From positions 9,052,001 to 9,116,000 of the forward strand of contig NZ_BJHV01000001.1 of assembly GCF_005405925.1 (NCBI RefSeq): a DNA stretch of 64,000 nucleotides, read 5' to 3'. The position numbers and the translations under genes were made by a program. Shown here piece after piece: positions 1 through 64,000 of the stretch; the first letter of the stretch is position 1, and every line of letters starts with the position of its first letter. Under the pieces are notes generated by a model. It was not told the origin of the DNA, searched no databases, and saw only the letters and a program-made list of their open reading frames with translations. This DNA comes from Streptomyces antimycoticus. GTDB lineage: Bacteria; Actinomycetota; Actinomycetes; Streptomycetales; Streptomycetaceae.

Positions 1-990
1 CCCGTCGTAGGCGACCAGCTTGTACGCGGTGTCGAGGGCGGCGGCGTCGGCCGACACTCCCATCCGGGTGCCCACGGCGAAGACATCGATCGGCGCGCCC
101 GCGTGGACCAGCTCCTCCAGGGCGTACTCGTCGAGCCCGCCGCTCGCCACGATGCGCACCTCGGGCAGCCCCGCCGCGTCGAGGATCTTCCGCGCCCGCA
201 CCGCCTGCTCGCCCAGGTCGCCGCTGTCCAGCCGGATCGCGCCGCTGGGCCCGGATTCCAGCTCGCGCAGCACCCGGGCCGCGGTGGCCACTCCGGTCGT
301 GGTGTCGTAGGTGTCCACCAGGAAGGTGACCGGGCCGGGATGGGTACGGGCGAACGCGCGGAACGCGGTCTCCTCGTCCGGGAACGCCTCGATGTACGCA
401 TGCGCCATCGTCCCGCTGGCCTCGATCCCGTACGCGGCGGCCGCCGCCACATTGCTGGTCGCCGTGAATCCGGTCATCGCGCTCAGCCGCGCCGACTGCA
501 TCCCGGCCCAGGGGCCGTGGGTGCGGCGCAGCGAGAAGTCCACCACCGGGCGCCCCTTCGCGGCCAGCACACACCGGGCCGCCTTGGAGGCGATGGTGGT
601 CTGATGGCTCAGCTGCACCATCAGATACGTCTCGACCAGCTGGGCCTGCGGCAGTGGCGCGGTCAGCTCCAGCAGCGGCTCCCCGGCCAGGACGATCCGC
701 CCCTCGGGCACCGCCCGCACCTCGCCGTCGAAGCCGAGCCCCAGCAGGGGTTCGAGGTCCTCGGACGGACGGTGCATCGCCGCGGCGAACGCCGCCACGT
801 CCTCGGGCTCCACGCGGAAGCCGGACAGAAAGTCCAGCGCCGGCTCCAGGCCCGCGGCGACCAGGAAGCCCCGCTCGGGCGGCAGCCCGCGGGCGTAGAG
901 ATCGAAGGTGGCCGGGCCGGTCATGCCCTCGCGCAGATACGACAGGGCCATCGTCGCCTCGTAGAGGTCGGTGGTCATCGCCTCCGACAC
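1..990 (-). CDS. pncB: Nicotinate phosphoribosyltransferase, C-terminus cut by window edge
   Basis: Converts nicotinate and PRPP to nicotinate mononucleotide in NAD salvage (cytoplasmic). The visible 330 residues start TDLYEATMALSYL, then show SLRRTHGPWAG, the phosphoribosyl-contact stretch FLVDTYDTTTG and the barrel motif RLDSGDLGEQA, all typical of the family. The reading frame is open to base 1, so roughly the last quarter lies outside the window. A GTG at 990 is chosen because a GGGAGG site lies about 10 bases upstream; an ATG at 978 is an alternative. It starts 25 bases after the universal stress gene and is probably cotranscribed with it. Known from the literature: mycobacterial pncB2 belongs to the DosR dormancy regulon, which fits this neighbourhood. 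Confidence 0.9.
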   Translation of the reverse strand, partial: MSEAMTTDLYEATMALSYLREGMTGPATFDLYARGLPPERGFLVAAGLEPALDFLSGFRVEPEDVAAFAAAMHRPSEDLEPLLGLGFDGEVRAVPEGRIVLAGEPLLELTAPLPQAQLVETYLMVQLSHQTTIASKAARCVLAAKGRPVVDFSLRRTHGPWAGMQSARLSAMTGFTATSNVAAAAAYGIEASGTMAHAYIEAFPDEETAFRAFARTHPGPVTFLVDTYDTTTGVATAARVLRELESGPSGAIRLDSGDLGEQAVRARKILDAAGLPEVRIVASGGLDEYALEELVHAGAPIDVFAVGTRMGVSADAAALDTAYKLVAYDG

Positions 991-1014
991 GTCACTCTCG
1001 CCTCCCTTCGGACA

Positions 1015-1830
1015 TCAGCCGCACGGGACGACCACCACCGGGCACGGCGCGTGGTGCACCGCCGCCTGGATCACCGGGCCCAGGTGGGGGACGGGGTCCG
1101 GCTCCGTCTCCGCACGGCCAAGCACGAGCAGCCCGGAGCCCGGCGCGGTGTGCATCACCCCGAGGGCCGGGCGCTCGGAGGTGAGGGCCTCCGCCACCGG
1201 TACCCCGGGGTACTTCTCCCGCCAGGGACGCAGCGCCGCGTCCAGTGCGTCCGCCGCCGCTTCCTCGCTTTCCGGCCCGCCCGCGCCCGCGCCCGCGTGT
1301 ACGGCGCGCAGCGCACCACCGCGCCGGGCGGCGGCGTCGAAGGCGAACCGCAGCGTCTCCTCGCGCGCCCCCCGCAGACACACCCCGACGGTCACATCGG
1401 CGGTCAGCGGCCGGTCGTCGGCGTGCACCATGACCACCGGCCGTTCCCCGTGCGCCAGGACATGGCGGCCGGTCGATCCGAGCAGAAAGCCGCCGGGGGT
1501 GCCGCGGCCGCGCGAGCCGAGCACCAGCATCTCGGCGTCCCGGGCGGCGTCCAGCAGGGCGGGCACGGTCTCGCGCGGCACCAGCTCGGCCGAGACCCGC
1601 AGTCCCGGATGGGTGTCGCGCAACTCGCCCACCAGGTCGGTCAGCAGACGCTGCGCCCAGTAGTTCAGATCGTCCTCGTGGGGGAGGGTCGGGGCCTCGG
1701 GCGACGGCGGGTTCCAGGCGTGGATCAGACGCAGCCGCAGATCCCGGAGCAGCGCCTCGCGGGCCGCCCAGTGTGCGGCCGGCGGGCTCTCGGCGAAACC
1801 GTCGACGCCGACGACGATCGGCGCTCCCAT
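1015..1830 (-). CDS. Universal stress protein, tandem UspA domains
   Basis: A 271-residue protein with two UspA folds. Domain 1 starts APIVVGVDGF and ends with GSRGRGTPGGFLLGS, which matches the ATP-binding pattern G-2x-G-9x-G(S/T). Domain 2 ends PCPVVVVPCG and lacks that loop. Start ATG at 1830 is supported by AGGAGGTGA six to seven bases upstream; the frame continues further 5' but that would overlap the alcohol dehydrogenase end. It lies between the alcohol dehydrogenase (upstream) and pncB (downstream), likely one transcript. The family is known as ATP-binding stress and dormancy proteins; a specific activity cannot be read from sequence. Confidence 0.93.
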   Translation of the reverse strand: MGAPIVVGVDGFAESPPAAHWAAREALLRDLRLRLIHAWNPPSPEAPTLPHEDDLNYWAQRLLTDLVGELRDTHPGLRVSAELVPRETVPALLDAARDAEMLVLGSRGRGTPGGFLLGSTGRHVLAHGERPVVMVHADDRPLTADVTVGVCLRGAREETLRFAFDAAARRGGALRAVHAGAGAGGPESEEAAADALDAALRPWREKYPGVPVAEALTSERPALGVMHTAPGSGLLVLGRAETEPDPVPHLGPVIQAAVHHAPCPVVVVPCG

Positions 1831-1850
1831 GCGTGTCACCTCCTCCCCGC

Positions 1851-2917
1851 TCACGTCCCCGGGCCACCAGTGGACGGGCGGCCTCGCCGAGCGCGATCTT
1901 GATCGCGCCGGTGTCGGCCGCGCGGGCGAAGACGTCGTACGCCTCCTCCATCTGGTCCAGCTCGAAGAGATGGGTGATCAGCGTGGAGGCGGGCAGCCGT
2001 CCGGCTGCCAGCAGGGAGAGCAGGGTCGGGGTGGAGAAGGTGTCGACCAGCCCGGTGGTGATCGTCAGGTTCTTGATCCACAGCTCTTCGAGATGCAGCG
2101 TCACGGGCCGGGCGTGCACCCCGACATTGGCGATCCGGCCGCCCGGCCGCACCATCCGGGTGCAGGTCTCGAAGCTCCGCGGGCTCCCGACGGCCTCGAT
2201 CACCACATCGGCGCCGAGCCCATCGGTGAGATCGCCCACCAGCCGCTCCGGGTCCTCGGCGGAATCCGCCACCGCGTCGGCGCCGACCCGCTTGGCGGCG
2301 TCCAGCCGGGATGGGTCCGGATCGACGGAGATGATCCGGCCGGGGGAGAAGAAGTGCGCCGTGGCGATCGAGGCCAGCCCGACCGGCCCGGCGCCCACCA
2401 CCACGACCGTATCGCCCGGCCCCACCTGGCCGTTGAGGACGCCCACCTCGTAGGCGGTGGGGAAGACATCCGACAGCAGGACGGCGTCATGGCCCTCGGC
2501 CGCCCCCGTCAGCGGATACGTGGACAGATCGGCGAACGGCACCCGGACGTACTCGGCCTGGGTGCCGTCGATCATGCGCCCGAGAATCCAGCCCCCGCCG
2601 TCACGGCACTGTCCGTAGTTGCGCTCCCGGCAGAAGCGGCAGTGGCCGCAGGCCGAGATGCAGGAGAGCAGCACCCGGTCGCCGGGCCGGACCTCGCGGA
2701 CATCGGCACCGGTCTCGACGATCTCGCCGACCCCCTCGTGGCCGAGCACCCTGCCGGGGCTGACGCCCGGCAGCTCGCCGCGGAGGATATGCAGATCGGT
2801 GCCGCAGATGGTCGTGGTGTCGATCCGGACGATGGCGTCGGTGGTGGCCTTGAGTTCGGGGTCGGGCACCTCCTGCCAGGAGGACTGCTCCGGCCCGTGG
2901 AAGACGAGTGCTTTCAT
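1851..2917 (-). CDS. Zinc-dependent alcohol dehydrogenase, probable frameshift at the 3' end
   Basis: Medium-chain dehydrogenase/reductase. Visible: catalytic zinc ligands in CGTDLHILRGE and GHEGVGEIVE, a structural zinc cluster around CGHCRFCRERNYGQC, a dinucleotide fold GAGPVGLASI near residue 175, and the family C-terminus ending near TGAIKIAL. ATG at 2917. As sequenced there is no stop after this point: the frame stays open to 992, through the whole downstream stress gene, adding about 290 Arg/Pro-rich residues with no recognizable domain. One extra C in the C4 run at 1857-1860 would give a TGA at 1851-1853, a 355-residue protein of normal family length, and a 20-base gap before the stress-protein start. 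That end is given here as an inference. Substrate unknown. Confidence 0.8.
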
Positions 2918-3017
2918 GGCCGTTTCCCTCTCCTCCGGTTGTTCGCCTTCGGCTTCCGCCGTGCTTCTCAGCCGCCTCGTGGCGCGGTGTGGTGAGGTGG
3001 CTGAGCGTCCCGAGTTC

Positions 3018-3872
3018 TCATCGCTGGGGCACGATCGCGACCGGGCAGGCGGCGTGGTGCGCCACCGCCTGGGTGACCGGCCCCAGCCGGGGGCCGAACC
3101 CCACCTGGCGCGGACCGCGGCCCACGACCATCAACGCCGTCCCCGCCGCCACGCCCACCAACTGCCGCGCCGGGCTGTCCGACGCGATCTCCTCGAAGAC
3201 CCGCACCTCGGAGAACTTGTCCCGCCACGGCGCCAGCACCTCGCCCAGCGCATGCTCGGACTCCTTGCGCGCGTCGCTCAGCCCCACGTCCACCACCCAC
3301 GGGGCGTCGCCCCGGATGGCGGGGACCCGGCTGGCGTACACGGCCCGCAGCACACCGGCGCGGCGGGTCGCGGCGTCGAAGGCGAACTCCAGGATGTCGT
3401 CGCCCGGCTCGCCCGGCTCCACCCCGACCACCACATCGCCCTGCCGGTCCTCGTGCACGTCCGCCCGCACCAGGACCACGGGGGTCACGGCGCGTGCGGC
3501 GAGCTCCAGGCCGACGGAGCCGAGGAAGAACCCGGCGACCGCGCCGATCGAGCGGGACCCCACCACCAGCAGCTGGGCCCGCTCCGCCTCGGCCAGCAGA
3601 ACGGGCGCGGCCCGGCCGGGGATCTGGTCGGTGAGGATCGCCATGTCCGGGTGGTCGGCGTCCAGCTCGGCGCGCGCCGAGCCCAGGGCGCGCTCGGCCC
3701 AGTAGTGCCAGGCGGCTTCCCGGCCCGGAGTCAGATCCTTCTGATCGGGCCCCGGCCAGGCGTTCACCAGCCGCAGCGGCGCGTCACGCGAACGGGCCTC
3801 ATGCGCCGCCCAGCCGGCGGCGGCCAGACTCTCGGGGGAACCGTCCAGTCCGACGGTGACGGGGCGCGCCAT
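3018..3872 (-). CDS. Universal stress protein, tandem UspA domains
   Basis: A 284-residue two-domain UspA protein beginning ARPVTVGLDGS. The first-domain nucleotide loop reads GSRSIGAVAGFFLGS, so the second conserved glycine is Ser, a deviation that may weaken ATP binding. The second domain ends CPVAIVPQR. ATG at 3872 has AAGGAGG five bases upstream; the longer frame upstream to 4202 is low-complexity Arg/Ala and was not used. It sits 100 bases upstream of the alcohol dehydrogenase on the same strand and may lead that transcript. Expression is probably driven from the 3873-4538 intergenic region. Confidence 0.92.
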   Translation of the reverse strand: MARPVTVGLDGSPESLAAAGWAAHEARSRDAPLRLVNAWPGPDQKDLTPGREAAWHYWAERALGSARAELDADHPDMAILTDQIPGRAAPVLLAEAERAQLLVVGSRSIGAVAGFFLGSVGLELAARAVTPVVLVRADVHEDRQGDVVVGVEPGEPGDDILEFAFDAATRRAGVLRAVYASRVPAIRGDAPWVVDVGLSDARKESEHALGEVLAPWRDKFSEVRVFEEIASDSPARQLVGVAAGTALMVVGRGPRQVGFGPRLGPVTQAVAHHAACPVAIVPQR

Positions 3873-4220
3873 CGCTGCCTCCTTCCCGGCAGACCCACTC
3901 GGCACCTCGGCCCGTCTGCGGGGCGTACGAGCCGCCGTCCGCCTAGCCGCAGCCGACGGTCCGACCGCGCTCGGCCACGCGCGTACAGCCGCATCCCTGA
4001 CCGCGGCCCGCGCGCATGCCCTCACGGCAGCGGCGCTACGCCCCTTGGACACGGCCGCGGCCACCGCTGGGAGGCGCCCAGCCCGAGGCGCGGCGCCGGG
4101 GGCGCCCACTTCTCGCGGGCCCTGATTGCGCGGTGCGCGGTACTCGTGCGTCCGCTTCTCCGCGTCTGCCGGATGCCCCCGGTGCCATCTCCAGCGGACC
4201 ATGACCGGGCCCCACCGACA

Positions 4221-4253
4221 GGGCCGACCGGTCCCGGGTAGGTCCCAGGGACC
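4221..4253. promoter_or_regulatory. Two adjacent GC-rich palindromes, possible DevR/OsdR-type sites
   Basis: GGGCCGACCGGTCCC at 4221-4235 has arms GGGCC and GTCCC-like spacing close to GGGNC-N4-GNCCC, the general shape of the mycobacterial DevR box. GGTCCCAGGGACC at 4241-4253 is a perfect inverted repeat around one base. They lie about 350 bases upstream of the stress-protein start at 3872, which is far for an activator site, so the assignment is weak. Confidence 0.3.
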
Positions 4254-4276
4254 AGGTCATCCGGCCCTTTCCACCG

Positions 4277-4352
4277 CCCGGAACACGCCCCGGAACACGC
4301 CCCGGAACACGCCCCGGAACCCGGCCCGGAACCCGGCCCGGAACCCGGCCCG
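4277..4352. repeat. 12-base tandem repeat, about six to seven units
   Basis: The core CCCGGAAC recurs every 12 bases. The first units read CCCGGAACACGC and the later ones CCCGGAACCCGG, so the array is two variant blocks of the same unit. There are no spacers, so it is not a CRISPR array. It is non-coding and lies downstream of the stress gene at 4539-5441, whose stop is about 190 bases away. Confidence 0.8.
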
Positions 4353-4538
4353 GGCCAACCTGCCCACCCGGCGCGGCGGCCCGGCACCCCCGCTCGCCAC
4401 GGTCGCCTGATGTGCCTGCCCGGCGCGGCGGCCCAGTCGGGCCGCTGACCCCGGCCCCGTTCGGTCACCCGCCCTCCGCCCCGGGGCCGTCGCCCGGCGG
4501 CGGAGGCGACTGGGGTCCCGGCCCGTCCCGGCCCGGAG

Positions 4539-5441
4539 CTACTCCACCGGCACCAGCACCACCGGGCAGTGCGCATGGTGGAGTGCCGCGTGGGTGACCG
4601 GGCCGAGTTGCATGCCGAGGCGGGGGGTTCGCCGGTGGACGGCGAGTACCAGGACGTCGGCCGCTCGTGACGCCTCCACCAGCGCCTGGGCGGGGGCGGT
4701 GTGGGTGGTGTGCTCGCGTACCCGGATCTGCCCGAACTCCTCGCGCAGGCCGGCCACCATGTCGTAGGCCACCGTCTGTTCCCGCTCGGCGCGCAGCGCC
4801 ACCACCTCGCGTGCGGGCAGCGCGTGATCGCCCGCGAAGACCCGGGGCCGCGGCCAGGCGTAGAGCACCCGCAGCCGGGCGCGGCGCCGCTTGGCCTCCT
4901 CGAAGGCGAACCGGGCCGCCGCCGCGTCCGCGCCGCTCTCCACCCCGACCAGCACCTTGCCGTGGCTCTTGAGCCCGTACGTCGTCGGTGGCCCGCCGCG
5001 CACCACCAGCAGTGGGCGCCGAGTGTGGGCGGCCAGCCGGAGCCCGACCGAGCCGAGCAGCAGTCCGGTGAAACCGCCCAGCCCCCGGGTGCCGATGACG
5101 ATCAGCGCGGCGTCTCCGCCGATCCGCAGCAGCTCGGGCACCGCGTCCTGTGCCGTCAGGGTGGGCACGATCCGCAGTTGGGGATCCTGCTCCTGGGCCC
5201 GCGACACGGCCAGTCGCAGCACGGTCCTGGCGATCTCCACCGCGGGCCGCCGCGGTTCGCTGTCCGGGTCGAAGGCGAGCGGGTCGGTCCGCGCCCATGG
5301 CCAGGCGTGCACGATCTCCAGCGTGGCGTGACGGCGCCGCGCCTCGGCGACCGCCCCGTCCAGCGCGGCCCAGGCGCTGTCCGAGCCGTCCAGGCCCACC
5401 ACCACCCGGCCGTTCCGCACCGGCTTGGCCGGGTGGATCAT
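4539..5441 (-). CDS. Universal stress protein, tandem UspA domains
   Basis: A 300-residue protein with two UspA domains: GRVVVGLDGSDSAW at the start, the complete ATP loop GTRGLGGFTGLLLGS in domain 1, and a second domain beginning KVLVGVESG and ending CPVVLVPVE. The ATG at 5441 overlaps the stop of the upstream CBS-BON gene (ATGA), with GGGGAGG upstream, so the two are translationally coupled. The physical coupling suggests a joint role in a stress response. The nucleotide bound is not determined. Confidence 0.93.
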   Translation of the reverse strand: MIHPAKPVRNGRVVVGLDGSDSAWAALDGAVAEARRRHATLEIVHAWPWARTDPLAFDPDSEPRRPAVEIARTVLRLAVSRAQEQDPQLRIVPTLTAQDAVPELLRIGGDAALIVIGTRGLGGFTGLLLGSVGLRLAAHTRRPLLVVRGGPPTTYGLKSHGKVLVGVESGADAAAARFAFEEAKRRRARLRVLYAWPRPRVFAGDHALPAREVVALRAEREQTVAYDMVAGLREEFGQIRVREHTTHTAPAQALVEASRAADVLVLAVHRRTPRLGMQLGPVTHAALHHAHCPVVLVPVE

Positions 5442-6040
5442 CGCCGCGCACCTCCCCGGCCGGCGGAGTCGTCGATGAGGTAGGTGAGCCGGTCGACCAC
5501 GGCCACCACGCCGTCCACCTGTCCGGTCATCCGGACCGCGATGGGGATCTCGCTGTGCCGGTCCAGTTGGCCCTCCAGCCGTACGATCCCGTCGGTCACG
5601 GTGACCGCGACGGACTGCGGGCCGAGCCACAGTGAGCGGACCAGCACCTCGTCGATCACCTCGGCACGGATCTCGTCGTCCGGGCGGAGGAAGACCCGCA
5701 GCAGATCCCGGCGGGTGACGATGCCGATCAGCCGGTCCTCCTCGTCGACGACGGGCAGCCGCTCGACGCGATGGCGGTCCATCGCGCGGGCCGCGTCCAC
5801 GATGCTGTCCTGGGGGTGCACGGTGACGGCGGGTCGCGACATCAGCTGCCCGGCCGTCGGGGCGGGTTCGCTGAGATCGGTCCCAGTGATCATGCCGACC
5901 ACCTTGTCGTCGTCGTCCACCACGGGCAGCCCGTTGAAGCGGTGCCGGGAGAGCAGCGCACCGACCTCGTCGAACGAGGTCATGTAACTCACCCGGACGA
6001 CGTCGTCGGTCATCACGTTGCCGATCTTGCGGTGCTTCAT
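5438..6040 (-). CDS. CBS-domain pair with C-terminal BON domain
   Basis: A 200-residue cytoplasmic protein. Residues about 8-60 (VMTDDVVRVSYMTSF to GMITGTDL) and 73-125 (LMSRPAVTVHPQDS to GIVTRRDLLRVFL) are two CBS domains, which typically bind adenosyl ligands. Residues about 130-190 (IRAEVIDEVLVRSLW to VAVVDRLTYL) form a BON domain. ATG at 6040 with GGGGAGG five bases upstream. It is divergent from the stress gene at 6269 and coupled to the one at 4539. Mycobacterial hrp1, also a CBS protein, is a strongly DosR-induced hypoxia gene, so this is a plausible functional relative, though hrp1 lacks BON. Confidence 0.92.
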   Translation of the reverse strand: MKHRKIGNVMTDDVVRVSYMTSFDEVGALLSRHRFNGLPVVDDDDKVVGMITGTDLSEPAPTAGQLMSRPAVTVHPQDSIVDAARAMDRHRVERLPVVDEEDRLIGIVTRRDLLRVFLRPDDEIRAEVIDEVLVRSLWLGPQSVAVTVTDGIVRLEGQLDRHSEIPIAVRMTGQVDGVVAVVDRLTYLIDDSAGRGGARR

Positions 6041-6058
6041 CCGTGCCTCCCCGGTCCG

Positions 6059-6176
6059 GTCCCAGCTTGGGACGGCGACCCGGCCGGCCTCTTGGGCTGC
6101 CCGGGGTCCGATGCGGACCGTTCGGCCCGCATGGGCGCCCTGGGCCGAACGACCCCCGGCGGGGCCGAAACGCCCC
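6059..6176. promoter_or_regulatory. Cluster of GC-rich palindromes in a divergent promoter region
   Basis: Between the CBS-BON gene (left) and a stress gene (right) lie five symmetrical elements: GTCCCAGCTTGGGAC at 6059-6073, GGTCCGATGCGGACC at 6105-6119, GGACCGTTCGGCCC at 6115-6128, GGGCCGAACGACCC at 6142-6155, and GGGGCCGAAACGCCCC at 6161-6176. The fourth fits GGGNC-N4-GNCCC exactly, the layout of DevR-type boxes; the third has one mismatch. Binding by an OsdR/DevR-like response regulator is an inference; no such regulator gene is inside the window. Confidence 0.5.
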
Positions 6177-6268
6177 TCGCGCCGGATCCCGCACGCCGCG
6201 AGGGTGAGGAAGGCGAAGAGAGTGAAAGGCGTCGGCACAGTGCGGCCGCCGCGCGGAAGGTGGTGGAA

Positions 6269-7147
6269 ATGGTGGACCTCCCCCTCGTCGTGGGCGTCGA
6301 CGGCTCCCACCACAGCCTTGAGGCCGTGGACTGGGCGGTGGACGCCGCGGCCCGGCACGCCGTGCCGCTGCGGCTGATCCACGCCTCGCTGTGGCAGCGG
6401 TACGAGGGCATCCCCGCCGCCGACCCGGCGCGCCCCTGGGAGCTGATCAGGGACGAGGAGATCGCCGCCTCCGCCGCGGAGCGCGCCCGCCGGGGCGGAC
6501 CCGATGTGAAGGTCTGCGCCGAGGTCCTGCCGGAGGACCCGGTCGCCGCGCTGCTGCGCGCCGGCCGGGACGCCTCGGGCCTGGTCACCGGCTCCCGCGG
6601 CCGCGGCGGACTCGCCGCGCTGCTCCTCGGCTCGGTCAGCCTCGCGGTCGCCGCCCGCGCCTCGTGCCCGGTGACCGTCGTACGCGGCGGCGAGCCCAAC
6701 CGGCGCGGTGCCTTCGGCCGGATCGTGCTCGGCGTGGGCGAGACGGCCGGCCCCTCGGCCGCGACCCGGTTCGCCTTCCGCGAGGCCGAGGTGAGCGGCC
6801 GCACCCTGGAGGCCGTACGCGCCTGGCGCGCCCCGGCCGGTGAGGTGACGGATGATCTGCTGCTGGAGGGGGACCCGGTACGTGCCCACTGGGCACGGGC
6901 GGAGCGGACGCTGGATCACGCCCTGCGGGCCCCCGAACGGGACCACCCCGAGGTCAGCGTCGACCGCGAGACGGTCGAGGGAACGGCCCGCAAGGCGCTC
7001 CTCCACGCGGCGGCCACCGCCGATCTGCTGGTCCTCGGCGCCCGCCGCGGCCACGGTCACGCCGTGGGGCTGGAGCTCGGCCGCATCGCCCACGCGGCAC
7101 TGCACCACGCGCCCTGCCCGGTAGTGATCGTGCCGGAGCGGGTCTGA
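6269..7147 (+). CDS. Universal stress protein, tandem UspA domains
   Basis: A 292-residue protein with two UspA domains. Domain 1 begins DLPLVVGVDGSHHS and has the full ATP loop GSRGRGGLAALLLGS; domain 2 begins GRIVLGVGE and ends CPVVIVPERV. ATG at 6269 follows GGAAGGTGGTGGAA; the frame stays open upstream to 5771 but there it runs opposite to the CBS-BON gene and is a shadow. It is followed after 80 bases by phosphoketolase on the same strand, so cotranscription is possible. The upstream region carries the palindrome cluster. Confidence 0.92.
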   Translation: MVDLPLVVGVDGSHHSLEAVDWAVDAAARHAVPLRLIHASLWQRYEGIPAADPARPWELIRDEEIAASAAERARRGGPDVKVCAEVLPEDPVAALLRAGRDASGLVTGSRGRGGLAALLLGSVSLAVAARASCPVTVVRGGEPNRRGAFGRIVLGVGETAGPSAATRFAFREAEVSGRTLEAVRAWRAPAGEVTDDLLLEGDPVRAHWARAERTLDHALRAPERDHPEVSVDRETVEGTARKALLHAAATADLLVLGARRGHGHAVGLELGRIAHAALHHAPCPVVIVPERV

Positions 7148-7163
7148 ACGGCAGACCGGCGGC

Positions 7164-7203
7164 GCGACCGGCGGGCAGGCAACGCGACCGTTAGGCAGGC
7201 AAC
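7164..7203. repeat. Two-copy 20-base tandem repeat
   Basis: Copies at 7164-7183 and 7184-7203 differ at three positions (GCGACCGGCGGGCAGGCAAC against GCGACCGTTAGGCAGGCAAC). It occupies the short leader between the stress gene and phosphoketolase. Confidence 0.75.
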
Positions 7204-7227
7204 CGACACCACGAGGGAGAGAGGCCC

Positions 7228-9642
7228 ATGCCAGACGCACCGACCACGACGGGCTCACCGGACAGCTCGACGGGCTCACCGGACAGCGGGCTCGGCGACG
7301 ACCGGATCCGCGCCCTGGACGCCCACTGGCGCGCCGCCAACTACCTCGCGGCGGGCCAGATCTATCTGCTGACCAACCCCCTGCTGACCGAGCCGCTGCG
7401 CCCGGACCACATCAAGCCCCGGCTGCTGGGCCACTGGGGCACCTCGCCCGGCCTCAACCTCGTCCACACCCACCTGAACCGCGTCATCAAGGACCGCGAC
7501 CTGGACGCCATCTGCGTCTGGGGCCCCGGCCACGGCGGCCCCGCGGTGCTCGCCGGCTCCTGGCTGGACGGCAGCTACTCCGAGATCTATCCGGACGTCA
7601 GCCGGGACGCGGCGGGCATGGCCCGGCTCTTCCGGCAGTTCTCCTTCCCCGGCGGGGTGCCCAGCCATGTGGCCCCCGAGACCCCCGGCTCGATCCACGA
7701 GGGCGGTGAGCTCGGCTACTCCCTCGCCCACGCCTACGGGGCAGCGCTGGACAACCCCGGGCTGCTGGTCGCCTGCGTCATCGGTGACGGCGAGGCCGAG
7801 ACCGGCCCGCTGGCCGGTTCCTGGCACGCCAACAAGTTCCTGGACCCGGTCCACGACGGCGCCGTGCTGCCGATCCTCCACCTCAACGGATACAAGATCG
7901 CCAACCCCACGGTGCTCGCCCGGCTGCCCGAGTCCGAACTCGACGACCTGCTGCGGGGGTACGGCCACGAGCCGATCCACGTCGCCGGGGACGAACCGCT
8001 TCAGGTGCACCGGTCCATGGCGCACGCCCTGGACGAGGCGCTGGACCGGATCGCCCTGCTCCAGCGCACCGCCCGCGAGGAGGGCATCGCCGAGCGGCCG
8101 CGCTGGCCCGTCATCGTGCTCCGTACGCCCAAGGGCTGGACCGGTCCCGAGGAGGTGGACGGGCTACCGGTGGAGGGCACCTGGCGCGCCCACCAGGTCC
8201 CCCTGCCGGGCGTCCGGGAGAACCCGGAGCATCTGCGGCAGCTGGAGCGCTGGCTGCGTTCGTACCGCCCCGAGGAGCTCTTCGACGCCGACGGGCGGCC
8301 CAGGCCGGACCTCCTGACCGAGGTCCCGGAGGGCGACCGCCGCCTGGGCGCCAATCCGCACGCCAACGGCGGACTGCTGCTGCGCTCGCTGCCCGTGCCC
8401 GACCTGGAGCGGTACGCGGTCCCCGTGGACAAGCCCGGTGCGACCCTGCACGAGCCGACCCGGGTCCTCGGCGGGCTGCTGGAGAAGGTCATGGAGGACA
8501 CCGCCGACCGCCGCGACTTCAGGGTGGTCGGCCCCGACGAGACCGCCTCCAACCGGCTGGAGGCCCTCTTCCGTGCCACCGGCAAGGCGTGGCAGGAGTC
8601 CATGGTGCCCACCGATGAGCACCTCAGCCGCAACGGCCGGGTCATGGAGATCCTCTCCGAGCACCTCTGCCAGGGCTGGCTTGAGGGCTATCTGCTGACC
8701 GGGCGGCACGGCCTCTTCTCCTGCTACGAGGCGTTCGTGCACATCGTGGACTCCATGGTCAACCAGCACATCAAATGGCTGAAGGTGTCCCGCTCACTGC
8801 CCTGGCGGCGCCCGGTGGCCTCCCTCAACTACCTGCTGACCTCCCATGTGTGGCGCCAGGACCACAACGGCTTCTCGCACCAGGACCCCGGCTTCGTCGA
8901 CCATGTGCTCAACAAGAGCCCGGAGGTGGTGCGCGTCTATCTGCCCCCGGACACCAACACCCTGCTCAGCGTGGCCGACCACGTCCTGCGCAGCCGCGAC
9001 TACGTGAATGTGGTCGTCGCGGGCAAACAGCCCTGCTTCGACTGGCTCGATCTCGACCAGGCGCGCGCCCACTGCGCCCGCGGCGCCGGGACCTGGGACT
9101 GGGCCGGTACCGAGAACGGCGCGGGGGAGCCGGACGTGGTGCTGGCCGCCGCGGGCGACGTGCCCACCCAGGAGGTGGTCGCGGCCGCCGGGATCCTCCG
9201 CCGCCATCTGCCCGATGTGGCCGTGCGGGTGGTCAACGTCGTCGACATGACCCGGCTGCTGCCGAAGGAGGAGCATCCGCACGGGATGACGGACCACGAG
9301 TTCGACGCCCTGTTCACCCGCGACCGGCCGGTCATCTTCGCCTACCACGGCTATCCGTGGCTGGTGCACCGGCTGTCCTACCGCCGGGCCGTCCACCCGC
9401 ACCTCCATGTCCGCGGCTACATGGAGATGGGCACCACGACCACACCGTTCGACATGGTGGTCCGCAACGACCTGGACCGCTACCGGCTGGTGATGGACGT
9501 CATCGACCGGACTCCGGGGCTCGCGGCGCGCGCCGTGGGCGTACGGCAGCGGATGCAGGACGCCCGCACCCGCCACCACGCCTGGATCCGCGAGCACGGC
9601 ACCGATATGCCCGAGGTCGCCGAATGGTCCTGGACCGGCTGA
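7228..9642 (+). CDS. xfp: Xylulose-5-phosphate/fructose-6-phosphate phosphoketolase
   Basis: An 804-residue thiamine-diphosphate enzyme, the usual family length, that cleaves xylulose 5-phosphate or fructose 6-phosphate with phosphate to acetyl phosphate and an aldose phosphate. Visible: [19 protein letters not shown], the ThDP/Mg motif [14 protein letters not shown] followed by [10 protein letters not shown], the middle motif [10 protein letters not shown], and the C-terminal [14 protein letters not shown] at 7228 follows GAGGGAGAGAGG. The first 20 or so residues are a Ser/Thr/Gly-rich extension with a repeated TGSPDS. It supplies acetyl phosphate with little NADH production, which fits a stress island; acetate kinase is not adjacent. 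Confidence 0.96.
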
Positions 9643-9681
9643 GGACCGGCCCGGACGCTCTCACCCAGCGGATCGATGGGC

Positions 9682-10953
9682 TCACCCGGCGGGGAAGTAG
9701 CCGTCCAGATAGGCGTTGCGGAACTTCCCCGCCGGGTCGTGCTCGGCCAGCAGCCGCGCGAAGTCGGCGGCCCGGTCGTACGAGGCGAGGACCCGCTCCG
9801 GCGCGGCCGTCGTCAGCTTGCCCCAGTGCGGCCGCGCCCCCAGCGGCAGCAGCGCCTCCTCCATGGCGGCCACCACCTCGATCACCGCCTCGTGGTCGGG
9901 GACCCAGGTGAAGTGGAAGGCGACGCTGTCCCGGCCGTACGCGGGGCTCAGCCACAGCTCGTCCGCCGCGACCGTACGGACCTCGGACACCTGCACCACG
10001 GGCGCGATCCGGTCGCCGAGGCCGCGCAGCGCGGTGAACGCCGCCGAGGCGGCCTCGCGCGGCAGCAGCAGCTCCGACTGCAGCTCATCGCCGTTGCTGG
10101 GGGTGAAGTCCGGGCGGAAGTGCGGCAGCCGCTCATGCCACGGCCCCGGCGCGCCCAGCTGTTCGGTGCAGTGCAGCGGCGGCATCGCGGGCACCGGGTG
10201 GTGGTGGCGGTCGGCCGGGACGGCCCCCAGCCACGGCTGCCCGGACTCCGGGGGATCGGGCAGATCGGTGCGGCACTTCAGCCACACCACGCCCTCGCCC
10301 GAGCGCCAGTCGGTGAAGACGCTGACGCTGTAGGCGGCGCCGAAGATCTCCTCGAAGCTGTCGTCCAGCCGGTCCAGCGGAAGCCCGGTCCACACCCACT
10401 GGGCCACGTCGTAGGTGGGCTCGATGTCCAGCGTCATGGCGGTGACGACGCCCAGTCCGCCGAGCCCGACCACGGCCCCGTTCAGCCGGTCCCGGTCCTC
10501 GTCCCGGCTTATCCGGGTCACCTCGCCGTCGGGGCCGACGATCTCCAGCCCCGCGACCGCCGCCGCCAGGCACTGCTGGGCGCTCCCCGAGCCATGGGTG
10601 GCGGTGGCACAGGCTCCCGCGACCGTAATGTGCGGCAGCGAGGCGAGGTTGGCCAGGGCCAGACCCTCCGCGTGCAGGGCCTGGGCCACATGGGCGTAGC
10701 GCATCCCGGCCGCGATGGTCGCGGTCCGCTTTTCGGCGTCGATCTCCACCCGGTGCGGCAGCCGGTCCAGGTTCACCAGATCGCCCTCGGTGTCGGCGAT
10801 GCGGTTGAAGGAGTGGCCCGTGCCGAGCACCCGCACCCGGTCGGCGGAGCGGACGATCCGCCGCAGCTCGTCGACGGTGTCAGGGTGGTGCAGCCGGGCG
10901 GCGGAGAACGTGATGTTCCCGGCCCAGTTCGTCGGGGCGTGGGTGGTCGGCAT
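9682..10953 (-). CDS. Alditol/xylitol oxidase, covalent FAD (AldO type)
   Basis: A 423-residue VAO-family flavoprotein. It closely follows Streptomyces AldO: NWAGNITF at the N-terminus, GTGHSFN with His47 in the position of the covalent FAD histidine, SLPHITVAGACATATHGSG, VFTDWRSGEGVVWLK, CTEQLGAPGPWHERLPHFR, and the ending HWGKL to DPAGKFRNAY. AldO oxidizes C1 of xylitol, sorbitol and related polyols to aldoses with release of H2O2. ATG at 10953 gives the family N-terminus; its ribosome site is weak (AGGA). It is convergent with phosphoketolase and divergent from the glycerol facilitator, suggesting polyol metabolism. Confidence 0.93.
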   Translation of the reverse strand: MPTTHAPTNWAGNITFSAARLHHPDTVDELRRIVRSADRVRVLGTGHSFNRIADTEGDLVNLDRLPHRVEIDAEKRTATIAAGMRYAHVAQALHAEGLALANLASLPHITVAGACATATHGSGSAQQCLAAAVAGLEIVGPDGEVTRISRDEDRDRLNGAVVGLGGLGVVTAMTLDIEPTYDVAQWVWTGLPLDRLDDSFEEIFGAAYSVSVFTDWRSGEGVVWLKCRTDLPDPPESGQPWLGAVPADRHHHPVPAMPPLHCTEQLGAPGPWHERLPHFRPDFTPSNGDELQSELLLPREAASAAFTALRGLGDRIAPVVQVSEVRTVAADELWLSPAYGRDSVAFHFTWVPDHEAVIEVVAAMEEALLPLGARPHWGKLTTAAPERVLASYDRAADFARLLAEHDPAGKFRNAYLDGYFPAG

Positions 10954-11047
10954 CCGTGTCGTCCTGTTTCCGCTGGAGGGCGAGGGGTGATGGTGTCCTG
11001 ACCTTGGTACAGGGCCGCACCCTGATCCGTACAGACCGGGTTTCGCC

Positions 11048-11109
11048 GTCCATGACCGATCCATGCCCCGTCGCCGACCCGGCCTCGTGACCCGTCCATG
11101 CCGTCCATG
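11048..11109. repeat. Four TCCATG direct repeats in the AldO-glpF divergent region
   Basis: GTCCATG at 11048-11054, ATCCATG at 11059-11065, and GTCCATG at 11094-11100 and 11103-11109 lie upstream of the glycerol facilitator. The last two are spaced nine bases apart as CCGTCCATG units. They could be regulator half-sites, for example for a glycerol-responsive IclR-type repressor, but no direct evidence exists. Confidence 0.35.
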
Positions 11110-11165
11110 CCCCGGACGGCCCAACCGGACGGGCCGCCGGGCCGCCGCGCGCCCAGGATGGGCGC

Positions 11166-12019
11166 ATGACTGACCCGAAGGGCGCCCCGAAGGCGAACCG
11201 TCCGAGGTCGGCACTGATCGGCGAGCTCTGCGCGGAGTTCGCGGGCACCATGGTGCTGATCCTCTTCGGCTGCGGCGTCGTGGCCCAGGTCGTGGCCGGT
11301 GGCGCCCTCACCAAGCCCCCGGGCGGTCTCGGCGACCACGACTCCATCGCCTGGGCCTGGGGCCTGGGCGTCACCTTCGGTGTGTATGTGGCGGCGCGGC
11401 TCAGCGGAGCCCATATCAACCCGGCGGTCACCGTCTCGCTGGCGGCCTTCAAGGGCTTCCCCTGGAGCAAGGTCCTGCCCTACGTGGGGGCCCAGACGTT
11501 CGGCGCGTTCGTCGGGCCCTGCTGGTGCGCTGGAACTACACCGAGGTGCTGGGCCACGCCGACCCGGGGCACACCTTCAAGACCCAGTTCGTCTTCTCCA
11601 CCCTCCCCGGCAACGGCGTCCTTCCGGTCAGCGAATGGGGCGCGCTGCGCGACCAGATCATCGGCACCGCGATCCTGGTACTGCTCATCTTCGCCGTCAC
11701 CGATCTGCTGAACTCGGCCCCCAAGGCCAATCTGGGGCCGTTCATCATCGGCCTGATCGTGGTCGCGATCGGCATGGCGTGGGGCGCCGACGCGGGGTAC
11801 GCGATCAACCCGGCCCGTGACTTCGGCCCCCGGCTCGCCAGCTACATCACCGGCTATCACAGCGCCTGGCGGGACCAGTTCGGGAACATCTACTTCTGGG
11901 TGCCGATCGTGGGCCCGCTGGTCGGAGGGCTGATCGGCGCCGCCCTCTACAAGGTCCTGATCACTCGCTACCTCCCGGTGGCCGAACCGGAGGTGGGCCG
12001 CACCCCCACCCCCGAATAG
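11166..12019 (+). pseudogene. glpF: Glycerol uptake facilitator, interrupted by a one-base deletion
   Basis: Aquaglyceroporin in two frames. Frame 1 from ATG 11166 carries membrane helices and the first pore motif SGAHINPAVTVSL, up to FGAFVG. The second frame carries the rest, including GYAINPARDFGPR with the Asp after NPAR that marks glycerol-conducting members. The break is at GTCGGGCCC (about 11514-11519); one more G would read GTC GGG GCC CTG and give an unbroken 284-residue protein, the normal family length. glpK follows after 40 bases, forming a glpFK operon. Either a sequencing error or a recent inactivating mutation. Confidence 0.88.
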
Positions 12020-12058
12020 CCGATCCGGGGCCGGACCCCACCCACGAGAGGCGGCATC

Positions 12059-13576
12059 ATGCCGGAATTCGTCGGTGCGGTGGACCAGGGAACCACCAGC
12101 ACCCGCTTCATGATCTTCAACCACGACGGCGACGAGGTGGCTCGGTACCAGCTCGAGCACCGCCAGATCCTGCCGCGCGCGGGGTGGGTCGAGCACGATC
12201 CGGTGGAGATCTACGAGCGCACCAACTCCGTGATGCAGAACGCCCTCCGCGCGGGCGGCCTCTCGCCCACCGACCTGGCCGCGATCGGCATCACCAACCA
12301 GCGCGAGACCACGGTGATCTGGGATCCGCGCAACGGCCGCCCGTACTACAACGCCATCGTCTGGCAGGACACCCGCACCGACACCATCGCCGCCGCCCTC
12401 GAACGGGACGGCCGTGGCGAGATCATCCGCCGTAAGGCCGGGCTGCCGCCCGCCACCTACTTCTCCGGCGGCAAGATCAAATGGATTCTGGAGAACGTCG
12501 AGGGCGTCCGCGAGGCCGCCGAGCGCGGCCACGCCCTCTTCGGCAACACCGACGCCTGGGTGCTGTGGAACCTCACCGGCGGCCCCGGCGCCGGCATCCA
12601 CGCCACCGATGTCACCAACGCAAGCCGCACCATGCTGATGAACCTGGAGACGCTGGACTGGGACGACGAGCTGCTGGAGATCTTCGGCATTCCGCGGGCG
12701 ATGCTGCCGACGATCAACCCCTCCTCCCACCCCGAGGCGTTCGGCCAGGCCCGCACCTCCCGCCCACTGCGCACCGCCACCCCGATCACCGGCGTCCTCG
12801 GCGACCAGCAGGCGGCCACGGTCGGCCAGGTCTGCTTCGCCCCCGGCGAGGCCAAGAACACCTACGGCACCGGTAACTTCCTGCTGCTCAACACCGGAGC
12901 GGAGCTGATCCGCTCGACCAGCGGGCTGCTCACGACCGTGGCGTACCAGTTCGGCGACAGCCCTCCCGTCTACGCCCTGGAGGGCTCGATCGCCGTCACC
13001 GGCTCGGCCGTCCAGTGGCTGCGCGACCAGATGAAGATGATCGACGACGCCCCCGGGAGCGAGCGGCTCGCCCGCACCGTCGAGGACAACGGCGGGGTGT
13101 ACTTCGTGCCCGCATTCTCCGGGCTCTTCGCCCCCTACTGGCGCTCCGACGCCCGGGGCGCGATCGTCGGCCTCACCCGCTACAACACCAATGGCCATAT
13201 CGCCCGGGCCACCCTGGAGGCCATCTGCTACCAGAGCCGGGACGTGGTCGAGGCCATGGAACGGGACGCCGACATCCACCTGGACGTCCTGCGGGTGGAC
13301 GGCGGGGTCACCGACAACGAGCTGTGCATGCAGATCCAGGCCGATGTGCTGGGCGTACCGGTCAGCCGCCCCGTCATCGCCGAGACCACCGCCCTGGGCG
13401 CCGCCTACGCCGCGGGGCTGGCCACGGGTTTCTGGCGGGACACCGATGAGCTGCGCTCCCACTGGAGCGAGTCCAGGCGGTGGGAGCCCCAGTGGGACAA
13501 GAAGGCCAGGGAGGAGGGCTACACGGGCTGGAAGAAGGCCGTCCAGCGCACCCTGGACTGGATCACGGTCGAGTAG
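12059..13576 (+). CDS. glpK: Glycerol kinase
   Basis: A 505-residue FGGY-family kinase that makes glycerol 3-phosphate from glycerol and ATP in the cytoplasm. Visible: the nucleotide-binding start [24 protein letters not shown], the glycerol-site [31 protein letters not shown], and [14 protein letters not shown] near residue 415. ATG at 12059 follows GAGAGG. It lies directly downstream of glpF. No glpD is next to it, so the dehydrogenase step must be encoded elsewhere. Confidence 0.97.
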
Positions 13577-13597
13577 GCCCCGGATCACGGTCGAGTA
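13560..13597. repeat. 22-base tandem duplication across the glpK stop codon
   Basis: GGATCACGGTCGAGTA occurs at 13560-13575 and again at 13582-13597. The first copy includes the glpK stop (TAG); in the second the same position reads TAC and is non-coding. This looks like a short slippage duplication at the gene end. Confidence 0.7.
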
Positions 13598-13763
13598 CGC
13601 CCGGCAGGGCCCGAAGCCGGGTGGCCGCGCCGGGACCCGGTTGCGCCGGGCGTCCGACGGCGTTTCGCTGGAAGTACCCGGTGGTGGCCGAGACACCCTG
13701 GGACCGCGCCGCCGTTTCCGCCACCACCGCCGCTCGTCAGCATCCGACGCGGAGGTGATCCAG

Positions 13764-14909
13764 GTGAAAGCCGTCGTCTACGAGAAGCCCTATGCGGTGG
13801 CGGTGAGGGACGTCGACGATCCTCGGATCGAGCATCCGAACGATGTGATCGTGCGCGTCACGTCCAGCGCTATCTGCGGCTCCGATCTGCATATGTATGA
13901 GGGCCGTACGGCGGCCGAGCCCGGCATCGTCTTCGGGCACGAGAACCTCGGCGTCATCGAGGAGACCGGCCCCGGCGTCGTCACGCTGTCCAAGGGTGAC
14001 CGCGTCGTCATGCCGTTCAACGTGGCCTGCGGATTCTGCAAGAACTGCCTCGCGGGCGACACTGGCTTCTGTCTCACCGTCAACCCCGGTTTCGCGGGCG
14101 GTGCCTACGGCTATGTGGCGATGGGGCCCTACACGGGCGGCCAGGCCGAGCGGCTGCGGGTGCCCTTCGCCGACTTCAACTGCCTGAAGCTGCCCGCGGG
14201 CGAGGAGTTCGAGACCGACTTCGTCCTGCTCGCCGACATCTTCCCGACCGGCTATCACGGTTGTGAGCTGGCCGAGGTCTCCCCGGGCGAGAGCGTGGCC
14301 GTCTACGGCGCGGGCCCGGTGGGGCTGATGTCCGCCTACTCCGCGCTGCTGCGCGGCGCCGCCAAGGTGTTCGTGGTGGACCGGGTCCCCGAGCGGCTGG
14401 CCAAGGCCGAGGAGATCGGCGCCATCCCCATCGACTTCAGCAAGGACGACGCGGTGCGACAGATCATGGACCGCACCGGCGGCGAGGGCACCGACAAGGG
14501 CATCGACGCGGTGGGCTACCAGGCCCAGGGGCGCGAGGCCGGCCACGAGGAGCCCGCGGTGGTGCTCAACTCGCTGGTCGACACGGTGCGGCCGACCGGA
14601 CGGCTCGGCGTGCCGGGGCTGTACGTCCCCTCCGACCCCGGCGCCCCCGACGAGCACGCCAAACGCGGTCAGCTTCTGGTCTCCATCGGCCGGATGTTCG
14701 AGAAGGGCCAGCGCATGGGCACGGGCCAGTGCAATGTCAAGCGCTACAACCGCCAGCTGCGCGACCTGATCATCGCGGGCCGCGCCAGGCCCAGCTTCGT
14801 GGTCTCGCATGAACTCCCGCTGGACCAGGCCCCGCAGGCGTACGAGAAGTTCGACAGGCGAGTGGAGGGCTACACCAAGGTGGTGCTGCATCCGGTGCTC
14901 GCGGCCTGA
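13764..14909 (+). CDS. Glutathione-independent formaldehyde dehydrogenase-like zinc enzyme
   Basis: A 381-residue medium-chain dehydrogenase. Catalytic zinc region CGSDLHMYEG and GHENLG; structural Cys cluster CGFCKNCLAGDTGFC; the family insert NPGFAGGAYGYVAMGPYTGGQAE; nucleotide fold GAGPVGLMSAY; and KGIDAVGYQAQG typical of FdhA-like proteins with tightly bound NAD. The GTG at 13764 is chosen for GGAGGTGATC just upstream. It follows glpK by about 190 bases and precedes the gas vesicle cluster. It may oxidize formaldehyde or another small aldehyde; substrate not provable from sequence. Confidence 0.88.
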   Translation: MKAVVYEKPYAVAVRDVDDPRIEHPNDVIVRVTSSAICGSDLHMYEGRTAAEPGIVFGHENLGVIEETGPGVVTLSKGDRVVMPFNVACGFCKNCLAGDTGFCLTVNPGFAGGAYGYVAMGPYTGGQAERLRVPFADFNCLKLPAGEEFETDFVLLADIFPTGYHGCELAEVSPGESVAVYGAGPVGLMSAYSALLRGAAKVFVVDRVPERLAKAEEIGAIPIDFSKDDAVRQIMDRTGGEGTDKGIDAVGYQAQGREAGHEEPAVVLNSLVDTVRPTGRLGVPGLYVPSDPGAPDEHAKRGQLLVSIGRMFEKGQRMGTGQCNVKRYNRQLRDLIIAGRARPSFVVSHELPLDQAPQAYEKFDRRVEGYTKVVLHPVLAA

Positions 14910-14996
14910 CGGGTCACTTAATAGGGTGATATGCACCATACTTGGCTATATGTACCCGAACGGCTGTCTCGTTCAGCTCCGGGAGGAGGAGCGATC
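14910..14996 (+). promoter_or_regulatory. AT-richer leader, probable gas vesicle operon promoter
   Basis: This stretch is markedly richer in A/T than its surroundings (around TTAATAGGGTGATATGC and CTATATGTACCC) and ends in GGGAGGAGGAG before the ATG at 14997. GGGT-containing segments resemble stress sigma-factor -10 boxes of Streptomyces (GGGTAY), but no clean -35 match was found. Confidence 0.4.
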
Positions 14997-15470
14997 ATGA
15001 AGAACTCCCGGGTGGCGCTGGCCTTCGTCAGCGGCTATCTCTTCGGGCGCGGCCACAGGGGGACCTTGGTCCTCGGCCTCGCCGGTCTCGCCGCGGGCAA
15101 GCGGCTCTCCGGAATCAGCCCACCGGGCGTCCAGGCGCTGAAGTCCTCCGAGCTCGGCAAGCTGGGCCAGGAGATCGGCAGTCGGCTGGTCTCCGTGGGG
15201 CGGGAGGCGGCCATGTCGGCGGCCAGTAGCCGCATCGACGCCCTGAGCGACCGGCTGGAGCATCGAGCCTCGGCGCTGCGCACCGGCGGCGCGGGGGCGG
15301 GAAGCCGGAGGCCGGGGAGCACGAGGAGCCGGACGAGCACGAGGAGCACGAGGAGCACGAGCCGCGCGAGCGCACCGGCAAGCAGCAGCGCAAGCCGGCC
15401 GACCGTCCGGCGCAGGCCAGGAAGCGGACGGCTCCGAAGGGCCCGCGCGACGAAGCCAGAGGTGAGGGCG

Positions 15471-15478
<8 letters not shown>
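14997..15478 (+). CDS. gvpY: Gas vesicle cluster GvpY-like protein, probable frameshift
   Basis: Begins KNSRVALAFVSGYLFGR, with a hydrophobic N-terminal segment (LVLGLAGLAAG), followed by a helical region to SDRLEHRASAL near residue 97. As sequenced, the frame then turns into a Ser/Arg stretch and runs into the next gene. Adding one G in the G-rich run at 15293-15301 gives instead a Glu/His-rich tail (GEHEEPDEHEEHEEHEPRE) and a Lys/Arg-rich end, terminating at TGA 15476-15478 inside the next start (ATGGCTGA): 160 residues. That composition matches the first small protein of other Streptomyces gas vesicle loci as I recall them. ATG 14997 has GGGAGGAGGAG upstream. Function unknown; possibly membrane-associated. 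Confidence 0.7.
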
Positions 15479-16499
<1,021 letters not shown>

Positions 16500-16528
16500 C
16501 GGACCCCGCCCGGGAACGGGTGAGCGCG

Positions 16529-16972
16529 GTGACCGTAGCACGCCAGCAGCAGAGCCAGTATCTGGACCGGGCGAGTTCCAGCGCCCTGGTCGACGTGGTC
16601 GACCTGATCCTGGACAAGGGCCTGGTGATCGATGTGTATGTGCGGGTGTCCCTGGTGGGCATCGAGCTCTTGACCATCGACGCCCGGATCGTCGTCGCCA
16701 GCGTGGACACGTATCTGCGGTTCGCCGAGGCGACCAACCGACTCGACCTCGCCCGCAGCGGCACCGAGACCCACGGCCTGCCCGGCCTCATGGACGACCT
16801 CCGGGAGGGCGGCGGCAAGAAGAAGACCAAGGGCGCCCTGGAAGGCGTCAAGGAATCGGTCTCGGATCTGCTGCAGGACGATGACGACGAGGACCGGGAG
16901 CCCGAGCCCGAGGAGCGGGGCAGGCCCCGGCGCACGAGGGGTTCCACCAGCCACAGGGAGCGGGAGCGGTGA
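16529..16972 (+). CDS. gvpA: Gas vesicle structural protein GvpA-type
   Basis: The N-terminal 70 residues have the GvpA/J core: [44 protein letters not shown] in pieces, the alpha-beta-beta-alpha wall-forming unit. A C-terminal extension to 147 residues is Lys-rich, then acidic (DDDDED), then Arg-rich; this is longer than cyanobacterial GvpA. GTG at 16529 is preferred over GTG 16520 by spacing to GGAACGG, but both are in frame. The stop overlaps the start region of gvpF. It is the best candidate in this cluster for the major wall protein. Confidence 0.85.
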
Positions 16973-17757
16973 TGGCCGAGGACGGACGTGCCTGCTATGT
17001 CTACGGGGTCGTCACGGACGACCGGACCGATGAGTCGGTCAAGGACCTCCCCGCCGTCGGGGATCCGGAGGCCCCGGTGACCCTGGTCCGCCACCGCGGC
17101 CAGGCCGCGGTGGTCAGTGAGGTGCCCGTCGGCAAGCCGCTGGGCACCCCCGAGGATCTGCGCACCCACGCCAAGGTGCTCGACAGCCTGGCCGAGCAGG
17201 GCCCACCGGTGCTGCCGTTCCGCTTCGGCACCGTGGTGAGTGACACCGTGGCGGTGACCGACGAGCTGCTGGCCGAGGGGCATGACGACTTCGCCCGCGG
17301 CCTCGACCGGCTCCGCGGCCGCTCGCAGCTCACCGTGCGGGCCCGGTACGAACAGGACGCGGTCCTGCGCGAGGTGGTGAGCGAACAGCCGGAGGCCAGA
17401 CGGCTCCGCGAGGAGCTGCGGGGGCTGTCGGAGGAGGAGGGGTACGAGCAGCGGATCCAGCTCGGGCGGCTCGTCCTGGACACCATCGACGCGAAGCGGA
17501 GCGTGGACGCGCTGGAGCTCGACCGGCGGCTGGGGCCGTACGCGCTGGCCTCGGTGTCGCAGGAGGCCTCGTCCGCCGAAGGGCTGGTCAACGCCTCGTT
17601 CCTGGTGGAGGACGCGAAGCGGCAGGCGTTCGAAGAGGCGGCCGAGGAACTCGCCGAGCACTGGCACGGCCGGGTCCGGCTGCGTCTGCTCGGCCCGCTG
17701 GCGCCGTACGACTTCGTAGCTGACGCACTGTTCGAAGGAGAGGAAGGCGACGAGTAG
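16972..17757 (+). CDS. gvpF: Gas vesicle protein GvpF/L family
   Basis: A 261-residue GvpL/GvpF-family protein: CYVYGVVTDD start, LPFRFGTVVSDT in the middle, a central charged helix (LREELRGLSEEEGY), and NASFLVEDAKRQAFEEAAEELAEHWHGR followed by LLGPLAPYDFV, the family C-terminal signature. ATG at 16972 overlaps the gvpA stop; GTG 16969 is also possible. Family members are minor components thought to help nucleate assembly by binding GvpA. Confidence 0.92.
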   Translation: MAEDGRACYVYGVVTDDRTDESVKDLPAVGDPEAPVTLVRHRGQAAVVSEVPVGKPLGTPEDLRTHAKVLDSLAEQGPPVLPFRFGTVVSDTVAVTDELLAEGHDDFARGLDRLRGRSQLTVRARYEQDAVLREVVSEQPEARRLREELRGLSEEEGYEQRIQLGRLVLDTIDAKRSVDALELDRRLGPYALASVSQEASSAEGLVNASFLVEDAKRQAFEEAAEELAEHWHGRVRLRLLGPLAPYDFVADALFEGEEGDE

Positions 17758-17759
17758 CC

Positions 17760-18011
17760 ATGGGACTGTTCACCGGCCTGGCCACACTGCCGCTGGCCCC
17801 GGTGCGAGGTGTCGTCTGGGTCGCCGAGCGGCTCCATGACGAGGCCCATCGGCAGCTGTACGACCCCGAGGTGATCAAGCAACGGCTGGAAGAGGTCGCG
17901 GAGGCCCGGGAGAGCGGAGAGCTCACCGAGGAGGAGGCGGCCCGCGAGGAGGACGAGCTGGTCCGCAGGCTGATGTCCCAGGGGCCGCCCGGCGGGGGCA
18001 TGGAGGTATGA
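17760..18011 (+). CDS. gvpG: Gas vesicle protein GvpG
   Basis: An 83-residue protein: hydrophobic start GLFTGLATLPLAPVRGVVWVAERLHDEA, then ELTEEEAAREEDELVRRL coiled-coil helix, as in the GvpG family. ATG at 17760 comes two bases after the gvpF stop with AAGGAGAGGAAGG inside gvpF serving as ribosome site. Its stop overlaps gvpO (ATGA). Likely an assembly factor. Confidence 0.92.
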   Translation: MGLFTGLATLPLAPVRGVVWVAERLHDEAHRQLYDPEVIKQRLEEVAEARESGELTEEEAAREEDELVRRLMSQGPPGGGMEV

Positions 18012-18424
18012 GCCGTGCCCCCGAGGAACGGCCTCGCGAGGAGCGCCGCCGCGAGGAGCGCCATCACGAGGAGCGACGCGAGGAGCGGCCGCGCACCCGG
18101 CCCCGTGAGGAACGGGACCGGCACGAGCAGGGCCACGAGCGGGAGCGGCCCCGGCCCCGCCGCCCCGCCCTTGATGCCCGCGACGCCGCGCGGCGTGCGG
18201 CGCGCCATGTGGAGGGGCTGACCGGGCGGGCCGCGGAGGGCGTCACCTCGCTGGAGCGCGGGAAGGACGGCTGGGTCATCGGCATCGAGGTCGTCGAGAC
18301 CCACCGGATACCGGACTCCACCGACATCCTCGCCGAGTACCAGGTCGAGCTGGACGACCACGGCGAGCTCGCCTCCTACCGCCGCACCGAGCGCTACTAC
18401 CGGGGCAGGGGGGAGAACACATGA
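18008..18424 (+). CDS. gvpO: Gas vesicle protein GvpO
   Basis: A 138-residue protein. The first 55 residues are a low-complexity Arg/Glu/His region built of repeated REER/HEER units; the conserved GvpO domain follows (ARRAARHVEGLTGRAAEGVTSL, GWVIGIEVVETHRIPDSTDILAEYQVELD, YRRTERYYRG). It overlaps gvpG at ATGA and gvpJ at ATGA. The family is required for gas vesicle formation in haloarchaea; the charged N-terminal repeat is the unusual part here. Confidence 0.92.
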   Translation: MSRAPEERPREERRREERHHEERREERPRTRPREERDRHEQGHERERPRPRRPALDARDAARRAARHVEGLTGRAAEGVTSLERGKDGWVIGIEVVETHRIPDSTDILAEYQVELDDHGELASYRRTERYYRGRGENT

Positions 18425-18801
18425 ACCAGAGCTCCGACTGGAACGCGCCGGCCCGGCGCACCGGCGGCGCACGCGAACCGGCCCGCCGTGGATCCGAGCC
18501 CTCCAGCCTGGCCGACATCCTGGAGCGAGTGCTCGACAAGGGCATCGTCATCGCCGGTGACATCCAGATCAATCTGCTGGACATCGAACTGCTGACGATC
18601 AAGATCCGGCTGCTGGTCGCCTCCGTGGACCGGGCCAAGGAGATGGGCATCGACTGGTGGGAGCACGACCCCACGCTCTCCTCCGGCGCCCGGGACGTCC
18701 TGGAGGAGAACGAGCGGCTGCGGCGGCGCGTCGGCGAGCTGGAGGAAGGCCCCGGCGCCCGCGGGGTGGACCGCGGCGCGGAGCGGGAGGACGAACGGTG
18801 A
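18421..18801 (+). CDS. gvpJ: Gas vesicle protein GvpJ-type (GvpA/J family)
   Basis: A 126-residue protein with a disordered Arg/Gly start, then the GvpA/J core LADILERVLDKGIVIAGDIQINLLDIELLTIKIRLLVASVDRAKEMGIDWW in pieces, and a C-terminal coiled coil (LEENERLRRRVGELEEG). The WW after the core is characteristic of GvpJ. Overlaps its neighbours at both ends. A minor wall or cap component by family knowledge. Confidence 0.9.
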   Translation: MNQSSDWNAPARRTGGAREPARRGSEPSSLADILERVLDKGIVIAGDIQINLLDIELLTIKIRLLVASVDRAKEMGIDWWEHDPTLSSGARDVLEENERLRRRVGELEEGPGARGVDRGAEREDER

Positions 18802-19607
18802 CCGATTCCCTCGCCACCTGGCTGTACGCGGTGACGGCCGCCCCGGAGGACGGCGCCCCGCCGCAGGGGCTCACCGGCGTGGCTGACGAGCCGGTGCGCC
18901 TGGTGGAGAAGGCGGGGCTGGCCGCCGTGGTGGGCTCCGTACCGCTGGAGGAGTTCGACGAGGACGCGCTGCGCGGCCATCTGGAGGACCTGGAGTGGCT
19001 GGAGCGCACGGCCCGCGCCCACCACCGGGTGATCAACGGCGCGGCCCGCCAGGGCCAGGTCATCCCGCTGCGCTTCGCCACGCTCTACCACGACGACGAC
19101 CGGGTCCGTGCGATGCTCCAGGAGCGCCGGGAGGACTTCACGGCCACGCTGCGGCGGGTGGCGGGCCGCACCGAGTGGGGCGTCAAGGCGTATGTCGACC
19201 CCAGGTCCTTCCTGCCCGACCCGGGTGAGCCCGCCGGCAGCGAGGACAGCCCCGGCACCGCCTATCTGCTGCGCCGGCGGGCCCAGCGGCAGGACCAGGA
19301 GACCGCGCATCTGCGGGCGACCGAGCGCGCGGAGGAGATCCACGCCTCCCTCGCCGCGCTGGCGGTGGCGACGGCCGCCCATCCACCGCAGGACACCGCG
19401 CTGGCCGCGTACGAGGGATGGATGGTGCTGAACAACTCCTATCTGGTGCCCGACGGCCTCACCGAGGAGTTCACCGCCCTGGTGACCACGCTGGGGGAGC
19501 GCTACCCCGCCATCACCCTGGAGGTCAGCGGCCCCTGGCCGCCGTACTCCTTCACCGGTCCGCCGAAGGCCGAAGGCCAGGCCCGGCCGGAGGAGGCGGC
19601 GCCGTGA
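18798..19607 (+). CDS. gvpL: Gas vesicle protein GvpL (GvpF/L family)
   Basis: A 269-residue second GvpF/L-family protein: TWLYAVTAAPE start, LEWLERTARAHHRVINGAA, IPLRFATLYHDDDRVRAML, and the C-terminal NNSYLVPDGLTEEF followed by LEVSGPWPPYSF. GTG at 18798 overlaps the gvpJ stop (GTGA); the open frame further upstream lies within gvpJ and is a shadow. Its stop overlaps gvpS. Probably a bridging assembly factor alongside GvpF. Confidence 0.92.
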   Translation: MTDSLATWLYAVTAAPEDGAPPQGLTGVADEPVRLVEKAGLAAVVGSVPLEEFDEDALRGHLEDLEWLERTARAHHRVINGAARQGQVIPLRFATLYHDDDRVRAMLQERREDFTATLRRVAGRTEWGVKAYVDPRSFLPDPGEPAGSEDSPGTAYLLRRRAQRQDQETAHLRATERAEEIHASLAALAVATAAHPPQDTALAAYEGWMVLNNSYLVPDGLTEEFTALVTTLGERYPAITLEVSGPWPPYSFTGPPKAEGQARPEEAAP

Positions 19608-19816
19608 CCCGTGCGATCGAGCGCAGGGAGGTGGCCCTGGTCGACCTGCTCGACCGGGTGCTCGCCGGAGGCGTGGTGATCGCCGGGGAGATCACCCTGA
19701 CCATCGCCGACATCGACCTGGTGCGGATCTCCCTGCGCGCACTGATCGCATCCGTACGGGTGGAGAACGAGGAGGAGGAACGAGGAGGAAGGCAGGGGGT
19801 CCGCCATGACGGATGA
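19604..19816 (+). CDS. gvpS: Small GvpA/J-family protein (GvpS type)
   Basis: A 70-residue protein that is almost only the GvpA core: VALVDLLDRVLAGGVVIAGEI, TLTIADIDLVRISLRALIASVRVE, then a short Glu/Arg tail. GTG at 19604 overlaps the gvpL stop. It is the third A/J-type core in the operon and probably a minor shell component. The gvpK start lies inside its end. Confidence 0.87.
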   Translation: MTRAIERREVALVDLLDRVLAGGVVIAGEITLTIADIDLVRISLRALIASVRVENEEEERGGRQGVRHDG

Positions 19817-20105
19817 CCGCGCTCCCCGGCCCGGCCGCCGGATCGAGGTGGACGAGGAGTCGGTCCGCAAGAGCCTGGCCGGTCTGGTGCTCACCATCGT
19901 GGAGCTGCTGCGGCAGCTCATGGAGCGGCAGGCGCTGCGCCGCGTCGAACAGGGTGGCATCAGCGATGAACAGATAGAGAAGCTCGGGCTGACGCTGATG
20001 GCCTTGGAGCAGAACATGGCCGAGCTGCGCGAGCACTTCGGGCTGACCGAGGACGACCTCAACCTGGACCTGGGCCCGCTGGGCCCCCTGCTGCCCCGCG
20101 ACTGA
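19806..20105 (+). CDS. gvpK: Gas vesicle protein GvpK
   Basis: A 99-residue protein with the GvpK pattern: RRIEVDEESVRKSLAGLVLTIVELLRQLMERQALRRVEQG, ISDEQIEKLGLTLMALEQNMAELREHFGLTEDDLNLDLGPLG, read here in pieces. Overlaps gvpS by 11 bases with AGGAAGG upstream as ribosome site. Last gene of the gas vesicle operon; the GC-rich region after it contains only a weak inverted repeat (CCCCC to GGGGG). Confidence 0.93.
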   Translation: MTDDRAPRPGRRIEVDEESVRKSLAGLVLTIVELLRQLMERQALRRVEQGGISDEQIEKLGLTLMALEQNMAELREHFGLTEDDLNLDLGPLGPLLPRD

Positions 20106-20215
20106 CCGGGCCCCGCGACCGGCCCCGGCCACCCCCGAGCCCCTGACCTGGGGGTCCGGCGCCGATTGGCGAGACACCCCGGCCGGGCGCGTCACCCGCC
20201 GAGTACTGTGCGGGT

Positions 20216-21307
20216 GTGGGGATCACGCTCAACCTCCAGCGCGCACGACCGGCCGATGTGTACGTCGGCCGGTCGGCGCTGGCCGAGCTCATGTCGGTGC
20301 TGCACATCATGGCCGAGTCCGACCACCACCCCGAGGCCCAGCGCTGGACGCACCGGCTCGGGACGGCGATCTCCCCCTCCCTCGCCCATGAGATGAGCGC
20401 CCTGTCCCCGCTGTGGGCCCGGCTCCGCTGCCGGCTGCTGTTTCCGCTGAGGCTCCCGCTGGACCAGCCCTTCGAGGACGAGCTTCGCCATCTGGAGAAG
20501 CTGCCGCTGGAGGAGTTCGTGGGACTGTGCTCCCAGGGAGTGCTCGGCTTCCGTGAGGCCGTCCCCCCGGCGCACCGCCTGCTCACCGACCCCGAGGCCG
20601 CCGAGCGCTATGTCGCCCAGTGCGAGCGGCGGTCCATCCGGCGGGGGGAGCTGGCCCACGATCTGGTGGCCTCGCCCGAGGGGCTGCGCGGCCGGCTCCT
20701 GTACTTTCTGGACTCCTGCGCCGAGGCGTTCTTCGCCTCCGAGTGGCGTACGGTCCGCGACCGGCTGGAGTCGGCCGCCGCCCGGGTCCGCAGCGACATC
20801 CGGCGGCGGGGCCTGGCCGAGGTGCTGGCCGGGCTCAGCCCCACCGCGGTGGTCTCCCGGGGCGGGGCGCGGGTGCGCTACGACAAGCTGGCCGTCGCCG
20901 AGATCGAGATCGGCCCGCGCCCGCTCTTCCTGCTCCCCTCCGTCCATGTCTGGCCGCATCTGACCGTCAAGGACGAGGAGCCCCACCCCGTGGTGCTCCA
21001 GTTCGCCGCCCGGGAGGACGGGACGGCCGATCAGCTCACCCAGGCGGAGTTGCGGGCCCGGATGTCCGCGCTGGCGTCCCTGGGCCGGATGGAGGTGTGC
21101 CGCCATCTGCTGGGCGAGCCCATCACCACCTCCGAACTGGCCCAGCGGATGGGGCTCGCCGATACGCAGGTCTCCCGCACCCTGCGCCAGCTCAGGGACG
21201 CCGGGCTCATCGAGTCCGAGCGCGAGGGCAAGTACGTCTACCACCGGCTGGCCACCAGCACCCTGCTCCGGCTGGGGCAGGACGTGCTGGCGACCATCAT
21301 GCGGTGA
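20216..21307 (+). CDS. ArsR-family transcriptional regulator with long N-terminal domain (DUF5937-like)
   Basis: A 363-residue cytoplasmic protein. The C-terminal 80 residues are a winged helix: GRMEVCRHLLGEPITTSELAQRMGLADTQVSRTLRQLRDAGLIES, then KYVYHRL wing, in pieces. The first 270 residues match the layout of the actinobacterial domain found fused to ArsR HTHs (ARPADVYVGRSALAEL, then PFEDELRHLEKLPLEEF). GTG at 20216. It stands alone, 110 bases after gvpK and convergent with the hydrolase at 21329; control of the gas vesicle operon is possible but not shown. No metal-binding Cys motif is visible. Confidence 0.85.
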   Translation: MGITLNLQRARPADVYVGRSALAELMSVLHIMAESDHHPEAQRWTHRLGTAISPSLAHEMSALSPLWARLRCRLLFPLRLPLDQPFEDELRHLEKLPLEEFVGLCSQGVLGFREAVPPAHRLLTDPEAAERYVAQCERRSIRRGELAHDLVASPEGLRGRLLYFLDSCAEAFFASEWRTVRDRLESAAARVRSDIRRRGLAEVLAGLSPTAVVSRGGARVRYDKLAVAEIEIGPRPLFLLPSVHVWPHLTVKDEEPHPVVLQFAAREDGTADQLTQAELRARMSALASLGRMEVCRHLLGEPITTSELAQRMGLADTQVSRTLRQLRDAGLIESEREGKYVYHRLATSTLLRLGQDVLATIMR

Positions 21308-21328
21308 CGGCCGCGCGCCCGCGGCCCG

Positions 21329-23229
21329 TCAGCCCGGCTGGGTCCACAGCAGCACCGCCGAGGAGCGGTCCGCGTCCATATGGACCCGGTTGGTCGCGAC
21401 CACCTTGCGGCGGCTCACCGCCTCCGGCACCCCGGTATTGGAATTGACGTCGAACCGGGGGAAGTCGCTGGAGGAGATGTCCACCCGCAGCCGGTGCCCG
21501 GCCTCGAAGCGGTTGGCCGTGTCCGGCGCCGGGATCTCGATCTCGTACACCTCGCCCGGCTCCAGCGGCTCCGGGCGCTCGAACGACTCGTGGAAGCGGC
21601 AGCGGAAGATGCCCTCGGTGAGGTTCATCGCGAAGCCGTGCGGATAGTCCTCGTTCGGCGGATGCACATCGACCAGCTTCACCGTGAAGTCGGTGTCCGG
21701 CGCGGAGGAGGAGATGAACAGCCGCGCCGTGACCGGTCCGGCCACCACCAGCGGCTCCTCCAGCGGCGGGGTGGTCAGCGAGATCACATCGGGCCGGGAG
21801 TTCAGCGGCAGATACGGCGGGCGGGCACCGTAGAACCGCTCGTCCGGCACCTGGTCGAAGGCGCCGCCGACCATCACCGGCTCACCCGAGGTGATCTGGC
21901 CGCCCAGCGTCGGCACCGGGTCGTTCGGGTCGAAGTCGTACTCCACCCAGGCTCGTGTCGCCGTCGGCCGCTCCCGGCTCAGCTCGCCCGAGGTGTGGCA
22001 GTAGAACGCCGTCTCCCGGGTCCCGGCCGGGGGCCACTGGGTGTCGGTGTGCCACCGGCCGCCGTGCCGCATCCGCCCGGCCTCGTCCCGCCGGCCGTCC
22101 CCGCCGCCCATCAGGAAGTACCGCACCCGCGGGATCGACTCCGGGTCGCCGTCCCCAGCACCGCGTCGAACCAGCGCTGCCGGAAGGACAGATACGAGGT
22201 GTCCACATTGCCGCTGAACGTCGACGCGGGCCCGAAGTCCACATCACCGGCGAAGGTGACACAGCGCAGCCCGTGCTTCCACGGCCCCATCACCAGATAC
22301 GCCGGGGACCGCTTGAGACGGCCCATGGCGGTGAAGTTCTCGATGGTGGAGCGCACATACGGGTCGTACCAGCTCGACATGTGCAGGGTCGGCACATCCG
22401 GGAAGCGGTCGTAGTGGCCGCGCCCGTAGATGGCCGGCTGGCGCCAGTACGCCCCGAAGGCGTCATGCCGCCACTGGTCGAGCAGATAGCGCTCGTAACT
22501 CCCCACCTGACGCAGCGGGGAGACACCCGTGCGCCACGGCAGCACGGTGAACCAGTCACGCAGATCCGTCCTCGCGAACGCCTTGCGCACCAGCGGGTCC
22601 CGCTCCGCCTCCGGGCTCTCCTCCCCGTGCCGGAAGGCCCAGGTGATCTGCTTGAGCTCGAAGGCGCCGCCCATCCGCATCCCGGCCTCGTAGGCGCTGG
22701 CGAAGCCGCCGGAGTCCATGAACATCGCGGACAGGCCCGTGGGGGACTCGGCCGCGGCCGCCGTCTGGGCGTGTGCCGAGTAGGACACCCCCATCATGGC
22801 CACCCGGCCGTCGCACCAGGGCTGGGCGGCGATCCAGTCGATGGTGTCCGCGCCGTCCGGCCCCTCGCCCAGGTACTTCACGAAGGTGCCGTCCGAGTCC
22901 CCGCGGCCCCGGCAGTCCTGCCGCACCACGTGGTACCCCGCGCGGACGAAGAACGCCGAGGTCTCCTCCGGCACCGGCACCGGCTCGTCGTGGCGGCTGC
23001 GGTCGGAGTCGCGCATCTGGCGGCGGCCGTAGGGGGTCCGCTCGAGGATGACCGGGCGGGGCCCGGGCCGCTCCTCGGCGGTGAACAGGTCGGCGGCCAG
23101 CACGATCCCGTCCCGCATCGGAACGCGCAGGGTGCGTCGCCACACCCGCTCGTCCAGCAGCCGGGCGGACTCCTCCCAGGCCGCCCGCTCTCTGTCCCCG
23201 CTCGTTTGGGTCCGACTGGTTCGTGCCAT
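21329..23229 (-). pseudogene. CocE/NonD-family hydrolase (Xaa-Pro acyl-peptidase type), one-base frameshift
   Basis: Alpha/beta hydrolase split in two frames. The first 370 residues (ATG 23229) hold the fold MRDGIVLAADLF, DCRGRGDSDG, and the nucleophile elbow MMGVSYSAHAQ with Ser. The remaining 250, in another frame, form the C-terminal jelly roll (VISLTTPPLEEPLVVAGP, SSDFPRFDVNSNTG). The break lies at the C4 run 22153-22156: adding one base restores AVLGDGDPESIPRVRYFLMGG and an uninterrupted 633-residue protein. It starts 8 bases after the ABC binding-protein gene and is the last gene of this leftward operon. The family cleaves esters or acylated peptides; substrate unknown. Confidence 0.85.
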
Positions 23230-23237
23230 GGAAGATC

Positions 23238-24182
23238 TCACTGGGTCTGGGATTGCTTGGAGCCGTTGAGGGCGAGCTGGGGCCGGGTGACCGTGGACAG
23301 CGGCAGCCCCCACTGGCCGAAGAGCTTGGCGTAGGTGCCCGATTCGTACATCTTCTGCAGCCCCTTGACGATCACGGAGGCCAGCCCGGTGCCCTTCTTG
23401 GCCTGGATGCCGTAGATGGCCGACGCGGCGGGCAGGTCCAGCATGTCCTTGAGCTCGAGCGTCTCGAAGCGGTCCTTCGCGTTCTGGCTCACCGAGGTGT
23501 TGGAGGCGCTGGGCGCGGCCACCGCGTCCACGCGCTTGCTCTGCAGCGCCAGCGAGGCGGCGGGCAGATCGGTGTACAGCTTCGCGTCCACCGACGGCTT
23601 GCCCTTCGCGGCACAGCGCTTGTTCTGCGCGGCGAGCACATTCTGCGTTCCCGCGCCCTTTTCGACGCCGACCTTGTGCCCGCAGACCTCGAGCCCGTTC
23701 TTGGGGCGGAACGAGCCGTCCTTGAGCACCATCAGCGTCACACTGCTCTGCGCGAAGTCGGCGAAGTCGACCTCCTTCTGACGCTCGATGAAGTCGCCGG
23801 AGGGGGCGCTGAGGTCGATCCGGCCGGACTTCAGCCCCGGGATCACCGCGTCGAAGTTGGTCCGCTCCACCTTGATCTTCACATCGAGCAACGAGGAGAG
23901 CTGCGCGGACAGTTCGGGCACCAGCCCGGTGATCTTCCCGTCGGATTCGAAGGTGACATACGGCGCGTACTCGCTGACACCCATGATCAGTGTCTTCTTG
24001 GTGTACTCCTCGGGCACCTCGGCCGCCAGCGCGCTGTCCTTGGGCTCGGGAGCGAGCGTGGCCGCCGGATGGCTCTTCTCGGCCTTGGCGTCGCCGGGTG
24101 TGTCGTCCACCGAACAGGCGGACAGGATCAGCGTCAGGGAGGCCAGCAGGGCGCATGCGGCGGCATGGGGACGGTTGCGCAT
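23238..24182 (-). CDS. ABC transporter substrate-binding lipoprotein, polar amino acid type
   Basis: A 314-residue family 3 solute-binding protein. Signal peptide with lipobox LSAC, lipidated Cys23, then a disordered linker; binding domain from KKTLIMGVSEYAPYVTFESDGKITGLVPEL to the C-terminus, with the SGRIDLS hinge segment and GVEKGAGTQ. ATG at 24182 has a TGGAG site; the longer frame upstream lacks a signal sequence. It is encoded with a matching permease and ATPase, separated from them by the dipeptidase gene. Confidence 0.92.
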   Translation of the reverse strand: MRNRPHAAACALLASLTLILSACSVDDTPGDAKAEKSHPAATLAPEPKDSALAAEVPEEYTKKTLIMGVSEYAPYVTFESDGKITGLVPELSAQLSSLLDVKIKVERTNFDAVIPGLKSGRIDLSAPSGDFIERQKEVDFADFAQSSVTLMVLKDGSFRPKNGLEVCGHKVGVEKGAGTQNVLAAQNKRCAAKGKPSVDAKLYTDLPAASLALQSKRVDAVAAPSASNTSVSQNAKDRFETLELKDMLDLPAASAIYGIQAKKGTGLASVIVKGLQKMYESGTYAKLFGQWGLPLSTVTRPQLALNGSKQSQTQ

Positions 24183-24238
24183 GGGTGCTCCATTCCGGAA
24201 GGTGGGGGGGTAGCGGATGCGGAAGAGCGGGACCGGTT

Positions 24239-25492
24239 CTAGCGGCCCCAGACGGTCTCGGCGACGCGCCGTACGTTGCCCCCGGCGAGCTTGGCCACGT
24301 CCGCTTCGGAGTAGCCCCGCTCGAACAGCCACCGGATCATGTTGCCGACCGCCTCCGCGGGGTTCTCGCAGCCGCGTACGTACCCGACCTCCTCGTGCGG
24401 CGGCAGTTCGGGGGCCTTGCCGTCATGCGCGTCGTCCTTGCCGAACAGCGGGGCGAACGTCCGGTGCCAGGCCGTGTGATCGCCGAAGTTGGTGTCCGGG
24501 CCGAAGGCCACATGGTCGATGCCGACCAGATCGATACAGCGCTCGATGTGTTCCATCACCGAGTCCAGGCTGTGCCGGGGATGCTGGGCGGTGATGGTCG
24601 TATGCGGGGCCGCCTCGACGCCGATGAACCCTCCGGACCCGGCGCAGGCCCGGATCACCTCGTCCGGCTTCATCCGCGGGGTCGGCCACAGCGCCCGCGA
24701 CCCGGCGTGGGTGATCACCACGGGGGCGGTGGAGCGGCGCACGGCGTCCAGGGCCGTCCCGTCCCCGCTGTGCGAGACATCGACGATGATTCCGAGGTCG
24801 TTCATCCGGCGCAGCGCCCGGCGGCCGAGCAGGGTCAGACCGGTGTCCCCGGCGTCGGCGAGCCCCGAACCCAGCTGATTGCTCTCGCTGTAGACCAGAC
24901 CGAGCAGGCGGACGCCCAGACCGTAGAGCAGATCGAGCCGGTCGATGTCATTGCCGATGGGGGAGGCGGACTCCAGGGTCAGCACCACCCCCACCTGATC
25001 GCCGGCCCGTGCCCGGTCGGCCTCCTCGAGCGTGCGGACGGGCGTCACCAGCCGCTGATGGGCGAGGTCCGCCTGGCGCATGGCCAGATCGCTGACCGCG
25101 TCGTCCCAGTCCCAGGGGGCATGCGAGCGGATCATGCTCACCGCGGCCGGGCCGCCGTCGAAGAACAGGTCCACCCCCGAGTGGGCGATGCCCTCGTAGG
25201 GAATCGACTCCCGGCCCTGGCGGCGGTAGTCGGCGAAGTCCCCCGGATTCGCGGGCCGCAGCGAGAGATGGTCATGGGCGGAGACCACCGGATGGCGCTC
25301 CTCGAAGTCCCGCGCGCGGGCCTCGACCTCCTCGCGCCACTCCAGGGCGGACCCGGGGACCCGGCCGAGCGCGGGCGCCAGCTCGAAGGCGCGGAAGTCC
25401 TCCCCGGCCTCGAGATACTGGTACGAGCGGTAGGAGTCCCACAGCTCCAGACGCCGGACGGTCTTGGCGGGCAGGGGAAGTCCGGTACTCAT
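24239..25492 (-). CDS. Membrane dipeptidase, peptidase family M19
   Basis: A 417-residue zinc peptidase-like protein of the renal dipeptidase family: VSAHDHLSL holds the HxD zinc motif, [11 protein letters not shown] the bridging acid region, VDVSHSG and [15 protein letters not shown] the His ligands, and [10 protein letters not shown] the Asp region. No signal peptide, so presumably cytoplasmic. The family hydrolyses dipeptides, including ones with a C-terminal D-residue. Located inside an amino-acid ABC operon, it probably processes the imported substrate. ATG at 25492 has only a distant GGAGAAG site. Confidence 0.9.
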
Positions 25493-25583
25493 GCTGTACA
25501 GCTTTCATTCGCTTCTCCGCCCGCGCGGCGCAGCGGCGCGGGCATCGTAGCCGGGTGCGGCCCGGCAGCCGCGCGTGCGTCGC

Positions 25584-26372
25584 TCATGGGGAGACCTTCG
25601 ACAAGAACGTACGGGTGCGGTCGTGCGAGGGGGTGCGCAGCAGCAGGTCAGGAGCACCCTCTTCGACGATCCGGCCGTCGTCCATGAAAACGATCCGGTC
25701 AGCGATATCGGCGGCGAAGCGCATCTCATGGGTGACGATGACCAGCGTCATGCCCTCGCGGGCCAGGTCCCTGATGACGCTGAGCACTTCCTGCACCATC
25801 TCGGGGTCGAGGGCGGAGGTCGGCTCGTCGAAGAGCATCACCGTGGGGCGCATCGCCAGGGCGCGGGCGATGGCCACCCGCTGCTGCTGGCCGCCGGAGA
25901 GCTTGTCCGGGTAGCTGTCCAGCTTGTGGGCGAGCCCGACCCGGGTCATCAGCTCCACGGCGCGCGCGTCGGCCTGGGCCTTGGAGAGCCCGAGCACCCG
26001 GCGCGGGGCCTCCACGATGTTCTCGCGGGCGGTCAGGTGCGGGAACAGATTGAAGCTCTGGAACACCATGCCCATCGCCGAGCGCTGGGCGGCCAGCTCC
26101 CGGGGGCTCAGCTCATGCAGGGTGCGGCCGCGCAGCTGGTAGCCGATGACGCTGCCGTCGACCACCACCACGCCCTGGTCCGGCACTTCGAGGTGGTTGA
26201 CGCAGCGCAGCAGCGTGCTCTTTCCGGATCCGGAGGGACCGATCAGACAGACCGTCTCACCTCGGTGGATATCCAGGGAGATACCGTGCAGCACCTCGGT
26301 GCCGCGGAACGACTTGCGGATCCCACGCAGGGAGACGATGGCCTGCGATTGCTTTTCCGATGCCACGGTCAT
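25584..26372 (-). CDS. ABC transporter ATP-binding protein, polar amino acid type
   Basis: A 262-residue ATPase: Walker [11 protein letters not shown]-loop [11 protein letters not shown], signature [15 protein letters not shown], Walker [14 protein letters not shown], His switch IVTHEM. High similarity to glutamine/arginine transporter ATPases by these motifs. ATG at 26372 overlaps the permease stop (ATGA), so the two are coupled. It energizes import by the permease encoded just upstream. Confidence 0.95.
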
Positions 26373-27277
26373 ACCGAGTGCTCGATCCTCTTCACTTTCC
26401 CGGCCTTGTTGGCCGAAATCAGGGTGTGCCGTCCCAGACGTCGCTCCAGGCGCTGCTGCAGAAGAGTGATGACGCCGGTGATGATCATGTACCAAATGGC
26501 GGCAACGATCAACAGCGGAACGGTCTGGAAGGTCTTGGCGTAAATCAGCTGGACCGAGTAGAGCAGGTCGGCCAGGGTGATCACGCTGACCAGGGAGGTC
26601 GCCTTGAGGAGAGATATCAGCTCATTTCCCATCGGTGGCACGATCACCCGCAGCGCCTGGGGGAGGGTGATGCGGAAAAAGACCTGAGCCGGCGTCAACC
26701 CCAGTGCGGACGCCGCCTGGTGCTGTCCGTCGGGCACCGCGAGCAGCCCCGAACGGATCAACTCCGCGATGTACGCGGTCTCATGGAGGGTCAGGCCGAT
26801 GATCGCGGCGGTCAGCGGGCCGATGACGTCGTTCGAGTCGAAGGTGAGGAAACGCGGCCCCCAGGGAATGCCGAGGGACAGTGTCGGAAACAGGGCGGCG
26901 AGGTTGTACCAGAACAGCAGTTGCACCAGCATGGGAATGCTGCGGAAAACCCATATAAAGGCGGCCGCGACCGTGGACATGAGCCGGGAGTCGCCCATCC
27001 GCATCAGAGCGACCAGGGTGCCGGTAACCAGAGAAATCGCCATGGTCACCGCGGTCATTCCGATGCTGACCCCGATGCCCTTCAGTACCCGGATTTCAAA
27101 GAAGTATTTCGCGACGGTGTGCCACTCGAAACGAGGGTTGGTGAATACTGTGGTGACCGCCATCGCGGCCAGTACCAGCACGATCGCATTGGCCACCAGA
27201 AGTCCGGGACGCCGTCGCTTCGCGCGGTTGAGCACGGTTGGCTCGGGGAGTGCATCGACGTTCGGGACTTTGGTCAT
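26369..27277 (-). CDS. ABC transporter permease, His/Glu/Gln/Arg/opine family
   Basis: A 302-residue membrane protein: a cytoplasmic N-terminus, one leading helix (LLVANAIVLVLAAMAVTTVF), then the HEQRO core with GIGVSIGMTAVTMAISLVTGTLVALM, a FRSIPMLVQLLFWYN segment and the coupling motif QHQAASALGLTPAQVFFRITLPQALRV. First gene of a five-gene leftward unit: permease, ATPase, M19 dipeptidase, binding protein, CocE/NonD hydrolase. Local GC is lower than in most neighbours. Confidence 0.93.
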   Translation of the reverse strand: MTKVPNVDALPEPTVLNRAKRRRPGLLVANAIVLVLAAMAVTTVFTNPRFEWHTVAKYFFEIRVLKGIGVSIGMTAVTMAISLVTGTLVALMRMGDSRLMSTVAAAFIWVFRSIPMLVQLLFWYNLAALFPTLSLGIPWGPRFLTFDSNDVIGPLTAAIIGLTLHETAYIAELIRSGLLAVPDGQHQAASALGLTPAQVFFRITLPQALRVIVPPMGNELISLLKATSLVSVITLADLLYSVQLIYAKTFQTVPLLIVAAIWYMIITGVITLLQQRLERRLGRHTLISANKAGKVKRIEHSV

Positions 27278-27351
27278 GGCGTGCCTTCGGACGGTCGGGT
27301 CGCGGCAGAATTACCGCATCCTAAAACCGCACGTGGGGGCGGTCACCAACA

Positions 27352-27371
27352 GTTGACACAGAACGGTCAAC
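27352..27371 (-). promoter_or_regulatory. Inverted repeat upstream of the amino-acid ABC operon
   Basis: GTTGAC and GTCAAC arms separated by eight bases, about 75 bases upstream of the permease start. A TTTTAGGAT segment nearer the gene (around 27320) could be a -10 region on the minus strand. The repeat may be an operator; the regulator is unknown. Confidence 0.4.
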
Positions 27372-27466
27372 CGTAAACGGGGGAATGTGCCCGTCCGCCC
27401 GGAGCGGCCGGGCGGGCGAACGGAGGGCCGGACGGACGGGCGTTGGCGGACCGGACTCCGCCGGAC

Positions 27467-28021
27467 CTACAGCCCCTTTTCGAAGGGAAGCGGGCCGATG
27501 GTCTCCGGATCGGCCGAGATATCGAACAACGGGGTGTAGCCGGTGGCCAGATACAGCCCGCGCGCCTCCGGCTGGCGGGGCCCGGTGGTGAGGTAGATCC
27601 GGCGGTAGCCGCGCTCGGCGGCCGACCGCTCCAACTCCGCCACCACCCGGCGGGCCAGCCCGCGCCGCCGATGGCCCGAGTGCGTCCAGATCCGCTTGAG
27701 CTCGGCCGTCCGCCCGTCATACCGCCGGTACGCACCCCCGGCGACCGGCTCTCCGCCCTCCAGCAGCAGAAGCAGCTCCCCGTGCGGCGGGGCGAACTCC
27801 TCGGCCGGATAGCGGTTCAGCTCACGGTCGGCCGCCCTGCCGTAGCGGGTGGAGTACTCGTACGCCAACTCGCGCAGCAGCGGCTCGACCCGCGGATCGT
27901 CCACGGTCACCCGGGCCACCGTCAGCCGGGGCGGGGGTTCGGCCGCGAAGGCCGCGCCGAAGTGCGGACCGGGCTGCGAGCCGTCGTCGGTGGCGGCGGT
28001 GCCGAGGAACTCCACGGACAT
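27467..28021 (-). CDS. GNAT acetyltransferase with an N-terminus like an LLM flavin oxidoreductase
   Basis: A 184-residue protein. From about residue 34 (RLTVARVTVDDPRVEPLLREL) to the end it is a GNAT acetyltransferase, with the acetyl-CoA loop HRRRGLARRVVAELE near residue 118 and GYRRIYLTTG, ARGLYLATGYTPL. The first 25 residues (SVEFLGTAATDDGSQPGPHFG) instead look like the start of luciferase-like sulfonate monooxygenases (SsuD/LLM type), which commonly begin VEFLGIAATNDGSET. It is preceded by a leader peptide of the kind found before sulfur genes. The gene may therefore be a deletion fusion of an LLM oxidoreductase and a downstream GNAT gene. Substrate unknown. Confidence 0.8.
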   Translation of the reverse strand: MSVEFLGTAATDDGSQPGPHFGAAFAAEPPPRLTVARVTVDDPRVEPLLRELAYEYSTRYGRAADRELNRYPAEEFAPPHGELLLLLEGGEPVAGGAYRRYDGRTAELKRIWTHSGHRRRGLARRVVAELERSAAERGYRRIYLTTGPRQPEARGLYLATGYTPLFDISADPETIGPLPFEKGL

Positions 28022-28148
28022 GGGGTGACCTTTCGGGAAGCGGGAAAGGGGGCAGAGCGGAACAGGGGAGAAGCACCCCGGAACCGGAAAGTGGCGCGGT
28101 TCGCGGGGTGATGGCGCGTCAGGCGCGGAAGTGGCAGGCGAGGGCCCT

Positions 28149-28180
28149 GAGATCAGAGGAGTCCGAGATCAGAGGAGTCC
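28149..28180. repeat. 16-base direct repeat, two copies
   Basis: GAGATCAGAGGAGTCC occurs at 28149-28164 and immediately again at 28165-28180, followed by a partial third unit GAGACC. It lies in the leader between the small leader peptide and the GNAT gene. Confidence 0.8.
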
Positions 28181-28222
28181 GAGACCAAAAGAGGGCGGCC
28201 GGTGGGACGGCCCGCTGCCGGG

Positions 28223-28309
28223 TCAGCCGGAACAGGAGGCGGACCACACCCGACCGAAGTCGATGTGGTCGCGCGTGACCAGGGGCAGCTCAGTCCTCAC
28301 CCGCAACAT
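28223..28309 (-). CDS. Putative sulfur-type leader peptide (28 residues)
   Basis: A short frame MLRVRTELPL followed by VTRDHIDFGRVWSASCSG. The pattern R-x-H-I/V-D-L/F-x-R-V-x-S-A-x-C is that of the small actinobacterial leader peptides found upstream of sulfonate and cysteine metabolism genes, proposed to act through cysteine-dependent attenuation. It lies 200 bases upstream of the GNAT gene on the same strand. Start could also be a GTG within the frame. It is too short for routine gene callers. Confidence 0.72.
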   Translation of the reverse strand: MLRVRTELPLVTRDHIDFGRVWSASCSG

Positions 28310-28378
28310 TCAGCCCCGCACGGGCCCGTTCCGTCAACCGCTGTCCACATGATGGCCCGTATGCGCCCCCGCCACGAC

Positions 28379-28432
28379 AAAGCCGCCCGTATCCCCCTTC
28401 CGCCACGCGGGTCGGGGGGTACAGGCGGCTGT
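28379..28432 (-). terminator. Long imperfect hairpin after the MFS gene
   Basis: AGCCGCCCGTATCCCCC at 28381-28397 pairs with GGGGGGTACAGGCGGCT at 28414-28430 with two or three mismatches, and flanking GACA/TGTC extends the stem. It sits 15 bases beyond the MFS stop in the direction of transcription, so a terminator is likely. Confidence 0.65.
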
Positions 28433-28446
28433 CGTAGGCCCTTGGT

Positions 28447-29931
28447 TCAGCGGCCCGCCACCGGCTGCGGTGTGCCGGACCGCTCCGATGGGGCCGTGAG
28501 CCGGTCCGGCCCGCGGCCCGGCAGCAGCGAAGCGACCGCGAGCGCCACCAGCGCGGCGCCGCCGCCGATCACGAAGGCGGTGCGGAAGCCGTTCAGGGAC
28601 GGGAGCTCGGTGGGCCCGAACGCGGTGGTCATATGGGCCAGGACGACGCCCACCACCGCACTGGCGGTCGAGGTGCCGATGGACCGCATCAGGGTGTTGA
28701 GGCCGTTGGCCGCGCCTGTCTCGGACACCGGCACCGCCGACATGATCAGTGCGGGCATGGCGGAGTAGGCGAGGCCGATCCCGGCGCCGATCACACACGA
28801 GATGATCACGACCTGCCATGCTGCGTCCATCAGGAAGACGCCCATGCCGTACCCGGCGGCGATCACCCCCGCGCCGAGCATCAGCGACACCTTGGGGCCC
28901 CAGGTGGCCGTGATCCGCGCCGACAGCGGTGAGATGGCCATCATCACCAGACCGGACGGGCCCAGGCACAGACCGGCGGTCATCATCGACTGGCCCAGTC
29001 CGTACCCCGTCGCCTCGGGCATCTGCAGCAGCTGCGGCAGCACCAGCGACATCCCGAACATCGCGAAGCCGATGACGATGGAGGCCAGATTGGTCAGCAG
29101 CACCTGACGCCGGACGGTGGTGCGCAGATCCACCAGCGGCCCGGTCACCCGCAGCTCCCACCGGCTCCACAGCAGCAGCACGACCACCGCCGCGCCGAAC
29201 AGTCCGGTGGTGGTCGCGCTGCCCCAGCCCCAGTCGGCGCCCTTGGAGATGGCCAGCAGCAGACAGAGCAGCCCGGCCGACAGCCCGATGGCGCCCACCA
29301 GGTCGAACCGCCCGCCGCCGCGCACCGGGGACTCCGGTACGAGCGCCAGCACCAGCGCGATCACCACCACGCCCAGGCTCGCCGAGACCCAGAACAGCAC
29401 ATGCCAGTCGGCGTGTTCGGCCAGCGCCGCGGCGCCGGGCAGACCGAGGGCGCCGCCGACGCCCAGCGAGGAGCTCATCAGGGCCATCGCCGAGCCGAGC
29501 CGTTCGGCGGGCAACTCGTCCCGCATGATGCTGATGCCCAGCGGGATCACACCCGCGGAGAAGCCCTGGAGCGCCCGGCCGACGATCATGGGCGCGAGCG
29601 CGTCGGAGAGCGCGCACACCACCGATCCGACCACCAGCATCGTCAGGCTGAGCAGCAGCGTCCGCCGCTTGCCGTACATATCACCGAGCCGGCCCAGCAC
29701 GGGGGTGGCCACGGCGCCGGCGAGCAGGGTGGCGGTGATCGCCCAGGAGGCGTCCGAGGCCGAGGTGTGCAGCAGTCCCGGGAGGTCCGGGATCAGCGGC
29801 ACCACGAGGGTCTGCATCAGGGAGACGACGATCCCGCCGAACGCCAGAACGGCGACCACCGCGCCGGAGCGCGGCGGGTGGGCGGTCGGCGCCGCTCCGG
29901 GGGCATCGGGGGTCGGAGGTAAGGAAGTCAC
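28447..29931 (-). CDS. MFS transporter, DHA2-type drug exporter
   Basis: A 494-residue membrane protein with about 14 predicted helices. Motif A between helices 2 and 3 reads GRLGDMYGKRRTLLL; GSVVCALSDALAPMIVGRALQGFSAG carries the region around helix 4, and GVGGALGLPGAAALAEHADWHVLFWVSA is motif C-like. GTG at 29931 has AAGGA upstream; the frame extends 27 residues further but those lie across the promoter. Likely proton-driven efflux of a drug or metabolite. It is preceded by an acyl-CoA synthetase gene on the same strand but has its own promoter. Confidence 0.92.
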   Translation of the reverse strand: MTSLPPTPDAPGAAPTAHPPRSGAVVAVLAFGGIVVSLMQTLVVPLIPDLPGLLHTSASDASWAITATLLAGAVATPVLGRLGDMYGKRRTLLLSLTMLVVGSVVCALSDALAPMIVGRALQGFSAGVIPLGISIMRDELPAERLGSAMALMSSSLGVGGALGLPGAAALAEHADWHVLFWVSASLGVVVIALVLALVPESPVRGGGRFDLVGAIGLSAGLLCLLLAISKGADWGWGSATTTGLFGAAVVVLLLWSRWELRVTGPLVDLRTTVRRQVLLTNLASIVIGFAMFGMSLVLPQLLQMPEATGYGLGQSMMTAGLCLGPSGLVMMAISPLSARITATWGPKVSLMLGAGVIAAGYGMGVFLMDAAWQVVIISCVIGAGIGLAYSAMPALIMSAVPVSETGAANGLNTLMRSIGTSTASAVVGVVLAHMTTAFGPTELPSLNGFRTAFVIGGGAALVALAVASLLPGRGPDRLTAPSERSGTPQPVAGR

Positions 29932-29983
29932 GGTGGTCCTTCGTCGGGGCACGGCCGATCCACGCCAGGTGCCGCAGCAGTGT

Positions 29984-30012
29984 CGCATAAATTTGTGTAA
30001 CTGGTACGTCAA
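29984..30012 (-). promoter_or_regulatory. Sigma-70 type promoter for the MFS gene
   Basis: On the minus strand TTGACG (30007-30012) is followed after 17 bases by TATGCG (29984-29989), in a short AT-rich island unusual for this window. It lies just after the acyl-CoA synthetase stop and about 55 bases before the MFS start. Confidence 0.6.
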
Positions 30013-30015
30013 ATA

Positions 30016-31617
30016 TTAACCGCCGCTCTCGCCCGTCGGCTCCGCCGCCACGCCGCGGTAGATCTCCCGCAGTTCACGCTTGAGGATCTTGCCGCTGGGG
30101 TTCTTCGGCAGCGCCTCGGCGAGCCGGACGAACTTGGGCACCTTGAACCCGGCGAGACGCTCCCGGCAGTGGGCGAGGATCTCCTCCTCCGTGACCTCCC
30201 GCCCCGGTTTGGCCACCACCACCGCGGTCACGGCCTCGATCCAGTACGGATGCTCCACGCCGAACACCGCGACCTCCGCGACCGCCGGATGGGCGTGGAC
30301 GGCCTCCTCCACCTCGCGCCCCGAGACGTTCTCCCCACCGCTGTTGACCATGTCCTTCTTACGGTCGACGATCGTCAGACACCCCTCCTCGTCCAGCACC
30401 CCCAGATCGCCGCTGTGGAACCAGCCGCCCCGGAACGCCTCCGCGGTGCGCTCCGGGTCCCGCCAGTAGCCGAGCATGGTGTGCGGGCCCCGGTGCACGA
30501 TCTCGCCGACCGTCCCCGGCGGCACCGGCCGGTCCGCCTCGTCCACCACCCGGGTCTCGACGTTCAGCGCGGGCCGCCCCGCCGAACCGGCCTTGCGCTC
30601 CTGGTCGGCCGGGCCCAGCACGGTCGCGATCGGGGACATCTCGGTCTGCCCGTAGAGGTTGTACAGGGCGAGCCCCGGCAGCCGCCGGCGCAGCTCGGCC
30701 AGCACGGCGACCGGCATCGGCGCCGCGCCGTAGTACCCCTTCCGCAGCGACGACAGATCGTGGCCCTCGAACTCCGGATGGCGCAGCAGCGCGATCCACA
30801 CCGTGGGCGGGGCGAACAGCTTGGTCACCCGCTCCGCCTCGATCGTGGCCAGCAGCGTCGCCGGATCCGGACCCGGCAGCACCAGACAGGTAGTGCCCAG
30901 CTGGACGTCGGGGGTGAGGAAGGCATGCAGCTGGGCGCAGTGGTACAGCGGCAGCGCATGGATCTCCACATCGTCGGACGACATCCCGCCGTCGACGATC
31001 GCCGTCTGATACTGCGCCATCAGGTTGCGGCTCGTCATGATCGCGCCCTTGGGCCGCGACTCGGTCCCCGAGGTGTACATCAGCTGGACCGGATCGTCGT
31101 CCTCCAGGGCGGGATCGGGCACCGGATGCCCCCGCTCCGCGCCCAGCGCGGCGAAGTCCTCCCATCCCTCGCGTCCGCCTCCCAGGGCCGCGCGCAGCGC
31201 GATCCGGGGCGGTGCAGCCTCGGCCAGCGCGCCCTCGGCCACATCCAGCAGATCCGTGCCCGCGATGATCCCGATCGCCCCCGAATGGTCCAGGACATAC
31301 GCCACCTCGGCCGCGGTCAGCATGAAGTTCACCGGCACCGACACCGCGCCCAGCCGGGCCAGCGCGAAGTACGCCACCACAAAGCCATGGGAGTTACGGG
31401 CCAGGAGCACCACGCGATCGCCCTCGGCGACACCCCGCGCCGCCAGGGCCCCGGCCGTCCGGCTCACCAGCGCGTCCAGTTCGGCGTAGGTCTGGCGCAG
31501 CGCGCCGTCGACGACCGCCGTCTTGGCGGGCAGCCGCGCCGCGGTGCGCGCCAGCAGGTCGGCGATGCCGTGGCGACGGGCGCGCACGATGTCCACGGGC
31601 AGGTCGGATGGGGTCAT
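30016..31617 (-). CDS. AMP-forming acyl-CoA synthetase
   Basis: A 533-residue ANL-superfamily enzyme that activates a carboxylic acid to acyl-AMP and then acyl-CoA. Visible: YTSGTESRPKGAIMTSRN (P-loop A3), YNLYGQTEMSP (A5), GWFHSGDLGVLDEEG (A7), DRKKDMVNSGGENVSGREVE (A8), and PKNPSGKILKRELRE with the catalytic Lys (A10). ATG at 31617 follows GGGAG. It is divergent from a TetR regulator that probably controls it. The chain length of the substrate cannot be read. Confidence 0.94.
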   Translation of the reverse strand: MTPSDLPVDIVRARRHGIADLLARTAARLPAKTAVVDGALRQTYAELDALVSRTAGALAARGVAEGDRVVLLARNSHGFVVAYFALARLGAVSVPVNFMLTAAEVAYVLDHSGAIGIIAGTDLLDVAEGALAEAAPPRIALRAALGGGREGWEDFAALGAERGHPVPDPALEDDDPVQLMYTSGTESRPKGAIMTSRNLMAQYQTAIVDGGMSSDDVEIHALPLYHCAQLHAFLTPDVQLGTTCLVLPGPDPATLLATIEAERVTKLFAPPTVWIALLRHPEFEGHDLSSLRKGYYGAAPMPVAVLAELRRRLPGLALYNLYGQTEMSPIATVLGPADQERKAGSAGRPALNVETRVVDEADRPVPPGTVGEIVHRGPHTMLGYWRDPERTAEAFRGGWFHSGDLGVLDEEGCLTIVDRKKDMVNSGGENVSGREVEEAVHAHPAVAEVAVFGVEHPYWIEAVTAVVVAKPGREVTEEEILAHCRERLAGFKVPKFVRLAEALPKNPSGKILKRELREIYRGVAAEPTGESGG

Positions 31618-31774
31618 CGTCGGGTCTCCCGGGGGCTCGGACGGGCTGGACGGGTCGTCACGCTGGCACGGCGCGCGGCGGTGTTCAAGGCGGCGAACGG
31701 CCACGAGCGGCACCCGAGCCGACTTGCGTAGCCTTGGGGCCCTGGCACGACGGGGGCGAGCGAAAGGACACCGG

Positions 31775-32440
31775 ATGGCCGGGACCGCGGAGGGGACCGT
31801 CCGCAGGGGACGGGGGCGCCCGCCCCGCCTGTCGCGCGAGCAGATCGTCCGCAGCGCCGCCGAGCTGGCGCTCCGCGAGCCGGAGGTCGCGCTGACCGTC
31901 AAGAGGGTCGCCGAGGCGGTCGGTTCCGCCCCCATGGCGCTCTACCGCTACTTCCCCGATCGCGACGATCTCCTCCAGGCCGTGGCCGACCGGGTCCTGG
32001 CCGAGACCCAGCACAAGGATCCGCCGGGGGAGACCTGGCAGGAGCGGCTGCGCGCCTGGATGCACAGCAGTCGCGACTATCTGCTGCCCCACCGCCAGCT
32101 GCTCCCCTATATGGCCGCCACCCAGCAGCCCGCCCGGATCTCCTCCCTGGTGACCCTGACCCGGATGCTGCGCCCCCTGCGGCTGACCGAGGACGATCTC
32201 GCGCTGGCGGTGACCCTCATCGGCTCCACCGTCATCGGTCACGCGGTCTACGAGACCCACCGCGGACCCGTCTCCGCCCGCAAACTGGACGCCCTGAGCG
32301 AGGCGCTGGCCCTCTACCCCCAGGAGGAGCGGGAAGTGGTCGCCCCGCTGCTGTCGAGGCTGCCGCGGGCGCAGAGCAGGCTGTACGACGTGGTGGTGGA
32401 CCGTACGGTCGCCGCCATCGAGGCGCTGGCGACGGAATGA
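31775..32440 (+). CDS. TetR-family transcriptional regulator
   Basis: A 221-residue repressor. HTH at about 22-65: SREQIVRSAAELALREPEVALTVKRVAEAVGSAPMALYRYFPDRDDLLQAV in pieces. The C-terminal ligand domain resembles the TetR_C type found next to efflux and lipid genes (YETHRGPVS). ATG at 31775 has AAAGGA upstream; the longer upstream frame overlaps the divergent gene. Adjacent to the acyl-CoA synthetase (158-base divergent region), its likely target along with the MFS exporter. Confidence 0.92.
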   Translation: MAGTAEGTVRRGRGRPPRLSREQIVRSAAELALREPEVALTVKRVAEAVGSAPMALYRYFPDRDDLLQAVADRVLAETQHKDPPGETWQERLRAWMHSSRDYLLPHRQLLPYMAATQQPARISSLVTLTRMLRPLRLTEDDLALAVTLIGSTVIGHAVYETHRGPVSARKLDALSEALALYPQEEREVVAPLLSRLPRAQSRLYDVVVDRTVAAIEALATE

Positions 32441-32497
32441 CCCGCCCCGGGGCTGCCGCGCCCCGGAGCGGGTCACCACCCTGGCCGAGCGGTGTGC

Positions 32498-35100
32498 CTA
32501 CGTGGTGCACTCCATGGACGCCGGGTTCGCCGCGTCGCGGATCAGTGCCTGATGGGCCCGGCGCAGCCGCTCCACATCGGGCTTGATCTCCTTGCGGTCA
32601 TAGGTGAGCAGCCCGTTGAGCTCGCCCTCCACATCCGTGATCTGGGTGTAGACGGCCCCGCTGCTGCCGTTGCACGCCACCAGCTCGCGCACCTTGTCCA
32701 GCAGCTTCAGGTACTCCTCGGTGTACTGGTCCTTGTCCACGCCGACATAGGTGTGCTGCACGGGCCAGGCGTGTCCCGGTATGGCCAGGCCCAGGCCGCC
32801 GTACTCACCCGTGACGCCCGCCCGTGAGGCGTCGGGGCGCGGATCGCCCGGTCCTGGATAGGCGTGGATATCGGCGAGGTCGCCGTTGCCGGTGTCGTTC
32901 CAGCCGCTGGCGCCGTCGATGAGCCGGGTGGGGTCCCAGCCCTTGGCGAGCTCGGGCACCTTCGGGCCGCCGTACTGGCCCCAGCTCTCGTTGAAGGTGA
33001 CCCAGATGGCGATCGACGGACTGCTGATGTGCTGGTCGATCATCCGCTTCATCTCGTGCTCGTACTGCGCCTGCGCCTTCTCGGACGGGGTGACCGTGTT
33101 CATGGCGGGCATGTCCTGCCACACCATCAGGCCCAGCCGGTCGGCCCAGTAGTACCAGCGGTCGGGCTCGACCTTGATGTGCTTGCGCACCGAGTTGAAG
33201 CCCATGCGCTTATGCATCTTCAGGTCGTACGCGAGGGCCTCGTCGGTCGGCGCGGTGTGCAGTCCGTCGGGCCAGAACCCCTGGTCGAGGGTGGCCATGG
33301 AGAAGATCGGCTTCCCGTTGAGCACCGTGCGCTGCTTGCCGTCCACCTCCTTGACGGCGATGCTCCGCATGCCGAAGTAGCTCTCCACCCGGTCCGCCGA
33401 GGTGCCCCGGCCGACCGTGACCTTCAGCTGGTACAGATGCGGATCGTCGGGGGACCACAGATGTGGCGAGGGCACGGGGACGGTCAGCGGCTTCCCGGCG
33501 CGCCCGGTGGCGGTGCCGACCACGCGCCGTCCGTCGTAGGCGGTCGCGGTGACCGGGACGCCGTCCCGCACCCCGCGGACCTCGGCGGTGAGGGCCTCGC
33601 CGGGGACGTCCGGGGTCAGCTTGAGGGTGTCCACGTGATCGGTGGCGACCGGCTCCATCCAGACGGTCTGCCAGATGCCGGAGGAGGGGGTGTAGAAGAT
33701 GCCGCTGGGGTCGAGACGCTGCTTGCCCATCGGCGGGTTCTCGCCGTCGGCCGCGTCGGTCGGGTCGTAGACGCCGACGATCAGTTCCTGGGTGCGGCCC
33801 GGCCGCAGGGCGTCGGTGACATCGGCGCTGAACCGGTCGTAGCCGCCGCGGTGGTCGGCCACCCGGGTGCCGTTCACATACACCTCGGCCTGCCAGTCCA
33901 CGGCGTCGAAGTTCAGCCGCAACCGCTTTTTGTCGCCCACCTTCCAGTCGGCCGGCACGGTGAACGTCCGCCGGTACCACATGCGGTCCTCATGGCGCTC
34001 CACGCCGGAGAGCTTGGACTCCACCGGGTACGGCACCAGGATCCGCTCCTTGAGCCGCTGCCCGACGGGGGGCTTCTCCCCCTCCTTCGCGGCGGCGAAC
34101 TGCCAGCTCCCGTTGAGGTTGCGCCACTGATCGCGGGTCAGCTGGGGGCGCGGGTACTCGGGGTGCGCGTTGTCGGGCCCGACGTCCTTGGCCCAGGGGG
34201 TGCTCAGCTGATACGTCGACGTGTTGCCGCCGAACGACACATACGGCTCGATGGCGCCGTCGCCGTCCTCCAGCCCGCCCTCGCCGTCGTAGCGCACAAC
34301 GGCCTCGCCGCCGCGGCCGACCACCGGCTCCTTCAGGGCGAGCAGCAGCCGGGACGGGTCGGAAGCGTCCAGCCGGGCGCGCCCGAGCGGCCAGGCCGCG
34401 CCGCCGATGACGGCGGTCAGATGCGAGGTCAGGTCGGCCGGGGGAGTGGTCAGGGGCTGGGCGAAGTCCAGCAGCAGGGTGCGGCCGTCGGGCTGGACGG
34501 CGCTGGCCACCGGGCCGTCGTAGTCGAAGTCGGCGGGCAGCCGGAAGGCGGACGCGGGCACGGGCGCCTTGGCCGCGCCCGGCGGGGTCCAGGACAGATG
34601 GAGGTTGGAGCCGCCGTAGTGCTCGAAGTACTCGACCTTGATGTCGTACGCCTTGCCCGCGGTGAGCTCGACGGGCTGGGAGGTCTGCTCCTTGTCCCAG
34701 TCGTCCACCCAGTGGTCGATGACCGGCTTGCCGTCGATCCACAGCCGGAAGCCGTTGTCGCCGGTGATCGAGAAGGTGTGCGCACCGGAGCGCTCCGGTG
34801 TGATCTGGCCGGTCCAGCGGACGCTGACGTCGTCGGACCGTCCGGTGGTGGCCTGCAGCCGCGGATCCAGATTGTCGAAGTCCAGGGCGGTGTCGAGGCT
34901 GGTGGCCTTCAGCTCATGGAAGTCGAAGGCCCCCGGGCGGACTGGAGGTAGTAGTCGCCGCGGAGGCCCTGGACGACCGGGGAGCCGTCGGAGGGGGTGT
35001 CGGCCGCGGCCGGGCCTGGACCGGTCAGCAGACCGAGCGCGCCAAGCGCCAAGGCCACGGTCGCGACCACGGATCTGGCGAAAGATGAACGAAAACGCAC
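32498..35100 (-). pseudogene. Secreted GH2 glycosidase with PA14 domain, one-base frameshift
   Basis: Reading from ATG 35100: a signal peptide (SVVATVALALGALGLLTGPGPAAA), then GLRGDYYLQSARG, after which the frame breaks at the C5 run 34930-34934. Adding one base continues into AFDFHELKATSLD and the PA14 fold (HTFSITGDNGFRLWIDGKPVIDHW, HYGGSNLHLSWTPPG), then GH2 domains: sugar-binding (TRDQWRNLNGSWQF), jelly roll and TIM barrel with acid/base Glu in WVTFNESWGQYGG and nucleophile Glu in VTGEYGGLGL. Repaired length is 867 residues. Probably an exported beta-glucuronidase/galactosidase-type enzyme; sugar unknown. Confidence 0.87.
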
Positions 35101-35116
35101 ATGTCCTCCTTGCTGG

Positions 35117-35218
35117 AACAGCTACTGAGGCTGTTGCTGGGACAAGTGGGGCGCCGCCATTGCGCCATCTCCAACAGAACCTGTCAATAGTGAACGCAAG
35201 GCAACAGCCTGCCTGTTG
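35117..35218. promoter_or_regulatory. Repeated CAACAG/CTGTTG inverted repeats in the GH2-SDR divergent region
   Basis: AACAG (35117-35121) and CTGTTG (35131-35136), CAACAG near 35172, and the perfect palindrome CAACAG-CCTGC-CTGTTG at 35202-35218. Several similar half-sites in a divergent promoter region suggest an operator for both the GH2 and SDR genes. The regulator is not adjacent. Confidence 0.55.
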
Positions 35219-35229
35219 GGTACTGAGCC

Positions 35230-35258
35230 TTGACGGGAATGCGCTTTCTCCCTAGCGT
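35230..35258 (+). promoter_or_regulatory. Sigma-70 type promoter for the SDR gene
   Basis: TTGACG (35230-35235), 17-base spacer, TAGCGT (35253-35258), about 50 bases before the SDR start. It lies just right of the CAACAG palindrome, so a repressor bound there could block it. Confidence 0.6.
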
Positions 35259-35307
35259 GCGGTTCATAGATGTGACTGGAATTCAATAAGCTGTATGGAG
35301 GAGGCCC

Positions 35308-36054
35308 GTGATGGGGCGACGGATCGTGGTGTCGGGCGGCGGTACCGGCATAGGACTGGCGGCCGCGGAGACCTTCGCCGCCGAAGGGGACCGGGTGGTC
35401 ATCCTCGGGCGCCGCGCCGAGGTGCTGCGCACCGCGGCGGACAAGCTCAATGCCGCCTACGGCCCCGACCTGGTCACCTGGACCAGCGCGGACCTCAGCG
35501 ACCCCGAGCAGACCCGGCGTGCCGCCGAGTTCATCGCGGCGGACGGTGGGGTGGACGTCGTCGTCACCAACGCCGGAGGCAATGTCGCGGCCTCCAACGA
35601 CGGCACCCTGGAGGGCATCGCCGACCAGTACCAGCGGAACTTCGCGGCCAACGTGCTGACCGCCGTGCTGCTCACCGAGGCGCTGCTGCCCCACCTCACC
35701 CGGCCCGGCGGCCGGATCGTCCATCTGTCCTCGGTCGCGGCGCTGCGCGGCCCCGGATCGTACGGCGGCACCAAGGCCGCGCTGCACACCTACACCTTCG
35801 AGCTGGCCAAGCGGCTCGGCCCGGAGGGCGTCACCGCCAACGCGGTGGCCCCCGGCTATGTCGAGGACACCGAATTCTTCGGTGAGCGCGGCACGCCCGA
35901 GTTCATCGCCCAGCAGATCGGGCAGACGCTCACCGGACAGCCCGGGACGCCCGTCGAGATCGCGGCCGCCATCCGCTATCTGGCCTCCCCCGAGGCGGCG
36001 TACGTCACCGGCCAAGTCCTGCACATCAACGGCGGTGCCCAGTTCGGCCGCTGA
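35308..36054 (+). CDS. SDR-family oxidoreductase (FabG-like)
   Basis: A 248-residue short-chain dehydrogenase/reductase. NAD(P)-binding SGGGTGIGLAAAE, NAGGN, and active-site Ser with YGGTKAALH (YxxxK); PGYVEDTEFF and the C-terminus AYVTGQVLHINGGAQFG are typical of FabG-like enzymes. The TG of the classic TGxxxGIG is SG here. Start is GTG 35308 or ATG 35311; GGAGGA precedes both. Arg following the glycine-rich loop (LGRRAE) suggests NADP preference. Substrate unknown. Confidence 0.92.
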   Translation: MMGRRIVVSGGGTGIGLAAAETFAAEGDRVVILGRRAEVLRTAADKLNAAYGPDLVTWTSADLSDPEQTRRAAEFIAADGGVDVVVTNAGGNVAASNDGTLEGIADQYQRNFAANVLTAVLLTEALLPHLTRPGGRIVHLSSVAALRGPGSYGGTKAALHTYTFELAKRLGPEGVTANAVAPGYVEDTEFFGERGTPEFIAQQIGQTLTGQPGTPVEIAAAIRYLASPEAAYVTGQVLHINGGAQFGR

Positions 36055-36321
36055 CGCCGCCTCACCCCCTGCGGCCCCGGGCCGGATAGAGCCGTGGACC
36101 GGTTCCGCGCTAGGGCCATACGGCCCTGGAGCAAGGGCCGCGCAGCCCTGCCGCCGCGTTCAGCCGTGGTCCACTCTGGTCCTCCACACAGGTGGGGGGA
36201 AGACGGACGGACGGCCGCACCGAAGGAGTCAGCTCGCTGACTCCAAACCATCTTCGGGCGCGGCCGCCCGTCCGTCCTGCGTTACCACTGCTTCACCATG
36301 CACGACGCAAGGGGGGACCTC

Positions 36322-36777
36322 ATGTCCGCATACACCGCCCGCATCGGCGCGGCGCTCGCCGCCGGCTGCGCGCTCGCCCTGCTGTACCCGGCGACGCCCG
36401 CCGGTGCCGCGGGCTCCGTACACCTTTCCAAGATCTACTACGACTCGCCCGGCACGGACGACCGGAGCACCTCCAGCCTCAACGGCGAGTACGTCCAGAT
36501 CAAGAACTCCACCTCGCGCGGGGTCAGCCTCAAGGGGTGGGTGCTCGTCGACGCGAGCAACCACAAGTACACCTTCCCGAGCCACACCCTCGGCGCGGGC
36601 AAGACCGTGACCGTCCGGACCGGCATCGGATCCGACACCTCGGCCACCAAGTACCAGGACCGCCGGGCGTACGTCTGGAACAACGACGCCGACAAGGCCA
36701 CCCTCCGCAAGACCGGCGGCTCCACGGTCGACACCTGCTCGTACAACAGCAGCCGGGTCGACTACAAGATCTGCTGA
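36322..36777 (+). CDS. Small secreted lamin-tail-domain protein
   Basis: A 151-residue protein: signal peptide ending near AGA (LAAGCALALLYPATPAGAAG), then a single lamin tail domain, VHLSKIYYDSPGTDD, LNGEYVQIKNSTSRGVSLKGWVLVDASNHKYTFPSHTLGAGKTVTVRTG in pieces, and VWNNDADKATLRKTGGSTVDTCSY. Two Cys near the end (TCSYN, KIC) could form a disulfide. ATG at 36322 is chosen for AAGGGGGGA; ATG 36298 is in frame. The domain is often attached to secreted nucleases in bacteria; here it stands alone, so its role is unclear (surface or matrix binding is a guess). Confidence 0.85.
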   Translation: MSAYTARIGAALAAGCALALLYPATPAGAAGSVHLSKIYYDSPGTDDRSTSSLNGEYVQIKNSTSRGVSLKGWVLVDASNHKYTFPSHTLGAGKTVTVRTGIGSDTSATKYQDRRAYVWNNDADKATLRKTGGSTVDTCSYNSSRVDYKIC

Positions 36778-36869
36778 GCGCCCGCCGCGCGGGGGCGCGG
36801 CGCAGCCGGTGACGTCCCGCGGCCCGGACGACAATGGGGGTGTCGAGGGAGGAGAGCCGGTGAGCGGCC

Positions 36870-39284
36870 GTGGCGGACTGGGTGTGGGAGTACGAGGGCT
36901 ATGAGCCCGGCGAGGAGCGGCTGCGCGAGTCGCTGTGCACGCTCGGCAACGGCTATCTCGCCACCCGGGGCGCGGCCTCCGAGGCGGCCGCCGATGAGAC
37001 GCACTACCCGGGCACCTATGTGGCGGGCTGCTACAACCGGCTGACGTCGGTGATCGGCGGACGGCGGGTCCAGAACGAGGACCTGGTCAACCTGCCGAAC
37101 TGGCTCCCGCTGCGCTACCGCGTCCACGACCCGCAGCGGCCCGCCGGCACCGGCGGCTGGCTCACACCCGACGGGGACGAGCTGACCGGCTATCGGCAGA
37201 CCCTCGACCTCCGGCACGGCACCCTCCTGCGGCGGCTGCGGTACACCGACCGGCACGGCCGGGTGCTCCACGTCGACCAGGAGCGGCTCGTCCACATGGG
37301 CGATCCGCACCTGGCGGCGATGCGCATCACCTTCCGGGCCGAGGGCTGGTCCGGCACCGTCGAGCTGGAGTCGGGGCTCGACAGTGCCGTGGCCAACACC
37401 GGCGTGGCCCGTTACGCCGCGCTGTCCGGCCGCCATCTCATCGACCGTCGCACCGGCGCCGCGGGCCCCGACACCGTCTGGCTGAGCTGCCGTACCACCA
37501 CCTCCGAGGTGCGCGTGGCCATGGCCGCGCGCACCCGGGCCGTCCGCGGCGCGCCCACCGGCAGCGGGCAGCGGCTCACCGAGAGCGCGGTGCTGCGCAC
37601 TCTGACCGTGCCGGTCGCGCCGGACGCTCCGGTCACCGTGGAGAAGACCGTGGCGGTGTACACCTCCAAGGACCCCGCGATGAGCGATCCGACCCAGGCC
37701 GCCCTCGACGGAGTCGCCCGGGCGCCGGAGTTCGGGAAGCTGCTCGCCTCCCACCACACCGCATGGGAACACCTGTGGCGCGAGGCGGCGTTGGAGGTCC
37801 CCGGTGAGGCGGGCCACGTCCTTCGGCTGCACCTGTTCCACATCCTGCAGACGCTCTCGCCGCACACCGCGGAGCTGGACGTGGGCGTCCCGGCCCGCGG
37901 CCTCCACGGCGAGGCGTACCGCGGCCATGTCTTCTGGGACGAGCTCTTCGTGCTGTCGTATCTGAACCTCCACTTCCCCGAGGTGTCCCGGGCCCTGCTG
38001 CACTACCGCCACCGGCGGCTGCCCCAGGCGTGCCGCGCCGCCGCGGACGCCGGGCGGGCCGGGGCGATGTATCCGTGGCAGAGCGGCGGCGACGGGCGTG
38101 AGGAGACCCAGACGCTGCATCTGAACCCGCGCTCCGGCCGCTGGCTGCCGGACCACTCCCGGCTGCAGCACCATGTGGGCTCGGCGGTGGCGTACAACGT
38201 GTGGCAGTACTGCCAGGCCAGCGGCGACACCGACTTCCTGTACACCAAGGGCGCGGAGATGCTGGTGCAGATCGCCCGCTTCTGGGCGGACACCGCCGTG
38301 CTGGATCCGGACCACGCGCGGTACCGCATCCGTGGGGTGGTCGGGCCCGATGAGTACCACGACGGCTATCCCGGCACCGACCGCCCCGGCATCGACGACA
38401 ACGCGTACACCAACGTCACCGCCGCCTGGGTGCTCGACCGGGCCCTGGAGCTGGCCCGCACCCTGCCCGAGCCGCGCCGCCGCGAGCTGTTCGAGCGGGT
38501 GGGCCTGGACCGCGCCGAGCCGGAGCGCTGGGAGGACGTCTCACGGCGGCTGCTGGTCCCCTTCCACCGGGGCATCATCAGCCAGTTCGAGGGCTACGGG
38601 GAGCTGGCCGAACTCGACTGGGACGGCTACCGCGCCCGCTACGGCGACATCCGCCGGCTGGACCGGATCCTGGAGTCCGAGGGCGACTCCGTCAACCGCT
38701 ATCAGGCCTCCAAACAGGCCGACGCGCTGATGCTCGGCTACCTCTTCGCCCCCGCCGAGCTGGCGGGCCTCTTCCGGCGGCTCGGCTACGCCCTGGACGA
38801 CGACGTCTGGGGGGCCACCGTGGCCTACTACCTGCCCCGGACCAGCCACGGCTCGACCCTCAGCGAGCTGGTCCACGGCTGGGTGCTGGTGCGGGCGCGC
38901 CGGGCCGAGGCATGGCGGCACTGCCAGGAGGCGCTGCTCGGCGACGTGGCGGACGTCCAGGGCGGCACCACCGGCGAGGGCATCCACCTCGGCGCCATGG
39001 GCGGCACCCTCGATCTGGTGCAGCGCGGCCTGACCGGGCTGGAGACCCGCGAGGACGCGCTGTGGCTGGACCCGGTGCCGCTCCCCGAGCTGTCCGGGCT
39101 GTCGGAGTACCGCTTCTCGGTGCGCTATCGCGGCCACTGGGGGGTCGCCCTGCGGGTGCGGGCCGGGAGGCTGTGGATCAGTGTGCCGGACTCGGAGGAG
39201 TCCCCGATCGAGGTGCGGCTCGCCGACCGCTCGCTGAGCGTCGCCCCGGGGGAATCCCGCTGGGTTCCGCTGCCGCCCGGCTGA
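36870..39284 (+). CDS. GH65 glycoside phosphorylase/hydrolase
   Basis: An 804-residue protein of the maltose/trehalose/kojibiose phosphorylase family. Domains: N-terminal beta-sandwich (WVWEYEGYEPGEERLRESLCTLGNGYLATRG), (alpha/alpha)6 barrel with HVFWDELFVLSYL and the catalytic Glu in VVGPDEYHDG, then KQADALMLGYL and the C-terminal beta domain. GTG at 36870; the nearest GGAGGA is 16 bases upstream, rather far. The usual partner beta-phosphoglucomutase (HAD) gene is not adjacent. No signal peptide, so cytoplasmic. Which disaccharide is cleaved is not decidable here. Confidence 0.92.
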   Translation: MADWVWEYEGYEPGEERLRESLCTLGNGYLATRGAASEAAADETHYPGTYVAGCYNRLTSVIGGRRVQNEDLVNLPNWLPLRYRVHDPQRPAGTGGWLTPDGDELTGYRQTLDLRHGTLLRRLRYTDRHGRVLHVDQERLVHMGDPHLAAMRITFRAEGWSGTVELESGLDSAVANTGVARYAALSGRHLIDRRTGAAGPDTVWLSCRTTTSEVRVAMAARTRAVRGAPTGSGQRLTESAVLRTLTVPVAPDAPVTVEKTVAVYTSKDPAMSDPTQAALDGVARAPEFGKLLASHHTAWEHLWREAALEVPGEAGHVLRLHLFHILQTLSPHTAELDVGVPARGLHGEAYRGHVFWDELFVLSYLNLHFPEVSRALLHYRHRRLPQACRAAADAGRAGAMYPWQSGGDGREETQTLHLNPRSGRWLPDHSRLQHHVGSAVAYNVWQYCQASGDTDFLYTKGAEMLVQIARFWADTAVLDPDHARYRIRGVVGPDEYHDGYPGTDRPGIDDNAYTNVTAAWVLDRALELARTLPEPRRRELFERVGLDRAEPERWEDVSRRLLVPFHRGIISQFEGYGELAELDWDGYRARYGDIRRLDRILESEGDSVNRYQASKQADALMLGYLFAPAELAGLFRRLGYALDDDVWGATVAYYLPRTSHGSTLSELVHGWVLVRARRAEAWRHCQEALLGDVADVQGGTTGEGIHLGAMGGTLDLVQRGLTGLETREDALWLDPVPLPELSGLSEYRFSVRYRGHWGVALRVRAGRLWISVPDSEESPIEVRLADRSLSVAPGESRWVPLPPG

Positions 39285-39415
39285 ACCCGCGGGCTGGACC
39301 GGTGGGCTGACCCCGCGGGATGGCCCGGTGGGCGGCTGGACCCGCGGGCTGGACGCGCGGGGTGGACCGGTGGGCTGGACCCGCGGACTGAACCCGAGGG
39401 CTGGACCCTGGGTGG
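39285..39415. repeat. Degenerate GGCTGGACCCGCGG tandem repeats
   Basis: Between the convergent GH65 and MatC-like genes the sequence is built of about eight imperfect 13-16 base units of the type GGCTGGACCCGCGG and GGCTGGACCGGTG. The unit also resembles the last bases of the GH65 gene (GGCTGAACCCGCGG). No gene is present. Confidence 0.75.
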
Positions 39416-39433
39416 GATTCCCCGTCGGCCCGC

Positions 39434-40705
39434 TCAGCCGAGGCCGGGGACCACCAAGGCCAGCCAGACGATCGGGGGCACCGCGACCACCATGATCCCG
39501 CCGTAGACCATCAACTGCCGGAAGAACCGGTCCCGGTCCACATCCGGCGCGTTGGCCAGCACCAGCGCCCCGTTGGTCGAGAAGGGGCTGACGTCGACGA
39601 CGGTCGCCGACACCGCGAGGGCCGCGATCATCCCCACCGCGCCGATGTCGCCCTGGGCCAGGAAGGGAACGGCGAGCGGGATCAGCGCGCCCATGATGCC
39701 CACCGAGGAGGCGAAGGCGGAGACGATCGCGCCGATGTAGCAGAGCAGCAGGGCGGCGAGCAGCGGAATCCCGATGTCGCTGACCGCCTTGCCCGCGTAG
39801 TCGATGGTGCCCATCTCGTCCAGCACCCCGACATAGGTGAGCACACCGCAGATCAGCAGCACGGTGGGCCAGGTGACCTCGTTCACGGCCTTCTTGCCGT
39901 GGTCCGGCCAGAAGACGCTCAGGGCCACGGCGAGGGTGATCGAGGTGAGCCCGGCGTCCAGGTCGAAGGCGAGCACCGCGACCACCAGCACCACCAGCGC
40001 GCTCAGCGTGGCGATACGGGCCGGGGTGAGACGGCCCTCCGCGTCGGCCGGTGCCTCCCCGGCCCCGTCCGCCCGCTCCTCCCCGGCGGCGACGGCGGTC
40101 CTGGGGAGCTTCAGCCCGCCGCAGACGACGAAGACGACGGCGGCGATGATCAGGTTGACCACCAGGCTCGCGAGGAACAGCGTGACCTCGTTGCCGGGCA
40201 GCTTCTCCCGGTCCACGATGCCGTTGACGATCGAGCCGTAGATGCTGATGGGGGAGAAGCCGCCGCCCTGGGCGCCGTGCACCACCATGGCCCCCATCAG
40301 CAGCGGGCTGATGCGGTACCGCGCGGCGAAGGAGAGCGCGAGAGGGGCGACGATCGCGACTGCCGCCGGACTCACCGCGCCGATCGCGGTCAGCACCCCG
40401 CTGATCGCGAACATCACCCAGGGGATCAGCGCGACCCGCCCGCCCACCATCCGGATCGAGGCGTGCACCAGCCAGTCGGTGGTGCCGTTCGCCCGGGCGA
40501 GGGCGAACAGATACGTCACCCCGACCAGGACCACGAACAGATCGCCCGGGAACCCGGCGAAGATGTGGTCCGCGCTGAAGTCGGCGACCAGCTCGCCCAC
40601 GCCGAAGGCGGCGGCGAAGGACAGGGCGCCCATGTTGATCGAACGGGTGGTGGCGATGACGAAGACCACCACCAGCACGAGTATCGAGATCAATTCGTCG
40701 GACAT
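39434..40705 (-). CDS. MatC-like dicarboxylate carrier (SLC13-type permease)
   Basis: A 423-residue membrane protein with about 11-12 helices. N-terminal segment (LISILVLVVVFVIATTRSINMGALSFAAAF) matches the MatC N-terminal domain; HGAQGGGFSPISIYGSIVNGIV and SSVGIMGALIPLAVPFLAQG are the two symmetric substrate-loop regions of the ion transporter superfamily. A charged cytoplasmic loop of about 30 residues (AAGEERADGAGEAPADAEG) separates the halves. ATG 40705 with GGGAG. The divergent GntR regulator is the likely controller. MatC is a malonate carrier; here malonate or another dicarboxylate. Confidence 0.88.
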   Translation of the reverse strand: MSDELISILVLVVVFVIATTRSINMGALSFAAAFGVGELVADFSADHIFAGFPGDLFVVLVGVTYLFALARANGTTDWLVHASIRMVGGRVALIPWVMFAISGVLTAIGAVSPAAVAIVAPLALSFAARYRISPLLMGAMVVHGAQGGGFSPISIYGSIVNGIVDREKLPGNEVTLFLASLVVNLIIAAVVFVVCGGLKLPRTAVAAGEERADGAGEAPADAEGRLTPARIATLSALVVLVVAVLAFDLDAGLTSITLAVALSVFWPDHGKKAVNEVTWPTVLLICGVLTYVGVLDEMGTIDYAGKAVSDIGIPLLAALLLCYIGAIVSAFASSVGIMGALIPLAVPFLAQGDIGAVGMIAALAVSATVVDVSPFSTNGALVLANAPDVDRDRFFRQLMVYGGIMVVAVPPIVWLALVVPGLG

Positions 40706-40821
40706 CGACGGCTCCCGTCACGGGGACCCGGTCGGCGGACCGGGGACGGTCGGGCCAAGTGGCCTGCTGGCTGACTCACGTTGGGGGCCGGGTGGTTCAG
40801 CAGTCAAGACATCGGTGGCAG

Positions 40822-40836
40822 ATTGGCTCAGCCAAT
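40822..40836. promoter_or_regulatory. Perfect palindrome in the MatC-GntR divergent region
   Basis: ATTGGCT-C-AGCCAAT, seven-base perfect arms around one base, about 100 bases upstream of both start codons. A candidate binding site for the GntR/FadR regulator or another protein. Confidence 0.5.
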
Positions 40837-40852
40837 TGACCAATGCTCCACC

Positions 40853-40865
40853 GGTCCGTCAGACC
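40853..40865. promoter_or_regulatory. GntR/FadR-type operator candidate
   Basis: GGTCCGTCAGACC has arms GGTC and GACC, close to the TGGTNNGACCA-like operators bound by many FadR-subfamily repressors. It lies 72 bases before the GntR start at 40937, consistent with autoregulation and with control of the divergent carrier. Confidence 0.5.
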
Positions 40866-40936
40866 ACCGCACCATCCCTCCACCCAGTGCTACGCTGCGA
40901 ATCGGGGCCATCACAAACCGCGATGGGGGAGCCCGT

Positions 40937-41647
40937 ATGGCCGGGGATGCGCTGCGCCCGATGAACCGTCAGCGTCTGTACGAGCAGGTGCTGGAGAGGC
41001 TGCGCGCCTACGTCGAGGAGGGCGGGCTGCGCGCGGGCGACCGGCTGCCGACCGAGCGCGAGCTGGCCCAGCGCCTCGGCATCAGCCGCGCCTCCGTCAA
41101 GCAGGCCATCGTCGTCCTCGAGGTGCAGGGGCTGGTCGAGGTGCGCCAGGGCGGCGGTATGTGCCTGCTGCGCGACAGCCTCGACACCGAGCCCGTCGAG
41201 CGACTGGTGGAGCGCCGCCGCAGGCTGCCCGATGTGCTCGACGCCCGCGAGGCGTTGGAGACCAAGCTGGCCGAACTCGCCGCCGAGCGCCGCACCGACG
41301 ACGACCTCATGGCCCTCCAGCAGGCCCTGATCTGGATGGAGGACGAGATCGAGTCCGGGCGCCACGGCGTCGAGGGCGACCGCCGTTTCCACGCCGCCGT
41401 CACCGCGGCCGCGCACAGCCCGCTGCTCGGCGAGTTCATGCGCTCGATCGCCGACCAGATCGCCGAGAGCCGCGAGGAGTCGCTGCGCCAGCCCGGCCGC
41501 CCCAGGCGTTCGCTCGGCCAGCACCAGAGCATCCTGGACGCCATCGCCGAGCGCCGCCCCAAGGCCGCCGCCGCGGCCATGCGCCGCCATGTCCGCACCG
41601 TCGCCCAAGTGCGGCTGCTCAACTGGAATCCGGACGACGCCACCTGA
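40937..41647 (+). CDS. GntR-family regulator, FadR subfamily
   Basis: A 236-residue repressor: winged helix LYEQVLERLRAYVEEGGLRAGDRLPTERELAQRLGISRASVKQAIVVLEVQGLVEVRQGGG in pieces, then an all-helical FCD ligand domain with metal-ligand style residues (LDAREALETKLAELAAERR, DRRFHAAVTAAAHSPLL, QHQSILDAI, AMRRHV). ATG at 40937 follows GGGGAG. Divergent from the MatC-like carrier with palindromes between, so it likely regulates that carrier in response to a carboxylate. Confidence 0.92.
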   Translation: MAGDALRPMNRQRLYEQVLERLRAYVEEGGLRAGDRLPTERELAQRLGISRASVKQAIVVLEVQGLVEVRQGGGMCLLRDSLDTEPVERLVERRRRLPDVLDAREALETKLAELAAERRTDDDLMALQQALIWMEDEIESGRHGVEGDRRFHAAVTAAAHSPLLGEFMRSIADQIAESREESLRQPGRPRRSLGQHQSILDAIAERRPKAAAAAMRRHVRTVAQVRLLNWNPDDAT

Positions 41648-41738
41648 GCCCGCCGCGGCATCCGTTTCCGAGTGTGACCGATCACGGTCTTGGTCTGGAC
41701 TTTCCCCCGTGGCTCGCTAGGCTCGGCGCGATCGACAC

Positions 41739-41754
41739 GTGAAAGCGCTCTCAC
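41739..41754 (+). promoter_or_regulatory. LacI-type operator before the secreted protease gene
   Basis: GTGAAAGCGCTCTCAC is a 16-base palindrome with central GCGC and one mismatched pair, the shape of LacI/GalR-family operators (TGAAAGCGCTTTCA). It ends 24 bases before the protease ATG, a position where a repressor would block transcription. No LacI-type gene is in the window. Confidence 0.55.
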
Positions 41755-41778
41755 CTGCCGAACCGAAGGGGAACTTCC

Positions 41779-42972
41779 ATGAGACGGAAGCCCGTTGTCC
41801 GTGCCGGACTGTCCGCACTCCTCGTCCTCGGTGCCCTCTCGGGCGCCGGCGGGGCCTTCTCGACCGCCGCAGCGGCATCCGGCGCCGCCGCCCCCGCGGC
41901 GGAGCCCGCCGCCGCGTCGGCGCCGTCCGCCACGCTCGTCCGCGCGCTCGGCCGGGACCTCGGCCTGACCGCGGACCAGGCGCGCGAGCGGCTGACCCAG
42001 GAGGCCGCCGCCATGAAGCTGGAGCCCAAGGCCGAGCGTGCCGCGGGCGCCTCCTACGGCGGCTCCTGGTTCGATGCGAGCAGCGGAAAGCTGGTCGTCG
42101 GCGTCACCAGCGCCGAGCGGACCGCGCCGGTACGGGCCACGGGCGCCACCACCCGGATCGTGAAGCACAGCGCCGACGCGCTCGACGCGGCCAAGGCGCG
42201 CCTCGATGACAAGGCCCGTAAGAAGGCCGCCCCGGCCGGGGTGAGCAGCTGGAGCGCCGACCCCCGCGCGGGCGGCGTCGTGGTCAAGGTCCGTGAGGGC
42301 AGCGAGCGCGACGCCGCCGTGCGCGCCTTCCTCCGCGAGGCCGAGCGCTCGTCCTCGGTCCCGGTCACCGTCGAGAAGGCCCCCGCCCAGGCGCCGACGA
42401 CCTTCGCCGCCGGTACGGTCGGCGGCGACCCGTACTACACCGGCAACGTCCGCTGCTCCATAGGCTTCTCGGTCCAGGGCGGCTTCGTCACCGCCGGACA
42501 CTGCGGCCAGGCCGGGGGCTCCGTCAGCGGCTGGGACGGCTCGTACATCGGCAACTTCCAGGGCTCCTCCTTCCCCGGCAACGACTACGCCTACGTCAGC
42601 GTCGGCAGCGGCTGGTGGACCGTGCCGGTGGTGCTCGGCTGGGGTACCGTTCCCGACCAGCTGGTCCGCGGCTCCGCCGAGGCCCCGATCGGCGCCTCCA
42701 TCTGCCGTTCCGGCTCCACCACCCACTGGCACTGCGGCACGGTCCTGGCCAAGAACGAGACCGTGAACTACAGCCAGGGCGCCGTGTACGAGATGACCAA
42801 GACCAGTGTGTGCGCCGAGGGCGGTGACTCCGGAGGCTCGTTCATCAGCGGCGACCAGGCCCAGGGCGTGACCTCGGGCGGCTGGGGCAACTGCTCCAGT
42901 GGCGGCGAGACCTGGTACCAGCCGATCAACGAGATCCTGTCGGTGTACGGCCTGCGGCTGCACACCGCCTGA
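41779..42972 (+). CDS. Secreted S1 protease, streptogrisin/alpha-lytic type
   Basis: A 397-residue pre-pro-protease. Signal peptide (LSALLVLGALSGAGGAFSTAAAA), alpha-lytic type prodomain (residues about 50-210, LGLTADQARERL through VPVTVEKAP), then a mature domain starting near TFAAGTVGGDPYY. Catalytic triad: His in FVTAGHCG, Asp in NDYAYVSV, Ser in CAEGGDSGGSF; disulfide Cys pairs match streptogrisins. No chitin-binding tail, unlike streptogrisin C. ATG 41779 with AAGGGG. The prodomain acts as a folding chaperone in the family. Followed by a strong terminator. Confidence 0.94.
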   Translation: MRRKPVVRAGLSALLVLGALSGAGGAFSTAAAASGAAAPAAEPAAASAPSATLVRALGRDLGLTADQARERLTQEAAAMKLEPKAERAAGASYGGSWFDASSGKLVVGVTSAERTAPVRATGATTRIVKHSADALDAAKARLDDKARKKAAPAGVSSWSADPRAGGVVVKVREGSERDAAVRAFLREAERSSSVPVTVEKAPAQAPTTFAAGTVGGDPYYTGNVRCSIGFSVQGGFVTAGHCGQAGGSVSGWDGSYIGNFQGSSFPGNDYAYVSVGSGWWTVPVVLGWGTVPDQLVRGSAEAPIGASICRSGSTTHWHCGTVLAKNETVNYSQGAVYEMTKTSVCAEGGDSGGSFISGDQAQGVTSGGWGNCSSGGETWYQPINEILSVYGLRLHTA

Positions 42973-43003
42973 CGGGGCGATACGGCGGCAATACGGCGAC
43001 AAA

Positions 43004-43037
43004 GCGACGGGGCGGGCCCGGCGGCCCGCCCCGTCGC
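43004..43037. terminator. Bidirectional terminator between the protease and laccase genes
   Basis: Perfect 15-base stem GCGACGGGGCGGGCC (43004-43018) with GGCCCGCCCCGTCGC (43023-43037) and a four-base loop. It lies between convergent genes, 32 bases after the protease stop and 15 after the laccase stop, and can serve both. Confidence 0.85.
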
Positions 43038-43051
43038 GATCGTTTCCGCGC

Positions 43052-44056
43052 CTATCCGTGCTGGTGTGCGGACAGCCCATGCGGGTCGTGGCCGGGGATG
43101 GTGCCGTCGGCCTTGGCGACCAGGAACAGCCCGGCCATGCCCATGTCGGAGTGGCTCTGGACATGGCAGTGATACATCCAGGCGCCGGCGCCGACGTTCT
43201 CCCCGGCGATCACCTGGAAGCCGAAGGAGTCGGCCGGCCCGGTGATCTTGTTGTCGATGACCCGGCTCACATCGTCCGGGCCTGCCAGCAGCCCGGTGCG
43301 GTTGTCCGCCCAGCGGTGCCCGTGCATATGGAAGGTGTGGTAGTACTCGCCGTGCGTGATCATGATGATCTCGACGCGGTCGCCCACCGTCGCCCGGAAC
43401 TCGGGCGCTTCATGCCCCGCCTTGTTGTTGATCGTCATGTCATTGAAGACGATGGTGAACTGCTTGTCCGGCAGGATGTCGCCAGCCCGCCGCACCACCA
43501 CGGGGCCGTACAGCCCCTTCCGGAGGCCGCCGGTGCCGTGCGGGGTGCCCACCGCGTGGTCGTGGTAGTGCCAATAGCCCGCGCTGCCCGGCCGCCAGGT
43601 GCCGTCGGCGCGCTTGCCCGGGGCGTGGGTGCGCCAGGTGTAGGTGCGGGTGCCGCCCGGCTCCACGGCGCTGCGGTTGAGCTGGGTGCCGTCGCTGGCC
43701 ACGTCGTAGTCCAGACCGTGCACATGGAGGCTGGCCGTGACGTCCATGGTGTTCTCGAACTCGATGTGCAGGGTGTCGCCCTCGGTCAGCTCGATCAGCG
43801 GACCGGGGATGGTGGCCTTGCCCTTCTCTAGCCCATAGCCCATCTGGCCGTCCGGCAGCTTCTCGGCGTAGAGCTTGAGATGGCGGACCGCCCCGCCCGC
43901 GGTCGCCGTCCGGACCGTGCCGGACGGGGTCTTCGGCGCCTTCGCGGCGGCGGAGGTGGTGAGGGCCAGCGGTCCGACGGCCGCGGCGGCCGCGCCGCCG
44001 GTGAAGAGCCGTCTGCTGAGACCGCGTCTGGAGGTGATGCCGGGTGCGTCGCTCAT
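43052..44056 (-). CDS. Small two-domain laccase (multicopper oxidase)
   Basis: A 334-residue exported copper oxidase. Tat-type signal with [18 protein letters not shown]; copper ligands in [32 protein letters not shown] and [13 protein letters not shown] (Cys-His with Met as axial T1 ligand). Length and layout match the Streptomyces SLAC/EpoA two-domain laccases, which work as trimers and oxidize phenols or small reductants with O2. ATG 44056 follows GGGAG. Divergent from the sugar dehydrogenase gene at 44260. Confidence 0.95.
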
Positions 44057-44259
44057 CGTTCTCCCAAATCGCTGTGGATCCCCTGCCGTTGACGATGCGC
44101 AGATGCCCCGGGGTGCTTTCACGGTAGCCGGGGGCGGCCCGTTCATCCACACTCAGGACAAAGTTCGTTGAGTTGCGGTCATAGCTATTGGCGGGTTGCG
44201 AAAAGCCGTCTAGCTTCCTTCAGCGGTGGTTTCCGTGATGTGAGAGGGATGGGTGACCC

Positions 44260-46758
44260 ATGCGGGACAAACCGTACCAAATGCTCTCAAAATGGAGAGG
44301 GTTGACAGTCGGTCGGCTGCGGAAGAGACGCGCGGGGGTGGCGGCGCTGCTCTTCGGCGCGCTCACCGCGACCCTGCTGGGCGGAAGCCCCGCCAGCGCC
44401 CGGCCCGAGGATCGTGCGCCACTCACGCTGCCGTCCCCGCCCGGCGGGGACAACGTCCGGGTGCTGGTGTTCCACGGCTCGGCGGGGGACGAACCGACCA
44501 CGGTGAACGCGGGCATCGAGGCCATCGAGAAGATCGGCAACCAGGGCCCCGCGGCGACCCGGTTCACCGTCGACGCCACCGCCGACGCCTCGGTCTTCAC
44601 CAAGCCCAAGCTCGGCAAGTACAACGCCGTGGTCTTCCTGACCGGCTCCGGCGATGTGCTCGACCCCGAGCAGGAAGCGGGGCTCGAGGCGTACATGAAG
44701 GCGGGCGGTGGCTTCCTCGGCATCCATGACGCGGCCCGCAACGAGCCGTACTCCGACTGGTACAGCGGGCTGATCGGCGCCCGCCCGGCGGCCACGAGCC
44801 CGGGCAACGCGCAGCGGGCCGTGGTGGAGGTCGGCGACCGCGTCCACCCGGCCACCAAGGAGCTGCCGCTGGAGTGGAAGCGCACGGACACCTGGCTCAA
44901 CTGGAAGGACAACCCCTCCGGCACGGTGCACACCGTGGCCCGGGTCCGCGAGTCCAGCTACCAGCCGGGCACCGGCGCCAACGGCTGGGACCACCCGATC
45001 TCCTGGTGCCGTGACTACGACGGCGGCCGCTCCTTCTACACCGGAATGGGTGGTACCGTCGCCACCTTCCAGGAGACCGACTTCCGCGCCCATCTGCGGG
45101 GCGCGCTGCTGTGGACCACCCGTCTCTCCCGCGGCGACTGCAAGGCCACCATCGACGCGAACTACAAGGCCGAGCGGGTCACCAAGCCCAATCAGCCGGG
45201 CCAGTCGGACCAGATCGGCGAGCCGCACGGCCTCGTCGTCGCCAAGGACGGCCGGGTGCTCTACATCGGCCGCGGCGGCGGTGACAACAGCGCGCCCGTG
45301 GTCACCGACTGGAACGACCCGGAGATCGGCAAGGGCCAGGGCCAGATCCATGTCTACGACCCGGCCACCGGAAAGGTGACGCTCGCGGGCGCCCTGACCG
45401 TCTTCGGCAACAAGGGCGGCGGCGATGAGCTGATCAAGGTCGAGGAGGGGCTGCTCGGTATCGAGCTGGACCCGGACTTCCTCAACAACGGCTGGGTCTA
45501 TCTCCACTACACCCCGCACTCCCGGATCAACCGGGACACCCAGATGGCCGAGCGCCGCGTCTCCCGGTTCACCCTGGACCTGAAGACCAACAAACTGGAC
45601 CTGGGCTCGGAGAAGGTCCTGCTGTCCTGGCCGGTCCAGATCCACAGTTGCTGCCATGCGGGCGGCGGGATGTCCTGGGACTCCAAGGGCAATCTCTACA
45701 TCGCCACCGGGGACAACAACTCCTCGCAGTTCAGCGACGGCTACTCCGGCAACAACCCGCAGCCGAACTACAAGGGTGTCTCCTTCTCCGACGCCCGCCG
45801 CACCGCGGGCAACACCAACAACCTCAACGGCAAGATCCTGCGGATCCACCCCGAGGACGACGGCACCTACACCCTCCCCGAGGGCAATCTCTTCACCGGT
45901 AAGGAGCCCGACGAGGGCGGGGGCAAGACCCGTGGCGAGATCTATGTGATGGGTGTGCGCAACCCGGCCCGGATCTTCGTGGACCAGAAGACCGACATCC
46001 TGTACGCGGGATGGGTCGGCCCCGACGCGGGCGAGCCCAGCACCACCTGGGGTCCGGCCAAGTACGACACCTTCGCCGCCATCACCAAGGCGGGCAACCA
46101 CGGCTGGCCGTTCTGCATGGGCAACAAGCAGCCCTACCGGGACCGCAATCTGCCCGATCCCAGCAAGCCGCTGGGCTGGTACGACTGCGACCACCCCAAG
46201 AACGAGTCGCCCAACAACAACGGTCTGGTGAACCTGCCGCCCATCACCGGGAACACCATCTGGTACTCGCCCCAGGGCGGCGCCCCCGACTATCCGCGGG
46301 ACGCGGGCGGCATCCCCAGCTACAAGGTGTCGGAGGCCAAGTACCTGCTGCCGTGGCTCAAGGGCGGCGGGCAGGCCACCATGAACGGCCCGGTCTACCG
46401 CTACGACGCCGACAGCAAATCGACCACCAAGTGGCCCGCCTACTGGGACGGCAAGTGGTTCGTCGGCGACTTCTACGACGCCGACCAGCCGCGCCACGCG
46501 GTGGTGACCGACCCGAAGACCGTCGGCAAGGGCGGGCTGCCGGTGCACGCCGAAACCCTCAAGAAGATCATCCCGGTGGGCGCCGACGGCATCCGCAACC
46601 TCATGGACTGGAAGTTCGCCCCGGACGGCTCGCTCTACGTCCTCGACTACGGGCGCGGCTTCTTCACCTCCGACTCCAAGTCGGCGCTGTGGCACATCAC
46701 CTACACCGGCGGCGAGCCCACTCCGCTCGCCCAGGATCTGGCCAGGAAGGCGGAGTGA
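44260..46758 (+). CDS. Secreted ThuA domain fused to PQQ-type sugar dehydrogenase
   Basis: An 832-residue exported protein. Signal segment near residues 25-47 (VAALLFGALTATLLGGSPASA). Residues about 66-290 form a ThuA domain (VRVLVFHGSAG, GGGFLGIHDAARNEP, YTGMGGTVATFQETDFRAHLRGALLW). Residues about 317-815 form a glucose/sorbosone dehydrogenase beta propeller (EPHGLVVAKDGRVLYIGRGG, EEGLLGIELDPDF, GGGMSWDSKGNLYIATGDN, VMGVRNPARIF, and a Cys pair HSCCHAGGG). ThuA proteins are linked to 3-keto-disaccharide metabolism. ATG 44260; internal ATG 44281 possible. It is translationally coupled (GTGA overlap) to the next gene. Which sugar is oxidized is unknown. Confidence 0.9.
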   Translation: MRDKPYQMLSKWRGLTVGRLRKRRAGVAALLFGALTATLLGGSPASARPEDRAPLTLPSPPGGDNVRVLVFHGSAGDEPTTVNAGIEAIEKIGNQGPAATRFTVDATADASVFTKPKLGKYNAVVFLTGSGDVLDPEQEAGLEAYMKAGGGFLGIHDAARNEPYSDWYSGLIGARPAATSPGNAQRAVVEVGDRVHPATKELPLEWKRTDTWLNWKDNPSGTVHTVARVRESSYQPGTGANGWDHPISWCRDYDGGRSFYTGMGGTVATFQETDFRAHLRGALLWTTRLSRGDCKATIDANYKAERVTKPNQPGQSDQIGEPHGLVVAKDGRVLYIGRGGGDNSAPVVTDWNDPEIGKGQGQIHVYDPATGKVTLAGALTVFGNKGGGDELIKVEEGLLGIELDPDFLNNGWVYLHYTPHSRINRDTQMAERRVSRFTLDLKTNKLDLGSEKVLLSWPVQIHSCCHAGGGMSWDSKGNLYIATGDNNSSQFSDGYSGNNPQPNYKGVSFSDARRTAGNTNNLNGKILRIHPEDDGTYTLPEGNLFTGKEPDEGGGKTRGEIYVMGVRNPARIFVDQKTDILYAGWVGPDAGEPSTTWGPAKYDTFAAITKAGNHGWPFCMGNKQPYRDRNLPDPSKPLGWYDCDHPKNESPNNNGLVNLPPITGNTIWYSPQGGAPDYPRDAGGIPSYKVSEAKYLLPWLKGGGQATMNGPVYRYDADSKSTTKWPAYWDGKWFVGDFYDADQPRHAVVTDPKTVGKGGLPVHAETLKKIIPVGADGIRNLMDWKFAPDGSLYVLDYGRGFFTSDSKSALWHITYTGGEPTPLAQDLARKAE

Positions 46759-48974
46759 CCGTGAAACGAAGGCGCCCCAAACCCAGCAGACCCTGGCTGC
46801 CCCTCCTCGCCGCGCTGCTCATGATCCTCGGGCTGAGCTCGGCGACGGCGACGGCGGCCCACGGGCAGAACGACACCCGGCAGGCCGCACAGCAGACCCT
46901 CACCTGGACCGCGGGTGACGACATCACCAAGTACGCCTCGGCGCCCACCACCGCGGTCGCCGGGAAGACCACCATCGTCTTCGAGAACAGCACCGCCACC
47001 GGCAACACCATGGGGATGCCGCACACCCTGACGTTCGACGTCTCCGACCCCGAGTACAACAACGACGTCCCGCTGAACATCCTCGCCAACCCCTCGGACG
47101 ACAGCGGCGGCAAGCACACCGCCGAGGTCACCCTCAGCCCCGGCCGCTACCGCTACCACTGCACCATCCCCGGTCACGGCCAGATGCAGGGCATTCTGGT
47201 GGTCACCGACGGTGGCGGTGGCGAGGACACCACCGCGCCCGACGCCTCCGCGAAGGTCGAGGGGGAGAAGAACGCGGACGGCGCCTACATCGGGATGGCC
47301 ACCGTCACGGTGTCCGCCACCGACGAGGGCTCGGGCGTGGACCGGATCGAGTTCGCGGAGGGAGACGGGGCGTTCCAGCCGTACACCGCTCCGGTGATGG
47401 TCCACCAGGTGGGCGCGCACACCATCCGCTACCGGGCCGTGGACAAGGCCGGGAACGTATCGGAGGCGAAGTCGGTGGACTTCACCGTGGTGGCCCCGCC
47501 GACGGACGACACCACGGCGCCCGAGACCTCCGCCACCGTCTCCGGTGAGAAGGACCCGTCCGGTGCGTACATCGGCATGGCCACCGTGACCATCACCGCC
47601 TCCGACACCGGCTCCGGGGTCAACCGGATCGACTACGCCCTGGGCCAGGGGGAGTTCCAGCCCTACACCGGTCCGGTCATGGTCCATGACGCGGGCGCCC
47701 ACACGGTGCGCTACCGGGCGGCGGACAAGGCGGGGAACGTATCGGAGGTGAAGTCGGTGGACTTCACCGTGGTGGCCCCGCCGGCCGAGGACACCACACC
47801 CCCGGCGGTCTCCGCGACGGTCGACGGAACGAAGAACTCCGACGGTGCCTATGTCGGCAGCGCCAAGGTCACGCTCACCGCGGCCGACGATGACTCCGGG
47901 GTGGAGAAGGTCGAGTACTCCCTGGACAGCGGTCCGTATCTCGCCTACACCACCCCCGTGGCGGTGGACCGGGTGGGCCGCCACACCGTCGCGTTCCGCG
48001 CCACCGACAAGGCGGGCAACACCTCCGAGGCGCGGCAACTGGCGTTCACCGTGGCCGAGGGCGGCGGGGTGCCCGCACCCGCGTGTCCGGAGTGGGACGA
48101 GCGCCTCACGGTGATCGTCGGCACGGTGGACAGCGGCGTCCCCAACCGCATCACCCGTAGCCGCTGCACCATCAATGAGCTGATCGAGGACGAGAAGGAC
48201 TGGTCCTCCCACGCCCTCTTCCTCAAGCACGTCACCTCCGTCACCGACAAGCTGCTCACCGACGGCGTGATCGACCAGCGCGAGTACCGGGCGATCAACA
48301 AGGCGGCCAAGCAGTCCGGGATCGGCAAGCCCGGTCAGGACGAGGGCTACCGTCCGCTGTTCGACGGCACCAAGAAGTCCTACGACAAGTGGCAGCACGT
48401 GGGCGGCGGGGCCTTCGGTCTCAATGACGACGGCAGCATCACCAGCAGCACCTCGGTCGAGGGCATGGGCATGCTGTGGTTCCCGCAGCGGACGTACGAC
48501 GACTTCTCGCTGAAGCTCCAGTTCCGCGATGACGCACCCGGGACGGGCAATGCCAACGGCGGTGTCTTCGTGCGCTTCCCCTATGTGCACGACCACCCCG
48601 AGGAGTCCCGTCCGGAGTGGGTCGCCATCAAATACGGGCACGAGGTGCAGATCCTCGACCGCCCCGACGGCGACATGTACAAGACCGGATCGATCTACGG
48701 TTTCGACCGGGTCGGGCTCGCCGGTGCCGGGGTCACTCCCAAGGGCAGCTGGAACGACTACGAGATCCGCGTGGTCGGTCAGCACTACTCGATCTACCGC
48801 AACGGTGTGCTGCTCAATGAGTTCGAGAACACCGGTGGCCAGGAGTTCACCCCGCCGCGCGGGGACGACCCCGGCACGGACGGCCGTCGGTACTCCTCCG
48901 GGTACATCGGTCTCCAGGTCCACAGCACCGATGATGTGATCTCGTACCGCGACATCCGCATCAAGGAGCTGTAG
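46755..48974 (+). CDS. Secreted cupredoxin, Ig-like repeats and 3-keto-disaccharide hydrolase domain
   Basis: A 739-residue exported multidomain protein. Signal peptide about 13-35 (LPLLAALLMILGLSSATATAA). Residues about 45-157: cupredoxin with ligands His in GMPHTLTF and Cys, His, Met in YHCTIPGHGQMQG. Residues about 158-440: three Ig-like repeats of 90-95 residues, each with DTTAP, DGAYIGMATVTVSA and RYRAVDKAGNVSEAKSVDFTV. About 450-525: helical linker with CTINELIEDEKDW. About 530-739: DUF1080/3-keto-disaccharide hydrolase fold (YRPLFDGTKKSYDKWQHVGG, GGVFVRFPYV, RDIRIKEL). GTG 46755 overlaps the previous stop; GTG 46761 is also possible. The two products probably act together outside the cell. 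Confidence 0.9.
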   Translation: MTVKRRRPKPSRPWLPLLAALLMILGLSSATATAAHGQNDTRQAAQQTLTWTAGDDITKYASAPTTAVAGKTTIVFENSTATGNTMGMPHTLTFDVSDPEYNNDVPLNILANPSDDSGGKHTAEVTLSPGRYRYHCTIPGHGQMQGILVVTDGGGGEDTTAPDASAKVEGEKNADGAYIGMATVTVSATDEGSGVDRIEFAEGDGAFQPYTAPVMVHQVGAHTIRYRAVDKAGNVSEAKSVDFTVVAPPTDDTTAPETSATVSGEKDPSGAYIGMATVTITASDTGSGVNRIDYALGQGEFQPYTGPVMVHDAGAHTVRYRAADKAGNVSEVKSVDFTVVAPPAEDTTPPAVSATVDGTKNSDGAYVGSAKVTLTAADDDSGVEKVEYSLDSGPYLAYTTPVAVDRVGRHTVAFRATDKAGNTSEARQLAFTVAEGGGVPAPACPEWDERLTVIVGTVDSGVPNRITRSRCTINELIEDEKDWSSHALFLKHVTSVTDKLLTDGVIDQREYRAINKAAKQSGIGKPGQDEGYRPLFDGTKKSYDKWQHVGGGAFGLNDDGSITSSTSVEGMGMLWFPQRTYDDFSLKLQFRDDAPGTGNANGGVFVRFPYVHDHPEESRPEWVAIKYGHEVQILDRPDGDMYKTGSIYGFDRVGLAGAGVTPKGSWNDYEIRVVGQHYSIYRNGVLLNEFENTGGQEFTPPRGDDPGTDGRRYSSGYIGLQVHSTDDVISYRDIRIKEL

Positions 48975-49082
48975 GACAGCCCGCGTACGGCGTGAGGAAC
49001 GGCGCGAGAACGGCGTGAGGAGATGAGTGGCCGCCGGAGCACCCCAGCCCCCGGCGGCCACCGTCTTGTGGCACGGACCGAC

Positions 49083-49097
49083 GTTACCTCAGGTAAC
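49083..49097. other. Palindrome in the convergent 48974-49131 gap
   Basis: GTTACCT-C-AGGTAAC, perfect seven-base arms, followed by GGGTAACCC. It lies between two gene 3' ends. The stem is short and AT-rich for a terminator, so it may instead be a protein binding site; no role assigned. Confidence 0.4.
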
Positions 49098-49130
49098 ACT
49101 CACGGGTAACCCGTTGGGGCTGACGTATCG

Positions 49131-51002
49131 TCAGGAGTTCAGGGTGTCGAGGATCCCCTGTCCGTACTTCACCAGCTTGTTCTCGCCGACCCCGCTCACC
49201 GTGCCGAGTTCATCGAGCGTGGTGGGGGAGAGGATCGCGATCTCGCGCAGGGTGGCGTCATGGAAGACCACATACGCGGGTACGCCCTGCTCCTTCGCGG
49301 TCGCCGCACGCCAGGCGCGCAGCCGCTCGAAGACCGGCACGGCCTCCTCCGGCAGATCCACCGGGGCCTTCTTGGACTTCCCCGAAGCCCCCGTCTTCCC
49401 CTTGGCGGCGCGCGCAGCGTTCTCCGGCTCACGCCGCAGCCTGACCTCGCGCCGCTGGCCCAGCACCTCCGAGCTCGTGTCGGAGAGCACCAGCGTGCCG
49501 TAGTCCCCCTCGACGCCGATCAGTCCCTGTGCCAGCAACTGCCGTACCACGCCGCGCCATTCGGCCTCGCGCAGCTCGGTGCCGATGCCGAACACCGAGA
49601 GGGCGTCATGGTCGAACTGGATGACCTTGGCCGTCTTCTTGCCGAGCAGAATGTCGATGATCTGCCCCGCGCCGAACTTCTGGTTGCGCTCCCGCTTGAG
49701 CCGCACCACCGTGGACAGCAGCTTCTGCGCGGCGATCGTGCCGTCCCAGGACTCCGGCGGGGTGAGGCAGGTGTCGCAGTTCCCGCAGGGGGTGGACTCC
49801 TGGCCGAAGTAGGCCAGCAGCCCCACCCGGCGGCACTCCACCGTCTCGCACAGCGCCAGCATCGAGTCGAGATGGGCGCCGAGGCGGCGCCGATGGGTGT
49901 CGTCGCCCTCGGAGGTGTCGATCATCTTCCGCTGCTGGACGACGTCCTGGAGCCCGTACGCCAGCCAGGCGGTGGAGGGCTGCCCGTCCCGCCCGGCGCG
50001 GCCGGTCTCCTGGTAGTAGCCCTCGACGGACTTGGGCAGGTCCAGATGGGCCACGAACCGCACATCGGGCTTGTCGATCCCCATGCCGAAGGCGATCGTG
50101 GCCACCACGACCAGACCGTCCTCCCGCAGGAAGCGCGCCTGGTGCTCGGCGCGCATCCGCGCGTCCAGCCCCGCGTGGTACGGCACTGCGTCGATGCCCT
50201 GGGCGACCAGGAACTCGGCCGTCTTCTCCACAGAGGAGCGGGACAGGCAGTAGACGATCCCCGCGTCGCCCGCGTGCTCGGTGCGCAGCAGCTCCAGCAG
50301 CTGCTTCTTGGGCTCGTTCTTGGGGGCGATCCGGTACTGGATGTTCGGACGGTCGAAGCTGGCCACGAAGTGCAGCGCGTCCTGCAGCTTCAGCCGGGAC
50401 GCGATCTCCGAGTGGGTGGCCTCGGTGGCGGTCGCGGTCAGCGCGATCCGGGGCACGGTGGGCCAGCGCTCATGCAGCTCGGACAGGGCCAGATAGTCGG
50501 GCCGGAAGTCGTGGCCCCACTGGGCCACACAGTGCGCCTCGTCGATGGCGAACAGCGAGATCGTGCCCCGGTCCAGCAGCCGCAGCGTGGACTCGACCCG
50601 CAGCCGCTCCGGCGCGAGATAGAGCAGGTCCAGCTCGCCCGCGAGGAACTCGGCCTCGACCATCCGCCGCTCGTCAAGATCCTGGGTGGAGTTGAGGAAC
50701 CCGGCCCGCACCCCGAGGTTCCGCAGGGCGTCGACCTGGTCCTGCATCAGCGCGATCAGGGGGGAGACGACGACGCCGACGCCCTTCCGCACGAGCGCCG
50801 GGATCTGGTAGCACAGCGATTTGCCACCGCCGGTCGGCATGAGGACGAGCGCGTCACCACCGGCCACGACATGGTCGATGATCTCCTGCTGACCTCCCCG
50901 GAACGAGTCGTAACCGAAGACGCGGTGCAGCACGCCGAGCGCCTCGCTCGCATCGGTGCCGAGCGCGGCGCTCGTATCGGGGCCGGTGTCGGGAAGAGCC
51001 AT
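49131..51002 (-). CDS. recQ: ATP-dependent DNA helicase RecQ
   Basis: A 623-residue superfamily 2 helicase. Walker [21 protein letters not shown] box [20 protein letters not shown], motif [35 protein letters not shown] (motif VI), then a zinc-binding RQC region with Cys residues ([15 protein letters not shown]), and a C-terminal HRDC domain ([28 protein letters not shown]). It unwinds DNA in recombination and replication fork repair. ATG 51002. Downstream gap is shared with the convergent sugar-enzyme gene. Confidence 0.96.
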
Positions 51003-51161
51003 CCGCCGATTCTAGGGGGCCCGCCGGAACCCGCGGTGACCGCCTGTGGACAACCGGCCGGATGAGGCAAGGTGTGTGGGCACAGTGGCCGATGAGATGG
51101 GCGGCGTGCCATGCTCATGCCCACTTGCTCTGTCCGTCCTTCCCCCACAAGGAGGCCGATC

Positions 51162-51722
51162 GTGAGATCCAGCAAGTTCGTCCGTGCCTTACCCGCCGCG
51201 GTGACGGCGGTGCTCGCCCTGACGGCCGGACAGGCCGTGGCCGCTCCCTCCTCCGCCGCCCCGGCGGAGCACACGGCCGCCGCGCGGGTCGTGACGTACG
51301 ACGCCAGCGGGGCGGCCGAGTTCAAGGACGCCGTCTCCAAGGGCGCGGCGATCTGGAACGAGAGCGTGGCCAACGTGGAGCTGAAGCCGGCCGCGTCCGG
51401 GCAGCAGGCCAACGTCCGCATCATCGCGGACAACGGCTGGCCCCGCACGCTGTCCACCGGACTGGGCCGCGGCACGATCTACTTCGGCCGCCAGGCCGTC
51501 GACGAGGGCTACAACACGGTGCGGATCTCCTCGCATGAGCTCGGCCATATCCTCGGCCTGCCGGACATGAAGCCAGGGCCGTGTTCGAGCCTGATGTCCG
51601 GCTCCACCGCCGGGACCTCCTGCACCAACCCCTACCCGAACACCGCCGAGAAGGCCGAGGTCGAGGACAGCTTCGGCCTGGTGGGCGCGGTGACCGCCGC
51701 ACCGCGGATGTACCGGGACTGA
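51162..51722 (+). CDS. snpA: Snapalysin, small secreted neutral metalloprotease (M7)
   Basis: A 186-residue secreted protease: signal peptide (VRALPAAVTAVLALTAGQAVAA), short pro-segment, and mature domain from about ARVVTYDASG. Zinc motif ISSHELGHILGLPD with His, His and Asp ligands and catalytic Glu; Cys pair CSSLMSG and SCTNPYPN. GTG at 51162 has AAGGAGG six bases upstream, better than the ATG at 51111. In other Streptomyces a LysR regulator is usually divergent from this gene; here recQ and a DeoR regulator flank it instead. Confidence 0.95.
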   Translation: MRSSKFVRALPAAVTAVLALTAGQAVAAPSSAAPAEHTAAARVVTYDASGAAEFKDAVSKGAAIWNESVANVELKPAASGQQANVRIIADNGWPRTLSTGLGRGTIYFGRQAVDEGYNTVRISSHELGHILGLPDMKPGPCSSLMSGSTAGTSCTNPYPNTAEKAEVEDSFGLVGAVTAAPRMYRD

Positions 51723-51729
51723 CCCGAGC

Positions 51730-51754
51730 GGGCCGGGAGCCAGGCTCCCGGCCC
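51730..51754. terminator. Bidirectional terminator between snapalysin and DeoR genes
   Basis: Perfect 11-base stem GGGCCGGGAGC (51730-51740) and GCTCCCGGCCC (51744-51754) with loop CAG, between convergent genes. Confidence 0.8.
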
Positions 51755-51782
51755 CCTCACCCGCACCGGAGCGGCCCGTCGA

Positions 51783-52580
51783 TCAGACGGTGATCACCTC
51801 GATGTCGGGCAGCGCCCGGAAGGGCCCGAGCTGGTCATCGGTGGCCCCGCTGTCGGTGACCAGCGTCCACGGCCGGTCCAGCGGCGCCCAGGCGGTGAAC
51901 GGTGACTGGCCCAGCTTGCTGCTGTCGGCGAGGACGTACAGCTCCTTGCCGCGGTCGGCCATCATCTCCTTGAGCGAGGTCTGCTGGAGGCTCGCCTCGC
52001 AGATGCCCCGCCGCGCGTCCAGCCCGTCGGCGCCGAGGAAGACCTTGTCCGCCGTCAGCCGGGACAGGGTCAGCTCGGCCAGCGGCCCGACGAAGCCCTG
52101 GCTGACATGGCGCAGGGTCCCGGCGAGGGTGATCAGCTCGACGCCGTCCGCCTCGGCCAGCTCGCGCAGCGCGGTGAGCCCGCTGGTGATCACGGTCAGA
52201 TCGGTACGGGCGCGCAGATGGTGGGCGAGCCGTCCGGTCGTGGTGCCGGCGTCGAGGATGACGGTGTCGCCCGTCGCGATCCGCGCGGCCGCCCAGCGCC
52301 CGATGCGGTCCTTCTCGGCGACCGCGAGCCCGCTGCGCTGCCCGAGGGTGGGCTCGGCGGTATGGCCCGCGCTCATCGCGCCGCCGTAGGTGCGGGCGAT
52401 CACGCCCTGTTCGGTGAGGAGCGCGAGATCCCGGCGGATGGTGGAGGGGGTCACCTCCAGCGAGCGGGCCAGCTCCTCCACGACGACCGTGCCATCGGTC
52501 TGGATCATTCGGGCGATCAGTTCCCGGCGGTCCCCGGCGCGCAGCCGTCTGCGCTCCTCCACACCGGCCTCCTGGCTCAT
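51783..52580 (-). CDS. DeoR-family transcriptional regulator
   Basis: A 265-residue repressor: N-terminal HTH with ARMIQTDGTVVVEELARSLEVTPSTIRRDLALLTEQGVIARTYGGA (read in pieces), then a DeoR sugar-phosphate sensor domain (VILDAGTTTGRLAHHL, VITSGLTAL, FLGADGLDARRGI, YVLADSSKLGQ). ATG 52580; its ribosome site is poor. The longer open frame upstream is non-coding. Divergent from the Nramp-like transporter with TCTGCGCA repeats between, so it very likely controls that cluster. Confidence 0.92.
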   Translation of the reverse strand: MSQEAGVEERRRLRAGDRRELIARMIQTDGTVVVEELARSLEVTPSTIRRDLALLTEQGVIARTYGGAMSAGHTAEPTLGQRSGLAVAEKDRIGRWAAARIATGDTVILDAGTTTGRLAHHLRARTDLTVITSGLTALRELAEADGVELITLAGTLRHVSQGFVGPLAELTLSRLTADKVFLGADGLDARRGICEASLQQTSLKEMMADRGKELYVLADSSKLGQSPFTAWAPLDRPWTLVTDSGATDDQLGPFRALPDIEVITV

Positions 52581-52602
52581 GGCGGCCCCCCATCCTTCCC
52601 TC

Positions 52603-52692
52603 ACTCTGCGCGACTCTGCGCAGCCCTGAGCAACATTATCAGTCTGCGCATTCCGCGCTGATTCCTTGCGGACACTCCGCAGAGTCTTGCGT
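52603..52692. promoter_or_regulatory. TCTGCGCA-type repeats, DeoR operator region
   Basis: ACTCTGCGC at 52603-52611, ACTCTGCGCAG at 52613-52623, GTCTGCGCA near 52642-52650, and ACTCCGCAGAGTCTTGCG at 52674-52691 recur in the divergent region of the DeoR regulator and the transporter. The repeated unit in both orientations is the usual form of DeoR operators. The exact promoter was not located. Confidence 0.65.
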
Positions 52693-52749
52693 GTTACGTG
52701 CAATCGTGCGAGCGTTCCGCTCACAACACGCATGGAGCGGGGAGGTCGC

Positions 52750-54183
52750 ATGACGGCGGACAGTGTGCCGGCGCAGGTCGGAACGGGGGGCGAGGCACCG
52801 TCCGACGATCCGTACGCACTGCGGACGGGCGACATCAAGGAGCCGCCGCGCGATCTACGCGGAACGGTGCGCCGGCTGGGCCCCGGGATGATCCTCTCCG
52901 CCGCCGTGGTCGGATCCGGTGAGCTGATCACCACCACCTCCCTGGGCGCCAAGGCGGGCTTCGTGCTGCTGTGGCTGGTCATCGCCAGCGCGCTGGTCAA
53001 GGTGTGGGTGCAGATGGAGCTGGCCCGCTGGACGATCCTCACCGGCAAGACGGCCCTGGCCGGCTACAGCCAGGTCCCGCCCAAGGTGGGCCGGGTCGGC
53101 TGGATCAATGTGCTGTGGATCCTCATGGACTTCGCCAAGATGCTCCAGCGCGGAGGCATGATCGGCGGCACCGCCGCCGCGTTCAGCATCCTCGCCCCGA
53201 TCGGTGGCGCACCGCTGGGCCGCACCTCGCTCACCGTCTGGACCGTGATCGTGGTCGCGTCCGTCGTCGCGCTGATGTACACGGGCCGCTACGGAATGGT
53301 GGAGAAGGCCGGGTTCATCACCGTCGTCTTCTTCACCCTCTCCACCGTCGCCCTCGCGGTCGGGCTGCCCTGGACCGAGTTCGGCTACGGCGGCTCCGAT
53401 CTGGCTTCCGGGCTGACCCTGTCCATCCCCGCCGGGACACTCGGCTTCGCCGTCGCCATGTTCGGCATCACCGGTGTCGGCGCGGATGAGATGACCACCT
53501 ACACCTACTGGTGTCTGGAGAAGGGGTACGCCCGCTGGACCGGCCCCGACGACGGCACCGAGGCCCGGGCCCGGCGCGCCGAGGGCTGGATCCGGGTGAT
53601 GCGGATCGACGCACTCACCTCATGGGTCGTCTGCACCCTGTGCACGCTCTCCTTCTACATCATCGGCGCGGCCATCCTGCACCGGCAGAAGCTGGTGCCC
53701 GAGGGCAACGACATGATCACCACGCTGTCCCGGATGTACACCGACACCCTCGGCCCCGCGGGCAAGTACCTCTTCCTCATCGGCGCCATCGCCGTCCTCT
53801 ACTCCACGATCATCGCCTCCACCGCGAGCGTGCCGCGGCTGTGGACCAACACCCTCGGACTGCTCGGCGTATTCGACTGGCGGAACGTCAAGGCCCGGCA
53901 GCGTGTCATCCGCCTGCTCACCGTCGTCCTGCCGCCCCTGTGGGCCGCCTTCTACCTCTATCTGCAGGAGCCGGTGCTGATGGTGCAGGTCGGGGGCATC
54001 GCGGGCGGGATCTTCCTGCTCGCGGTCGTGATCGCGGTCTGGCGGCTGCGCGCCACGGAGGTCGATCCGCGGTTCCGCCGCAACCCGGTGCTGAACGGCG
54101 CGCTGGTGGTCAGCAGTACGGCCATCGGCGCCCTGGGAATCTATTCGGTCCTCGATGTCCTCGGGTTCGGGGTGGGGAGTTGA
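52750..54183 (+). CDS. Nramp-related transporter lacking the classic metal-binding motifs
   Basis: A 477-residue membrane protein with about 11 helices that aligns with the Nramp fold: LGPGMILSAAVVGSGELITTTSLGAKAGFVLLWL (helices 1-2, in pieces) and FGITGVGADEMTTYTYWCLEKGY (helix 6). In metal transporters helix 1 carries DPGN and helix 6 MPH; here the equivalent places read GSGE and GAD. It therefore may not carry Mn or Fe. A charged loop EKGYARWTGPDDGTEARARRAEGW follows. ATG 52750 with GGGGAGG. First gene of a three-gene cluster; substrate could be an organic acid or Mg. Confidence 0.83.
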   Translation: MTADSVPAQVGTGGEAPSDDPYALRTGDIKEPPRDLRGTVRRLGPGMILSAAVVGSGELITTTSLGAKAGFVLLWLVIASALVKVWVQMELARWTILTGKTALAGYSQVPPKVGRVGWINVLWILMDFAKMLQRGGMIGGTAAAFSILAPIGGAPLGRTSLTVWTVIVVASVVALMYTGRYGMVEKAGFITVVFFTLSTVALAVGLPWTEFGYGGSDLASGLTLSIPAGTLGFAVAMFGITGVGADEMTTYTYWCLEKGYARWTGPDDGTEARARRAEGWIRVMRIDALTSWVVCTLCTLSFYIIGAAILHRQKLVPEGNDMITTLSRMYTDTLGPAGKYLFLIGAIAVLYSTIIASTASVPRLWTNTLGLLGVFDWRNVKARQRVIRLLTVVLPPLWAAFYLYLQEPVLMVQVGGIAGGIFLLAVVIAVWRLRATEVDPRFRRNPVLNGALVVSSTAIGALGIYSVLDVLGFGVGS

Positions 54184-54188
54184 ACGCG

Positions 54189-55169
54189 TTGAGCGAGACG
54201 AACGAGGCCGGGGCAGCCACCGGCCACGAGGTCCTGGTGACCACACCCAGCTTCGGACAGCATGCGAGTGAGCCATGGGAGGTGTTCGAGGCCGCCGGGG
54301 TGCGGGCACGCACCGCGAGCGCGGCGCATCCGCTCACCGAGCGGCAGTTGATCGAGGAGGCCGAGGGCGTCAAGGCGCTGGTCGTCGGTCTCGACCCGGT
54401 GACGGCGGCCGTCCTGCACGCGGCACCGGGGCTCACGGTCGTCGCCAAACACGGCGTCGGCACCGACAACATCGACCTGGCCGCGGCCGCCGCCCAGGGG
54501 GTTCGCGTGGTCAATGCCCCCGGGAGCAACACCACCGCGGTCGCCGATATGACGATGGCCCTGCTGCTGGCCGCCGTACGGCGTATCGTGCCCGCGCACG
54601 CCTCGGTCACCGCCGGCCGCTGGGACCGCTTCTTCGGGCCCGAACTGGCCGGCCGCACCCTCGGCATCGTCGGCTTCGGCCGGATCGGACAGGCGGTCGC
54701 CCGCCGCGCCCGGGGCTTCGACATGGACCTCATCGCCTACGATCCCCACCTCCCCGCCGCCGTCTTCGCCGAGCAGGGGGTGCCGGCCGTGACCCTCGAC
54801 GAGTTGATCGCGGCCGCCGATGTGATCACCCTGCACCTGCCGATGCCCTCGGGCGGACCGCTGCTCGGCCGCGCCGAACTGGCGGCCATGAAGCCGGGGT
54901 CCTGCGTCATCAATACGGCGCGGGGCGGGCTCGTCGACGAGGACGCCCTGGCCGAGCTGCTGCACAGCGGGCATCTCGCGGCGGCCGGTATCGATGTGTT
55001 CGCCACCGAACCCCCCGCCGGGAATCCGCTGCTCACCGCCCCCAACGCGGTGCTGACCCCGCACTGCGCCGCGTTCACCCAGCAGGCCAACGCCGCGATG
55101 GGCAGCACCGTGGCCGCCGATGTGGTGCGCGTCCTGCGGGGGGAGGAACCGGTGCACGCCGTGGTGTGA
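54189..55169 (+). CDS. D-2-hydroxyacid dehydrogenase (phosphoglycerate dehydrogenase-like)
   Basis: A 326-residue NAD-dependent dehydrogenase: VAKHGVGTDNIDL, NTTAVADMTMALLLA, nucleotide fold GIVGFGRIGQAVARRA, catalytic Arg in NTARGGLVDEDAL, Glu in DVFATEPP and His in TPHCAAFT. No ATG start is available: TTG at 54189 (nine bases after GGGGAG) or TTG 54180 overlapping the transporter stop. Translationally coupled to the transporter. It interconverts a 2-keto acid and a D-2-hydroxyacid; with the aldolase gene downstream it may process a sugar-derived acid. Confidence 0.88.
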   Translation: MSETNEAGAATGHEVLVTTPSFGQHASEPWEVFEAAGVRARTASAAHPLTERQLIEEAEGVKALVVGLDPVTAAVLHAAPGLTVVAKHGVGTDNIDLAAAAAQGVRVVNAPGSNTTAVADMTMALLLAAVRRIVPAHASVTAGRWDRFFGPELAGRTLGIVGFGRIGQAVARRARGFDMDLIAYDPHLPAAVFAEQGVPAVTLDELIAAADVITLHLPMPSGGPLLGRAELAAMKPGSCVINTARGGLVDEDALAELLHSGHLAAAGIDVFATEPPAGNPLLTAPNAVLTPHCAAFTQQANAAMGSTVAADVVRVLRGEEPVHAVV

Positions 55170-55218
55170 ACGCGCCATGGCCCACCCCGTAGCCGCTTGC
55201 GGGAAAGCTCCTGAGCCA

Positions 55219-55248
55219 GAACGAGAGAGAACGAGAGAGAACGAGAGA
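55219..55248 (+). repeat. GAACGAGAGA tandem repeat, three copies, at the aldolase ribosome site
   Basis: Three exact 10-base copies end 10 bases before the aldolase ATG. Each contains GAGAGA, so the array offers several weak ribosome-binding registers and no single strong one. Slippage in the array could alter spacing. Confidence 0.75.
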
Positions 55249-55258
55249 AGCTGACAGC

Positions 55259-56026
55259 ATGAACACTTCCCCCGCCGACTTCGCCGCCCGGCTGCGCGCC
55301 CGCCAGCGGATCATCGGCTACTGGGTCGTCCTCGACAACCCCGTGGGCACCGAGCGCCTGGCCGGACTCGGCTACGACTACATCTGCGTCGACGCCCAGC
55401 ACGGCCTCCTCGACTACAAGGGCACCCTCGGCGCGATGACCGCCATCGACGCCCGCGGCACCGCCGCCGGTATGGTGCGCGTCCCGGCCAACGACGGCTT
55501 CTGGATCGGCCAGGCGCTGGATGCCGGGGCCCGCGGGGTCATCGTCCCGCTGGTCAACACCGCCGAGGAGGCGGCCGCCGCGGTCGCCGCCTGCCGCTAC
55601 CCCCCGCTCGGGGTGCGCTCGTACGGCCCGATGCGCTCGGGCCTGCGCGTGGGCCCCGCCCCGGCCGAGTCCAATCAGCAGGTCGCCTGCATCGTGATGA
55701 TCGAGACGGCCCAGGCACTGGCCAATACCGCGGAGATCTGTGCCACGGACGGGCTCGACGGCGTCTACATCGGCCCCTCCGACCTCACCATCGCGCTCGG
55801 CGGCCGCACCTCGACCGACACCTCGGTGGCGGAGAAGTTCGACGCGGCGCTGGCGAAGGTCGCCGAGGAGGCACGGACCGCGGGCATCGCCGCGGGTATC
55901 CACTGCCCCGACGGGGCGACGGCCGCCAAGCGGCTGGCCCAGGGCTTCACCTTCGCCACCGTCAGCAGCGACCTGGTCCACCTGGAGCAGGCGGCCGCCG
56001 CGCATTTGCGCGACGCGACCGCCTGA
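55259..56026 (+). CDS. HpcH/HpaI class II aldolase
   Basis: A 255-residue metal-dependent pyruvate-type aldolase: IIGYWVVLDNP, YDYICVDAQHGLLDY (His base), VRVPANDGFWIGQALDAGARGVIVPLVNT, VMIETAQAL (metal Glu), IGPSDLTIALG (metal Asp), and GIHCPDG. The family cleaves 4-hydroxy-2-keto acids to pyruvate and an aldehyde. The cluster of transporter, 2-hydroxyacid dehydrogenase and this aldolase suggests catabolism of a sugar acid or related compound under DeoR control. Confidence 0.92.
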   Translation: MNTSPADFAARLRARQRIIGYWVVLDNPVGTERLAGLGYDYICVDAQHGLLDYKGTLGAMTAIDARGTAAGMVRVPANDGFWIGQALDAGARGVIVPLVNTAEEAAAAVAACRYPPLGVRSYGPMRSGLRVGPAPAESNQQVACIVMIETAQALANTAEICATDGLDGVYIGPSDLTIALGGRTSTDTSVAEKFDAALAKVAEEARTAGIAAGIHCPDGATAAKRLAQGFTFATVSSDLVHLEQAAAAHLRDATA

Positions 56027-56074
56027 GCGCCCCCGGACCCGGGGCCGGGGCGGTGGAGCCCACGGGGCGGGGGT

Positions 56075-56102
56075 CCGGGGCTCCGCCCCGGCAAAGCCCC
56101 GG
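56075..56102. terminator. Hairpin between the aldolase and FAD oxidoreductase genes
   Basis: CCGGGGCT (56075-56082) pairs with AGCCCCGG (56095-56102), within a GC-rich segment of further partial repeats, in the gap between two convergent genes. Typical of Streptomyces terminators. Confidence 0.6.
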
Positions 56103-56109
56103 GCCCGGG

Positions 56110-57480
56110 TCAGCTCTCCACGCGCAGCGGCGGGTCCGTCAGGCCACGGACCCGCGGCAGCAGCACCGTCCGCAGGGCGACCCCGGGGGAGAGCAGACGG
56201 GACGGGCCCGCCGCGAGATAGGTGACGTCCCGGAACGCCGCGCCGACCACCGGATCGATCGCCGCCCGGTCCGCCAACCGCCCGAAGTACCAGCTCCGCA
56301 GCCGCTCGGCAGCCCCGGGCGGCGTGGTGTCCGCGTCCGCGGCGTACGGGCGGTCCGCGCCGACGGCGGTCAGCCAGGCGGTGTCGCTCGCCCGGGCCAC
56401 GGCGCGCTGTGCCGTGGCCGCGAAACCGGGCCGCAGACCCGACTCGGCCAGGCAGCGGCGCAGGGCCAGCCCGCTGAGGACGGCCACCGCCATGCCCTGA
56501 CCGTAGATCGGGTTGAAGGTGCAGGCGGCGTCCGAGACCGCGAGGAACCCCTCGGGCAGCGCGCCCGGGGCGTCGTAGTGGCGGCGGCGGTTGGAGGTGT
56601 CGCGGAACCCGTACGGCGGGGACACCGGCTCACAGGTCCGCAGATGCTCGTACAGCGTGGGCTCGTTGAGGGACTTGACGAAGCCGAGCACCTCCGAGCT
56701 CTCGGTCGGCGGATGCTGGCCGCGCACCCCCGAGAGCGTCAGCAGCCAGTTGCCGCCCTCGACCGGCGACCATGCCGCGCCGCGCGGACAGTCCGGGCGC
56801 GGCTGGATCACCATCACCATGTCCAGCGGTTCGGCGGGCCGGAACATCTGGGTGCAGTAGCCGATCCCCGCGTCGACGACCTCCTCGCGCGGCGCCGGAG
56901 CGCCCAGTTCCGCCAGCCACTTGGGGGCGCGCGAGCCACGCCCCGAGGCGTCGATGACCAGATCGGCGGGCAGCTCCCGGGCGGTGCGCCCGGCGTCGCG
57001 CGCCCGCACCCGTACGCCGGTCACCCGGTCCGCGCCGCCGAGCAGCCCGATGGCCTCGGTGCCCTGGAGCACCTCCACCCGGGTGCCGGATCCCTCGGCT
57101 TCGGCCAGCACCCGCGCCCGTACGGTGGCGTCGAACAGCGCCCGGGTGCAGCTCGTCGTGGCGTGCCGGCCCTCGTGGAAGCGGCGCTGCCAGCCGTTGG
57201 GGGCCTTGGTGATCACATCGCGCGGCGCCTCCAGGCGATGCGCGCCCGCCGCCTCCAGCTCACCGTTCAGCCCGGGGAACAGCTCTTCCAGGGCCCGCCG
57301 TCCGCCGCTGAGGAAGACATGCAGATGACGTCCCTGGGGCACGCCCTTGCGGAAGGCGGGCTGCTCCGGGTAACGGTCGCGCTCCACCAGGGTGACCGTG
57401 TCGACGTGGCCGAGGAGCGCCCCCGCGGCCAGTGTGCCCGCGAGCCCTCCGCCCACCACCACCGCGTCGCCCTTGCCCAT
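56110..57480 (-). CDS. FAD-dependent oxidoreductase, geranylgeranyl-reductase/monooxygenase-like
   Basis: A 456-residue flavoprotein: FAD fold VVVGGGLAGTLAAGALL, Glu in TLVERDRYPE, LVIDASGRGSRAPKWLAELG, and the second FAD motif VSDAACTFNPIYGQGMAVAVLSGLALRR. These motifs place it with the RebC/halogenase/geranylgeranyl reductase group. No halogenase WxWxIP motif is seen. ATG 57480. It stands alone, separated by a terminator from the upstream dehydrogenase gene and convergent with the aldolase. Substrate unknown. Confidence 0.85.
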   Translation of the reverse strand: MGKGDAVVVGGGLAGTLAAGALLGHVDTVTLVERDRYPEQPAFRKGVPQGRHLHVFLSGGRRALEELFPGLNGELEAAGAHRLEAPRDVITKAPNGWQRRFHEGRHATTSCTRALFDATVRARVLAEAEGSGTRVEVLQGTEAIGLLGGADRVTGVRVRARDAGRTARELPADLVIDASGRGSRAPKWLAELGAPAPREEVVDAGIGYCTQMFRPAEPLDMVMVIQPRPDCPRGAAWSPVEGGNWLLTLSGVRGQHPPTESSEVLGFVKSLNEPTLYEHLRTCEPVSPPYGFRDTSNRRRHYDAPGALPEGFLAVSDAACTFNPIYGQGMAVAVLSGLALRRCLAESGLRPGFAATAQRAVARASDTAWLTAVGADRPYAADADTTPPGAAERLRSWYFGRLADRAAIDPVVGAAFRDVTYLAAGPSRLLSPGVALRTVLLPRVRGLTDPPLRVES

Positions 57481-57508
57481 CTGCCCGCCCTCTCGCCGAC
57501 CGTGATCA

Positions 57509-57548
57509 TTGACGGCCCAAGCCTGGTGCCCCGGGCCTGGGCCGTCAA
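57509..57548 (-). terminator. Hairpin terminator after the zinc dehydrogenase gene
   Basis: TTGACGGCCCA (57509-57519) pairs perfectly with TGGGCCGTCAA (57538-57548), and the loop holds a further partial GC pairing. It starts 11 bases past the dehydrogenase stop in the leftward direction. Confidence 0.75.
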
Positions 57549-57558
57549 CCACGTACGG

Positions 57559-58548
57559 TTACGGGACGACCACGATCTTCCGGCCCTGTCCCGCCTTGAA
57601 CTGGTCGAGCGCCTGGGGGTACTCCTCCAGCGGCAGCCGGTGGCTGATGAAGATCTTCGGGTCCAGCACCCCGGTCGCGAACAGCCCGGCGGCACGTTCA
57701 TAGCTGTGCAGCACGGCCATGGAGCCGGTGATGGTGATCTCCTGGTTGTAGATCTTGTACGGCTCGATGGTGGCCCGCGTCGCGTAGTCGGAGACACCGA
57801 ACTGCAGGAACGTTCCGGCCTTGGCCACCCGGCCCAGGCCGTCCTGAATGGCGGCCTGGTTGCCGGTGGCGTCGATGACCACGTCCCAGCCGCGCGGCTG
57901 CTCCAGCTCGTCCGCCGAGGCGGCGGACCGGGTGCAGCCGAGGGTGCCGGCGGTGGCCAGTCGCTCGGAGTTGACGTCGAGCATGTCCACGCTGGCGGCG
58001 CCGGTGCGCTTGGCCAGCTCCAGCATCATCAGCCCCATGGTGCCGGAGCCGTAGATGAGCACCTCGGCGCCCAGGTTGCCGTTGAGCACGTCATAGCCGC
58101 GCACCGCGCAGGACAGCGGCTCGATCAGGGCCGCGTCGGCCACGTCCACATGCTCGGGCAGCTTGACGCAGTTGGCCACCGGGGCCACCGCGAACTCGGC
58201 GGCCCCGCCGGCGACGCTGACCCCGATCGCGTTCCAGTTGTCGCACAGATTGCCCCGGCCGATCCGGCAGTAACGGCACTCGTGGCAGTGCAGGGAAGGG
58301 TCGACCGCGACCCGGTCGCCCACCTCCAGTTCGGTGACACCGCTGCCGATGCCCACGACCACCCCGGCGAACTCATGCCCGGGGACGATCGGCAGCGTGG
58401 GCGCGAACTCGCCCTGCAGAATGTGCAGATCGGTGCCGCACAGCCCGCAGGCCGCCACGTCCACCACGACCTCACGGGGGCCCGGGGTGGGGTCCGCGAC
58501 GGTGGCGACGGTGACCTTGCCCGGGGCTTCGATGACTGCGGCCCTCAT
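57559..58548 (-). CDS. Zinc-dependent polyol/alcohol dehydrogenase
   Basis: A 329-residue medium-chain dehydrogenase: CGLCGTDLHILQGEF and GHEFAGVVVG (catalytic zinc), HCHECRYCRIGRGNLC (structural zinc), YGSGTMGLMMLELAKRTGA (NAD fold). ATG 58548 overlaps the stop of the upstream permease (ATGA), with AGGAG upstream. Last gene of a binding protein, permease, permease, dehydrogenase operon, so it probably oxidizes the imported sugar alcohol or sugar. Confidence 0.93.
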   Translation of the reverse strand: MRAAVIEAPGKVTVATVADPTPGPREVVVDVAACGLCGTDLHILQGEFAPTLPIVPGHEFAGVVVGIGSGVTELEVGDRVAVDPSLHCHECRYCRIGRGNLCDNWNAIGVSVAGGAAEFAVAPVANCVKLPEHVDVADAALIEPLSCAVRGYDVLNGNLGAEVLIYGSGTMGLMMLELAKRTGAASVDMLDVNSERLATAGTLGCTRSAASADELEQPRGWDVVIDATGNQAAIQDGLGRVAKAGTFLQFGVSDYATRATIEPYKIYNQEITITGSMAVLHSYERAAGLFATGVLDPKIFISHRLPLEEYPQALDQFKAGQGRKIVVVP

Positions 58549-59423
58549 TTGACTGCTCCTAGCGACAGGCCCTGGACCAGCTTGTCCTGGGCGGCGAAAC
58601 CGGCGGCGAGTACCGGCAGAGAAATGACCATCGACGCCGCGCACACCTTGGCCAGGAACAGCCCCTGGCTGGTGACGAACGTGGTCAGGAACGCCGGGGC
58701 GGTCTGGGCGACCACACCGGTGAGCACTTGGGCGAAGAGCATCTCGTTCCAGCTGAAGATGAAGCAGATCAGCGAGGTGGCGGCGATGCCCGGGCCCGCG
58801 ATCGGGGCGACGACCCGCCACAGGATGGTGGGCAGCCGCGCCCCGTCCATCTGGGCGGCCTCGATGATCGACACCGGGATGTCGGCGAGGAAGGACTGCA
58901 TCATCCACACCGCGATCGGCAGGTTCATCGAGGTGTAGAGGATCACCAACAACCAGACGTTGTCCAGGAAGTTGATGTCCCTCGCGAACAGGAACACCGG
59001 CAGCAGTCCGGCCACCACCGGCAGCATCTTGGTGGACAGGAAGAAGAACATCACATCCGTCCACTTGCGCACCGGCCGGATCGACAGCGCGAACGCCGCC
59101 GGAAGCGCCAGCACCAGCACGAGGCAGGTGGAGAAGAGGGAGGTGCCCACCGAGTTGAGCAGCGCGGGCCAGGGGCTCGCCCCGCCGTCCACGCCGAAGA
59201 AGTCCTTGTATCCGTCGAGGGTCAGCGGAGCGGCCAGCGACGGCGGGTTGGTGGCGGCGTCGGCCTCGGAGTGGAACGAGGTCAGCAGCATCCACAGCAC
59301 GGGCAGGACGAAGACGATGCCGATGAACCAGGCCAGTACGCCGAGCGCGGCACCGCGCCGCTTGGCCCGGCGGGTGGCTTCCGGAACGGATGTGATGGGC
59401 ACCGGGGTGCTCACGGCGGTCAT
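58545..59423 (-). CDS. Carbohydrate ABC transporter permease (MalG-like)
   Basis: A 292-residue inner-membrane protein with six helices; first helix LGVLAWFIGIVFVLPVLWMLLTSF, then PLTLDGYKDFF, and the coupling motif EAAQMDGARLPTILWRVVAPIAGPG. Overlaps both neighbours at ATGA junctions. Works with the permease at 59420 and the binding protein at 60382. No ATP-binding gene is in the operon, so a shared MsiK-type ATPase is likely, as in other Streptomyces sugar importers. Confidence 0.93.
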   Translation of the reverse strand: MTAVSTPVPITSVPEATRRAKRRGAALGVLAWFIGIVFVLPVLWMLLTSFHSEADAATNPPSLAAPLTLDGYKDFFGVDGGASPWPALLNSVGTSLFSTCLVLVLALPAAFALSIRPVRKWTDVMFFFLSTKMLPVVAGLLPVFLFARDINFLDNVWLLVILYTSMNLPIAVWMMQSFLADIPVSIIEAAQMDGARLPTILWRVVAPIAGPGIAATSLICFIFSWNEMLFAQVLTGVVAQTAPAFLTTFVTSQGLFLAKVCAASMVISLPVLAAGFAAQDKLVQGLSLGAVK

Positions 59424-60385
59424 GCGCGGGACGCCTCCTCACGGAAGAGGGACGACACCACGCGCAGCGCGAAGGTGGCGATGATGATCGTGCCGATCAC
59501 CACCACGACCCCCGCGGCCGATGCCAGCCCGTACTCGTGGGCGTTGTAGAAGGTTTCGTAAATGGTGTACGGCAGGTTGGCGGTGTCCAGGCCACCGCGG
59601 GTCATGGTGAAGACGGCGTCGAAGTTCTGCACGATGTAGATGGATCCGAGCAGGGTGCCGAGCTCCAGATAGCGGCGCAGATGGGGAAGCGTCAGGAAGC
59701 GGAAGATCTGCCAGTTGCCCGCCCCGTCCAGCCGGGCCGCCTCGATCATGTCCAGCGGGCGGCTCTGCAGCCCGGCCAGCAGGATGAGCATCATGAACGG
59801 CGTCCACTGCCAGATCAGCGACGCCTCCACCGCGATCAGCGGCGTATCGGTCAGCCACTCCGGCTGGGGCCCGCCCAGCCAGTTGAGCACGCCGTTGAAC
59901 AGGCCGTACTCGGGGTTGTACAGCGCGTGCTTCCACAGCAGCGCCGAGGCCACCGGCACCAGCAGGAACGGTGCGATGAGCATGGTGCGGACCAGGCCCC
60001 GGCCGCGGAACTTGCGGTCCAGCAGCAGCGCAAGCAGCAGCCCCAGCACCACGCTGACGATCACCACGGAGGCGGTCAGCAGCACAGTGGTGACGATGGA
60101 CTCGCGCAGCGCGTCGTCGCTGAGCACCGTCTTGTAGTTCTCCAGCCCCGCGAACGCACGGCGGTCGGGCCGGAACGAGTTCCAGTCGAAGAGCGAGATC
60201 ACCAGGGTGGCCACGAACGGAAGCTGGGTGACCACGATCAGGAAGATCAGTGCGGGCAGCAGCGGTGCCCGGGTGGCCCACTCCCGGGCCCGGTTCCGCT
60301 GCGCCACGGGGCGCCGTGCGGAGGTGGGCGCCGCGGTCGGTGGCCGCTCGCCGCTTACGGATACTGCCGTCGTCGGATTACTCAT
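59420..60385 (-). CDS. Carbohydrate ABC transporter permease (MalF-like)
   Basis: A 321-residue permease: first helix APLLPALIFLIVVTQLPFVATLVISLFDW, FAGLENYKTVL, coupling motif EAARLDGAGNWQIFRFLTLPHLRRYLELG, and PYTIYETFYNAHEYGLASA near the end. ATG 60385 overlaps the binding-protein stop. By motif closest to sorbitol/mannitol-type (SmoF/MtlF-like) permeases, which fits the dehydrogenase at the operon end. Confidence 0.93.
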   Translation of the reverse strand: MSNPTTAVSVSGERPPTAAPTSARRPVAQRNRAREWATRAPLLPALIFLIVVTQLPFVATLVISLFDWNSFRPDRRAFAGLENYKTVLSDDALRESIVTTVLLTASVVIVSVVLGLLLALLLDRKFRGRGLVRTMLIAPFLLVPVASALLWKHALYNPEYGLFNGVLNWLGGPQPEWLTDTPLIAVEASLIWQWTPFMMLILLAGLQSRPLDMIEAARLDGAGNWQIFRFLTLPHLRRYLELGTLLGSIYIVQNFDAVFTMTRGGLDTANLPYTIYETFYNAHEYGLASAAGVVVVIGTIIIATFALRVVSSLFREEASRA

Positions 60386-61731
60386 CGGTACTCCTCGCCG
60401 ACCTTCTCGGCCAGCTGCTGCGACTTCTTCAATGCCGACTCGACCGATTGCTTTCCGGCGATGGCGGCGCTGATCTCCTGGGCGACCTTGGTGCCCAGAT
60501 CGGCGAATTCGGGGATATCGACGAACTGGATGCCGATGGTCGGCCGGGGCTGCACTCCCGGATCACGCGGCTTGGCGGCGAGGATCGCCTTGCGGGTCTC
60601 CTCGGAGAAGGAGCCGGCGGTGTCGCGGTAGTCCGGATTGGAATAGGTGGACGACCGCTTGCCCGCGGGTACGTTGGCATAGCCGAAGTTCTTGCCGACC
60701 AGGTCCTCGTACTTCTTGCTGGATGCCCAGGAGATGAACTTCCACGCGTCGTCGGGGTGGCGCGTCGCCTTCTGGACGCCCCAGGCCCAGGTGTAGAGCC
60801 AGCCCGAGCTGTCGGTCTTCTCCACCGGCGCCTGGACATAGCCGATCTTGCCCTTGACCGGGGACTTCGCGGCCTCCAGCGACCCGGCGGCCGAGGTGGC
60901 GTCGTACCACATGGCGCTCTTGCCCTGGGTGAGGTTGTTCAGGCACTCGGCGAAGCCCGACTGGGCCGCACCGGCCTCACCGTGCTTGCGCACCAGGTCG
61001 ACATAGAACTTGGTCGCCTTGGTGAACTCGGGCGAGTCCAGCTGTGCCTTCCAGTCCTTGGTGAACCAGGTGCCGCCGAAGGTGTTGACCACCGTGGTCA
61101 GCGGGGCCATCAGCTCACCCCAGCCGGGCAGTCCGCGCAGGCAGATGCCGTTCATCCCCTTGCGGGAGCCGTCCACCTTGGACGCGATGTCCGCGACCTG
61201 CTGCCAGGTGGGCCGCTCGGGCATCTTCAGATGCTTCTCGGCCAGGACGTCCTTGCGGTACATCAGGAACGACGACTCGCCGTAGAAGGGCTCGGCATAG
61301 AGCTTGCCGTCCTCGGCGGTCAGCGACTGCCGCATCGAGGGGAGGACGTCCTTCTGGTCGAATGCCTTGTCCTTGGCGGCGTAGCCGTCCAGCGGCATCA
61401 GCCAGCCGTTCTTCGCGTAGAAGGGCACCTCGAAATTGCTGATGGTGGCCACGTCGTACTGGCGCGCCTGATTGGCGAAGTCCTGGCTGATCTTGTCGCG
61501 GACCTCGTTCTCGGGCATCATCGTGAAATTGACCGTGATGCCCGTTTCCTTGGTGAAATATTTCTTGGTGAGCTTCTGCAAGTCCACCATCTGCGGGTTG
61601 TTCACCATCAGCACGCGGATGGTCTTGTCGCCTGAGCTGCCGCCCCCCATACCGGCGCAACCGGTCAGGAGCGCGCCCGCGGTCAGGGCCACCACCGGTA
61701 TCCGGGCAGCACGAAGAGTCAGGACTGGCAT
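60382..61731 (-). CDS. ABC transporter sugar/polyol-binding lipoprotein
   Basis: A 449-residue family 1 extracellular solute-binding protein. Signal sequence with lipobox LTGC (Cys25), then the mature domain: KTIRVLMVNNPQMVDLQKL, YDVATISNFEVPFYAKNGWLMPLD, CLRGLPGWGELMAPLTTVVNTFGG, SAMWYDATSAAGSL and YTWAWGVQKATRHPDDAWKFISW. ATG 61731 lacks a strong ribosome site. It starts 54 bases after the DeoR gene on the same strand and heads the importer operon. Confidence 0.93.
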   Translation of the reverse strand: MPVLTLRAARIPVVALTAGALLTGCAGMGGGSSGDKTIRVLMVNNPQMVDLQKLTKKYFTKETGITVNFTMMPENEVRDKISQDFANQARQYDVATISNFEVPFYAKNGWLMPLDGYAAKDKAFDQKDVLPSMRQSLTAEDGKLYAEPFYGESSFLMYRKDVLAEKHLKMPERPTWQQVADIASKVDGSRKGMNGICLRGLPGWGELMAPLTTVVNTFGGTWFTKDWKAQLDSPEFTKATKFYVDLVRKHGEAGAAQSGFAECLNNLTQGKSAMWYDATSAAGSLEAAKSPVKGKIGYVQAPVEKTDSSGWLYTWAWGVQKATRHPDDAWKFISWASSKKYEDLVGKNFGYANVPAGKRSSTYSNPDYRDTAGSFSEETRKAILAAKPRDPGVQPRPTIGIQFVDIPEFADLGTKVAQEISAAIAGKQSVESALKKSQQLAEKVGEEYR

Positions 61732-61785
61732 AACGGGTCCAATCGAAGGGACGTGGGGAAGGTGAAAAACAGCGGAGGAAGGGCG

Positions 61786-62547
61786 TCAGACCCTGACGAT
61801 CTGGGGGCCCAGCAGTGAATAGCGATGTGCCTCGGTCAGCGGTAGACCGGTGTCGGTCACGATCGTTTCGAAGTCCGAGACATCTGCGAACCGGCAGAAG
61901 CTGACGGCTCCGAATTTGGTGTGCACCCCGGAGAAGATCTTCCGCCGGGATACCCGCACCACCTGCGCCTTGACCTCGCTGACCGCCGGATCCGGGGTGG
62001 TCAGGCCGTACTGGCGGGAGATGCCATTGGCGCCGATGAACGCCAGGTCGATGACGAAGCCCGAGAGCATATGGGTCGCCCAGTGGTCGACGGTGGCCAT
62101 CGTGCCGCCGCGCACCCGGCCGCCGAGGAGCAGCACGGTGGTGTTGTCACGGGTGGCGAGGCCGGTGGCGGTCGTGAGGGAAGCGGTGATCACGGTGAGC
62201 GGCCGGTCCCGGGGCAGGGCCTCCGCGATCAGCTGCGGGGTGAATCCCTCGTCGATGAAGACCGTCTCGGCATCGCCCAGCAGATCGGCGGCCGCGCTCG
62301 CGATCCGCGACTTCTCCGGCACATGCATGGTGGTGCGGAAGGCCAGGGTGGTCTCGAAACCGGCGCTCTCCACGGGGTAGGCACCGCCATGGGTACGCCG
62401 CACCAGTCCGTGCTGCTCCAGAACCCGCAGATCGCGACGGACCGTCTCCTTGGACACCCCGAGGTCGGCGGCGAGCTTGCCCACATCGACGACGCCGGCA
62501 CGGCGAGCCGTGTCGAGGATCTCCCGACGGCGTTCCTCGGCGTCCAC
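61786..62547 (-). CDS. DeoR-family transcriptional regulator of the polyol operon
   Basis: A 253-residue regulator: EERRREILDTARRAGVVDVGKLAADLGVSKETVRRDLRVLEQHGLVRRTHGGA (HTH, in pieces), then the sensor domain with VFIDEGFTPQLIAEAL, VITASLTTATGLA, FIGANGISRQYG and TDTGL. GTG 62547 has AGGAGG nine bases upstream. The DxG region normally DSGTT reads DEGFT here. Upstream gene of the ABC operon on the same strand and probably its regulator in response to a phosphorylated sugar. Confidence 0.92.
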   Translation of the reverse strand: MDAEERRREILDTARRAGVVDVGKLAADLGVSKETVRRDLRVLEQHGLVRRTHGGAYPVESAGFETTLAFRTTMHVPEKSRIASAAADLLGDAETVFIDEGFTPQLIAEALPRDRPLTVITASLTTATGLATRDNTTVLLLGGRVRGGTMATVDHWATHMLSGFVIDLAFIGANGISRQYGLTTPDPAVSEVKAQVVRVSRRKIFSGVHTKFGAVSFCRFADVSDFETIVTDTGLPLTEAHRYSLLGPQIVRV

Positions 62548-62827
62548 GCCGCACCTCCTGCCTTGTCTTTCGGCTTGCGTGGCAGTTTTACAAGCGTGCA
62601 ACAGGAGTGGCCAGCCTTGGCACCGCGGAGATCGTGACTGTATGCGCCCGTTTCACAACCGTTATCTCAGCAGGTCAGAACGGATGAGGCAACGGACGGT
62701 GAGGAACCCGGATGCCTGATTGTCCCCCCGGCGGGCCCGATTCTCGCCCGTTTGCCGAAAGAGGGCGTGAACGGAGCCCGACCGGGCGCCTCCAGATACT
62801 GGGGAATGCCCGAACGGACATGTGCTA

Positions 62828-64000
62828 TCAGCGGGCGAGCGCCCCGGAGGCATCCAGAATCCGGCCCGCGACCTTGACCGAGTCCACCAAGGGGTGGAGT
62901 GCCAGGGCCCGCAGGGCCGCGTCACGGGCGATGCCCGAATCGGTGCCCGCTTCGGTCGTGGCCGCCTCGATGGCCGAGCGCTCCACGGCCTTGAGCGACA
63001 GCATCAGGCCGAGCTGGTCCGGCGCCACCGCACCGGTCGCCAGCGGCCGCGCCCCGCCCGCGTCCACCAGGCAGGGGACCTCCACCACGGCGTCCTCGTC
63101 CAGCCCGGGGACCGCCGTACGGTTGCGCACGTTGAGGATCAGCGTGGCGCGCTCATCGCGGGCGATGGCCCGCATGATGGCGAGCGCGATCCGGTCGTAG
63201 CCGCCGCCGTCCAGATCGCAGGAGTCGCGCTCCCAGCCGCCGGTGGCCTCGCGGCTCTCGGCCATATACGTGGCCTCGCGCTCCAGCCGGGTGCGCTCCC
63301 ACGCCGTGAGCGCCCCGGGCGCGCCCGAGCCCGCCGTCTCGTAGAACCGGGCCTGCTGGTCGCGGAGGAACTCCCCACGGGTGGCGGGGGATTGGCGGAT
63401 CGAGGCCACCGCCTCCCGGTTGAAGTAGTAGTAGTGCAGATACTCGTTGGGCAGCGCGCCGAGGGCCCGCAGCCACTCGGCGCCGAAGAGCTTGCCCTCC
63501 TCGAACGACTCCAGGGCGGCGGGGTCGCCGAGCAGCTCAGGCAGCCGGTCCCGGCCGTCCACCACCACCCGACGCAGCCAACCCAGATGGTTGAGGCCCA
63601 CATAGTCGTAGACGGCCCGGTCCGGATCGGCCCCGACCGCCCGCGCGGCCCGGCGGCACAGGCCGACCGGGGAGTCGCAGATGCCGATCACCCGGTCGCC
63701 GAGCACCCGCTGCATCGCCTCGGTGACCATGCCCGCGGGATTGGTGAAGTTGATGACCCAGGCGTCCGGGGCCACGGTGGCGATCCGCTCCGCGATCCGC
63801 AGCGCCACCGGGAGCGTGCGCAGCCCGTAGAGCACCCCGCCCGCGCCCACGGTCTCCTGCCCCAGCACCCCTTCGCCGAGCGGAATCCGCTCGTCGTTCG
63901 CCCGGCCTTCCAGACCGCCCACGCGGATGGCCGAGAAGACGAAGTCGGCGCCGCGCAGCGCCTCGTCGAGATCGGTGGTGGCCCGGACCGCGGGGGCGGT
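62828..64000 (-). CDS. GH4 6-phospho-glycosidase, N-terminus cut by window edge
   Basis: Family 4 NAD- and Mn-dependent glycosidase. The visible 390 residues include INFTNPAGMVTEAM, the metal Cys in GICDSPVGLC, the metal His in YVGLNHLGW, NEYLHYYYFN, and VEVPCLVDAGGARPLATG. The frame is open to base 64000 (residues ALRGADFVFSAIRVGGLEG are the expected family start region), so the NAD-binding N-terminus is beyond the window. By signature closest to 6-phospho-beta-glucosidases. It lies upstream of the DeoR regulator on the same strand, 280 bases from its start; it may provide substrate to the same pathway. Confidence 0.92.
   Translation of the reverse strand, partial: TAPAVRATTDLDEALRGADFVFSAIRVGGLEGRANDERIPLGEGVLGQETVGAGGVLYGLRTLPVALRIAERIATVAPDAWVINFTNPAGMVTEAMQRVLGDRVIGICDSPVGLCRRAARAVGADPDRAVYDYVGLNHLGWLRRVVVDGRDRLPELLGDPAALESFEEGKLFGAEWLRALGALPNEYLHYYYFNREAVASIRQSPATRGEFLRDQQARFYETAGSGAPGALTAWERTRLEREATYMAESREATGGWERDSCDLDGGGYDRIALAIMRAIARDERATLILNVRNRTAVPGLDEDAVVEVPCLVDAGGARPLATGAVAPDQLGLMLSLKAVERSAIEAATTEAGTDSGIARDAALRALALHPLVDSVKVAGRILDASGALAR

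Follow-up and report, generated by a model that had tools for sequence, protein, structure and literature searches.

What is a Streptomyces small laccase for, when its gene lies head to head with genes for two putatively secreted proteins, one carrying ThuA and GSDH domains and the other a cupredoxin, Ig-like repeats and a PF06439 (DUF1080) domain? The question is raised by a window of 64,000 nucleotides from Streptomyces antimycoticus (contig NZ_BJHV01000001.1, positions 9,052,001 to 9,116,000), and all coordinates below are those of the window. Small laccases are structurally well covered, 50 of the 60 PDB matches listed being named laccase or copper/multicopper oxidase and scoring far above the rest. 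According to PMC3527528, what most characterised bacterial laccases do physiologically is still unknown, and PMC5675413 calls the part played by Streptomyces laccases in lignin breakdown unclear. A near-constant secreted neighbour, together with a cupredoxin whose predicted type-1 site is intact, makes the role of the laccase directly testable.

Three genes and a divergent promoter region

The laccase gene (43052..44056, minus strand) encodes two multicopper-oxidase domains (PF07731 and PF07732), and its product gave a full-length match to SLAC, with 3cg8 as the best PDB entry (E 6.1e-173, 578 bits, residues 41-359). By these two features it belongs to the two-domain SLAC type, and from the match it is assigned as orthologous to SLAC, the small laccase of S. 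coelicolor. The longest ORF reaches 44152; ATG 44056, preceded by GGGAG, was chosen as the most likely start, leaving 203 bases between the start codons of the divergent genes, in agreement with the earlier note, which had placed a divergent laccase about 200 bases away. The N-terminus, read by eye, resembles a Tat signal.

On the plus strand, the ORF list and Pfam give a ThuA-GSDH protein of 832 aa (P0001, 44260..46758), which has matches at E<=1e-150 in 121 of the 199 Streptomyces genomes searched, with a ThuA domain at residues 67-286 (44458..45117; PF06283, 207.6 bits) and a GSDH Pfam match at residues 391-621 (45430..46122; PF07995) within a propeller-type region. It is followed by a cupredoxin-Ig-PF06439 protein of 739 aa (P0002, 46755..48974, plus strand). 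As described earlier, the two ORFs overlap at GTGA (46755-46758), where the TGA stop of P0001 overlaps a GTG of P0002; judged by eye, P0002 could equally well start at an in-frame GTG at 46761, which has a GGAG 5 bases before it. The N-termini of both proteins, likewise read by eye, resemble export signals.

The conserved part of the divergent promoter region (44141..44217) contains four blocks, which are, on the laccase strand, GAAGCTAGAC (44217-44208), CGCCAATAG (44193-44185), CGAACTTTGTCCTG (44167-44154) and GTGTGGATGAAC (44152-44141). The blocks were defined from nine of the 80 named loci (see below) and afterwards counted over the whole set, where 80 of 84 Streptomyces loci have all four at constant spacing and none of seven laccase-only regions does. 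This architecture is shared among the Streptomyces loci and was not recovered at loci outside the genus; within its own genome, GAACTTTGTCCTG matches exactly at this site only. A candidate -35 (TTGGCG) and -10 (TAGCTT) were read by eye on the ThuA-GSDH side, a reading that stays putative since a sigma-70 scan of the region found no promoter. The palindrome ATGGGTGACCCAT at 44249-44261 was dropped as an element, being imperfect in the relatives compared.

Conservation of the linkage

Both the laccase and the ThuA-GSDH gene were found in 119 of 199 Streptomyces genomes, and they are adjacent and divergent in all 119; seven genomes have the laccase alone, two the ThuA-GSDH gene alone (one locus truncated at a contig end, the other decayed), and 71 neither. 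The Fisher value calculated for this co-occurrence takes no account of phylogeny. Laccases lacking the partner occur in 7 of the 126 Streptomyces laccase genomes, and as second laccase copies at loci L118 and L133. Outside Streptomyces, a search of 394 genomes of the class gave both genes as neighbours in 23 of the 24 with a laccase, the genes lying in tandem in 17 and divergently in 6, so the linkage has outlived rearrangement. For this search 13 stretches were opened, from 12 of the 24 genomes, and the other adjacencies were read from match coordinates. P0002 was searched for in 61 relatives, vs the 199 Streptomyces and 394 class genomes for the other two genes, and its orthologs accompany laccase and ThuA-GSDH in 21 of 21 cases. 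The 80 loci that are named were the best of at least 591 and all belong to close relatives.

The domains are redistributed between the genes. PF06439 lies in the same chain as ThuA-GSDH in all ten opened loci outside Streptomyces where the gene is complete; a separate cupredoxin-Ig gene lies downstream in eight of these, and the contig ends in the other two. In two divergent trios (L119 and L120) PF06439 is missing and the cupredoxin is kept.

Since the gene arrangement recurs in more than 100 genomes, it is not due to chance, and the link between laccase and ThuA-GSDH is real and old. A conserved pairing in other genomes, which the earlier note had set beforehand as a test on which its proposal could fail, was found at the frequencies given above. 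The laccase has as neighbour a near-constant secreted sugar-chemistry protein, usually joined by a cupredoxin protein, which suggests that they are working partners.

Domains and cofactors of the two partner proteins

The fusion of ThuA to a PQQ-type sugar dehydrogenase had been proposed for P0001; both domains were found, and the PQQ part was weakened. The PF07995 match passes its cut-off (83.7 vs 25 bits) while covering just profile positions 44-224 of 332, and the TIGR03606 score lies far under its own (40.3 vs 434.55 bits). H466 and R567-N568, which align with a canonical GSDH protein from the same genome (L107) and do not vary among the 24 orthologs, occupy what we take to be the positions of the catalytic base and the PQQ neighbours in GSDH enzymes. 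H466 is also the last residue of an H-S-C-C-H motif (residues 462-466, 45643..45657, plus strand), present in 12 of 12 aligned trio homologs (nine from outside Streptomyces) and in all 24 orthologs; its counterpart in canonical enzymes is the His of HxGG. The trio homologs aligned keep the canonical His, Arg-Asn and NxGWP positions in their GSDH domain, and the window protein also shares E-x-GLxG with the soluble GSDH enzymes. The GRLR of canonical relatives, whose Arg pair presumably anchors PQQ, was not found in the GSDH region of the window protein: where 2ism has GRLREVQVGPDGALYV the window has IRNLMDWKFAPDGSLYV, an equivalence of moderate certainty that was set by eye with the PDGxLY stretch as guide, where MAFFT leaves a gap for L107. 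The residues there, N780-L781-M782, are invariant in the 24 orthologs, and the neighbouring R779 is R in 17, K in 6 and N in 1.

Across the 199 Streptomyces genomes, PqqC was found in 26 of the 119 that have the trio and in 18 of the 80 that do not (Fisher p=1), and so no tie between the trio and PQQ synthesis is seen. The genome itself carries pqqB, pqqC and pqqE about 75 kb away, with the canonical GSDH gene beside them; these genes were rejected as support for PQQ dependence after the genus-wide count. Because this association is absent and GRLR is missing, the GSDH domain may be something other than a PQQ dehydrogenase; PQQ from outside the host is a possible source. Structure prediction of P0001 with 24 close orthologs gave a mean pLDDT of 52 and no active-site geometry, and the model was therefore not used. 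Relatives of the protein carry CBM6 or F5/8C domains, and in those outside Streptomyces both F5/8C and PKD domains occur.

In P0002, a cupredoxin, three Ig repeats and a DUF1080 domain were found in one chain, much as the earlier note had it. The cupredoxin domain (residues 46-152, 46890..47210) has a complete ligand set, H90, C136, H141 and M144, assigned by eye and unchanged in all 40 homologs aligned, and is predicted to form a type-1 copper site. Pfam gave no cupredoxin hit for P0002; in a related protein PF00127 passes its cut-off (23.2 vs 21.2 bits). The Ig-like part (residues about 160-433, 47232..48053) consists of three repeats of the OmpL47 type, matched by NF047446 in three stretches (274 bits). 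A structure model of P0002 reached pLDDT 74.8, and the 50 fold matches listed for it include PF06439-type and Ig-type entries and no cupredoxin structure.

The PF06439 domain, annotated as 3-keto-disaccharide hydrolase or eliminase-hydratase (residues 531-737, 48345..48965), also passes its cut-off (116 vs 26.8 bits), and Foldseek matched it to 9fbe, 3osd, 8v31, 8rr2 and 8tda (E 4.0e-10 to 1.1e-9). Its E-x-Q-x-x-D stretch (E106, Q108 and D111 in domain numbering) is conserved across all 10 domains aligned, and 87 of 211 of its columns are invariant vs 43 of 107 in the cupredoxin. The predicted function on keto-sugars is partly supported by this resemblance to solved 3-keto-glycoside eliminase/hydratases; the keto-sugar step proposed earlier would not be obligatory, since the trios at L119 and L120 do without PF06439.

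Readings of the locus and known systems

Our preferred reading, held with slightly more doubt than belief, is that the trio forms a secreted module. Outside the cell, the ThuA-GSDH protein would bind and oxidise a sugar unit in a glycan or glycoside; the electrons would be taken up by the cupredoxin's type-1 copper and go on to the small laccase, which would reduce O2 to water; the keto-sugar would then be handled by PF06439, on either secreted protein, through elimination/hydration. Which domain oxidises, which cofactor it uses, which way the electrons flow and what the substrate is are parts of this reading that we infer. Small laccases oxidise phenols directly and so need no protein partner, which counts against the module, as do the laccases that lack partners, the trios without PF06439, the absent tie to PQQ synthesis with the missing GRLR, the failure to recover the promoter blocks outside Streptomyces, the poor P0001 model and the lack of a cupredoxin among the fold matches listed for P0002. 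For it speak the linkage within and beyond the genus, the domain rearrangement, the invariant copper ligands, the promoter geometry, the PF06439 fold and the CBM6 or F5/8C domains of ThuA-GSDH relatives. A paralogous cluster in the same genome with GSDH and ThuA-PF06439 genes (L098), which includes GFO/IDH and TIM-barrel genes, was counted in its favour; genes of these two kinds belong to the 3-keto-glycoside pathway. A bolder version, which we consider unlikely, would make the small laccase the terminal oxidase of a secreted glycan electron chain, with the cupredoxin-Ig protein as its natural donor and a new kind of GSDH propeller, using no home-made PQQ, in which the H-S-C-C-H site (a metal site or a vicinal disulfide) makes 3-keto-sugars for PF06439. 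If the GSDH domain does oxidise sugars without PQQ, the chemistry would be new.

Rather doubtful, though the best placed of the alternatives, is a parallel attack on lignocellulose, in which the laccase would oxidise lignin phenolics and the pair would bind and cleave the sugar parts (phenolic glycosides, lignin-carbohydrate links), the genes being coexpressed because the substrates occur together and no electrons being passed. Coexpression by itself would account for the linkage and the shared promoter, sugar-binding domains are present in ThuA-GSDH relatives, and Streptomyces laccases are linked to lignin degradation in PMC5675413, but this leaves unexplained why an intact, invariant type-1 cupredoxin is kept even where PF06439 is lost, and why ThuA-GSDH without laccase is so rare (2 of 121, the truncated and the decayed locus).

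The H-C-H-M ligands on a CTIPGHxxM loop are of the type found in electron-transfer cupredoxins. They argue against a copper-handling unit, a quite improbable explanation in which the cupredoxin would store copper or load the laccase, and the laccase would also dispose of cuprous ions, as part of a copper response. In its favour, SCO6710, which from its number and name is probably the P0002 ortholog, is reported as supposedly CsoR-repressed (PMC6414726). PMC3902906, however, names csoR, copZA1 and copZA2 as the three CsoR operators of S. lividans, and no close match to the type-2 operator TACCCC-N5-GGGGTA was found in 92 regions upstream of laccases, where the best match had 2 mismatches in 1 region, 3 in 20, 4 in 56 and 5 in 15. 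CsoR control of the trio was dropped on this ground, though the report on SCO6710 would favour it, and copper handling would not explain the sugar domains.

That the PF06439 and ThuA-GSDH proteins only hold laccase and cupredoxin on a glycan, for instance at the hyphal surface, and catalyse no sugar chemistry, would suit a PF06439 fold shared with binding modules (CBM66, 4b1m), a GSDH domain lacking part of the canonical motif set and the F5/8C and PKD domains of relatives outside Streptomyces, but it is very unlikely, given the canonical GSDH positions kept in the aligned trio homologs and a PF06439 domain as conserved as the cupredoxin, beyond the needs of an anchor.

Compared with the two-domain small laccases SLAC and EpoA (3cg8, SCO6712), the window enzyme is an ortholog in which no difference was seen, and the window adds conserved gene partners. 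With the soluble GSDH sugar dehydrogenases (PF07995; 1c9u, 3das, 2ism, 3a9g) the window protein shares the family and the His, Arg-Asn, NxGWP and E-x-GLxG positions; unlike them it lacks GRLR, has an H-S-C-C-H ending in the canonical His, is fused to ThuA, falls far under the TIGR03606 cut-off and has no tie to PQQ synthesis. The PF06439 3-keto-glycoside hydrolases and eliminase-hydratases (BT2157 3osd, 8tda, 8v31, 8rr2, 9fbe) have the Pfam domain and fold in common with it at 21-23% identity; unlike these solved enzymes, the domain here shares its chain with a cupredoxin in Streptomyces and with ThuA-GSDH at the loci opened outside the genus. The Caulobacter 3-keto-lactose route, as given in PMC9007349, likewise combines extracytoplasmic (periplasmic) oxidation, by LacABC, with a subsequent DUF1080 protein, whereas the seven ORFs scanned between 40931 and 51719 include no GFO/IDH, GMC or LacABC dehydrogenase, and ThuA-GSDH, cupredoxin and laccase stand in its place. 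The GFO/IDH cluster at L098 has the same three sugar-related domains in neighbouring genes, where the five ORFs scanned encode neither a cupredoxin nor a laccase, and a Streptomyces GSDH-PKD-CBM6-ThuA-PF06439 protein of 1315 aa (L100) unites these three domains in one chain, with CBM6 and PKD in addition.

Linkage of the laccase and its partners in Streptomyces

Two plus-strand open reading frames overlapping at GTGA were analysed in the window (G000:C1:9052001-9116000 of the 11.2-Mb genome): P0001 (44260-46758, 832 aa), with matches to ThuA (PF06283) and GSDH (PF07995), and P0002 (46755-48974, 739 aa), whose cupredoxin-like N-terminus is followed by three OmpL47-type Ig repeats and PF06439. 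A two-domain laccase lies on the opposite strand, with a start-to-start distance of 203 bases if its ATG is at 44056. Its best solved-structure match was 3cg8, the S. coelicolor small laccase. Among the best-scoring named laccases listed, the closest was that of S. niphimycinicus (97% identity), and such relatives place the source genome in Streptomyces. The region is flanked by an alpha-lytic protease prodomain gene (41779-42972) and a snapalysin-like (M7) metalloprotease gene (51111-51722), both ordinary Streptomyces exoenzymes.

P0001 orthologs, P0002 orthologs and the laccase were each found in 21 of 61 relatives, in the identical 21 genomes; in G030, the P0002 ortholog was broken across two frames. 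Both partners adjoined the laccase in 78 of the 80 named small-laccase (SLAC) loci surveyed (the best 80 of at least 591), some of them cut by contig ends; at L084 a contig end falls within P0001, and at L061 P0001 is reduced to an N-terminal piece. Across 199 Streptomyces genomes (cut-offs E ≤ 1e-40 for the laccase, E ≤ 1e-150 for P0001), the laccase was present in 126 and P0001 in 121, with both in 119, the laccase only in 7, P0001 only in 2, and neither in 71 (Fisher p 5e-43, with no correction for descent). All 119 genomes had the two genes on one contig, divergent and side by side, with a gap between matches of 109-409 bases (median 213). Since the P0001-only genomes comprised one with a contig edge at the expected laccase position (G097) and one with a decayed and truncated pair (G192), the pair hardly ever occurs in the absence of the laccase. 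The laccase is able to stand alone: partnerless copies occurred in the laccase-only genomes, one of which (G072) holds merely fragments of laccase and P0002, and as second copies at L118 (G168) and L133 (G229). G168 thus holds one partnered and one partnerless laccase. Laccases at L118 and L109-L114 have neither the pair nor the promoter blocks described below, and flanking genes are common to L110-L112 and L114.

Of 84 Streptomyces loci, made up of the 80 named SLAC loci (L061 and L084 included) and four divergent trios of laccase, P0001 and P0002 genes, 80 had four blocks at fixed spacing between the divergent genes. After removal of similar regions the figure was 55 of 59, and none of seven regions upstream of partnerless laccases contained the blocks. 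The sequence GAACTTTGTCCTG had a single exact match in the source genome, at the trio promoter. Allowing one mismatch, the trio site was recovered in four of six genomes (missed in G009 and G026), and the total of 18 hits, versus 15 for the reversed pattern, places matches away from the trio at chance level. Blocks CGCCAA and CTAGC, in our reading, may represent the -35 and -10 elements (TTGGCG and TAGCTT, 17-base spacer) of the opposite-strand ThuA-GSDH promoter; a sigma-70 scan found no promoter. At six divergent loci outside Streptomyces, the four-block geometry was not recovered (best matches with 2-6 mismatches), and allowing two mismatches GAACTTTGTCCTG occurred only at L131 9268-9280 and L132 928-940, upstream of the laccase and on the strand opposite to it; these copies may be due to chance.

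Domain rearrangement and the cupredoxin site

In a class-wide survey of 394 genomes (laccase E ≤ 1e-60, strong P0001 homolog E < 1e-200), 49 genomes carried the laccase: 25 from Streptomyces and 24 from three other families. Strong P0001 homologs accompanied it in 48 of these 49, including 23 of the 24 genomes outside Streptomyces. According to coordinates, each of the 23 non-Streptomyces homologs was no more than 1.9 kb from the laccase match (17 tandem, 6 divergent). The 24th genome, G229, is missing a strong homolog, and its laccase pair (L132) lies less than 1.2 kb from a contig start, on the flank expected to hold a divergent partner. Weaker P0001 matches without laccase were seen in 11 further genomes (E 2.8e-159 to 9.4e-102, 38-46% identical). 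Tandem laccase pairs (48-64% identity to the window laccase) occur outside Streptomyces at L124, L125, L126 and L132; the L132 pair lies at the contig start, and the other three adjoin the ThuA-GSDH-PF06439 gene.

Ten of the opened loci contained the P0001 homolog in full (L123-L131, L135); these homologs were 1345-1417 aa long, with PF06439 at or near the C-terminus by tblastn; Pfam order, obtained for five, was ThuA interrupted by F5/8C, then GSDH, PKD and PF06439. A separate cupredoxin-Ig gene (648-1125 aa) came next in eight of the ten; at L124 and L125 the contig stops about 1.1 kb past the P0001 homolog. In Plantactinospora and Micromonospora proteins P0003, P0008 and P0013 (1010-1047 aa), PF06439 is part of the cupredoxin-Ig chain, the arrangement also found in the window. 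PF06439 placement therefore varies between the two secreted proteins, and the parts nonetheless remain together. Two divergent Streptomyces trios (L119, L120) are missing PF06439, the second gene encoding cupredoxin and Ig only (369-373 aa).

H90, C136, H141 and M144 were identical in all 40 aligned P0002 relatives, including three Plantactinospora/Micromonospora proteins and two without PF06439. The cupredoxin and PF06439 were alike conserved (43 of 107 and, in the 38 rows having PF06439, 87 of 211 columns invariant), and the Ig repeats less so. By analogy with known cupredoxins, the retained type-1 copper site argues for a probable role in electron transfer.

The GSDH domain and PQQ

H466, R567-N568, NxGWP and E395 of P0001 aligned with the source genome's own canonical GSDH (L107), and were retained across the 12 trio homologs aligned. 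The GRLR motif of L107, 3das, 2ism and 3a9g, whose arginines we take to be PQQ anchors, has no counterpart in the window GSDH, where IRNLMD stands before PDGSLYV; this placement was made by eye, the alignment program having left L107 gapped there. In all 12 homologs the canonical His closes an H-S-C-C-H motif (P0001 residues 462-466, window 45643-45657), and of three paralogs aligned, one retains CCH only and two are without the motif. The two adjacent Cys residues immediately preceding this His may belong to a metal site or form a vicinal disulfide.

PqqC (TIGR02111) was no commoner with the trio (26/119 trio genomes versus 18/80 others, p = 1), so PQQ synthesis shows no link with it; PQQ might still come from outside. 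The pqqB, pqqC and pqqE genes of the source genome lie ~75 kb from the trio, beyond the window (L107, G000:C1:9165000-9180000), adjoining the canonical 360-aa GSDH on the other strand. This relative of 3das is likely a true PQQ sugar dehydrogenase with its own cofactor genes alongside.

Proposed chain and related sugar clusters

The reading we favour is a secreted chain in which ThuA-GSDH would oxidise a sugar, electrons would pass from the cupredoxin to the laccase and on to O2, and PF06439 would process the keto-sugar. Linkage, domain rearrangement, copper ligands and promoter are its observed part; we infer all catalytic and electron steps. Rival explanations are that the laccase and the pair attack lignocellulose in parallel, that the trio serves copper handling, or that its proteins have binding-only roles instead of sugar catalysis.

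Among the matches listed in open-licence literature, no report of this gene set was found; SCO6712 is mentioned there, with no mention found of SCO6711, SCO6713 or SCO6714. SCO6710-6711 would be the S. coelicolor partner genes, judged from number and name rather than sequence. A search of PMC3918160 for genes neighbouring the laccase gave nothing relevant, and the laccase text of PMC12705666 concerns overproduction.

The PF06439 domain matched the folds of 3-keto-2-hydroxy-glucal hydratases (8tda, 8v31), 3-keto-glycoside eliminase/hydratase (8rr2, 9fbe) and BT2157 (3osd). According to PMC9007349, BT2157 is a 3-ketotrehalose hydrolase, DUF1080 genes lie near a lactose 3-dehydrogenase, and THTE_1561, an endo-xanthanase/lichenase, also carries the domain, which makes function from the domain name alone unsafe. 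GSDH, PKD, CBM6, ThuA and PF06439 are fused as one chain in Streptomyces locus L100, and in the source genome, by Pfam, L098 has GSDH-PKD-CBM6 and ThuA-PF06439 genes beside GFO/IDH and TIM-barrel genes; GSDH, ThuA and PF06439 are thus associated with one another independently of the laccase. L099, also in this genome, has GFO/IDH, GSDH-PKD-CBM6, ThuA, GH38 and GH95 genes (Pfam). L100 and L106 resemble L098, judged from ORF starts only. These four loci are candidate 3-keto-glycan pathways.
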